DNA from: Phalacrocorax aristotelis
Lineage: Eukaryota; Chordata; Aves; Suliformes; Phalacrocoracidae
Reading direction: 5' to 3'
Assembly: GCF_949628215.1 (NCBI RefSeq)
Contig: NC_134276.1
Span: 8,955,690 to 9,019,689 of the forward strand
DNA: 64,000 bases
Below are positions 1-64,000 of this stretch, in pieces (within the stretch, counting starts at the first letter, position 1; each line of letters begins with the position of its first letter). A model generated the notes under the pieces. It searched no databases. It saw only the letters and a list, made by a program, of their open reading frames with translations, and had not been told where the DNA came from. Position numbers and translations under genes: made by a program.

Positions 1-2205
1 AGCAAAGTTCAACAGACTTCAGTTTTAACTGTCAAGCACTCCATATAGAAAGTAAGCCTATTCCAGAAGGTTTCCTGTCTGAAAGATTTAATTGCAGGCA
101 ATTTATTCCCCAGCAGAGTACAGAAAGTTCTGTTCATTTCTCATATCCCTTTAATGCTGACTTCTGTGCATTTCCCATGTGAAGTCATCCAAATAGATTT
201 GCAAACTCTCTTGATTTCACACAAAGATACTGCCCTGGGATCCTGGCACCTACATGAGACAAACACCCACCAGTGCTTCTGAATCAGAGGAGCTTGCTGT
301 ACTCCCTATCCGCCCGCTGATGCTCTGGGTGGCCTTGGCTGAGACTGGCTTACCATACAAGGCATGGTACAAGCAGAAAGGAAAAGACAGGCTGTCAGAT
401 AAAAACGTGGTGGAAAGGAGGAGTGATGCTCAGAGATGCACAGAGATTAAACGACTGGCCAGTGGTCACCCCTTAAGAGGAGTGTGAATCACATCCAAAC
501 CTGTGTTTGGTTCTGTGATAATGGCACCAGACCTCCTCTCACTGTCTACCAACACTCCTGACAAAATGCCATCAAGGGAAAGCACAAATTATTGAAACTG
601 AATCTAGTCTGTGCTTGCATCGTGAAATGACAGCTTCCTCTCTGGTTTTGTTCCATGGTTCCTGTTCTTGCAAGCCAAATCACAGTGACCCATAGCAGCG
701 AGTCCATTTAGTGACTCTTGGACTGAAAATAAAAATCATGTTTCATTTCATGAAGTTTTCATGAGAAACAACAATTGTAATTAGAAGGCAGAAAAGCTAT
801 TCAGATGCCTGAAGGCTTATGCTGGGAGGCACCCCACTGTGCCGACTTCAATTTTCTGAACATGTCTGATAACTGAACGGGCTCAGGAACTCCTTCCGAA
901 ACAAGGATGTGGATGAGTGATACTCGGGCATGTCAAGCTCTGTCCCTATAATGCTCATCTGCTGTTGTCATCATTATTCCTCTGGTGCCAAGTCTGTCTG
1001 ATGTTAGACAATGGAGGCTCAATTCACCCATGACGTAACTCTGTCAAAGGCCAACAGAGCTCTGCCACCGGAGGGATTAGTCCCTCCTAAATCTTTTTCA
1101 GAGTGTTGGATGTGCTGCAGTTGATGTGTTAACGACTCTTGACATACGGTGCAGGAGTGTCTTTGCAAAGCATCTCACAGGGAATCTCTCATATATCTCA
1201 ATTAATATTAATTTACATTACTGGGAGGTGGTGTGCATTTCCCATGTGCCATCTTGGAAACAGACCCAAAAAAAACATTAATAATAAAGCAGATCCCAAT
1301 GGGAAGTGTCTGATGCACACAACCTCCCTGTAAGGGTAATCCCAGCTCTGGTGGAGGAAAAGTAAACAGAGGGGCTGGCTGGATGTAGGCATATGGATGG
1401 AGCTAAAGGAGCAGGAGACCTGCGGGGTGCTTGATAGCAAAGGAAGAGGATGCTTGAGAGAAAAAGTAAAGGTTTGAGCTGCCTCTTTTCCCACAGACAC
1501 AGTCTAGCTGCATAAAAGCTCCAGCATAAGCCTGGCTGAAGGATTAGTGATAAACATAATACAAAAAAGAATTAGATAAACCTCACTCAGTAATGCTTTT
1601 AAGGACCAGGAAGAAAGCAGGCCATTTTCTCCGAAACACTGGATTTATGATCTGGGTGGAAATAAAGTATGTGACGTATTTGCCACTTTTCTTTTTGTGG
1701 AGAAGCAGAGCTTAAAAATGAACCGAGGAAACCCATTCTGGGAAAATATACCACAGAAAGGGAAAGGATTTGAGACTTTTAATAATACCATTGTAGAAGA
1801 TACATGTGAAAGTTAACCTGAAGTACTGAGTACAACACCAGTCAGCCACATTAAAGAAATACTAAATTGTCCTGGAGCATGTGCACAGACAGTAAACTGA
1901 GACACCTGGGGAACACAGATGCTGTTTTATGAGACATTTTGTCTTACGAATAAACTTTCGCAAACCAATCTGAAAAATCAGTCCTACACATCCAGTTCCC
2001 TGCCCTTGGCACCCTGTGCTGGAGACAGACCGTGGGCTCTGGGAGTCCCCACCTCTGCTCCCCCTCCATGGAGGCAGGGTACACCCAGGCCTAGCTCTGC
2101 CTCCTCTGCATGGTTTTATGAGGATTGTGCAATTTCTGGCAGCCAACAAGAGAAAGGGACCATCTCGCTGCTTCCAGTGCGCTGGGACAACGTGGCTTCT
2201 GTGGG

Positions 2206-2227
2206 ACAGCCGTGACATCTAGTGGTC
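2206..2227 (-). promoter_or_regulatory. CTCF-like site (candidate)
   Basis: The core ACATCTAGTGGTCA resembles the reverse of the vertebrate CTCF consensus (CTGCC, a variable pair, CTAGTGGCCA) with a few mismatches. This is a match by eye only, and such motifs also occur by chance. Binding is not shown. Confidence 0.25.
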
Positions 2228-3003
2228 ACACACGCGAGGTCCCGGGCAGCCAGAAGCTGCTCCCACGGCCCTTGGAGACTGCCTTGCAGGTCTTCGGACG
2301 CCACCAGGCACAGGAAAAGGCACAAGTTTTCTGTAAGAGCACCGACAGGAGCCTCAAAACACGTTTTTAAAGGATCTCCACATATTTAAGGAAGATTTTG
2401 CTCTGCTCAGACTCCCTGCATGACTTTTGAGGAATCCTGTCTCCTGGTGTCACCCTCCTGATCCGCATCAGTGGGTTTTGCTCCTCTCTGACAGCCACCG
2501 TGAGCCAGCCCTGCTGCAGCAGGCATGGGGCAACCACGCAGAAACTCAACCACCCACCCTGAAACCAGTTTAGACAGTGACAATCGTTGCTGGATTTCGT
2601 TCCAAAATCCACGCTTACCTCTGTGCAATAAACCTGTGTCTTCGTCTCACTTACAAGGGGGTCAAAAAGCTTGTGCTCAGGCTCGGTCTAAGCAAGCAAG
2701 TGTGTTTGGGGATGTTCTGCCTGCCTCCTGGCTCCTGTGTCCATGTGTCCTCAAGTCTCTGCAGTCCACCAGCAGCCTTGCTGGGCAATGATTGCTGCGA
2801 TAGTACTTCTGACCTGTAACTTAACCCAGGGCTCAGTAGATGTCAACAGATGTATCAGCTTTTACTGGTAGGTTTAGTTTTTGACCAAACAGTTTGTTCA
2901 TCACAGTGGATGGCTTACTTTCCAGAGGCTTATCCCTAACATTATACTAAGTTTTCCAGCAATGAGATGAGCTGCTGTTCTTGATTAGCCTCCTAAAATA
3001 CAA

Positions 3004-3063
3004 ATTCCAGACTCCATAATCTGAAATATATATCTCCATCTGAAATATATATTCCAGACTCCA
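3004..3063. repeat. Short tandem duplication with flanking repeats
   Basis: Two near-copies of a 19-bp unit starting CTGAAATATATAT (3021-3039 and 3040-3058) are flanked by direct repeats of ATTCCAGACTCCA (3004-3016 and 3051-3063). It looks like local replication slippage with no known function. Confidence 0.6.
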
Positions 3064-5897
3064 CTAGAGAGGGCACTAGTAGGCATTCCTGTTGCCAACC
3101 TCATCTAAGCATTCAAAAACCAGGAAAAAAACTAAGAAAAGAAGGGACTTAGATGCAGCAGTGCTAAGAATTGTAACATTTAACTTCTAGTTCACAGACC
3201 TCCAAATTGGGATCTAAACTGCTGCTTTAGCTGCAGATCCTGCCCATGCCCCAGTGATGACGGCCGTATGAACAGCTGCACATGAGCCACGTACAGAGAC
3301 AGGATGTTCTCTCCGGGGCTAGACGTGTTCTTTACCATAGGGCTATTTCAAACATTTTAAAATTTAAATTCATTTTACTTAAGTACATTTAAGATTTAGA
3401 TTTAAAATCACATATTTAAGTTTAGCTTTTGATTTAATTTTATATTTATAAAATTCATTTTAGAGATTGTTTGGACACTTCAGGCATGTTCTGATAAACT
3501 CACAGGAGATGGGTGATATAGCTGAGTGTCCCCACGTTACTGATGCTGAACTTTGTGTGCAAAATACAGCCAGGTACTAATAACGCATGAATTGTGACCA
3601 TGTAGATATATAAAAATATGTATGTGTGAGGACATATTTAAATAGGGCACACTCCCAGAACCCCACGTCAGTGACCTACACTCCTCCATCCACATAAGCG
3701 ACTACCCACTTTGCACTTACATATACCACAGTTCATGTCCAGAGCCTTTCTAATGTGGCCAATAACCTGCTGTACTGAAGATGAGGAGCAAGTCCTGATG
3801 TGTCAGAGGGCAAAGAGATCTGAATGAGACACTGGAAAATGTGGGAAGTCTAAACCAGAGCAGGACTGTGAGTGAGCTGTGCATGCCTCAAGGGATACAG
3901 CTGGTGCTTTGCAAGCGCTGGGTAAATCATTTACAGGTAGGCATTGTGATGAAGGTGCTGGGTGGGGGGGAGAGACAAATGAGACCATGGGGAATGATTG
4001 ACTAGAGTTAAAGGTCACAAACCTTTGTAAATATAAGGTAGAAACTGAGTTAATGTGGTGAAAGATTTACAAGGCCTGAGCAGGCATAGGAAGAGGGCTG
4101 GGGGTGGCAAATTTTGGACCAGTATAAAAGTTGACATAAAAGTGACGTATTGGTAGATGAGTGAGCCTGGCAGATCCTTGGTAGCAAAGACTTAAATGTA
4201 CAGTTTCAGAAGGGACTGATGCCTTTGGAAGCCCCAGCTGGGATGTTCTATGGAAGTCTTCATGTCAGATTGTCACACATAACCTTTAAAGTACCTCCTT
4301 TTGACTCTGTGTGTAGGATGTCCCTGCCAGGGACGTGTATCAGAACCTTCTCCTGAAAGACCCAGAAACTGTGTAAAGTAACATAGTTAAAAGGCATGAG
4401 GGCAATAGGAAGGAAAACCAGCTTGCTTGGGTACAACTTTCATAGGGAAACGCTAGCAAATGAAAGAACTGGCTGAGGCATAATTCACACCACAGAGAGC
4501 AAAATGCAAATAAAATGAGTTGGTTGCGTATGTGGCAGCTTGCCAAAGAACGCCATGTGCAGTTGACATGACAGACCCCTTATCAAAGCTGCTTTATCTG
4601 CCCGGAGCCAAGGCAGCGAGTGCATGTGGGCTGCTGGAACAGAACAGGTAGACAAATACATGTCAGCTCACCAATGAGTTGGTCCCAGTTAAGTCAATGG
4701 AGCAGACGCTGAGCTTTTCTGTGCCTTGGGCAGGGTATTAGCAGCACAAATCTACAATATGTTCGGCTCTTAGATTTAAATGATAAAATAGTTCCAAATT
4801 TACCCTGAATCAAGAGATGCCAGAGATTCTTATTCTTCAAATGCCATTTTCTTTTAGCTGTGTCAGGAGGAATAAAAGCTTCTCTTGAAAATCTTTGTGA
4901 TGATTTTTAAGACTTAAAAGTGCCATTTCCATACCAGAAAATCAAAATATTTTTGCTTCTAACTAGTCACAATTGCATTTGTCATTTCAAAAATGTCAAG
5001 AGAACAAGGACCTAAAGAGTGGCTGGAGTTGAACGCCATCAAGCCAGGAATACAGAAAGCAAAGAGACAGGGTGGCATCTCTGAGCAGCCACTCTCTGCT
5101 TGCAGACCTTACTTGCATACTCTGAAATCATGAGCATAAGCTGAAACCAGGTGAAATTCCAGGCATTCATACTTTATTTGACAAATTCTTTCCTCCTTTC
5201 AAACGGCCAGGCCTATGCTTTGAGATACAGCTGTCCTTTCACTCCTGAGGGACAACCTTTTAAGTTGCTTCAACAGAAGAGCTTGATACACAATCATCAA
5301 ACAACATTTACAGCATTTAATAAAAGTTTGAGCACCCTAGGACTTGGAGAAATGCGCCTCTTGGTTCCCTACATAGAGGTGATGGGATAAGGCAGCTGTG
5401 TACCTGCCTATAGGACCACACCGCTTACGCATAGTTAAATTGACAGCAGAATTTGTTCATTATTCCTCATTCCTGGGTTAATGTAAGGACAAAAGGATCA
5501 TGGAGGATGCTAACTGGAACACACGCTTCGACCTTTTTTCAGTTTTCAGGTCCCCACAGATTTTCAAGACTTGATGCAGGCTGCTGCTCACAACAGGCTT
5601 GTTTTCCTAGGCTTGCTCTTGCAGGCACAGTGGAGGTTACACATGAGAACACACCAGTCTGTGGCCACCAAAGGAAAGGTGCTGCTCAGAAATGAGAGGC
5701 TCCACTTGAATTTGCAGCTCTTTCACTTTGGTTTGGTGAGCATGCTCCCTGTCAACAGGGTGGAAAGAAGATTGACGTGGGGATAGGGGGAAAGTCTTGT
5801 GTTCATCACCAGGAAATTCAGTTTCCAGGATACAGCTGGGATTTTTCTCCCAGTGTTAGAGCCGCAGGCTTGTCTTTGGCAGGAGTCACAGACTAAC

Positions 5898-6352
5898 AAA
5901 ATCACAGAAGGGTTCAGGTTGGAAGGGACCTTTGGAGGTCGCCTCATCCAACACCCTCCTACTCAAGCAGGGCCACCTAAGGTCACTTGCCCAGGCCCAT
6001 GTGTGGCTGGGTTTTTAATATCTCCAGGGACAGAGACTGTACAACCTCCCTGGGCAACCTGTGCCAGTGCTTGCTTACCCTCATAGGAAAAAGTCCTTCC
6101 TGATGTTCAGAGGCAACCTCATGTGTTCCCATTTGTGCCCACTGCCTCTGGTCCTGTCACTGGGCACTGCTGAGAAGAGCCTGACTCCATCCTCTCTGCA
6201 CCCTCCCTTCAGGTATTTATAAACATCAGTGAGATTCCCCTTGAGCCGTCTCTTCTCCAGGTTGGACAGTCCCAGTTCTCTCAGCCTTTCCTCGTACAAG
6301 AGATGCTCCAGTTCCTTGCATCATCTTCATGGCCCTTCGCTGGACTCTCTCC
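5898..6352 (-). mobile_element. CR1 LINE 3' fragment
   Basis: Read on the minus strand, this is the 3' part of a chicken-repeat-1 (CR1) non-LTR retrotransposon. The left edge holds the family's 3' end (ATCACAGAAGGGTTCAGG, then TTGGAAGGGACC), followed by the usual 3'UTR and the end of the reverse-transcriptase frame as far as the segment giving '[14 protein letters not shown]'. It is 5'-truncated, as nearly all CR1 copies are, and carries frame-breaking changes. Its right edge runs into the inverted repeat at 6340-6385. Confidence 0.88.
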
Positions 6353-6385
6353 CACTCCAGGTGGGACATACTGGAGAGAGTCCAG
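6340..6385. repeat. 13-bp perfect inverted repeat at CR1 edge
   Basis: CTGGACTCTCTCC (6340-6352) is followed after a 20-nt loop by its exact reverse complement GGAGAGAGTCCAG (6373-6385). The left arm is CR1 sequence on the minus strand. The right arm is the same CR1 segment flipped, so the structure marks a small inversion or snap-back at the truncated 5' end of the element. Confidence 0.8.
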
Positions 6386-9300
6386 TGGTGGCTGGAGGCA
6401 TGGGGCTGCCCTGGATCCACTGCTGAATGGTGAGCACAGACTCCAAGGGGTTGTTTTCTCCAAACTGGTGTTCCCAGAAGGCAAAACCCACTCCTTTCTG
6501 TCTCACTGCAACTGCCTGGATGAATGAGTGATGATGGGTTAGTGGGCAGTGTGGTCTGTCAAGACCACATGCCGGGTTCTCACATTTCAGTCAGTTATTT
6601 TCACCTTTCTGCCAAGTAAAAATAACACGTTTCCAAGTGACTTTGAGTCCTGTGATGTGGGAAGAACCACCTGCTAAAAAAACACCAGAGAAGTTTTCCT
6701 GTTAATTTGTCAAATGCAGAATTTTAATTTATCTTTGTGGAAAAGAGGACGCCTGAAATCATTGAACCAAGCCCTTGCTGAGGGGCTTAACATGTGGCAA
6801 AAGTTACAGGAGGGTTCAGTAAAGTGCGGTGTTTTATTACTGAGTGTTTGTAGCAGTCCACTGAGGGCTGTGCTGAGGCTGGGGATGTTTTTCGCCTCTT
6901 ACTCAAAGGGAGTGACTGTGGGTTATAGAGAAATAAAGTTTTCCCTGGCTCCAAGAGATGTTTGGTGGAAAGGTCCATCGCAGATTGCACAGACAGGTGT
7001 TAGTTAGCCTTGTAGGGTACAGCAGCTGGACAACTCCGGATGGAGAGCTTTTCTTTTGGCTTTTGCTTCCCTGGGACATCTTTCTCCGTCCATGGGTAGG
7101 TGGCCCAGCAGGCAGAAATCCTGGGTGATGTACCTGTGCGTGGGCTGTGCCCAGCAGGACTATGTGGAAGTGTGGGTAGAGAGCAATGCTGCGGCGGCAG
7201 GAATATCCTCGGTCCCCGGGACACCCCCTCAGCACCGCAGGGGATTGAGCTGCCCACTCATATCGCACACCAGGATAACCTAACCCACAGCCTTCTCTGC
7301 ACAGTGAACAGGGCCAAAGTCCTGCTCCCCAAAGGAGGTCAGAGCTTCCTACTTAATTTAGTGGCAAAGCAAGACTCTCCTGCTTGTTCTCAAAGAAGTA
7401 ATGGAGAATGGAAAAGTGGCTGAGCTCCATGTAGCTTCTCTAGAACATCCAAAATCTCATCTTGAGTCTGGGAAGCACTCAGCTAGTCCTCAAGGTCTAA
7501 AAATGAGTTTTCAGAGCTCACTGTTAGAAAATACTTTCTGTCTAGTAAGAGACAGCCATCAAGAGCTCAGCTCTGAAACTGGTGGGACATCAGTGGGATT
7601 TCAGGTCTCAGCCAGTCCTTCGTGGTGGTGATACGACACCCCCACGTGCTGGCAGACCTCAGGCAGTGTTGCTCAGCCAAGCAGCCACAGCAACTTGTAG
7701 TACAAATGCAAGTGAGTCCGCAGAGCAATATTCCACTAGAGCTTTTGCAGTTAGAACTTTTGCTGAAGCTGTTTTTGAAGAGGTTATGGCAATTCTACAC
7801 AAGGTTATCATTAGGAGAACTTTTAAGTTAAAAATACAAATATATATGTATACATATGTACCCTGTACTTGCTACTTACCAACTTACTGTGCCTGTCCTC
7901 AGAAACAGAGGTTTCCATATCCAACTATTTCTCATGACAGATCAAGGAGGTCTGACCTATACCATTCTAATCGCTTAATCACTATGCTAAACAAGAAATT
8001 GTAGAGAAAATTTTGTGGCATAGGTAAAGATTACACTAAAAATAGCGCGTACAAATAGTACAGATGCCAGACGCATTTGGAACATTCTGCTTATTTACAC
8101 AAATAAAAACGATATCTCATTACTAAATCCAGTGCATGCTTTCTTTTCTTTTTTTATCAACCCCAAAATCTGTTATGAAAGTTTCATGCATATTTGTTAA
8201 CGACACGCTAACGGTTGTTTGAATAAACAAAGTGCATTTTCCTTCACCCCTGCCTGTACCATTGACTTTGCCTGGAAATGCCGATGAGGAACTTTTGTTT
8301 GCAAAACTAGGCACAGAAAGATAGCGGTGTGAATTCTGTCCTGCAGTGTTTGCACAAGCACCGGCGCCAGAACTAACACAAATACTCGTGGGAATTTGTT
8401 TCTGCAAGGTTAATGTCAGAAATGATTTATTGAAGCCTTCCTCCTGCTCACCAGTCTGGCATCCATCAAGCAAGTAAACAACACCCCCATGATTTCAGAG
8501 TGCTCTGAGGCTGGTCACTGAGCAAACACTCCAGATCAAAGCCAATATTTTGGGAGTAATCAATCAAATGGTATTTATTCCCACAAAATTTAGGTGGAAA
8601 TACTTTGAATCAAGAGTGAAAATAAATGTTTTTGAAGGTAACTCCAGGTTTTCCTGTTGATCTGTTAAAAGTTGTTCAGTGAAGTTGGTGACATGGTTGC
8701 TCCAACTAAAGTTATACTCACATTATGTGGAATAATTTTTTAAAAACCCAGCTTTTTAGTGAAATGACAGAAATGAATATGTCTGTCCTCATGGGTTCCC
8801 ATTTGAAGAAGAAGTAGGATTTGCATGGTGTTGCCACACACTCGTGCCATGGAAATGCCCCTTCCAATCCTTTCTCCATTACTCCTTGTTCCTGTGAGTC
8901 TAGTACTTCTTTAAAAGGTCTTCTTTCTTTCTAATCTCTATTTTTTTTATGAAATGCACACTGAAATGAATCCTTGCTTTTCCATCATGAGTGATAACTG
9001 TAGAAATCTGGATTCACAGGGGAATTGCTGAATTGCAGGTAGAGTTCGCAGAGCCAAGCCCAACCCTCAGCAACCAGATTGTAACCATTCTTATGGTTAC
9101 TTAGGCCAAGTCAGTGGTTACTGAACCCAACCAAAGAGGACAGCACTTTTTTTTTTCTGTTTATTTACTAGAAAAACAGCTATTACCTTCACGGATATAA
9201 TGTTACTTTCTAGTCACAGCCAAAACCACTTTGCCTCGCCTCCAGCAGACATTAGGTGGTTTGAAGTATCAGACAGGAACCTGAGATAGCGCCTAGAAGC

Positions 9301-9444
9301 TGGCAAGTACCTCCAAGCCGATATCAGATTGGGCTGAAATGCTAGTTTTGTCCTGTTCAAATGCCAGCTTAAAGTGTTCCTGTTAATGTGAGGGCATGAT
9401 TAGAGCATATTAAGCCATAAATAAAAAAGGACTAGAGAGTATCA
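6386..9444. other. Intergenic sequence, no gene seen
   Basis: No gene, RNA gene or clear repeat is recognised. The longest frames (up to about 140 codons near 7582-8004) overlap competing frames on either strand and show no domain or signal sequence. I treat them as chance. Confidence 0.55.
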
Positions 9445-9511
9445 GGTTTATGGTTGGACTCGATGATTTTAAGGGCCTTTTCCAACCTAAATCATTCTAT
9501 GATTCTATGAT
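9445..9511 (+). mobile_element. CR1 LINE extreme 3' end
   Basis: This short, 5'-truncated CR1 remnant in plus orientation holds only the terminal 3'UTR (ATGGTTGGACTCGATGATTT, then CCTTTTCCAACC). It ends in the diagnostic octamer-type tail ATTCTATGATTCTATGAT. Confidence 0.85.
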
Positions 9512-10527
9512 CAGCTGTGGACAGACATGTACTGCAAACTGTCACTCTCAGTTTTTGCCTCTGCTGGCAGCTACAGACTCTTCAGCTCTGCCAAGAGCTG
9601 GGCGCTGCCTCGTCTGCTTTGGGCAGTGGTGCCCAGATTAGTTTAAACGCCCCACACCTTTGACATGTCGCATGCTGTCCCTTTGCCAGCAGCCCCGTGG
9701 GAGTGCCGAGCAGCCATGGCTTACCTGGGGACAGACATCTGTCCATCCTCTGGGGCACCTTGGAGCTCTCCTTCCTTGCTGTTCAGGTTTGCATGTCTCT
9801 GATGTCTTCCTTCCTCCTTCCTCTGTTCCATGGGGGTCATGTCCAGTTTATTTTCCAACCTCTGTGTTTTTAGACAGATTTTTCTTTTTTTCTTCTGCAT
9901 CCAGGGGAATCAACGTGTTAGCACAAGAACATGGTGTGGCTCAGGAGACCCTGGGTTTGGTGGTCACATCTGTATTCCTTCTCCAAAGCCTGCTCCAAGG
10001 GCCCTGGCTAGCCAGGAAAGGCAGCCTCAGATCCCAGCTGCTCCTCACCATAGGTACCACTACACAGCACAGCAGCTCCATCTCCTTTGGTGGCCAGCAT
10101 GTGGCAGCCCTGGGTCTACCTGCTTTAGTGCTTCCTAGAAATTAAGAACATGGGGGTGGTTTTCAGAAAGAGATGCAGCCTGAGGTCCATAAACCCAGTC
10201 CCAGGCTCAGCAATCACTTTGTCTGTAACAGAAGGCAAATTATTTAACCTGAGCTTTGTATTCATTAGGACTATGATTCTGGGATAGGAGTTTCTAAAGG
10301 CTGTCTGTATTCATGCCTGCATTAGTTAAAAAAAACCCCACTCTTAGTCAAGTTTGTGTGTAGATTTGTAGATGAGCTATAGGAGTTAGGTGGAGAAAGG
10401 ACATTGCAGTCTTTTATTTTCAACAAGGCACTCTTCTCCTCTCCTTGTGGAAGAAATCTCTTTCCTTCCTTAAATGAGCAGTGATGATCCAACAGGTGAA
10501 GTAGGGAATGGGAAGTAGGGAAGGTGA
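9512..10527. other. Intergenic sequence, no gene seen
   Basis: Two overlapping plus-strand frames of 161 and 102 codons (about 9660-10145) run in different phases over the same bases. Neither has a recognisable domain or splice context. Nothing else stands out. Confidence 0.55.
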
Positions 10528-10700
10528 AGCCTTCCCTTCTCCAGGCTGAACAACCCCAACTCTCCCAGCCTGTCCTCACCACAGAGGAGCTCCAGCCCTT
10601 GGATCATTTCTGTGGCCTCCTTTGGACCCACTCCAATAGGTCCATGTCCCTCCTGTGCTGAGGAGCCCAGAGCTGGACACCTCCCCTGGTGAAACCTGAG
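10528..10700 (-). mobile_element. CR1 LINE internal fragment
   Basis: On the minus strand this reads the 3' part of the CR1 reverse-transcriptase frame ('VQLWAPQHRRDMDLLEWVQRRPQK', broken beyond). On the plus strand it shows the matching CTTCTCCAGGCTGAACAACC. The 3'UTR and tail are missing, so this is a degraded internal piece. Confidence 0.82.
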
Positions 10701-12171
10701 GCCGTTTCCTCTTGTCCTGTCATCACGCCTGTCCCAGCAGCCATGGCAGCTCTTGGAGCCTGCTCTCTCTCTCTCTTAGTCCACCATGGAAGGGCCACTC
10801 CCTCTGTGACATGAGACAGAAGCTCAGTAGCAGATTTGGGAATGGGACTACAAGCTCCTGACTCGTGATGGGACCCCAGGCTGCGGGAGGGAATGACGGG
10901 GCTGCAGAGGACAGCTACTGGAAAGGCCACACAAGTGAGGAGGACTGGGCTGGTGGCCATGTCTCTCAGACTTGACTTTTCACAGCCAAAAAAAGAAAAA
11001 GTGCCTGATATCCTGAGGAGAGGGGGAGGAAGGGATGCGGCCCTGTGCAGTGTCCTGGTGCATCCCAAAGCTTTCAGGGCTCTGGCAGATGCCGATGCTG
11101 CTCTCAGGCATTTTGGAAAGGGAGGGACCTCGCAAGCTCGTAGAAGTGAAACCCAACTCATCCCACAGCAAACTGAGGGCTGGCTTTGCCGACACTGACA
11201 GGATGAATTACTGGTGTTTCAGGATGAGACCTGCCCCTTTCCCTGCTTTGGTTATAAAACTATTCTCCAGGGAAGCAGGGATGGCTCCTCACTTCTTTTG
11301 GCTTTGCTCAGGCCACAGCTGTTGAAACATGATTGTTTTGTGAGAGGAATGGTATTATTGTTTGTCATAACTTTCATACACTGGGGCCTCTGGAGCTGAT
11401 TTTTTCAGCATTATATATATACGTATTCCCTTCTCCTTTGAGAACCCCTCTTCCCCTTTTCCAGGCCTCTCTCGCACCCCCTACCTTTCAAAAAGATGCT
11501 ACGGTTTTATTGTGGTTCTCTTGCGCGTGACTCTGCAAATGTTTTTTGCTTTCTGCCTGGGGCCTGCCAGTTTTTTCTCACTGCTGCCAAGTGGCAGCAG
11601 AAAGAATAAAGGCTATCATCTCAGGCTGGAGGCTTTCTGTTCTGCTGTGCTCCCCCAGTCCTTTTTCTTTTAAACATAACTAGTGTGAGGCCAAGGAAGA
11701 AATCATGTTAAGTCTTTTGAATGACCTTTTTGGAGTATACGTGCTGCTGGCTTCTGCAGCTGGCAGATTCCCTTGCCGCAGCCAGGAGGAAGGTGTCTCT
11801 TTGGCCCTTTTGCCATGCTACCACATTAGTGGGTCTTTTTTTTTTTTCTCCATGAGCAATGTTAGCAACCTGCTTTAGCCATGCCAGCCCTGAGCCCAGG
11901 GCTGAGCAAGGAGAGATTAGTATTAAATGGAGGGTGAACTTATGGTTTCCTTAGCTGATGCACTTGGTATAAAACATCCTGTATGGCCCAGAGCTGGTAG
12001 ATGTGCTGCTGGACAAAGCCTTCACACCAGCAGCTGAGGTACGGCCCTACTTTGCCCTCACCTTTCCAGATGCTGGTTTGGAGCCTTGATGGAGGAAGGA
12101 GATGTGTTGCTGCACCCCATTGCCCCTGAACACTCATTTAATGGGTTCGATGTCAGGAGTCTGGAAGAAAG
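10701..12171. other. Intergenic sequence, no gene seen
   Basis: No supported gene. A 185-codon minus-strand frame (10604-11161) owes one end to the CR1 fragment and has no recognisable domain in the rest. A few T-rich runs, such as near 11838-11848, are simple sequence. Confidence 0.55.
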
Positions 12172-12365
12172 CCAGGGTGGTGAAGCACTGGCCCAGGTTG
12201 CCCAGAGAGGTGGTCGATGCCCCATCACTGGAAACATTCCAGGTCAGGCTGGCCGGGGCTCTGAGCAACCTGACCTAGCTGAGGGTGTCCCTGCTCACTG
12301 CAGGGGGTTGGGCTAGATGGCCTCTAAAGGTCCCTTCCAACCCAAACCATTCCATGATTCTATGA
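12172..12365 (+). mobile_element. CR1 LINE 3' end
   Basis: This 5'-truncated CR1 3'UTR in plus orientation contains GGTGAAGCACTGGCCCAGG, GTTGCCCAGAGAGG and GGTCCCTTCCAACCC. It ends in CCATTCCATGATTCTATGA. The sequence is well preserved, suggesting a relatively recent copy. Its 3'UTR closely resembles the reverse-oriented copy at 49521-49815, so both probably belong to one subfamily. Confidence 0.9.
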
Positions 12366-12651
12366 AAGTCTATGGCAGCATTGGTCTTACCAAAGAGGTA
12401 CCAGCCCTCATGGGGGTGCTGCAGTGCGGGTCGAGTACTAACCCTCTCAGGAGCAATGCGACACGGGTTGGGGTGCAGCCTGGCAGGGCTGGGGAGTAGA
12501 TGGAGGTGAGGACCCCCAGTCCAGCAGCAGCTCCCTGCTTTGCATCCCAGCCCCACAGTGCCATGAAAAGTAAATCTGCCCCAAGCAACCCCCCTGGAAT
12601 GGCCTGGAGCAGGGCCGATAAGACTCCACGAGGGGCTGGGGCCAGGGTACG

Positions 12652-12670
12652 GCTGCCGCTAGATGTCAGC
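12652..12670 (+). promoter_or_regulatory. CTCF-like site (candidate, forward)
   Basis: CTGCCGCTAGATGTCAGC matches the CTCF core (CCACTAG, purine, GGGGCAG-type) at most positions by eye. A reverse-oriented candidate lies about 700 bp to the right. Binding is not shown. Confidence 0.28.
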
Positions 12671-13349
12671 CACTCCTTGCTGCAAAGTAAAAGACCCAAA
12701 ACTGCAAGAAAAATCCCTGAAAGGACTTAATTCCTGCTTTTCCATGGCACTCTACTTATCATCCCTCACCAAGTACTGAAGTGAAAGCATCTCTGAGTCG
12801 CTTCAGAGGAAAATACTCCACATTTAATGTCAGGCTGTTTCTCTGCACAATAATGTTTTAAACCTTAATATTGTAGAAGCAGATTGTCACATGATTTGCA
12901 TCTATTTTGCAGGAAGGATGTTTTTCCCTTCCTCAGAGTAAGCTCAGGAAATGAGAGAACCAGGCAGGAAACTAGCTAAATGCTGATGGAAATATAAAAT
13001 GAAGATATTTATCTCGCCAGTGTATCGACAAGCCATAGGTAATTGTGGTTTTTTAAATGTTTTAAATCATTGATTTTAAAATGAACAAAAATAAAGCCTC
13101 TCTTCCCCAAGCCCTCTGAAGTGAATCTAATTAATCCTCACTTTTGCTTCTGGCAAGCAAACATAGCAACAAAAACAAAAGTTACAAATTACAGTAAACT
13201 TTGTGGTGCAATAATATTTGTGTTTGGCATTTAACCTGTTTTCTCTGTTGTACCTAACATCTGGCACACGGGAGGTCCCTGCTCCCCCAAAAAACTAGGA
13301 AAACAGAACAGATTCTCAGTGATACCTTAGCACATGGGTCCTCGTTTGC

Positions 13350-13371
13350 TGCCGCTGCCCTCTAGGCCACC
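13350..13371 (-). promoter_or_regulatory. CTCF-like site (candidate, reverse)
   Basis: CTGCCCTCTAGGCCACC carries the left half of the reverse CTCF consensus (CTGCCCTCTAG) exactly; the right half is degenerate. This is a weak prediction made by eye. Confidence 0.25.
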
Positions 13372-15986
13372 TTTGAGCTCTTCCAGCCCCATGGTGACTG
13401 TTTGGTAGGCTGTTCCCAGAGCGTAAAACAAAACATCTGGTTGTTAACAACACAAAGCTGTTACAACAGCTGGACTCTGCCAGGATGTGCAGGATCTCTG
13501 GCCAGAAATAATTTCCCAGCTGCAGGAAATAGTGATATGGGATCTACTGTACCAGCTCAGCATCAGCTGGGAGCTGCCTGATCTGCACCCGTCCTCTCAT
13601 CGTTCTTCCTGGGGAGGTGCAGCGGGCCCATGGCACAATGTGCCTTGTCGCTATCGCAGCCAGCGTTGGCTTTGCAAGCATGAAGAGATGCTCCACTTCA
13701 CACTCAAACTACATTAATATTTGCCAGTATGGTTGAACTGTCCTGGGTTGAGGCAGAGGTCGCAAACTCCTGGCTTATATTTTGAGTCAGTTAGCCCAAG
13801 TGTGCCAAAAAGGGCACTATGGAGCACCAGTGACACTGCTGCTATGGGGCTGTGCAATGGGGCTTTCACCTATGGGTGAGCAGTTCAAAGCTGGACTTCA
13901 TTGTCCCAGGAAAACCATCAAACTTAAGGAGTTACCAACAGCCCTACGGAAGGCTTTGCTATTTCAGCAGGGGCTGGGGAAGCGGGAAGTGGTTGGGTAG
14001 TTGCCGCTTGTCTCTCACCCATTCCTGCATCCCTGCAGGCAGACGCAGCTCTGGCCTCACGGGGAGGATGGTGCAAGAGGGCTTGGGGAGCAGCTGCACA
14101 GAATGCTGCCTTCGGGAGCCAAGGTAATGCAAGCCAGACCCCTGCTCCCCAGGCAGTTTGTGCTGCCTCGCTGTGCCAGTACAGGCTCTTGGTGGGGCTG
14201 CCCCATAAACCAGATCACTGACGTGATCCAAGTTAAAAACAAACCTCCAGCATAAAATAAAACTAAACTCTGATAGTCATTTTTAATGTGGATCTTTTTG
14301 CTGATCTGCAAAAATTCCACCACTGAAGCTGGGGTCACATGATAGCATATTTTCTCATTACTGGAGATTAGGATGCTCCTGATTTCTGGCAGTAGAACTC
14401 TAGTCTCCTTCGCTACAAACTCCTTAACATTTGCTCTCTGTAAAGACAGCTTTAAAAAAACAAGACCAAACAAACAAAAAGTCCTGATAAAGGCTAATTT
14501 TTGTAACTTTTGTATACAGCCATATACTTCCCTCCGTAGGCAAACCTGGGCTGACTTGTCATCCCAGTGGCTTGGGAAGCTGTCCCCTGACCAGAGCAAT
14601 CCACTGTCACTTCCCAGGCAATGCCCGGAGATGCTTGATGTGGCGGACGTGCATATGGGCAAGTGGCCACGACAGAGACCTGGTGCAGCCACCACCATCT
14701 CCAGCACCAAGCCTGAGGTTCTCTGGTGGTGTGAACAGCTCCAACAACAGGAAGAGATCCTTCACCCTCCCCCAGAAGCTCTTCTCTTTTATGATCATTA
14801 CATTTAACTGTAGCTGTATTAAAGACTCCTAATTACAAGTTTCAAGTCAGAGATCTCACTAATCACCAACCTGAGAACGTTGTGGTGATGAGCTGCCAAA
14901 GGCATGAGCAAATCACTGTAATTACCAGGTTCAGGTGCTGCTCTTCAAAACTTGATTAGCAACAGATACACAGGTGATAATTCCTACTGTCTTCTTTATA
15001 GCACATCCTCACTATTATCCACTCTAGTCTGATTTAGGTTCTTATTAGAATAATATTATGCTAATTAAGTAATACTGCACACAGAATACTTCATGATGGA
15101 GATTATTAAGTGGGTTTGGAAGATGACTAATATCACAAACTCTACTGTCGGTGTCAGAGAAAGTGGTGAAGGCTGTACACAAAAAGAAGAAACTCCTCGC
15201 TATCCCGGTACATCCTAACTGTGACCAGAAATGATAAAAAGGAAGGAAAAATAAGCGGAGCCCTAATAAGCTTAATTTTTTAAGAAACCTTTGCAAGAAA
15301 ATGTAGACAATCAATTTAATCTGTTATCTGAAGGACTGAAATTATCCCTAGGAGCGAGCCCACTTCAAGCATGTTACTAAGAGCAGAATTTGCTCCTTCC
15401 AAAAGCCACTGATAGTTCTCATATGCTCAACAGGCAGGTGGTTACACCGCCCTCCTCCACCATACGCCCTGGATCTGAATGCTCCGTGCACCTTTGGATG
15501 CACGTATTTGGATGTGAAATACAAAGGAGCCTTACGGGAGGCCCTGCTCTCCCCAGGAGCCACATCACAGCAGTGTTACAGCAGGGGACGGTTGTGTTTC
15601 CATCTTTGCACTCTCATTCGGTTTTGGGGACGAGCTCAGACAAGCACAAAGCTCCAGCTGCTTCCCCAGCGAGTGCCTGGGACCTGCGTGCTGCCTTTAA
15701 AAGTGCTTCTGTCCATCCCACATGCAAGTGCTGAAGCATGCATGTATTTTCACCATCACCCAATGATGTTTTGTTCTCAGTTATTTCTTGCAACCCACAT
15801 TTATAACCAAATCGTGCTGGATTAAACCATTCAGAGCATCCATTCACCACAGCGTGAGCATTTCAGTCCTTCTTCCTTCAGGGGAAAAAAAGCACTTGCA
15901 AGAGTGATGAGGCCAATTTAAGAAACAAACTCACCAAAAACATGAGGGTTGCCAGGAAAAACTTAGTTACCCACAGAGGTTAAAAT

Positions 15987-15992
15987 TTTATT
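15987..15992 (-). terminator. Candidate distal FZD4 poly(A) signal
   Basis: AATAAA read on the minus strand, in the context CAAAATAAAATTTTAACC. It is followed downstream by CTCTGTGGGTAACTAAG, a plausible GT-rich cleavage element. It is chosen over other minus-strand AATAAA sites (for example 16829-16834, 18219-18224) only on context. Confidence 0.4.
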
Positions 15993-18416
15993 TTGATATA
16001 AAAATTAAATAGCAAAGTTTTTGGTGTTTTTTTACAGTGATAAATTAGAAATTTACAATACATACATCAAAGTAGATATATTTTCTGTACACCCCAAAAG
16101 AATCAGTGTCTACTTCCTTAAAATTCAGAAAAAGGAGCTAACTTGTCTGTTTAATGCAAGAGCTAAGCTTGTACCTCCCCAGCAGATGCTTCCAAAACCT
16201 GCAGTGAGAAGAGCACATGCCGGGGCGACGGGGAGAATGGAGCAGACTCTGCACAAGGAAGGGAACTGCTGCAAAGTTTCTAGTTGTATAATCGCAGCAA
16301 CTGCACTTCTGAGACAGGATTAGTCACACATTTTTTGGCTTCGAATTCATGACAACGTTGAAACGAGAGAGCATACAAGCTGCAGCTATCCACTCTTCAC
16401 AAATGCTGGGTTTTAGGCTATCTGCTGTGACTTCCCACTCATACAGCCCCAAAGCAGAGCAAGGTAAATGTATGTGGATGAATACATTTATGGAACGTTT
16501 TCATCTCTGTAACAGCTGATTTCACTTTGGGTTGGTACAATGTCCCCCCAAACGCTTGGGAAAGATGTTCCTTCAGGAACAGCAGCTGGTATCTCTCCCC
16601 AGCCCATCTCTTCCCCATAGTACGAAAGTCCCTCACGATCTTTAATGGAACATCTCCCCAGGTTCTTTGTAGGGCTATGCAGTGCCATCCTCATCTGACT
16701 CACTTCCAACACCTCAAATCACTGGGGACATCTGTCTGTCATGGCCCATGGGCTCACAGGCAGCAATGCAGATAACAAGGGACTACTTAACATTCACTTA
16801 TGTGTACATAACATGGTTAAAAACGCCGTTTATTGAATCAGTCAGGTCAAACATGGGTCGTATCACCATTTCAGAGTGAAGGACACTTGAGTGAACGTGA
16901 CACCTTGGCACAGCCTGGTGCTAGGTTAAAAGACAAGGTTCCTACTACATTGTCACCCCTTCAAAGTCAACATATAGCTGGTGACTTTACAGCCCTTGCT
17001 GTGCTGGGAGAAAGATCGCACGATGGAGACACTCATCTGAAGACTTCCTACTCGCAGAACTCCTTGTCCACAGAGGAATAACCAGATCCAAACACAACGC
17101 TAATAACAAGAGGCTTTATGAGGAGGATGAAAAGGCTCAGCTGGTATGCGGTGTTGGCCAAGACAATGCTTGTGCATCTTGAGCAGAATGTGTCAAGTTG
17201 TCACTTGTTCTGCTGGAGAGGGAGCCCAACCGCAAAGACTGCAATTAGGGTTTGTTTGGGGTTTGGGTTTTTTGGTTTTTTTTTTTTTTCAAATGTGCTC
17301 TAGCACATGTTTCAACATTGACATTGAAACAATACACGCTTCTGGGACAGATTAGTGCTCACGGCCAGAGCTGGAATGAATTGTGGTTTGGGAAGAACAT
17401 GGGCACCTGTATGAAAAGTGAGGGCTGTAATAAAGCAGTGCCTGTTCTCAGCTGCCCTCGAAGGTCGTGCGAGTTGTGGCACTGGGGCGATGCTCCGCAG
17501 CTGAGCGGGTTCCTCACAAAGAAATTAAGCAAAAGTTTAGGGCACACAGATAAAACTGAAGGTCCTTCAGAGGGATAGAGTATCAGAACAGTGTTCTTGT
17601 AAGTACTTCCAGGCTATTTCTATTTGCATCACCTTTCTTATTAACCAAAGAAGACCCTGACACAAGGTTTGAGCTACCTACGAGCACAAGACAATGCCTC
17701 CTCAAATAAAAGGATAAGAAAACTTGACAGTTGCTATGAATCAACATTATTCACCAAGAAGTTGCATCTCTTCTCTTGGGATCCCTTTACAAAAACTGGA
17801 AATGCCTCTTGTCCTTCCCGAGGGCTGAATGCCTGCTCACATTCTGCATGTAAATAAAGGTTAAAAAAAAAACCTCCATAGCTGTCAGTGAGCAATTGGA
17901 GCATCCTTGTGAGGCATTCAGCTGTACTGCGATGTCATGGGCTGAGAATGTTCTTTTAATTGTAACTGACACACATAATTATACAACTGATCTGTGTGAA
18001 CATGAGGTTGCCAAGGAACTTAACGTTTTGCTTCTCCCCAGACTGGCGTCTGCAGAGATACCATCGTGCTGAATGAAATATATTAAGACTTAATTGCTTC
18101 ATGCAATGGGTCTCCAGAGAGAGACAGATAAGTTTACTTGGAGAAAACTGGCATTGTTTGAAGAGACCCTCCATTCATTTTTTGCTTTCCTGGAGGAAGG
18201 AACACTATAATGTAAGACTTTATTTAAAGCTATTAAATGCAGCAGAATAAAGTAGTCCGCTGGAAGTAGCAGGAGCACCTGAAGGAACAGGAACGAAAGC
18301 AGGCGGATAATGATAATTGATGCAGAAGACCACACACAGTTCCACAGCTCCCACTGACTCCTCTACTTCTGGCAATGGTCTTGAGTAAATCTTTTAAAAA
18401 ATTAGAAATATTGATT

Positions 18417-18503
18417 GAACCACAGAATAATTTGGTGGGAAGGGACCTAGGGAGGTCCAAATTCCTGCTCAAGGCAGAGTCAGCTCTCAATTCAGACCAG
18501 GTT
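18417..18503 (-). mobile_element. Old CR1 LINE 3' end remnant
   Basis: The sequence ACCACAGAATAATTTGG, then GGGAAGGGACCTAGGGAGGTCC, is a diverged copy of the CR1 3' terminus in minus orientation. It lies in the proposed FZD4 3'UTR, in the same sense as the gene. It is short and degraded. Confidence 0.65.
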
Positions 18504-18930
18504 ACGGACAGTAAACTATTCAAAATTATTATTAGACCATCAGATGACTTAAAGAATCATCCTCACTAATAGCTCACTAAATCCTACCCATCATGGGTAA
18601 CTCTTAGACCTGGAAAGTCCACTTGGTATTTGCTGGACGACCCAATCCTTGGCTGACTTGTGCAGCGTATGGGAGGAACAGAATTCCCCAGGGCATAAAG
18701 ACAAAACCCTCGGCAGGCACGCCCTTCATGATGCTGAACTCGGAAAGAAGACATCTAACTGAGGTCCTGGATGCTCCATCTTCTGATAACTGGGCCCTAA
18801 ATCAGCCCAGATTTTGGCCCCAGACCGTCTTTCCTCAATCACCTATAAGACAATGAAAAGAAAACAACATCCCACAGCTGTGGGCTACAGTCCCTCAGCT
18901 TCTAAAGACTTCAGTATATTGCATCCTGCT

Positions 18931-18949
18931 TTAAAAAAAAAAAAAAAAA
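18931..18949. repeat. A-homopolymer run
   Basis: A run of about 19 A on the plus strand (U-run in an FZD4 transcript). Nothing processed or retroposed is recognisable beside it. Confidence 0.8.
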
Positions 18950-19059
18950 AAGAAGATAATGTGTTTGGATATTTCACAGCTTTTAAAGCCTCCCTGGGCT
19001 TTCCTATTTTGGGCAGCATGTTTTATGGCTATTCTATCTGCAGCATGATCTTTTTGCTG

Positions 19060-19065
19060 TTTATT
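19060..19065 (-). terminator. Candidate proximal FZD4 poly(A) signal
   Basis: AATAAA on the minus strand, about 145 nt past the FZD4 stop codon. It could support a short 3'UTR form. There is no direct evidence of use. Confidence 0.25.
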
Positions 19066-19207
19066 CTTTAAGGCTTTTTCTTCCATCCCCCAGAGACAGG
19101 TTGTGTAACCATCTCCCTACCCTACTCCCAACATTTACACAGCAACGCTTACACACGATCAGTCCTTCGCAGGAGAGCAGTCAGGCCATCAGGGTGTCGT
19201 CCTTTTC

Positions 19208-20536
<1,329 letters not shown>

Positions 20537-21653
20537 CTAGAAGAAACAGAAATCACAAGTGCGTTAGGGGGAGATTAAACGGGTCAAAATATAACAAGTT
20601 TTCTTTTTTTCTTTTTTTTTTTTTTGCCTTTTAGCAGTAATATTTGGTCCTTTGCCTTAAAAAACAGGAAGCAGCATAAAACAAATAAACGAAGAACAAT
20701 AAAAACAGAGGAGAAAAAAAAAAAACACAAAACCCTAAAAACGTTGTCTTCTCTCTGTTCAAATGCGTTCTGGAGCCAAAGCCTGAACATTTCACTCCCT
20801 AGATTAGCTCCATGTAAATTTAGCCCATCAGTTTCAATAAAGTGAGTGGGATTTAGCCAGATCTAAACCTCGAGGGCGCAATTTGGGAAAGCAAAAAAAT
20901 AAAATCGAAGCGGTTTAAACAAATACATATATTTGTTCTAGGCACTGCTTGGATATTACAGCTAACGAACAAACAGAAGAAGAGGCATTTATTGAATAGC
21001 TTTGGTTCGCGACCCTCCTAGGAGGTCGCCTTTTTCTTTTACCGTAAGGTCACGTACGTACTTACAACGGCAATAAAATATCGCAGTTTTCTCGGCTTTT
21101 GAATAATCGCAATTCTGCGACGCGACACCGTGAGAGGGGTTGCGTGCTAACTCTGCCCCAAGAAACAAGCTGGTTTTTGTTTGACGAGATCCGTGCCCGT
21201 GGGGAGGACAAGGATCTTGCCATTCGCCTGGGAAAGAAACTCCTGCCGTGAAACTCCGGCGGGAGGTCCGGAGCCGCCGGCGGCGCCTTTCGGAGGGTCG
21301 CAGCACCTCGGAGGCAGGGGAGGCGGAGGGGAAGGACCGGGCAGGGCTCCGGGAGCCCCGGCGTTCCCGGCCGGGCGGGCAGGACCGCACCGCACCGCGC
21401 CGCACCGCACCGCTCCCCGCCGCCTCCCCGGGGCTGCGCCGCTCTGCCCGGCCCCCGGCCCCCTCCCCACCGCCGCCGGCCCCCGCGCTGCAAGGCGGCG
21501 GGACCTGCGGGCTGCTTCTTTTCTTTTTGGGATGGAGCCGAAGGGATGGGGATGAGGATGGGGATGAGGGGGTGGCAGCCGGTCCGGACACCGCACAGCC
21601 CCCCCTCCGCCCCCGACCACGCACAAAGAGGACCCCCGGGACCCCGAACCCAC
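20537..21653 (-). other. FZD4: FZD4 single coding intron
   Basis: A GT-AG intron of 1117 bp (donor CAG|GTGGGT at 21653, acceptor CTAG at 20537). The exon-1-proximal half is very GC-rich and belongs to the CpG island. The distal half is A/T-rich, with a T/A homopolymer pair around 20608-20636 and 20714-20726. No other gene is seen inside. Confidence 0.9.
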
Positions 21654-21917
21654 CTGGAGCTGGCTGGAGCAGCCGTACTGGATGAGCGGGGTGAAGGTGG
21701 TGAGCTGCAGCTCCGCGTCCGCCTGCAGCTCGTGTCCCACCAGGTTGGGCATCTTGGTGACATTGTAGCCCAGGTTTTGGCACATGGCGATGCGGATGGC
21801 GTCGCAGCGCCGCTCCTCCTCGTCCCCGAAACCCCGCGCCCCGCCGAGCAGCCCCGCCAGCAGCAGTGCCAGCAGCCGGCCGCGGCCGGCCGCCCCCCCG
21901 CCATGGCCCCCCGCCAT
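21654..21917 (-). CDS. FZD4: Frizzled-4 coding exon 1 (residues 1-88)
   Basis: First coding exon of FZD4. The ATG at 21917 sits in an optimal GCCATGG context. It is the first in-frame ATG after an in-frame stop (TAG, 22083-22085), so the start is well supported. Residues 1-29 form a low-complexity, Gly/Ala/Leu-rich signal peptide, which is poorly conserved in the family. The mature N-terminus [10 protein letters not shown] and the first part of the Fz domain follow, with C38, C46, C83 and the N52-V-T sequon (equivalent to human N59). The donor CAG|GTGGGT at 21653/21654 ends the exon in phase 0 after CSSQLQ, exactly where mammalian FZD4 is split. The exon is extremely GC-rich, and a GGGGCC tract starts 19 nt upstream of the ATG. 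Confidence 0.96.
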
Positions 21918-21936
21918 GGCCCGAGCAGCGCCCACC

Positions 21937-22030
21937 GGCCCCGGCCCCGGCCCCGGCCCCGGCCCCGGCCCCGGCCCCGGCCCCGGCCCCGGCCCCGGCC
22001 CCGGCCCCGGCCCCGGCCCCGGCCCCGGCC
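21937..22030 (-). repeat. (GGGGCC)n repeat in FZD4 5' leader
   Basis: Fifteen uninterrupted GGCCCC units on the plus strand (21937-22026) plus a partial GGCC, which is (GGGGCC)15-16 on the FZD4 sense strand. It ends 19 nt upstream of the FZD4 ATG. All six frames are open through it: Gly-Pro (the FZD4 frame), Gly-Ala and Gly-Arg in sense; Pro-Arg, Pro-Ala and Pro-Gly in antisense. The unit and strand match the human C9orf72 repeat. G-quadruplex and R-loop formation are known for this unit and are inferred here. Copy number in the animal may differ, since such tracts are hard to assemble. Confidence 0.97.
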
Positions 22031-22373
22031 GCGCCGTGCCGCACGGGCCGGCTCCAACGGGGAGGGACCGGGGGCGGCTCCGCTATTAAACGGCTTCGCC
22101 GAGAAACTGCCCAGGGGAGGGACGGCACCTCCCCGAGCCCTCCCAGCCCCCGCCCCGGGGAGCCCGCCCCGCCCCAGCGCCCCTCCCCGCATCCCGGGGA
22201 CGGGGCGGGGGTCCTACCTGCACCGGCACCGAGAGGTCGTGTGTCCCCCCCTGCCCCGCGCCCCCGAGAGGCGCCTTTCCTCTGGCTGCATCCCGACACC
22301 CCTTGCAGGGCGCACCCCGCCTCTTCTCCTCTCTGGGGTCCTGCCTGTACCCCCATCTTCGTCCCTCAGAAAC
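22031..22373 (-). promoter_or_regulatory. FZD4: FZD4 CpG-island promoter region
   Basis: GC-rich, CpG-dense sequence just upstream of the repeat. GC boxes are visible on either strand: CCCGCCCCGCCCC at 22163-22175 and GGGGCGGGG at 22202-22210. A weak TATA-like TTTAATA on the minus strand (22084-22090) would place a start near 22055-22060 and give a leader of about 140 nt containing the repeat. The start site is not proven. The upstream edge is capped by a CR1 element at 22374. Confidence 0.6.
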
Positions 22374-22823
22374 GCTGTCCAGAGATGGGCAACGAAGCTG
22401 GGGAAGGGTCTGGAGAGCAGGTCTGATGGGGAGCGGCTGAGGGAGCTGGGGGTGTTTAGCCTGGAGAAGAGGAGGCTGAGGGGAGACCTTATCGCTCTCT
22501 ACAACTACCTGAAAGGAGGCTGTAGCGAGGTGGGGGTCGGTCTCTTCTCCCAGGTCACTAGTGACAGGATGAGAGGAAACGGCCTTAAGCTGCATCAGGG
22601 GAGGTTTAGATTGGATATTAGGAAAAATGTCTTCACTGAAAGAGTGGTCAGGCATTGGAAGAGGCTGCCCAGAGAGGTGGTGGAGTCACCATCCCTGGAG
22701 GCGTTCAAAAAACATGTAGACGTGACATGTTGGGACGTGGTTTAAGACATGGTAGTGTTGGGTTGATGGTTGGCCTTGATGATCCTGGAGTTCTTTTCCA
22801 ACCTTCATGATTCTATGATTCTA
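22374..22823 (+). mobile_element. CR1 LINE 3' part
   Basis: CR1 in plus orientation, opposite to FZD4. It starts within the end of the reverse-transcriptase frame (GTCCAGAGATGGGCAACGAA), keeps an open frame to about 22745 ('[22 protein letters not shown]'), and passes through the 3'UTR to ATGATTCTATGATTCT at 22808-22823. It is little diverged. Its coding section closely matches the element that runs off the right end of the window (63841-63960), so both are probably the same subfamily. Confidence 0.93.
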
Positions 22824-25734
22824 AACGCCCTGGGGAGCTATGCCCATGCCCCCTCTCCCCACAACCTTCTTCCATCCCTTCCCTGTGCCTGGCACTCCTG
22901 GGACACACCCCCACCGTGCCTCCCCAGCATGGGTGCTGGTGCTAGGGGCTCCTCTTGGCACACAAGTCTGGCTCCCCAAGGGACAGGGTGGGCTGAAACC
23001 CCAGCACAGATATTGTGGCTCATGCTTATTGCACCCCAGCCTTTCCCTCGCTTCTGGCCTGTTGTTTTACAGCCAAGGGTGCTCACCTTCTTCGTGGCCG
23101 GGTTAAAAATATCCAGGGTGGTTTTCTAATCTGCCACCTTTTCTTCCTAATGAGTTAAATTGCACTGCTGGCCGCTGGGTTACATCTGGGGTTTAGCATT
23201 GTTTGTTTTTTCACTGGGGCCAAGAAACCTGGAGGGCACTGCTAGGTACCTTCTGGCATTTGTATAAATCTCTGTAAAATAAATAAGTGTGGATGAAGCA
23301 TTTGTGAATTTGGAGGGGAAAGGGCTGGATGATTAAGTAGACCTTTAACGTGTCAGCGGGAGGAGGGATTAAGAGCAGATAAATGAGGCTCGCGCTTAAA
23401 TTCTCTCAGTATTATTTACACCTGTAATAAAATCTGGTTGAGCTGGTTGTGCCTTTAGGAAAAATATGTCATCTATTAATGAATTCTTTGTAAAGCACTT
23501 TGAAAATGTTTGTAAAGCCCCAGTTAAGTGACCTTTTACTGTGTGCGTACAGCATGTGGCATGTGCATGTGCTCCTGAGCGTGTCTGTCGCGAGCAGCTA
23601 TGCCTCCGTACACACCTCGGGGTCTTCGCTTCTCCCCGGCATCTCCCTGATGCATCGCTGGACTAAGACTAAGAGACTAAGGCAGCACTTAACAATGGCT
23701 CATTTCCAGGAATGAGACTGTAAGTCACAGCAAAACCCATGCTATGAAGTGCCCTGTGCTCGGTCACTGCGGGTTTCCCCTCTGCGGCTCCGCCGCCATC
23801 AGGGTTCTTTCGCCTCTGGGATGCAGGAAATGTGTCTGTGAGCTGTATCGTGATGTTGTAGGGACTGATGGGCTTTAAGTGTTATTTCCTGTAGCAAGAC
23901 AGATAGTGATTTAATTGAGGTTTCATAAGCATAGATATTTACACAGCTCTCATCACCGTTAATACTTCACAGCTAGCTCTAATAAACAGTGCCTATAACC
24001 TTAGAAAATCCTTGCAAGGCAGACAAGTAATATTATCTTAACTTTCTCAACACAGAGGCAGACAGCGCTACAGTCCCAAGGTCAGGCAAGGAGTCTACGA
24101 TGGAGTCAGCAACTCAACCATATCTCGCAAGGCCCGTATTTACTCCCAACCGTTGCTGTCCGTAACCAGCAGCGCTCAGCTGCTAATCTGGGTGGATGAT
24201 AATGCCGTGAACGCACACAGTGTGCTGCACATGTCCGCCGAGCTGTTCCCAGCCCCACCGACTTTACCACCCACATCAGGCAAGCGCAGGGAATGGGTGA
24301 TGGGTGCTTTCCACACAAACACTCGAAAGCAGGAGGCAGAGAAGTTTATGTTTGGGTTAGGGTTTTTTTTGTCCAAATGATGTAGGAAAGAAGACTAGAG
24401 GGAGGATCATGGTGACCTTAAAAACTATGTATCTTTGTCTTAGTGTATGAAAACCCTTTTCATTTGCAGTCTCCTGTTGCAGTTAGGCACTGAAACAGAG
24501 TTTGCTGCTACGAGAGCAGGACCTTTGCCTAACTGCCATGAAAAATAATAACCTACTGCATATTCAGCAGTTACACAGAAAAACCTTCTGCCTGTGGACC
24601 TGGTCCTTGGACTCAGTGAAGGGGCAGGGGGATATTTTAAAGATACAGTGGACACAAGTATCTTTTTAGAAGAACAACTCTCCCTCCCAAAAAAAAAAGC
24701 CCTACCACTATTGCCGTTTCTTTGAGAACACAAAATAAATATTAGAAAGTGCTACATTGCTGTGTTTTCTTTGGAAAGTCTTTTAGATAACAGGAATTAG
24801 TTTTCAAAACAAGAGTGCTGGGAGAGGTGGTGGCAAATCATATGAGAGGTTGGAGTTGGGAAAAATGGTAATTACCCTGCTTTGAACCTTATGCATATAT
24901 TAACAGTGATTAAATGTCACATGATAAGCACGTACATAATAGTTTCTTTAAACAGATCAAAGTAAGAAACCTCCGGGATAGTGGGTTTAGAGATTCTTAG
25001 ATTACTGGGCAGTGTGAGACAGTGGCCTGAATCCGGCACAGCACAAGCCGTGTTCCTTCCTTGATTATTGCCTGACTTACTGCATATTTTTTTTTAATAA
25101 ATCTGATTTCAGTTTTGAGGTTGCCTTCATTAAAGGATCAGCAGCTGCCCTGGTAATTATTATTTACTGTGGCTGCCAAGAATTATATTTGATACCTAGT
25201 CTGAGTTATCTTCAGCTTCCAGCCACTGACTTTTGTTCTATCTTTACCGGCCAGGTTGAGAAGTCATTACTGAGATTATCCCTGTAGGTAATGTCAGGCT
25301 GTGATTAAGGCACCCTTTGACCTTTTAGTAGTAAGGAAAATAGACTGAACTTCCCGAGTTTCTTACTGTAAGGCTCCTTTTCCAATTCTTTAATCATTAA
25401 TTTGATTTTAAAAGAGCAAGGGTTGACCCTGCTGTTTGAAAAGCACTTTCAGCCCAAACCATCCTGTTCAGTCTCAATGGATGTATCTGAATTCGTAGCC
25501 TAAGCACCCTTGGCCCCTTTAGAGTCAACTAGGATAGGCAGACACTTGCAGAAGGCAACTCACATAATAGGAATTACATGAATATAAAATGCTGCTTATA
25601 ATTTATTATTATCTTGTTATTACTATTTCCCCCTTAAGTTTCCATGTGTACTTCTGCATATTCATTAAAGTGGTGAACATATTTTTACATTACAAAAATA
25701 AACAATGCTTACCAGCATCTCTCAGAGTCTTCCA
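22824..25734. other. Intergenic spacer, no gene seen
   Basis: Upstream of FZD4, between the promoter-proximal CR1 and an ancient CR1 relic. No supported exon, RNA gene or well-formed repeat is seen. Confidence 0.55.
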
Positions 25735-25975
25735 TCAGCTCGCAGGGAATCTGAGAAGGTTCATAACTCTTCTCTGAACTTTTTCAGTGCATCAATGTTT
25801 CCCTGAACTGTAGTATTAGAACACAGCTCAGCTTTCCCATAGGAGTGACACTAATGTCAAGTGTGCGGGTAAAATCGCCTCTTCACTCCTACACAAGATC
25901 ACGCTGCTTGGCCCTCCAAGGACACGATCTACCCCAGAGCATCACAGTGAGAGCCAGGACTGATGCCTTGGGGGC
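25735..25975 (-). mobile_element. Ancient CR1-lineage LINE relic
   Basis: The plus strand shows the reverse of a recognisable old amniote CR1 segment. CTTCTCTGAACTTTTTCAGT is followed by GCATCAATGTTTCCCTGAAC and, later, CCAAGGACACGATCT and AGCATCACAGTGAGAGCC, in the family's expected order. It is strongly diverged with no open frame. This rests on recognition of the family, not on an alignment. Confidence 0.55.
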
Positions 25976-26364
25976 AGACCCAAGAAACCTCGGGCACCCT
26001 GTTGACTTTTAAAAAAAAGTGGATACCACAGTAGGATGTGATTATTTTAACCAAATATAGATGTCAACTCTCAGTCAGAACAATTTTGTTCTAAAAATGC
26101 CTCTCCCTCTCAATTGACTGTAGAGAGAACCTAGGACGACTAGCCCAGAGGTGAAAACTCACCAAGAGGTGCCTAATGCTGGATGAGAGCAGTCCCTGCC
26201 TTCCTGCTGGTCTCCTGGGACTCAGTGGTAGAGGAGATCGATATTGCCCTGCCAGAGAGTTCTTTTAAAGTTCTTGGATATAAGTTATCTAAACATGCAT
26301 GTTTTTAAAACGTGTAACTTCTAGAACTGTTTTGGGACATTGAAATTGTAAGAATGCATTAAGT

Positions 26365-26415
26365 ACTATAATTACTATTACTATAATTACTATTACTACT
26401 AAATAATTACTATTA
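26365..26415. repeat. TATAATTACTATTAC minisatellite
   Basis: Two clean copies and degraded further copies of a 15-bp A/T-rich unit. Simple sequence. Confidence 0.75.
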
Positions 26416-27090
26416 ATCACTCATCTCATATATTTTCCAATATACAACCAAAATATCTGTCGGATGCTTCTGTCACCTGCGTTGTTTACTGACAATTCCA
26501 CAACTTCCATTGAGTAACGGACCAGTACCCCTATTGATGTTGTCTCAGTTTACATAAAACACTTTTGTGTTTGACCGTCCATTAATTTTTTTGGTTTTGC
26601 TTATTTTATCACATTCTTGTAATTTTTAAAAAATTTATATTCATTCAGATCAATATCTCCTTTCTACTGTTTGACATTTATGCTTTTCAACTTTATTAAC
26701 TTTATAATTTTAAAAATTTTACTAAATACTTTTTCTTTAGTTTTTCCATCTATAAAGTTAGCTGAATTTTTTAATCAAGATAGGTCACTTCTTTTATTCA
26801 GTGATGGCTTTTCAGGCATCTAGTAATATATTTACAATTGATTCTTAATTACCATTCACATGCTTAATATGAATTCTCTCCCCTTACTGTACTTTGTGAG
26901 GCTGTCCCTTTTTAAGCAGTAAATACATCTGTTCCCCAATTTGCATTTAATTTGCTGCATTTATCCATTATAGCGAGCATTTCTATTGTCCACTTACAAT
27001 CAGAAAATAAATTATTTGTTTTGTCATGACACTTCAAGTGAACATGGCTCTACTCAACCTCAGGAAAACACCCAATGCAGTGAGCTGCAC

Positions 27091-27128
27091 GTGTATTTGC
27101 GTGTATATGTTTACATATGCAAATACAC
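27091..27128. repeat. Interrupted palindrome
   Basis: GTGTATTTGC (27091-27100) pairs exactly with GCAAATACAC (27119-27128). Inside, ATATGT (27105-27110) pairs with ACATAT (27113-27118), leaving a 4-nt bulge and a 2-nt loop. It is too short for a typical pre-miRNA. Confidence 0.8.
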
Positions 27129-29181
27129 AGACATATATAACTGGGGTTTTTAATGTATAAAATATTCATATATAATACCAGTGCTCAAGCTAGTGCAGAG
27201 AGTGGCATTCTGATTCAATAATGCCGAATCAATCAACATTAATCTCAACAGGGCACAACGAGCCCCAGACCTTGAAAACAAGTAGACAGCACGTGCACAT
27301 TCACCTGCCACTGCGCATCGCAGCGCCTTTCCGGGCCTGATCCGGCAGGTGGGATTTGCCTTCTGATGCTCTCCGGATACTTTGTTTAGGTTTCTACCTT
27401 TGCTGTCTCCACGTGAGCCAGCTCGCTCTGCAAAGGGAGACCCAGAGAGTACTGGCAATGCAGTCAAGAGGGCAGGTCTCCTGACGTGCTGTTAACCTCA
27501 GTTTTCATGCAGACATGACTGCAACTTACTTTAACGTACTTTGGAGCAGCTAAACACTAACACATAGCTCCCATATCTGGATTCACACGTGTAATTCCTC
27601 GCGTGCCAACATGGGTCAATAGTTGCTCCATGACCCCTGAAAGTCAATATTTTGGTCTGCACAGAGACCTCAGAATTTCGTTTTACAGCACTGTAAACAG
27701 GAAATTTCAGTTCTACTTAATATGCACCATTCTGAGAAATCCTTTGCATTTAGATAGCATCAAAACATCTCACGATGCAAGAGGATTTTGCAGATTATGT
27801 ATGTGGTTAGAAACCCAGGAGGCACAGATGTATCACGCACAACGTTCAATGGGGCACTGAGAGCAAAGCTGGCTATAACTTTCTTAAGATGAAAGGTGCC
27901 CATATAAAGGTCACTTTATCTATGCGTTAGTATTTTTTCATACAGCTATCTCTCTTTCTATGCTTAAGAATAACTTAAATTCTTTTTTTTTTAAAAAAAA
28001 AAAACAAACTTAAAACGTTTTCCCAAAGCCTCTTTCCTCAAATAATTCAGAGATTGATATCTCTCTTCAGCCAGATTAGCAGAACGGACAAGAAACTGCG
28101 AGGCAAAGCCACTGGCAGGATCCAGTGAAACAGAAATATTTGCACAATTATTTTTTTCAGAGTGTAGCTACATTTATAAAATGTTGCACTAAAATACAAA
28201 CCCATCCAAAACAACCAGCCCTTCTCCCTTGCCTGATTTTACCAAACTTCTCAGGAAAGCTCTCCTGCAGAGATCCAGCATTCCCAATTTCAAGAAAATC
28301 TGTTCCTTTCGGGAAAGTTAGCAGGCTGTGAATTGAAAATCAGACCCACAGTAGAGGCAAAGTTCAGGCTGAATTTCGGAGTCAGTGCTACTGCCTCCCA
28401 AAAAGACTTTCGGTTTGAACTGCTCCTCATCTTTGCTTCTATAATGCTCAGAGATTCACATTCTGGCTTGAAATTTCCCACACTTGACCTTAGTCCAAGG
28501 GATTTTTTTTCCTTCTGGAAAATGATGAACAGTTTTCTTCTCAGAAAATTGTTCAGAGGCCTCTTTTTTACGCTCAGATAACTCCAAAACAGCTTGGTTT
28601 TATAACTTCAGATTTGGCATGTGCAGAGTGCAATCCTGAAGGAGGAATGCACTTTTTGTCTCATTTGAAGAAATTTTGTTTCGCAATAGCAAATTAGCCT
28701 GAAAGTTCAGAAATAATAGACCGATCATTCACAAGGCGTGATTTAACCGTGGCAGAAAATGACAGGCTGAGCTCTCTTTTTCTGAGAGGTCACGAGTCTT
28801 GCTTTATAAATATGGTTTAGCTTCCTTTTTGCAGAGTCATCTTTCCCACTAAATCTTTCTGTGTCCTGCTTTGCTTTTACTATGGCAGCATCGGAGGTTA
28901 TTTCCCGTATATTTGCTCTCCATAAGCAACGCTGTACTTGGCTGTCGGTGGCATTTTGCACATTCTGTAGAGCAAATTTCACTGGAAATGATTTAAGAAG
29001 GACTCTTTCTGCCTCACATGGCACGCTGAGTTAGATTACTGCTCCTCACTCACCCAGATTGCACTCGGTCCTGGTCCTCACATCCAGTTGTCACCCACAT
29101 CACACAGACCTGTTTATGGGCGTAGGAGGCAGTTCTTTTTGGAAGCATCCTATAGTGCTTTATCCTCAAATGTATTACACA

Positions 29182-29279
29182 AGAAGCAAATACTAAGCTT
29201 TTAAACAATTAAAATAATTAATTAGTTACCCATGAAGTAAATACCAAGCTTTCTAAACATGAAAATAAATTAATTACAT
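29182..29279. repeat. Diverged ~48-bp tandem duplication
   Basis: The unit AGAAGCAAATACTAAGCTTT...AATTAATTAGTTAC (29182-29229) is followed by a second copy, TGAAGTAAATACCAAGCTTT...AATTAATTACAT (29233-29279), with several substitutions. It is an old local duplication. Confidence 0.65.
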
Positions 29280-31825
29280 TTTTAAACTTTTGAAATTAAA
29301 TTAAGCTGAGATTAAAATAGGAGCTGAGAAGGTGGATTTGCTGATACGCTTCGGCTGGTTTGCACTACTCCAGCAATACCACAACGAGCTGGTTTAATCA
29401 ATCAGTTATTGCAGACTTAAGGTTGTTCTGTGTCATTGGAGCAGCACAGAGCTGTCAAGTGTGCTGATGAATCTGGCCACAAATCTTAAAATGTACTATT
29501 TTTCCCCATTAAGAAGCCCATGTGAGCTGATATGCTGTGTTTAATTACATAACAGCAAGTATTGACTTGCAGGGCACGGCTGGAAAAAAACCCTTCTTTG
29601 TATTGTGTTAGGCAGGCAGTGGGTCATTCTCCAGGGAAAAAAATTTGACATCTGCCAGGAGGTGAAGTTTGTTGCATTCACACCACTTTTGTAGCATCTA
29701 TGAATACACAAAGGGGGTACTGGATACAACAGTGAAACCTGTCCCCTTGCTGATAGGGACTGTTGGCACGACTCTCATGAGGAGCTGCTTCACGTGCCAG
29801 TGAAGTGGCTTTAAGTCACACACACAACTGCCTTCAGGCCCTTATAGAATTGCAGAGAAGTTTAAATCAGCACCAACGATTGACTCCCATTTCTAGCTGG
29901 ACCGCCCAGTTCACAGTGGCACTACTCTTCACTTCATGGTCCATTTAAAGTATAGTCACTGAGTGCTAATTATTTCCAAATTTCAGTCTTCTCTGCAATT
30001 CTTCTTCTTTTTTTTTTTTATTTATTAATGGTTGTTTTCTCTTTAAATGGTCACAGTATGCACTCAGGTTGGGAGCTGGTATAATTGCTTCATTTAAGGA
30101 AATGAGTTTTTGCTAATATATTTAAAAATATAGCACGGATGCAGTTGCAAGAGATATCTGCTTTATTCTACTCCGTCTTTTGCTACAGTTTATCCCCCTT
30201 TCTCACACAGACAGTGCTGCTCTTCCATAAACTATTTGCATATGACACACTTAGTTTTCCTTTTTCTTTACCTATTCCTATATAGTCAAAGCAATGCTAC
30301 TTTCTCAGGAAGACGAACACATAAACTTCATTCCAGACAGTGAGAAGGACTGGTTTGGCAAGTCTCCGGCAAACAGGTTTCTTAATTTCTATCCAAGCTG
30401 GCAAATTAATCATATGGATTACTGTTACACAGACTAAAGGACTTTCAAAATTAGTCTGAGCATAAATAATGTCATTCACTTTTGTCCAGAAGGCTTTGCT
30501 GCCATTTTACATTTACCTTCTGTTCCTTGTATGCGTACAGGTGATTACATGGAGTGCAAGCCCCCTTATCCCATGTGTTCTTCCTCTGACTCCCTGGCAG
30601 GGTAGGTCCAGGTACTAATTGTCAAAAAACTAACAAAATAAAATAAATAGTCCTGTGATGACGAGGACGGGTGGTGTGACCACAAAAGAAAACAGATCAG
30701 CTTAGATTGGCTTCAACTGTCAAGGAACCGCACCCTCATTCTTTCCTGCCACGCTGATCACGATGGTATTTTAGCACTGTACTGAGGTTTTGTTATCAAT
30801 GGAACAAATGCAGAATTTTATTTTTATTATTGCTGGATCAAGCATTTGAGTATGTACCGATCTTTCGTTACTGAGCAGCGTAATTTCTATTTGGAGGGTG
30901 ACAATCTAGTTCCCCATAGACATATAGATGAACTTAGAAAATAATGAGAGTTTATGTGAATTCCATTTTTCTCAGGCATTTTTATTCCTCAGAGAGAATT
31001 CCATGGTGCTAAATTACCACTGAAACTAGATTACCATATTTCAGTTCCTTACAGTAAAAGTTCATGTCATTCATTACTGTTGACACTATACACGCATCCT
31101 TGGGGAACCATGAAAATGTAAAAAGAAAGCTCCTATATATGTGCGTAAAAAACCATAAGAAAGCTGCCATTTAACCTAAATATTCCCTGAACAAAACTAA
31201 AGCCAATTATTTCCCAAATATGAAAACTTCAGGCCACAGCTGGGCATAGTTGTGTATTGAGAGGTAAGGTTATTACCCAGTTTATGACATAAAATCACTC
31301 CAGAATCAGTTGGAAAGAAGGCCAGCATACAGACCCCTTTGCTCTGAATGCACGGTGCAAAGCAGTGAAGAGTCAGGCTCCCAGTGTAGACAAAAGCCAC
31401 TGTATCTGCTCTTCCAGTGCAGCCAATTGCTGAGGCTAAGAACTAGATTGATCCCACTTTATTTTAATCCTGCAGGAAAGGCTGTCAAGGTTCCACTTTG
31501 CCACCTCACCAAGACCACTGCAACAGAGGACAACCACGGAAAAGGCCAGTGATGCTCTCTGTGCTGTCCCAAACCTTTCCCCTCCTTCCTATTCATCTGA
31601 TGCAGGGGCTGTGGAGCCAAGGGTGTGTATTTTGGTAGGTTTTGCCATTGACAGGTTAGTCTGCCATTGAATCCTGTGGAGTCAAGGCAGACAGAGAGGT
31701 ACGCAAGAGTCCAGTTCAGATCTAATGTGGCAGCACTGGGGATGCTCCACTCTCCCTTGACTAACAAAGGAGCTTAGGATGTCTATCTCATTCCTTAGCT
31801 GCTTCAGGTAGTAGGGTAAAGTTAA

Positions 31826-32733
31826 AAGGACTGGAAGGAATGAAGTTTGCTGATCACACAAAATTGGGAAGCACTGTTGACACTCTTGAGGGCAGAGAGG
31901 CCCTGCAGAGGGATCTGGACAGACTGGAGAGCTGGGCAACCACCAGCCATGTGAAGTTTAAGAGGGGCAAGTGCCAGATTTTGCACCTGGGGCACAGCAA
32001 CCCTGGATGTACAGACAGGCTGGGGAACGAGGCTGGAGAGCAGCTCTGCAGAGAGGGACCTGGGGGTTCTGGTCGATGGCAAGTGGAACATGAGCCAACA
32101 GCGTGCCCTGGCAGCCAAGAGGGCCAGCCGTGCCCTGGGGTGTATCGAGCCCTGCATCGCAGCCGGGTGAGGGAGGGGATTGTCCCGCTCTGCTCCGCGC
32201 TGGGGCGGCCTCACCTCGAGTGCTGCGTGCAGTGTTGGGCACCACAGGACATTAAGGGTATAAAGCTCCTAGAGAGTGTCCAGAGGAGGGCCACGAAGCT
32301 GGTGAAGGGTTTAGAGGAGAAACCCTACAAGGAGCAGCTGAAGTCCCTGGGTTTGTTCAGCCTGGAGCAGAGGAGGCCGAGGGCAGCCCTCATGGCGCTC
32401 TGCAGCTCCCTCCCGAGGGGAGGAGGAGGGGCAGGCGCTGATCTCTTCTCTCTGGTGACCGATGACAGGACCCGAGGGAATGACAGGAAGATGTGCCAGG
32501 GGAGGGTTAGGCTGGGTGTTAGGAACAGGTTCTTCCCCCAGAGGGTGGTGGAGCCCTGGAACAGGCTCCCCAGGGAGGAATCACGGCACCAAGTCTGGTG
32601 ATATTCAAGAAGCACTTGGACACGGCCCTCAGAGACATGGTGTGAATTTGGGGTGTCCTGTGCAGGGACAGGAGCTGGATTTGATGATCCTTGTGGGTCC
32701 TTTCCAGCTCAGGGCATTCTACAGTTCTATGAA
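31826..32733 (+). mobile_element. CR1 LINE, RT-domain remnant to 3' end
   Basis: About 0.9 kb of CR1 in plus orientation. It begins at the reverse-transcriptase catalytic segment (translation 'MKFADHTKLGSTVD', where the family has FADD, so one catalytic aspartate is lost) and runs through the C-terminal part of the frame ('QRRATKLVKGLEEKPYKEQL', 'FSLEQRRPRAALMALCSSL'). It ends in the 3'UTR near TTCTACAGTTCTATGA. An open frame survives over 31840-32601 but with phase shifts relative to an intact element. It is 5'-truncated and non-autonomous. Confidence 0.93.
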
Positions 32734-35700
32734 CACAGGCTCAGGTGTAATAGCAAAGTGGGGACTAAGGGAGAATTTATATAAGAACCCTTGGGCAACA
32801 ATACATAACCATAGGATAAAAAATTATTGGTTTCAGTCTGACTAGAGGATAATTTTAACACATTTATTGTAAGACTCACACATAAAGTGTAATGCCATGC
32901 CATTCCAGGCTCTGAATTATGAAAGGATGAACTAAGTCCCAAATACATGATTTCAGTAAGTAAAAAGCCAGCCTTTCAAGAGATCCGTATATCTTTTTTG
33001 GATCATCAGTAATTATAGCTCTTCTGTACAGTGGTAAAATCTGTATACTTTTTGACTTGGGCTATTTAGTTTACTGAAAATTTCATCTGAAAATATGCTT
33101 TTTTGCACGATTTTTACATAAAATCTTTCTCCCAAAACAGAGATGGATGCAGTTCAGTGGGAGTGCTGGGAGAAGGCATAATTTCTTGCGTCCATTGTGA
33201 TTTCCCATGTAAAATTTACCAAAGTTCTGGTATGAGGGAAATTATTTGAAATACATCGTATGGATTAATGCTGCTTTATGGTGCTGAGACATAAATTGCA
33301 CATAATAAATTGCACATCCAATGGTCACTACCCATCCATAGTGCCTTGTGTTTAGGGGCAGTATACTATGCCAACCAGCCTCTACCAGTTTCCCCCCGAG
33401 TTTTTGACCAAAGGGATCTGTATAAAACATTACCATTACCTCTTCTCTAAAAAGAAAAAAAAAAAAAGCAAAATTATTTTATTTTCTATAAATAGGATGC
33501 AGAAGGAAGGTGCTTCTTTCCTGGTGTGGGAGGGGAATGACAAATGATACCATGTCTGATCAGTTACCTCATCTCCATGCACATGAATATGCACATGCTT
33601 GCTGACCTCTAGCCAGCGCAGTAAGTTTTCTGCTCCCTATCTTCAAAATCTTCCAATGCTAAAAAACACTATAAAAGTATTAAGAGAAGCTTTCTGACAG
33701 TGACATACATCAGGCTGCAAAATGACCTCTCCCAGGGAGTGGTGAAAGCCCTATCACTTGTTATAAACAACAGTAACTCTTAACACATGATGTGCACAGA
33801 GCTGGACAAATATTAAATGATCTGCAGAAGATGCCTTTGAGATGTTACTGCTACACAGAGGCATGGATGGGGTTTTGGGCTTAGGGCCCAAAGAGCAAAC
33901 ATATTCCTAATAAAGTATTTACACTCAAGTTCATCTCTTCTAGCTGGGTACTCACATACCAAGATAACCCCACGGCATTTACTTACGAGTAGAAAAAACA
34001 CTGGAAACTATTCCCTGGAAGACAATATTGAGAGAGCCAGAGAAATAACATCTTACTTTAAGGAGGGAATTTTTTTTAGAGACAAAGTTAGGTGTCCAAC
34101 CTGCACTGAAATCCAATGGAACCTGAGCATCTAACTCCCACAGTGTTCTCTGAAAACACTGACCTTAAAATGTTAGGTTTTCCTCTCAGCCACGCCAGAC
34201 TTAGTATGAGGGAAGTCTCTGCAGGAGACGTCTGTAAATGAGATCAGAACTCAAGCATAAAATGCTGACAAAGTCCTCTGGAGCGCACAGAGCTGTGCTC
34301 AGTGATGAGTATACCATTTAATTATTTTTGTGTTTATTACATTTTTTTCCCCCATGTGTTGGTTTTGGTTTATCGGCAGTTTTTATTTTGATTTGTATTT
34401 TATTATAATTTACTTTCATTTGCTAGTTCTCAGTCTATTTACAGAGGACAAAAGAATGCACAATGTAGAACAGTAGAATAATAGTGTTTATTTTCACAAG
34501 TTTGGACCGATCAAATAACTCACAAGTCCCAAAGTGGAACCATGCCTGAGGTAGGTTAGGTCATCTCGAGTGTGGGGAAACAAACAGAAATATCCCATTC
34601 TTCACTATTGTTTATTATATTTATGCCACTTGGGAGTTTTAACAATACCACATATATAAAACATTTGTTCTTGCTTTCTGCGCTATTCAGAATTTTCTCA
34701 AGGCTCTTTGGTGCTTTTTTTTTTTTCCTAGGGACACTGCAATGTTGCTATGCTTTAGTGACTTTCTCAACTGGTTTAGCAGAAATGTTAGAAAGGGCCC
34801 CTAGGAATGAGCCAGGGGTGCTGAAAAGGAGGTTTTGTTCTCTGAATGCTTCTATGTTTAAAAATGGTTCTTTTGAGATTTTTAGCTAGTTTGCTTCAAA
34901 TTCTTTCCTTGATTCTTTTTCATGTACATCCAAAGCTCGGACCAGCAGAGAGAAACAAAGAGCAGGGTCTGTTGTTGCTATCAGTATCTTTGCGGTCCCA
35001 TCAAATCTACAACTGGTTTTTATAGGGCCTTAATTTTTGACAGGAGGTCCAAACATGGTTGTCTAAACCCACATCTGCCCACCTAAACCCAGTATTTCAA
35101 AAGCTAATAGTAATCATGGGTGCGTTGCTTCTTTCATCTGCAACTTGAAGCGCTTTCGAGCCACCTTGCAGCAAAGGGTGGCTCCTCAGCCACCCTGCTG
35201 AAAATAAAGGCAAAGGGGGCAGCTTGCCTTGAAGAGCCTCCTCCAAGCCCTTCACCCTCCTCACAGCTTTGGACATCCAGAGTCATGCTGAAGGATGATG
35301 TAGTTTATCAACCCAACATTGCAGGATAACCTAAAAACACTGCCAATCTGTTGAAAATACAAACCTGTGAAATGCAGTGATTCAGCAGCTGCTACTTAGG
35401 CTGCTGAATTGTACTGCTGTGACGTCCAAGTGCTGGCAGCAGGAGTGATCAGAGTCCTGAGGCTATTTCAACATGAGTATTTGAAAATTAAGTCACTGAA
35501 ATTCACTGTTCATCATTCCTCTGGAAAAATTCAGGCTTATATTGGAAGCCTTTTCAAAAGTGCTGCGTTCCTAGAAACTATCATTTTTTTCCAAAGGAGC
35601 TGTTGGGTGCTCACTTGCTTTAGAACTATATTTCTAGCTGTGGTCTTAGCACCCCTACTTTATGGACTGACAGTTTTATTACAGAAACTTTTAAGTGCTC

Positions 35701-38700
35701 TAGGAACTTCAAACAGAGAAAAGATAGCTCCTTCTGAGTCATTTCTGAAATTCATGATGCTACTCATGACTTTGAAAAAATTCCTGTTTGAAGCATGTTG
35801 CAGTAACAAACAGCCTCAAATAAGATGGAAATGGGTGAAGAGGAGGGGCAAACAAACACGTTTTACTTGAGGATTTCATCATTCATTCCTGCCTCCTTCT
35901 TCTTTCCTACTTTGTGACAGATCCTTTGCATCGACGTTGCTGAGGAACAGCCAACCACCGACTGCTGCTCCTGTGGGCAAATGGTGATGACTGGCTTGTA
36001 TCCACCCTACTTAGGGCAGACCTCTTTATAGCATCTCAGATCTCATTCAATAGACCCAAAGAAGAGCCAGAGAGGGAATCAGGTGGCACAGGCAATAGGG
36101 GTCCAGAGCTCTAGTTCACTACTCGGACCTCTTTTGGAGTGGAGACCCATCTAACGCCACTCAGAGCCCCGTGTGTGCACCAGTGTGCAAGCGCAGCCTG
36201 CTCTCATCCTTCCTGCTCACAGGAAAGGTGAACATCATCAGCACGGTGGATGGGCAGGCTGCTGCCCCCACCTGGTGCGCAGAAATGAAGGATATGGAAG
36301 CGACGTGGGACAGGTCTTTCCTGACTGCTGAATTTGATAAACATCGAGCAGGAGGATGGCAGAGGAAGGACACGAGTTCCAGATGCAGCACTGTGACTGC
36401 ACAGCATGGGCAGACGTACGTTTTGATAGGACACAACTTTTCCACCAGAAATGGTTTTATTCCATCTGGGTGGTGTAAAGGTGAGTTGTAGTGGCTTCGG
36501 CCAAATGAAGGCAGGGAACTGGCCCTTGTTATCCAGGTGAGGGAGTTTCAAGCACAGAAGCACACTGAGGCGCCTGGATGATGCAAGATGTGATTCTGTG
36601 TTCTTTCCAGAACTACAGAAAGCACTTTCCTGGAAAGCAGGAAAGAAGCAGAGAAACAGCAGGGTCACAGCTGCTGTTCTGGGCTGCGCTTGGGCTGGTG
36701 TCCACATGCACTGCCTCTTACTCCTTTTCTAGTGAACCCAGTGGCTTAACTTAGCCTTTAACGACCAATTCTGCCACCCGATTTAGAAAGAAGAAATCAC
36801 TGTCTCCAGGAACAGCAGCACCATTGGCTAAATACAGTTGAAGTACAATTCTACTGACGCCAGTAGCATGAATATGGCTCATATGTCATCTCTTGGTTTG
36901 GCCTGCAGGATCAGCGTGGTGAACATTACGATTTTGTTTTCTTGATGCGATCCTTGGTACCTCTGTAAAAAAGACTGCAACATTTACGTTTGGAAAAAAT
37001 CCAGATTTGTATAAACTGGAAGATATTACTGTGTGTATTAAAATGCTCTCAGGGTATTATCCCACAGCCCATCCCATATTTATTTTGGAAATGATTACAT
37101 CTGGAAAATGGGAAAACTTCCAGTTAATTCCTTTACCTTGAAATATCAGCAAACACGAGAGTATTTTGAGGTCATTCCCTCGTAACAAAATGAACAAGTA
37201 GCATTCATGACTGCAGGCCAAAAGAGAATCTCTTTTCAAATAACGCAGAACGGTTTAAGTTTAAAGTGCAAGCACTTTCAGAGACAAGGGTGAAAGTAGT
37301 TCTTAAAGTTCTTCTCTCCTTGGAGGAAAGTAAAACCAGCTCAATTAACAGCCATTCACTCCCATTCAATGCAGCCATTTCAAGCATTACTGATTTATGT
37401 TACAAGCGTGTGGTTTATTTCTACAAGACTAGTTATATACTGTACCTACCGTTTGTCCTGGATTTTGAAAAGAAATGGAGATTGGTGGAGCTGACTATCC
37501 CTAGGTACATCACTGATGGCATGAAACTCCAGACCAACTTTCTCAAAAGTCTTCAGCTCTCTCCTGAAATTTCCTCCTTTTTTACAATTTTTCTTGCCGT
37601 ATTTTGACACCTGCCTGGTGAGCGCACAGCACAGCAATGCCCCCAAGGTTCTATGCAGCTTACCGAAGGACGCAGGTGACTGCGTGCACACTTTGCCTCC
37701 ACTGGCCTGGGCAGAAGGATGAATTTAATCCCTAACTCTTTTAGCAGCAGAATATTTTTCAGTCTGGATTTCATAAGCTTTGTGACGGAGGCATGAGACA
37801 ATCGCACAGATGGCAAGAGAACAAACTGAAGGAGAAAAAACAATGAGAGTGGAAGAATGGGAAAAGAAGGAAAATAAGTGAGTGCAAAAATCCCTTCTGC
37901 TGGAAAGAGCAGTCCTTATCAGACATGGGAAGCTACTTCCAGAAGCAAAGTTCAGGCTCCGAGAACTGCACAAGTAGTGGGGAAAAGCTGGGTCACCTGT
38001 CCCAAGGGAGAAAACAAATACATGCCAAAAAAAAAAAAAAAAAGCATGCAACTTGGAAAGCAGCATGAGGAGAGGGCAAAGCATTACATCTCTTCCAAGT
38101 TAAAAAGTTTCCAGATTGTTCTGATATTTAAGAATGCTTAGAAGGAAGATTTCCCAGATCCCAACGCATTTAGAAGGCAAAGCCTCCTGCAGTGTGAAGG
38201 TTCCCGTTTGGCTTATTTCCTCGCTTTCTTTTTTTTCCTGTCTGATTTTGTTCCAATTAGTTAAATGCTGCGCCTTGGGTTCCCAGCTAGCCCACCTCGT
38301 AGCATTGATACGTACTTGCTGTGAAGGTAGGCGGAATTCTTCACACCAGCCGCACTCATGGGCTGAGATGTGTAGTTAACTTACAGACGTCAGATTTGTC
38401 AGACACTGAAGATACTAGCAGAGAATGTTCTCGGGCGGAGACACCCACGAAAACCTGGAAAGGCAGGCACGACTTTTCTTCATTCAGCAACTGCTGCTCA
38501 AGCTATCCGATTCCCCAATATAACCAGTTATCACCTGCATAGGTAAACTAGAGGATTGCAGTGCTGTCCACCAGTTAAGGTGTCTTGCTAAAGCCTGAGT
38601 CTGGCCCTGGACTTGGCTGAAAGCTGTGTTTTGTTAACCCAGCTGCAAATGGGTATGTGGGCAACTGGAGCAGTGAGATGCTGCCCCATCACTCCCTGCT

Positions 38701-40619
38701 GTGGCACCAGGCATGGAGACAGGGATATCGTAGCTGTCCTAGTCTAATGAGGTTCACATGCATATCTGACATTTTTGGCTGCCTAAATTTTTATTCAGAC
38801 ACTTTGCTAGTGCTACATTAACGAGAACCAGGGAGCTGAGCGCTCTCCGCTCCCTCACCAGTCATGCTGCTCAGCAATTAGCTCACTCCCCGGCTTTGTT
38901 TTTGGGATTGCTCTGAGCAATTCTCTCCAGGGCACCTGGATATTACAAGGCAAGTCCTGAACAGCATGTGCCACGTCACCTGGCCTCATGCCACAGGGTT
39001 CATCACCGGCATTTGTTTAAGTAACATTTTAGAGAGAGCCTGCTGCTCCCAGTATGCAGCCTGTTCATGCAACACGGAGAGCTCCCGAAAACTCCAGGTT
39101 CTTACGGGGCCAAAAGTAAAGGTCCTCAATGCTTTCCTAATTCATGCGAGTCCTTCTTTTTCCAATACTATTTTGTCCTGGTTCCAATCAAGGGTAAGTT
39201 TCTCCCAGGACAGAACAGCCTGGGCTGGCATCCAGTGCCAATTGGGCTCTCAGCAGTACTCCCATGCTGCTCTACTCCTCGGCTTCTTCCCAGAATAGAG
39301 TATTGCAACCCTATGAAAAGGTGCCTGGAGCAAGGTCAGGGCTGTGCCGCCTTCTTTATTAGTGCATCATCAGAGTCTTCCTCGGCTGACCCAACAGGAG
39401 AGATCCAAAAGCCTCCAGTTCTGAGCAGGCAGCTATTCAGTCAGATCAGGGTTGCTGCACAAGCGAAGAGGGGATCTTGTTGGGTCCGTCTTTACCAGTT
39501 TTCCGTAATTGAGCAGGGCACGTTCTCAAAAATTATAACTGTCTGAAAAACATGTGTCAGAAGTTAAATTATTAGCTTGTGTGATTATTAACGTTGTACA
39601 TGCAGCAAGCAAGCCTTAAGCCCAGAGTAGTACTGAAGTCAAAACATGCAAACAAGACATGAAGCAAAAACATGCAAGAGAGCCAGAATCCATATCTTAG
39701 GCAATAGCTGCCTTTTCTGCCCACAAGCAGTTCTTTAACGGTGTAATATCAAAACAGCAAGCAAGGCACTGGGTCCAAGACAACGTTGCAGCAGGTTATT
39801 TTGCCAGTGCCGCTTCCCTCCGAGGGTCAGCACACATCAATACTCGCTCCCTCAGTCGGCCACGCAACCACAGCTGCAGGGGAGCTGTACCTCAGCAGTA
39901 AAGCTGAATTTAGAGTTATCTCTAGGGTCTTCCACTAGACTCTAAATACTGACTGTCATGGATGGAGTTCTACCTAACACAGGGTTCGTTGGTCAAGCGC
40001 GCTTGACTGAAATAGCATAATTGAACTATTTAGGCCAAAAATCTCCTACTGCAGATTTGCTGGGAGCCTGCAATTAGTCTTGCTGTGGCTCCGAGTTCTG
40101 TGAATCGTCCAACTTACCCACCTATGGGCTGTTAAATTTGAAATACCAGCATGCTCTTGCACCCATGGCAGGCTTCTTGGAAGCAACAGTAAAGGTTTTT
40201 GAAAAATTAATGATAAATTTGCTCTATCTTGTTGGGAGCGGTACAGACTGGTCTCAAGTCTCATCAACAAAGGGAACTCAGCAGGCTGTGCAGGAGGAGA
40301 ATTTGAGGCAGGCTGTAAGGGGGAGGAATTTTCTTGCTGTGGATTTGTTCCAAGTCTGTATTTGACTACCGGGTAGTTTGCTGATCTTCCAATTTGCCTT
40401 CGGATGTATCTCCCATTAGGTCTTGAAATAACCTCTCCTGGCTTGACCACACTGCACAGAAGGTACAGAGTGTACTTGCTCCATCAGGACTGAGCGTTCG
40501 CAAACTGTTACTTAACAGAGACCTAACGTAAAATGCCCCGGTCCCAATGCACCCAGCCCATTTAGTCCCAAAATAATAAAAATTTCAAGCTGGAACCAGA
40601 TGCCAGTTTTGCAACTGAA
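32734..40619. other. Intergenic spacer, no gene proven
   Basis: The longest CR1-free stretch between the two genes. Two isolated open frames (plus 35409-35870, 153 codons; minus 36204-36707, 167 codons) have no recognisable domain. A-runs occur at about 33450-33466 and 38027-38043. No exon-intron structure or RNA gene is evident. It could hold regulatory elements for FZD4, but I see no specific signal. Confidence 0.5.
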
Positions 40620-40845
40620 CTATGACCGTGTTACCAGTCACTGCCTTCATGGCTTTGTAAAACTGTCATATCACCCCCCTACTTCTTTTCAAACCGGAGA
40701 AAATGAACCTCTCTTAAGCTTCTCCTCGCAGTGCAGTTGCTCTCACTCCCTCCATGACTTTAGCTGCCTTGCTCCCGGCCAGCGACACGGGGAGACGTAG
40801 AGCCCAAACCTCACACCGTACTCGACCCGTGGGTGCACCGAGGCA
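40620..40845 (-). mobile_element. Ancient CR1-lineage LINE relic beside TMEM135 promoter
   Basis: On the plus strand, in order: GCTTTGTAAAACTGTCATAT, CACCCCCCTACTTCTTTTCA, CCTCTCTTAAGCTTCTCCTC, GCAGTTGCTCTCACTCCCTC and CTCACACCGTACTCGACCC. This is the reversed 3' coding/3'UTR order of an old amniote CR1. Its distal part has become GC-rich and merges into the CpG island of TMEM135. It is heavily diverged; identification rests on motif order. Confidence 0.6.
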
Positions 40846-40859
40846 TCCGGCACCCGCAC

Positions 40860-42215
<1,356 letters not shown>

Positions 42216-45200
42216 TGGGGCTCCTGTGTCGGTCTGATGGCATGACAGGTGCTGTGAGAAGGGTAGGAGGGCATGGGCACAGAGTTAACATCATATTATC
42301 GTTGTTTTCTAGTACCCATGATACCTGAATAAAAAGACTTAGTATTTGCCTGAGAGGCTAGCATTGTATCTTTGACAGTAGCAAGAGCACGTGCGTATTA
42401 CCGTTGGTAATGCCTTGGTAATTGGTGCTGTAGGGTCCAGGAGGTTCCATTGTATAAAGAAGCAAGGCTAAAAACATACATAAAGGCTAAATGGGCTTAA
42501 GTATTCGGAGAGTATCCTACAGGTGAGGTACCTTAGGTTGAGTGTGCAGTTATATCACCTCAGTTGCAGCTGGCTTGCTTCCAGCATATTAGGGTGTAGG
42601 TAGAGGGGTTGGGATCTGTTTGCATCCATCTGTGTAAACATATCCTGAAAGCTGATCTAAGCTGGGATCGGTGCAGGTGAGCACTTCCTTCTGTCCCCAC
42701 CTCTGTGTTTCCCCTGTGGTGGTGCTTGGAGGATCAAGGAGTGAGCTTGGCCCCAAGCTAAGTCATAAAGAAAGAAAACCAAGTAATTGAGTCTGCACTT
42801 TCAACTCTGTACCAGTACTGGTACAACAAAATTACCAAGATATGTAATGAAGAGAATGGAAGGAGTGGGACTGCAGCAGTCCTGACATAATTCATTTAAG
42901 CTGCCACTGAAGTGTTCCTTGAGTAAAAATTGTGGCAACACCCAATTACATGATAAAAAAAGTTAATAACTGGTAGCAGTGCAGACCTAAGGAGTTGCCA
43001 TGTCTGACAGTGAACATTTTCACTCTGAACTGACACAAACAGAAGTAGCAGCTGTTTGTGTAAGCATACAGTGAGCTGAATCAGGAAACTAATGCAGAGA
43101 AGAACATTCCCTCTCCTCCTCCTCCCCTCCCCAGTAATTTTTTCTTTGTATCTGCAGTCTGATCCAGTTTGCTGTGTGGGAGCATGAGTAGTTGTACCAT
43201 CAGAGAATGGGCCTGAAATAAGCCATGAGAGGTGTAGCTGTGATCTGTCAGGTCTGGCTAAAGATAAAGCAGCTTGAACAGCTCAGTAATTATACCAAAG
43301 ATCTCCAGCAGCCAAGCCTGGTAAAGAGATTCATGCTCATAGCTGTGTTATGCTTCAGTCAGTCAGTTGTGCAGTCACGGGTTGAGGGGAAAGCTCCCCT
43401 TTTTTTATTTCTTTGAAAAGAAAAACAAACACCCAAATCCAAAATGTTTTCCTGATCTTTTTCATAGTGGCCCTGTGAACAGCTACGTTTTGTCACAAAT
43501 CCAAGGCGGGGTGGGAAGCTTCTCAACCAATCTCATGCTGTACTGCAAAACATCTGCATCAGCTTTTACACTGCCTTCTTTACAGTTTTTAATTTTCTTA
43601 GGTTTTTGTTGACAGTGTTTAACTTGACTTATCGGAGTAATCTAAAGCTGAGCTGCTCCAAGATCTTGCTGCTCCCTGAAGAGGGGGAAAGCACTTGCCT
43701 TCCTTTGCTCTCAGACACATAAGTATAGTCCTTTCTTCGTGTGGTGTCGGACCTTATCCTTCCTTGAGCTGATTCGGTTCATTCACTGACTCAGAAGAGG
43801 TTACTACCTTGCTTTAGCTGGGGTAATTTTCAACTGCATTAATGGATTGAATTGATTTATTAAGCAGGGTTTGACGAGCACCAGAGCCAGCGTAAGGTAG
43901 AGTGAAAGGGTGCAGTGGGGACTGTAGAGGAGGAAGCAGAAGCCTTGCACATTAAGTAGGTTGGCAGGGGAAGAACACAACACTCCTGAATTACGAGAGT
44001 CATCACTCGTGTTGTTCTTTGCTGGGCTTAAAGCTGTGCTTGAAAACCTTGTATTTGTAAGTAAAATATCACAGTTGGACAGTCAAAATTTCAGTCCTCT
44101 TCTGTATTCTGAGATTCACATATGGGGATGAACTTCAGTTATTTTATCTTTATATCAGTGTATGTTCAAAATGTTTCTTGTAGTATTTAGTCCCAGTCCT
44201 TTGTACAGTTCAGCAACAAAAAATTTCACTTCGTTTTTCTATGTCAAGCCTGTAAAATGGCTTCTGATTGTTTGTTCCTCCCCTTGCCACAAGCTAATAA
44301 CTAAGGAAACTAGATGGAAGAGTTTCCTTTCAGAAGAGCTTGTGGGGAAATTAATGAGAATGAATAGATGAGAATAAATTGCCAGAGGTCGTTCTGGGAG
44401 AGAACGTGATTAGGGACAGTTATAATCCAGAGTCCAAACTCGTAACATCTACACCCCACATCTCTCAAATGCTTTGCTGCTCTTCTGTCAATGGGAGACT
44501 GACGGAATCAAACTAAGTGGTGCTAGTATTTGAGAAGTAAAATACTGGTTTTCAGTAAATGGCTGTAAAAAAAGTCTTTGGTTTTAAGTACTGCTGTGCT
44601 GTTTTTTTTGGTTTTTTTTAGTTGGGAAAAAATATAATCTTCAGATACCATGCTTTCACTGTCTTTATTTTTGCTCCAGTACAAATTGATTGCTTTAGCA
44701 AAAGTAGGTTTTGTATCTAAATTGAATTGTCCCTCCCCATATGAGCTGGCTGACAGGAATGCCTATTTCATAATTAAGAATGCTTGTATTTCACAAACCG
44801 AGTGTCTCAATGCACAAGTCTTCTGAGACCCACTTTCACAAAAAAAAAGAAAAAGTTAAAAATTGCTTAACACCTATAGCCCCTAAAGAAAACCCACACA
44901 ATCTCCCATAAACCTTATAATTACACTTTTTAACAGCTGCCTGCTGTGATATCTTAAGACAACTTTACTGAAGAAGTCCTTTGTCGGAGTTTGTTGTACT
45001 TTGTTCTGCCTGTCTATACTTCTGATTTAGATTAGTTGAGCCTGCAGAAAATGTGAAGGTGTAATCTTGTATATTCAAAGTTGAATTCAGACTTACAGAA
45101 ATTCACAGAGGTGGGGAGAAGGGAGTGATTGCACAGGGAAGTCACATAAAGCTGGAGGACCGGAAATGAGAGGCTGGAATTTGAATTGGATTTGAATTGT

Positions 45201-48200
45201 CTTGGCTTCTGTTTCCCGGGGTTTCTGTTGATTTCGCATGGCCAATCTGCCATTCATCACGTGTTAGAGCAAAGTCCTCTGTTTCCTGAGGGTTTGTAGG
45301 TTTCAGGCACTTGTTTGATGATGGTGCACGTTTTGCAGTAGATGAATATGATAGTGGCTAGGATGAAGTCTGTGTAGTATATCAGAGGTAGTTGGGTCTG
45401 GTGGTAACACTTCCTCTTAACCTAAAAAAGGTAAAAATCATCTGTTTGCTGCTCTGCAGTTAAGCTAGTTCTTCCAACTTTTTACCTGTGGGCTGATGAG
45501 AGTCATTCGTGTCATTCCCCTTTTCTTTCTCCTGGTCTGATCATCTGTTTTCTTCACTTAATTTAGGCCAGGCTCCCTCCCTGCCTCTCCAACCTAACTT
45601 CTGTCCTGCCCTTCCCCTCCTGAACACAGGCCTTCCCCTCCCCACCAGCATCTCTCCCACTCTTTCTCCCCAGCACTGACTCCTTCCCGACCTACACCTG
45701 CTGCCCTTGCTTCACCCGCTCTGCCTCTGCTGCTAAATGGAACAGCCAGGGAACAGCCTGAGCACGGGCCCCTTTGTGGTTCACACTGTTAATTTGTGGC
45801 TTTGACTCCAAACGCCTCTGTAGAGGAGAGGAGCGCCAGGCCTAAAGCAGTGTGGGTGCCAGCGGGTCTGTTCGAGGTGTCCTCTGGACTGGGGTTCGGC
45901 CAGTTATTCAGCAGGACAGGTGTAACCCGAGTCTGCTATTCCAGTACATTTTTTAATGATCCTTGGGCTTGCTATATTTTATTGATTTCTTTCACTTAAT
46001 TTCTTCTCATACCCTTTTCATACTTGTTTTGTTCTCACTTTGATGGTCTTCTCATGCTCATTTCGTACTCATTTTGGTCTCATTTGTAATGTCTTTCATA
46101 CTTGTACCATATCTGCTTCCCTCTGTGCCTCTAATAGCCTTCAGGTTCTTAGATGCCAATTGCTTCTTTCTGCATCAAGTTTTTTTTCCAGCTTATGATT
46201 TCATTGCTGTTGTCCTCCTAGGCCCTCTTGACCCCTGAGCATCTGTATTATTTCTCTTAATCTGCATTATTTATTTTGTAAGCTCTCTATAGGACAGCAT
46301 TGTATATAGTATTGTTAAAGACAGAAATGTTATTAGCAATTGTACAAGTGTAAGGTGTTTTTTCTTCCTGTATAAATGTGAGAGGGACATTGGTACTGGT
46401 ACAGCATGGGCTGGGCAGTCGTGCACATGGCAGCTGGCAGGTCTCTTCACCCATAAATCACCAAGTGACTAGAGGTAATAACAAGAATAAACCTAATTAT
46501 TGTGCTAATAAATTATTTTGAAAACTGTTGGATGGAAGGCAGAGTCACCAGCAAAAGATTGAGGTGAGGCAGAATGTAGCACGAGTGTCGCTTTGCTTTA
46601 CTGGCTGTATGCACGTTGCTGTAGGATAGGGCCAGAGGCTGGCCCCGAGGACGGACGGTGCACGCCGGCTGTGCTGCTGCTGCTTCAGGCTCGCTTCACG
46701 CACAATTTCTCTTAGGGAGAGCTGTTTGGAGTAGTCCTGAGCAAGGCTGGGGAGCCAGCTAGCACTAAAACAGATCCTGTCTTATCTGCCAGTGTAGGTG
46801 TAGTCCCCATTTGGCATATTTCTGAGATGTGCGAGAAGGCTGTGCTGACCAGATTGTATTCTAAAATAGACCAGAATTGCTGGCTATATTAAAATGTGTT
46901 TTTTGTTTGTTCGTGCTGTGAACCATTGTATTTGGCAGTAGGGTGGGGAGACTAAGAAGGATGTTAGTGTTGTTACCCTTGAATATGCTTCTGTAAGCCA
47001 GCTTGCATCGCTGGGGTAGGCCATCAAGAAACTCCCTTCTGTCAGGACCTGGAGTTGCTGTGACGGTGGTGCGTGATTGTGTTGTGTTGGGATATCTGAT
47101 CATCTGAGTACTGTGTAGTGTCCCGTATCTCTGTGCTCTGTTATGAATGACATATAGGTCAGTGTGTTCTTGTCTCTAGATTCTTATGGAAGCTGGGTTA
47201 AATATGACTAAAATTAGCTTAAATGTTACTAGTAAGAACCTGGCTGTGACATCTTCATTCCAGGCTGTGATCTTTCTGCTCTGTTCAGGTGGCTTTCGGG
47301 CCAGACTAGTAAAATTCTTTCATAAATTGAAAGTGAACAAAAATACTCTTTTGCTGAGATACTGAGAATTTAAAAATAATCAGTTAATGAATTCAGGTGG
47401 ACTGAAGAATTTAAGCACAGAGATGCAAGGAATAACCTGAAGCCTGCATCGCAGTGATGGTGGAAGCCAGGGAAAGCCCCAGTCTTGACTGGCTGAACAA
47501 AGACCTTGGTAAAGACACTACAAATACTGGGAACCAGCAAAAAATGCTAAAGGGACTGTTTATCAAGGAGGTGTTAATCTGTTCTCTTAAGCTGGTACAG
47601 CTGTATAGTAGAGTGCAAGAATTTCAGGGTGGGAGGAAAATAATTGAAAACTATACTGAGTTAGACATTTCAAGGGGAAAGAAAACCAGCCCTCCACTCA
47701 TTTAAGGACAGGGGAAACAAGCGGCAAAGATAAGTCGTCATGGAATGAGAGCGATGCCAGGATTCAAGGTAATTTAGATGTCATTCAAAGAGTACGTGAG
47801 TACTGTTTGCTTCTTTTTTTAGCTGGGTGGATGATACGGAAAATTTTAAAAAAGCCAAACCAAAACAACCCATCCCCCTGATGGTGATCGTCATAATAAC
47901 ATCTCCCAAGGGACAGAGGAAGTCGGGGAGCAGGAGGCACACGATCTTCCTCAGAGTATTGCAGGAACTGACTTATGAAATGAAAAAATCTGGGAGCCAG
48001 ATTTCGTAATCCGTGAAATCAGGGAGAGACCAGCTAATCCGAATGTTTAAGAGGAGGCATGAGAAACATTGCTGATTTGAACGGTGTCTTTCAAAACTGA
48101 AGTGTTACCTGAGGGCATTTTGAGATTAAGTTACTTCAAAGCACTTAAAAATAATTTTTATAAGGCAAAAGAATGAAGTCCTTGTAAGATTCATACAAAA

Positions 48201-49520
48201 TTGCGAACGGTTATAAAAGAGCATATAAATAATTGAATATAATTAGGGAAGAAATCTGACATCAGTCTGTAGCTCTGCCTGCCGCTTGAGTAATCTGAAG
48301 TATTTTCTTAACTGGTTTAAATACTGGGCACTTTTAGCATGCACGCGTGACTTAGGTTATAAAATTTTCCTTGGCTTTTTAATGACTTGCAGCGTATGTA
48401 TTATATAAACCATCCACACAGCATTATTGATCACCTCTAAATTTGCATTTTAATGGTGCCTAAATGTGCCAGATAGTCACTCTTATAAAAGCCCTTGAAC
48501 TCTGCCTTCCTGGAGATTTGGCTAGGTGTCTGAATATTTCTATGGATTATTTTTCTTTTTTGTTGTTGTTGTTTTTCTTTTTTTTTTTTTTAATAGAAGT
48601 TTGTTATGATGTGATTTTAGTTGGATATTGTGAAGGAATGAGAGATGATAGTGCTGTTTTTCAGTTTCCATTAATCAGTGCTATACGTGTTGGTGAATTT
48701 CACTAAAATCTGATGGGAGAGGCAGTGTTCTTAAAAACATATATTTTGTACAAACTTAGGAAATGGTGGTTTGATGGAGGAGGGAGGAAAAAAATGATGT
48801 GTATGCAGTGGCAGGGCTGGCGCAAGGTCTGTGGTTTTTAGCCTGCCATGTAACCTGTCAGACTGTGTACATTGGTCAGCCAATTAGCACATTCATTAAG
48901 TCAAATGCAGTTCACCCTGTAGAATCTGTAATTCAGGGACGTAGATGAAGACTGAGGACACTGGAGGTGAAGCTCAGGTTATTGCGGTTGGATGATGATT
49001 ACTTGTAGGTGTTATATGACACATCATTAAAATAATCAGGCCTGACTGGTGCCTCTGATCATAGGAAAGCTTGTTTTTGAGTCTCGTGTTCCTTTTCCAC
49101 TGGAACATGTTGATGGCCTACCTCCAAAGTCTTGCCCTAGACCATGTAGCTGTGTTTTAAGGATGGTGTTGAAAATGCATATATTCTTTCCATTCTTAAG
49201 AAAGAATAAATCAATTCTGATTTTTTTAGTTCTGTAGGGCTTAAAATTTGTATATGAAGACTAAATTAAAAATGAAAGGTCTTCAGTAATACTATTCCAC
49301 TAACATGGTATCCTGAATCTGGTGGACTGATTTTTCATAATTGCGTTTGTATGTTGGAGAGTCAAAATGCAGTTGTGTAAATTCTGTAGTTAATGCCAGA
49401 AAATATTTTTTCTATTTCTTTATTTTTACTTAGACTTTTTTTAATACTTCAGACATAAAATACAACAGGCTTTAGAGTTCAAATCATTGGCAATGTTTAT
49501 ACTTGGACTGACTAGTGTAT
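42216..49520 (+). other. TMEM135: TMEM135 intron 1, left part
   Basis: Intronic sequence with no further exon recognised. It contains short pyrimidine-rich patches (about 45550-45720). A diverged patch at about 47400-48060 feels retroelement-like in base composition, but I could not assign it. A TTG/T-run lies at about 48556-48594. Confidence 0.6.
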
Positions 49521-49815
49521 TACGGAATCATGGAATGGTTTGGGTAGAAGGGACCTCTAAAGGCCATCTAGCCCAACCCCCCTGCAGTGAGCAGGGACAC
49601 CCTCAGCTAGATCAGGTTGCTCAGAGCCCCGGCCAGCCTGACCTGGAATGTTTCCAGGGATGGGGCATCGACCACCTCTCTGGGCAACCTGGGCCAGCGT
49701 TTCACCACCCTCGTTATAACAAATGTCTTCCTTATATCTAGTCTGAATCTACCCTCCTTTATTTTAAAACCATCACCCCATGTGCTATTGCGACAGGCCC
49801 TCCTAAAAATCTTGT
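49521..49815 (-). mobile_element. CR1 LINE 3' end in TMEM135 intron 1
   Basis: CR1 in minus orientation, antisense to TMEM135. The plus strand starts at the reversed 3' tail (ACGGAATCATGGAATGGTTT) and shows AGGGACCTCTAAAGGCCATC and CCCCTGCAGTGAGCAGGGAC, then ends near GCGACAGGCCCTCC. It is the same subfamily type as the copy at 12172-12365, and is 5'-truncated. Confidence 0.9.
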
Positions 49816-52800
49816 TATTTTCAGCTTTTTTTTTCCTGAAACGTTCTGTGTCTCATCTTTTTTCCTAGATCTGTTGTTTATGTTTTTAATGATGAAATAT
49901 CTAGGATTCTTTTTGCTTCATCTTCCCCCTCCTCCCCCCGATCCTTCTCTTTCCTTTAACTGCAATACATTTCTTTCTTCTTCAGCAGTGTATCTGTATT
50001 TTCTGCAGACTGTGTTGGACTGAAGGGAGATCAAGAGCTAGAACTTGCAGATAGAAGGAGATTAGAAAGTTCTAAAAACTTTGGATGCTCTTAGGCCATC
50101 TGCCCTGCGATAGCACATGATTTGTTTTAAATTCCCTTTTGCTCTCAGTTGTTGAGTGTTTGGCCACCTTGAAAAGTATTTCTTGTGGGTGATTGGGAAA
50201 GACAGGATTTATTAGTTGACTGTATTAGAAGTTGAGAATATGAAAGTGTTAGCAAAGCTGGACTCTGTCCCATTTTTAGAGCTCTGGTGGCTTGAGCGCT
50301 GCTGGTTTTGAGAGAGAAGAAAGTGGAGTTAAATTGCCGGAGGGGCTGCAAAGGCTGTTACAGGCCAACAGCTCAGCTGTTTGTATGGGCTGTGGATGAT
50401 GAGAACTGAAGTCCCTGATTAATGCTTACATGGACCAAAGGCTGCGTCTGCAGACTGTACTACTGCTTAAAGTTTCTTTTTAGTGCATAAAAGGTCATAT
50501 AGTGCAAGAAAACTTAAATTGTGGTGAGAGGAAAACAGTAGTGTTAGATTTTTAAATGCAGGCTTTCTTTCTTACTTTCCAGGTATCTTGGAATTCTTGC
50601 AAATTAACTTAGAAGGAGTGGTTATACTCTACCCTGACTCAAATGCTTAATTCTTGATAGGGTTGGAATTTTTCTTGATGAATAAATAAATCTTTAATGT
50701 TAGGTAAGTATTTCAAACCTGGATATTGTTTACTTGCAGGGAGCAAATCTGCTTGAGAAAGTGCCATTATCTAATTGTTACTTTAAACATCAGTGACAAG
50801 CATTTTGGTTTACTTGATAGAGTTTTTATGGTATATTGGTTGTACGGAGGATATTGTTACATTAGGCCTTTTATTCCCTTTGTATCCTCTTCCCTAGAGA
50901 GGTGTGTGTACAGGGTGACATTTTGATTTTATGGTTTTGCCATGTATTTTTTTAAAATGGCTGATATTATCCTATATTATCATCATATATTATACATGTA
51001 TGGGTATAAGTAAATGAGAAGTGAAAGCCATGTGCCTTATATCTGAAATGGAAAAATGGTGTGTTGACTGATAGCTCTTAGTATCTGTGAAAGTTTGTTC
51101 CACAGTCTTACTGATATTTTTTTTTTAAAAGGAAAGGTGGTGCTGTACAGGGAAGGGTTGTCTTGGTTAAGTGTAAGTTCCACTGAAGGGTGGAGTTGTT
51201 AATGACAGTCTTTATCCCAGAGAGTTGTGTAGTCCTTCTAAATCTCCTAAGGCCAGGTCATTGAGTGCCTTGAAAATAAGAGATTTTAAGAGCAACTGAG
51301 TGTGTTTTGGAAAACCAGGGTAGGAAATTGCAGCAGATCTGGTGTGTTCCAAAGCTGCTGTTAGTGAAAGGAGATGCTGGAGTATTCTTTCTTCACCCTG
51401 AGGTAGGTAAGGCTGCATTGCTGTGGTCTGCCAGAAGAAGTCATGAGTAAGTAAAACCTGTGTCCTAATCCACTGGTGGAATCTCCTCTCCCTGGTTCCA
51501 GACATATTTTGGGCAGTCGTCTTCTCGTAAAGGGTAATAGGCAGGAGAAAAACCATGGCTTCAGAAATAAAGTAGAGGGAGAGGCAGCACTGAAGTAGGT
51601 CGTGCTTTTCTCTCCTGTGAAATCATGGCCTTGCAGTGGTGTGTGGATTGCGTTGCTTCCGTTTCCTGGATTATGGCTGAACCTCTGGGTTTGGGGGTGA
51701 GGTGAGGCAGCACTGGCAGTGTGAGACTGAGGGGAGGCAGTGTTTTGTCTGGGTTTCACATAGCAGCAAACCGTGGTGGCATTATCTCACACAGCAGTGC
51801 TCTACTCATGTTGTGGACATGCTGTGCTATCTTACTAAAGTCAAAAATCTACAATGATTTGTGAGTACTGAAGAATTTTATATTGTAAAATTCTTGTCAC
51901 TCCATCTCAAAAAGAAGAATGAAACTAAGAAATTATGGAGAAGGCTGACAAGAGTAATGTGAGGTATGGAGCTGGCTTTGGCTATTCTTGGATACACGGT
52001 AGTCAGTTGTTTGGATCAGTGAGCCAAATCAGAATTGCAGTCCTTCGTTCTTGTAGTGAATAACACTACAAACTAACTGTTACAGCCATCAGCACTAAGG
52101 CCCTGATGCAGACCACTCTGAGGTGCCTAAATAAAGGTGTCCTAGGATTTGTATGCTCCTTTTATAGCTGGAGAGCTGAGACCATAAGGTCAGTGAGATC
52201 TTAATTTCTGCTTGTCTGACTCTACAGGGAGCTTCAGGTAACTTATAGACCTTCTGCTACATCTGTTAGCTTCTTCGTGGAGATTAATAGTTTGCCAGGG
52301 AAGTATCTCCTGGATGTCCTGATGACCTGACTTTCCATCTGCTGTCTGCTACTGACGTCCGCTGCTAAGCCTTGAGCAGTGTGTTTATTGTAAGCATTTG
52401 ACCTTTATAAGAGTGTCCTCCCATCTCATTTGAGTGAAGTGTATCCTGGCAGAACCATGAACTGCTACACTGATGGATTTCATAATCTTTTTGTCTTGCC
52501 AACCTCAACTTTAATGGTACTTTTCTGAAGTGCGTGGATCTGAAAGGGAAAGCAAGGTGGTGTCCAGAGTATTTTTTCCATGTAATCACACTATTGGTGG
52601 CAAAGGAGAGGAGGAGAACCTGCTCCGTAGTCTGCTCTTGCCTGTTCTCAGCTAGACACAATATTTAGCTTAGTTGATGTTTATAAAGCACTTTGAAAAT
52701 GCTGAGCATTTTTTTTTTTTTTTTTAATTTTTGTTGGGCTCCGTTGCCCTCACACATACAGCTTGTTCAGTTACCGGGGACATTGTTTCTGTTGACTGGT

Positions 52801-53682
52801 TTGTGTGTTGTTTTTCCTGGTTCTTTTCTATTTGTCACTTGGGAGCAGAATAGTAAAGAGAAGGGAAAGCAGAAATTCATATTAGCCTAAAACTTGGAGA
52901 AGCTTCAGAAATAAATTTTTTACTTTGATTTGACATTAATTTATAAGATACCAATCTTTTCCTGTTAGACTTCCGGCACTTTGGTCTGAGGAAGCAAGGC
53001 TTCACACCTCAGGTATAAGGTCTGTGGTCTTAAATAAATTATTATTTTGTTCCAAATGTTTATGACCTTTGTGCAGTATGCTAGAAATAGCTGAGGAGGT
53101 AGCAACTAGTGATCCGGTGTTCAGACTACGTTAAGACTTTCCTTCAACAGGAAGATTATCTGGTTTGCGTTATTGCCTAATCCATTATGGTTTAAGCAGT
53201 CTTGACACTTCATTAAGTAATGTGTAAATCTGTTTTCAGAAGTCTGTTCGTGCATGAATTTCTCCCTAATCCTTAGTTCAGGCTTCATTTTGGAAACAGA
53301 TTTTGGCAGAACTTTCCTGTACTTAGTTTTAGCAGAGTCCTCGGCCCATCTCTGAATCTAAAACATCTACTTGCCATTCAGTACAAGCTGACAGTGTTTC
53401 AGAACAGCAGCTTCCTCCCCTGAATTTTTAAATGGAGGAACCGAGACTTTGAGAGGTGTTGCCAGTACTGATTCGACAGGATGTCTTTTGTTGCTTTCTC
53501 GTCATCACCAGCAGAATGAAGTTCACTCGGTTTGGAACTTCTCTAGTTCCAAGCATTGACCGAAAACTCGTGCCAGTTTTGAGACTCCCTGGGAGATCAG
53601 TGCAGATAAAGATGATAATGATATTAAAATTAAAATTAAAAAAAACAACAATAAAATCCATCTTATGGTGCACCCAAAGTAT
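49816..53682 (+). other. TMEM135: TMEM135 intron 1, middle part
   Basis: No exon, RNA gene or clear mobile element is recognised. T-runs such as that at about 52710-52726 are simple sequence. A minus-strand frame of 132 codons (51361-51759) lacks any recognisable domain. Confidence 0.55.
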
Positions 53683-54010
53683 AGTTTCATGGAATTGAAG
53701 GCGCATGTGGGTTGGTGGGACCTTGGGAGGCCACGTAGTCCCAGCCTCCTGCTCAATGCAGGGCCAGTTGGGTGAGGTAGCTTGGGGCCTTCTCCAGCTG
53801 AGTTCTGAGGATCTCCAGTGATGGAGAGTTCACAGTCGCTTTGGTCAGCCTGCTCCAAAACTCAGCCACCCTCAAGTGAAAATTTTTCTTCCTTAAATTT
53901 GATTTGACTTTCTCATATTTCAACTTGTCTGTTGCCTTGTTTAATACCCCTGCGCACCTCTGAGAAGAGCCTGGTTCTCTACACCTTCCCATTAGATAGT
54001 TGCAGAATTT
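53683..54010 (-). mobile_element. Diverged CR1 LINE 3' part in TMEM135 intron 1
   Basis: Minus-oriented, older CR1. The plus strand shows AGTTTCATGGAATTGAAG, then GCATGTGGGTTGGTGGGACC, then AGTCCCAGCCTCCTGCTC. Further right come the reversed 3'UTR/coding blocks with TCTGAGAAGAGCCTGG near 53960. It is clearly more diverged than the copy at 49521. Confidence 0.8.
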
Positions 54011-54665
54011 CTGTGGACAAGAAATACTTTGAGGACCTTCAGTGTTTGAGTCATTAAGTAACCATTCTTTATAAAACATGGGACATATATCAAACTGACC
54101 AAAAAGAACATTTATTTTTCAGATCCAACCTGTTTTCTGCTTTAGGCATTTTTTTAGAGTTGACATACCATTTCTACAAAATTCGTCAGGAGTGCGGTGT
54201 TCTTCCAGCAGATGGTGAAAATTCTTTGGAGGACTTGCAGTTGGTTACTTGGAGTCAAACCTGTAGAAATACGTCATCACTTCATAGACACTGTGTATTT
54301 GGGTTACTTCGGTGATATTCTGACCTTAATTTTGTGACAGTCCAATTGCCTATAATGGACTGAGGAGACAAAACTCAGTGTAAATTTATCAAATCTTAAA
54401 AGCTCTGATATCTGACAACATTTCTGACTATTAGGGTCAATGGTAACAAGGTAACAAAATTCCTCCTAAACTTCCCATTTAGGATTGCTTGATGTATTTC
54501 CTGGTACAAATATTGTAACAGCTGGAACAAGTTCAAAGGAAATCTTTGTATTGTTCATAAACCCAGCAAATTCGAGAGGCTTTGATTCACTACTTAAATG
54601 GGCATGTCTCCTTTTCCTTTTTTATTTTTCTTTACAATGTGCAAAAAAGAGCCTAATTGAATTAA

Positions 54666-56564
<1,899 letters not shown>

Positions 56565-57230
56565 TCAGAAAAGTAATATCTTCCAAATTTACTGGTGTTC
56601 TTTGAAGGATAAATATATATCTGATGATGATCCAATTGGTGCATTATACATGAATTCCCAAATGATTTTGATGAGATTGCTTGCTATGACTCTTCAAAAA
56701 GAAGAATCCTCTGTCTTCTTCCAGGAATGAGTAAATGATTAGCAAGTAGTTAACCAAACAAGGTATAAATAATTAGTTTTCATAATAGGAAGAGGTTGCC
56801 AGTAATGTTCCTGCTGTGTCTTTTGTTCAGGATATACCTAAAGAATCTGGAAAAAGGGGTAAAGAATGGTGTAAGAAATTATTTGAGATTATTCAGGATA
56901 TAGAAATCTAAAACTGACTCTCACCCATTTCAGAAAGATCTGTGGATTAAAATAATGAAACTTGATAGAGAAAAGTGCAAAGTAATGCATTGAGAGGAAG
57001 AAAGCAGCCCTATCCTTACAGAGGGGTGGGCTTTAAACTAGCTGCTATTAATGAGGAAGATGTTAGCAGGCTGTCATAGACAGGTTCTCCGAAAAAGTCA
57101 GTTCAGTACTTGAGTATGGTCAAGGAGCTGACGAAGTGTTATTTGGAGAGAAAATGAGAACAAGCCAGAAAGCTGTATAAATACGTGATGTCGTTACGCG
57201 ATGAGTACTGTTTGCCTTCCCCCCACCCCA
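56565..57230 (+). mobile_element. Ancient CR1-lineage LINE RT-domain relic
   Basis: Highly decayed but collinear with the reverse-transcriptase region of old amniote CR1. In order: GTGTTCTTTGAAGGATAAAT, AATTCCCAAATGATTTTGAT (family: CTTCCAAAAAGCTTTTGA, the catalytic motif A region), ATCTGGAAAAAGGGGTAAAG (just upstream of motif C), AGAAAAGTGCAAAGTAATGC, and CTGTATAAATACGTGATG. No open frame survives. The assignment comes from the ordered blocks; the subfamily is unknown. Confidence 0.65.
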
Positions 57231-61431
<4,201 letters not shown>

Positions 61432-61507
61432 AAAAGGGATGGACCCACAAGTGCTGAGGGAGCTGGCGGATGCTGTCGCTAAGTCACTCTCAGCCATCTT
61501 TGAAAGG

Positions 61508-61681
61508 TCATAGAAACATTAAGGTTGGAAAAGACCTGTAGGGTCATCAAGTCCAACCGTCAGCCCAACACAAACATGTCTCCTAAACCATGCCCTGAAG
61601 TGCCACATCTACATCTTCTAAATACCTCCAGGGATGGGGACTCTACCACCTCTCTGGGCAGCCTGTTCCAATGTCTAACCA
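61508..61681 (-). mobile_element. CR1 LINE 3' end nested in another CR1
   Basis: Minus-oriented CR1 3' terminus (plus strand TCATAGAAACATTAAGGTTG, then GGGTCATCAAGTCCAACCGT, ending in GCAGCCTGTTCCAATGTC). It lies inside the plus-oriented element. Imperfect direct repeats AAGGTCAT (61504-61511) and GAGGACAT (61682-61689) flank it and may be a target-site duplication. Confidence 0.9.
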
Positions 61682-61792
61682 GAGGACATGGAGGGTAGGA
61701 GAGGTGCCTGAGGACTGGAGGGTATCCAGTGTCACTCCAATCTTCAAAAAGAGAACTGCAGGCCAGTCAGCCTCACCTCCATCCCCAGAAAG

Positions 61793-62791
61793 GTGATGGA
61801 GCAGTTCATCCTGGAGGTCATCTCCAGGCATGTAGAGGACAAGAAGGTTATCAGAAATAGTCAACATGGCTTCACCAAGGGGAGATCGTGCTTGACCAAC
61901 CTGATAGCCTTCTATGATGGCGTGACTGGCTGGGTCGATGAAGGGAGAGCAGTGGATGTTGTCTATCTTGACTTCAGTATGGCATTTGACACTGTCTCCC
62001 ATAGTATCCTCACAGGCAAGCTGAGGAAGTGTGGGTTGGATGAGTGGATAGTTAGGAAGACGGAGAACTGGCTCAACAACAGACCTCAGAGGGTCATGAT
62101 CAATGGAGCAGGGTCTGGCTGGAGGCCTGTCACTAGCGGTGCTCCCCAGGGGTCTGTGCTGGGTCCTGTCCTGTTTAACATATTCATCAGTGACCTGGAC
62201 GAAGAGACAGAGTGTAACCTCAGCAAGTTCGCTGATGATACCCAGCTGGGAGGAGTGGCTGATACACCACAAGGCTGTGCTGCCATCCAGCGAGACCTGG
62301 ACAGGCTGGAGAGCTGGGCCGAGGGGAACCTCATGAAATTCAACAAGAGCAAGTGCAAGGTCCTGCACCTGGGGAGGAACAACCCCAGGCACCAGCACAG
62401 GCTGGGGGCTGAACTGCTGGAAAGCGGCTCTGTTGAGAAGGACCTGGGAGTGCTGGGGGACAGCAAGGTGACCCTGAGCCAGCACTGTGCCCTTGTGGCC
62501 AAGAAGGCCAACAGTGTCCTGGGGTGCATTAAAAGCAGTGTGGCCAGCAGGTCGAGAGAGGTTATCCTCCCCCTCTACTCTGCCCTAGTGAGACCACATT
62601 TGGAGTTCTGTGTCCAGTTCTGGGCTCCCCTGGTCAAGAAAGACAGGGAACAGCTCAAGCAAGTCCAGCGGAGAGCTACCAAGATGATCAGGGGACAGGA
62701 GCATCTCCCTTATGAGGAAAGGCTGAGAGACCTGGGTTTGTTCAGCCTGGAGAAGACAAGACTGAGGGGGGATCTCATCAATACTTACTAA
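61793..62791 (+). pseudogene. CR1 reverse transcriptase, partial open frame
   Basis: A 332-codon remnant of CR1 ORF2 (endonuclease/reverse transcriptase polyprotein), the longest retrotransposon frame in the window. RT motifs are in order: [13 protein letters not shown] (25-37), motif A with [11 protein letters not shown] (57-67), motif B with [16 protein letters not shown] (115-130), and motif C FADD (146-149). All three catalytic aspartates are present. The C-terminal '[10 protein letters not shown]...[12 protein letters not shown]' segment follows. It ends at a TAA where the family reads on (..Y-K-YLKGGC), so the stop is a point mutation. The N-terminal endonuclease is absent and the upstream frame is broken by the nested insertion. 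It is not expected to be active. Confidence 0.9.
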
Positions 62792-63075
62792 TATCTAAAG
62801 GGTGGGTGTCAGGACGATGGGACTAGACTTTTTTCAGCGGTGCCCCATGACAGGCCAAGGGACAGTGGGCACAAGTTGGAACACAGGAAGTTCCACCTCA
62901 ATCTGAGAAAAAAACCCCTTTGCTGTGCGGGTGCCAGAGCAGGGGCACAGGCTGCCCAGGGAGGCTGTGGAGTCCCTTCCCTGGAGACACTCACACCCCG
63001 CCTGGATGTGTTCCTGTGCCCCCTGCTCTGGGTGTGCCTGCTCAAGCAGGGGGTTGGACAAGGTGACCTTCCTAG

Positions 63076-64000
63076 TGGATGAGGGTAAGGTTGTGGATGA
63101 TGTCTGCCTGGACTTTAGCAAAGCCTTTGACACTGTCTCCTACATCATTCTCCTAGAGAAGCTGGCAGCTCATGGCTTGGATGGGTGTGCTCTTCGCTGG
63201 GTTAAAAACTGTCTGGGTGGCCCGGCCCAGAGAGTGGTGGTGAATGGAACTAATCCAGTTGGTGGCCGGTCACAAGCGGGGTTTCCCATGGCTCAGTGTT
63301 GGGGCTGGTCCTGTTCAATATCTTTATCAGTGATCTGGACGAGGGGATCGAGTGCTCCCTCAGTAAGTTTGCAGACGACACGAAGTTGGGTGGGAGTGTT
63401 GATCTGCTCGAGGGTAGGAAGGCTCTGCAGAGGCACCTGGACAGGCTGGATGGATGGGCCGAGGCCAATTGTATGAGGTTCAACAAGGCCAAGTGCCGGG
63501 TCCTGCCCTTGGGTCACAACAACCCCAGGCAACGCTACAGCCCTTGGGAGGAGTGGCTGGAAATCTGTCTGGAGGAAAAGGACCTAGGGGTGGTGGTCGA
63601 CAGCCCACTGAACATGAGCCAGCCGTGTGCCCAGGTGGGCAAGAAGGCCAAGAGCATCTGGGCTTGTGTCAGCAATGGTGTGGCCAGCAGGAGCAGGGCA
63701 GGGATGGTGCCCCTGTGCTTGGCACTGGTGAGGCCGCACCTTGAATGTTTTCAAGTGTTCAGTTTTGGGCCCCTCACTACAGGAAAGACAATTGAGTTGC
63801 TGGAGTGTGTCCAGAGAAGGGCAACGGAGCTGGTGAAGGGTCTGGAGAACAAGTCTTATGAGGGGCAGATGAGGGACCTGGGGTTGTTTAGCCTGGAGAA
63901 GAGGAGGCTGAGGGGAGACCGTATCGCTCTCTACAACTACCTGAAAGGAGGTTGTAGCGAGGTGGGTGTTGGTCTCTTCTCCCAAGCCACTAACGATGGC
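63076..64000 (+). mobile_element. Second CR1 LINE, running off the window
   Basis: Starts abruptly in the reverse-transcriptase motif A region (GTGGATGAGGGTAAGG, then 'DVCLDFSKAFDTVSYIILLE') right after the 3'UTR of the preceding element. It continues through motif C (translated in another phase as '[13 protein letters not shown]') to the C-terminal coding region at the window edge ('[14 protein letters not shown]'-type). It has at least one frameshift, since the A and C motifs read in different phases. Its sequence differs clearly from the element on its left, so this is a separate copy, not a tandem duplication. It probably inserted into the 3'UTR of the first. Confidence 0.9.

Follow-up and report, generated by a model that had tools for sequence, protein, structure and literature searches.

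The GGGGCC hexanucleotide repeat of C9orf72 is read in the sense of its gene. Depending on the transcript, this repeat is located in intron 1 or in the core promoter, and wild-type human alleles carry 3–30 units (extract of PMC5822839). A second GC-rich repeat, the CGG repeat of FMR1, lies in a 5′UTR; there, synthesis of FMRpolyG starts at an ACG codon that precedes the repeat by 32 nt and is part of a putative Kozak element (extract of PMC8106499). Repeats of the GGGGCC class are also known from surveys of whole genomes. In the Himalayan griffon, CCCCGG, a motif that belongs to the GGGGCC class, outnumbers every other hexanucleotide simple sequence repeat, with 657 loci according to the accessible text of PMC12108375. 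In human data, an association was found between CCCCGG microsatellites and distance to the transcription start site (TSS), on its downstream side, with a q value of 2.5 × 10−17 (PMC3566118, accessible text); we read the coefficient as closeness of CCCCGG to the TSS.

A term search of the main texts of three avian surveys (PMC4725869, PMC4203960 and PMC9951716) did not retrieve the CCCCGG/GGGGCC motif. Judged by titles and the first parts of abstracts, none of the open-licence papers found for GGGGCC together with FZD4 appears to concern a repeat at FZD4, and those found for the FZD4 promoter and 5′UTR contained, on the same basis, nothing usable. The repeat is thus of a kind already known, and its placement before FZD4 was not found described in open-licence literature. 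Here we describe such an array in a bird genome, compare it with the systems above and place it among its relatives in the same genome.

Results

A pure GGGGCC array precedes the FZD4 start codon

The window, by which we mean the entire 64-kb stretch of DNA analysed, corresponds to C1:8955690–9019689. On its minus strand, positions 22030–21935 read GGCC + (GGGGCC)15 + GG, an uninterrupted tandem array of 96 bp with a period of 6, 16.0 copies and 100% match. It is therefore a perfect tandem repeat within the 1–6 bp range of unit lengths. The 15 full units occupy positions 22026–21937 and are flanked by the partial units GGCC (22030–22027) and GG (21936–21935). A spacer of 19 nt (21936–21918) separates the last full unit from the ATG of FZD4 at position 21917. 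Since FZD4 is also encoded by the minus strand, the unit reads in the sense of the gene. These observations confirm the preliminary description, which had reported 15 pure GGGGCC units on the FZD4 sense strand, ending 19 nt from the ATG. A pattern of two GGGGCC units gave 14 overlapping minus-strand matches in the 64-kb window (21937–22026), whereas 100 shuffles that preserved the dinucleotides of the window averaged 0.00 matches, none of them containing an adjacent GGGGCC pair.

The identity of the gene is supported by the Pfam domains Fz and Frizzled, which the two exons carry as expected. The best PDB match of exon 2 was Frizzled-4 (E = 5.4 × 10−300), and the best chain other than FZD4 scored 6.6 × 10−123. 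The coding part of exon 1 (minus strand, 21917–21654) comprises 88 codons that specify the signal peptide and the first half of the Fz domain, and it ends at CTCCAG/GTGGGT. The coding part of exon 2 including the stop codon (minus strand, 20536–19208) specifies 442 aa, the remaining Fz domain and the seven-pass membrane region. Joined, the two exons form a single open frame of 530 aa. The frame runs from stop to stop at 22082–21147, and ahead of the Fz domain it contains a single ATG, the one at 21917, whose context, GCCATGG, is strong. A 13-bp perfect duplication, CCCCCCGCCATGG, at 21894–21922 generates two ATG codons, 21917 and 21904, that differ in frame; the FZD4 frame contains that at 21917 only. 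When a second-haplotype copy of FZD4 exon 1 was sought in the assembly, only the window itself and one weak 65-base match were returned; apart from that match, the exon 1 region is single copy.

Further upstream, at 22381–22824, about 0.35 kb from the array, is a sequence that we take to derive from the 3′ portion of a CR1 retrotransposon. Such an element would bound the proximal promoter region of FZD4.

The array shares its unit, and its strand relative to the gene, with the C9orf72 repeat. It differs in that it immediately precedes a start codon, lies at another gene and has a non-disease length. With 15 units, it does not reach the roughly 30 units above which an expansion is pathogenic and falls within the human wild-type range of 3–30 (extract of PMC5822839). 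Nor does the array occupy a recognisable first intron, being directly upstream of the start codon in exon 1, although an upstream exon is possible. A special C9orf72-like feature at FZD4, as had been proposed, is unsupported, and by the human yardstick 15 units are no expansion. The griffon survey shares the repeat class, gives counts rather than positions and, in its accessible text, does not name FZD4 (PMC12108375). The human promoter microsatellites share the motif; those data are human and, in the accessible text, are without a specific link to FZD4 (PMC3566118).

The array belongs to a genome-wide class

The window's own genome (1.279 Gb in 352 contigs) was searched with patterns of perfect units, and the resulting placement counts may be lower bounds. 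Patterns of 4, 8, 10 and 14 GGGGCC units gave at least 425, 135, 92 and 42 overlapping placements, respectively; those for 4 and 8 units were listed up to 100 places, and those for 10 and 14 units in full. At least 17 perfect arrays, distributed over 11 contigs, contained 10 units or more, and at least 7 arrays had 14 or more. The 17 arrays listed contain 35, 22, 17, 15 (FZD4), 15, 15, 14, 13, 13, 12, 11, 11, 11, 11, 10, 10 and 10 units. The FZD4 array, tied for fourth to sixth place after those of 35, 22 and 17 units, thus has siblings elsewhere in the genome. The earlier suggestion that FZD4 might be an unusual site did not hold up in this search, which was the check that the preliminary description had put forward; with at least 16 other arrays of 10 or more units, we rejected the view that the FZD4 site is unique or exceptional. 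The longest array of the class (L023:2442–2656; G000:C16:8368642–8368851) consists of 35 perfect units, which is above the wild-type range of 3–30 units of human C9orf72.

Three other hexamers composed of G and C only were counted as comparators. At a length of 8 units, GGGGGC gave 6 placements (2 arrays) and GGGCGC and GGGCCC gave none, compared with at least 135 for GGGGCC. Because these three hexamers are rare or absent at this length, the counts suggest that the GGGGCC unit itself, beyond its G+C content, is favoured in this genome. Counts of the reversed pattern were dropped as a control, since reversed GGGGCC is a rotation of itself, and the other hexamers were used instead.

Arrays of the class lie in CpG-island-like DNA

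FZD4 exon 1 is embedded in a GC-rich island (21250–22500) in which GC ranges from 0.73 to 0.81 in 500-bp windows. To describe the surroundings of the arrays, we used 500-bp flanks with the array left out, and a CpG-island threshold of GC > 0.5 and CpG o/e > 0.6. The flanks of the FZD4 array passed this threshold (GC 0.71, CpG o/e 0.69), as did those of 16 of the 17 arrays overall (mean GC 0.66, CpG o/e 0.84); the sole exception was L022, with a CpG o/e of 0.59. None of 20 control positions, which were hand-picked at round coordinates and not matched for gene density, passed (mean GC 0.39, CpG o/e 0.20). At L009, L012 and L034 (3 of 17), sequence about 2 kb off passed as well, so that the island is not local at these loci. 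The CpG-island context is also partly built in, because GC-rich DNA is the more probable birthplace of a unit made of G and C only.

Genes near the arrays

Genes were sought on both strands at 21 array loci (the window, L009–L024, L029, L030, L033 and L034), 17 of which have arrays of 10 or more units and 4 of which have 9 units. The 9-unit loci are those among the matches listed, and hence a partial set; L025–L028, with shorter arrays, were left out. Coverage was uneven, consisting either of long frames or only of frames with an ATG in good context within 900 bases; L030 and L033 were inspected in the latter way alone, and L015 was read in part. Tool matches tied 8 of the 21 loci to a gene, and array–gene distances were worked out from the coordinates of match and array. 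Besides FZD4, with the array 19 nt before the ATG, sense arrays were found 173 nt before the ATG of a relaxin-3-like gene, 481 nt before that of prohibitin 1 and about 1.3 kb upstream of that of a CDK6 inhibitor, presumably CDKN2C. At TTC21B, a sense array precedes the matched residues by about 0.2 kb; at an HSP70-family gene, which we take to be HSPA13, one precedes the matched frame by about 1.1 kb. A sense array of 17 units (L012:2459–2566) follows the matched exon of DPP6 at a distance of about 2 kb. Judged by the presumed exon number and intron, this array probably lies in the first intron and on the sense strand, as the C9orf72 repeat does. The remaining array, at FICD, is antisense to its gene.

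The G-rich strand is therefore the sense strand in 7 of the 8 gene-tied arrays, with FICD as the exception. As a two-sided sign test calculated by hand gave approximately 0.07 and the loci are few, we regard the sense-strand excess as a lead only and make no claim of a strand bias. The flanks were G-rich on the G-rich strand of the repeat in 6 of 13 examined arrays of 10 or more units, so that a transcription-linked strand skew is unsupported. Additional flanks of L009, L011, L014, L023 and L029 yielded no recognisable gene. Of ten ORFs located near five arrays, none matched Pfam; in a second set of ten ORFs, 4 matched.

At L018 (2410–2619), an 11-unit GGGGCC array (2453–2523) lies within a frame that starts with an ATG in the context GTCATGG. 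This frame reads MAARLLWRASQWLRT followed by (Gly-Ala)n; next comes what could plausibly be coding sequence, ending in a donor-like GTGAGA, so that the whole resembles a first exon. It had no Pfam match, and its PDB matches were confined to the Gly-Ala stretch and its edges.

Upstream starts and predicted structure

In the sense direction, the FZD4 array can be read as poly-GP, which is FZD4's own frame, poly-GR or poly-GA. The GP frame has no ATG upstream of 21917. It does contain a near-cognate ACG (minus strand, 22037–22035) 4 nt before the array, in the context GGCACGG, that is, with a purine at −3 and a G at +4. From this codon, a stop-free frame of 570 codons leads through (PG)n into FZD4. 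FZD4 and FMR1 thus both have a GC-rich repeat before the AUG and a near-cognate ACG upstream of it. They differ in the repeat unit, and the ACG frame of FZD4 enters the main protein whereas that of FMR1 yields the separate FMRpolyG (extract of PMC8106499).

Upstream ATG codons are present in the other two frames. One at 22192–22190 (minus strand) is in the poly-GR frame and would give 198 codons if spliced as FZD4; the other, at 22356–22354 (minus strand, AAGATGG), is in the poly-GA frame and would give 249 codons on the same assumption. Both frames would overlap the FZD4 start, and both ATG codons matter only if transcription begins upstream of them. By eye, GCAGGTAGGA and CTCCCCTGGGCAGTTT, about 0.1 kb apart at 22221–22104 on the minus strand, resemble a splice donor and acceptor. 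Use of this candidate pair would splice out the ATG at 22192.

On the G-rich strand of the array, the G4Hunter score averages 1.92, and all 72 of the 72 25-nt windows within the tract score at least 1.5. The G-quadruplex propensity pointed out in the preliminary description is thereby borne out as a prediction, and on these scores the G-rich RNA or DNA strand may fold into G-quadruplexes. The tract is not the strongest of the region: in the 64-kb window, 817 G4Hunter windows reach an absolute score of 1.5, and the extremes, 2.8 and −3.32, are stronger than the tract. Folding of the leader with ViennaRNA, in a model that omits G-quadruplexes, gave a z-score of 0.43 relative to shuffles, with 127 of 200 shuffles at least as stable. 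We therefore rejected the RNA fold as a sign of selected structure.

Discussion

We consider it likely that the FZD4 array is a hexanucleotide microsatellite that grew by slippage in a CpG-island promoter or 5′ leader, as one of a genome-wide class. The support comes from the 17 or more arrays of this kind, among which that of FZD4 is tied for fourth to sixth, from CpG-island-like flanks at 16 of 17 arrays versus 0 of 20 controls, from the rarity or absence of the three comparator hexamers at 8 units, from the griffon and human data on CCCCGG (PMC12108375, PMC3566118), and from the G4Hunter mean of 1.92. According to this explanation, a GC-rich GGGGCC array would have lengthened by replication slippage within the FZD4 promoter/5′ leader. 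It is one of the (GGGGCC)n arrays in CpG-island-like DNA, the readable cases of which are mostly at gene 5′ ends. Its position would, with somewhat better than even chances, be downstream of the TSS and hence in the 5′UTR. Its length likely differs between individuals, as would be expected of a pure array, and its net effect on FZD4 would be slight tuning or none. We infer that the array is probably transcribed and variable in length, and that any effect on FZD4 would be modest at most.

The array could act within the FZD4 5′UTR. On this reading, a G-quadruplex or hairpin 19 nt before the AUG would slow scanning ribosomes, and repeat length would tune the dose of the receptor. Such a brake supposes that the array is in FZD4 mRNA; it is compatible with the slippage explanation and adds a real effect to it. 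The position and sense strand of the array and the mean score of 1.92 speak for a brake. We nevertheless consider it unlikely, given a leader fold indistinct from shuffles (z = 0.43), the strong GCCATGG context of the AUG and at least 16 similar arrays elsewhere, among which FZD4 is not visibly singled out. Slightly less doubtful is the possibility that the array is upstream of the TSS and that any role is played by promoter DNA, through nucleosome exclusion, an R-loop or G-quadruplex, or as a target of CpG methylation. This would agree with the CpG-island context and with the FICD array, which, being antisense to its gene, indicates that sense RNA is not required for the class to exist. It would, however, leave FZD4 with what we expect to be a very short 5′UTR, because the gap between array and AUG is just 19 nt.

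Some types of read are prone to errors in GC-only repeats, and the real tract might accordingly be shorter, longer or interrupted. An assembly artefact appears very unlikely, however, since the adjoining exon 1 of FZD4 was found once, barring one weak 65-base match, at least 17 such arrays are spread over 11 contigs, and arrays of this class have also been reported from the Himalayan griffon (extract of PMC12108375). We judge it highly improbable that scanning ribosomes initiate at the ACG at 22037 and translate (Gly-Pro)n into FZD4, giving an N-terminal extension. The open frame of 570 codons, the GGCACGG context and the precedent of FMR1, in which CGG repeats start FMRpolyG at an upstream ACG, are consistent with it (extract of PMC8106499). 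Against it stand the strong context of the AUG at 21917 and the far lower efficiency of near-cognate starts (extract of PMC8106499). The open frame through the array is itself no evidence, because an array of G and C only lacks stop codons in every frame. Least probable of all, in our estimation, is that FZD4 exists in two forms: a normal one from the AUG at 21917 and a longer one from the ACG at 22037, with a length-variable Gly-Pro tail before the signal peptide. If true, the two-form FZD4 would offer a single view of a genome in which C9orf72-type GGGGCC arrays are tolerated at the 5′ ends of many genes, among them an array whose 35 units exceed the range of human wild-type alleles.

As a single locus, the FZD4 array is an ordinary member of a class that is common in this genome. 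FZD4 is a reasonable test gene, because its array is so near the AUG that an effect on translation should be measurable. The class as a whole, with at least 17 arrays of 10 or more units, 16 of the 17 listed in CpG-island-like DNA and one of 35 units, is natural material for the study of repeat stability and tolerance.
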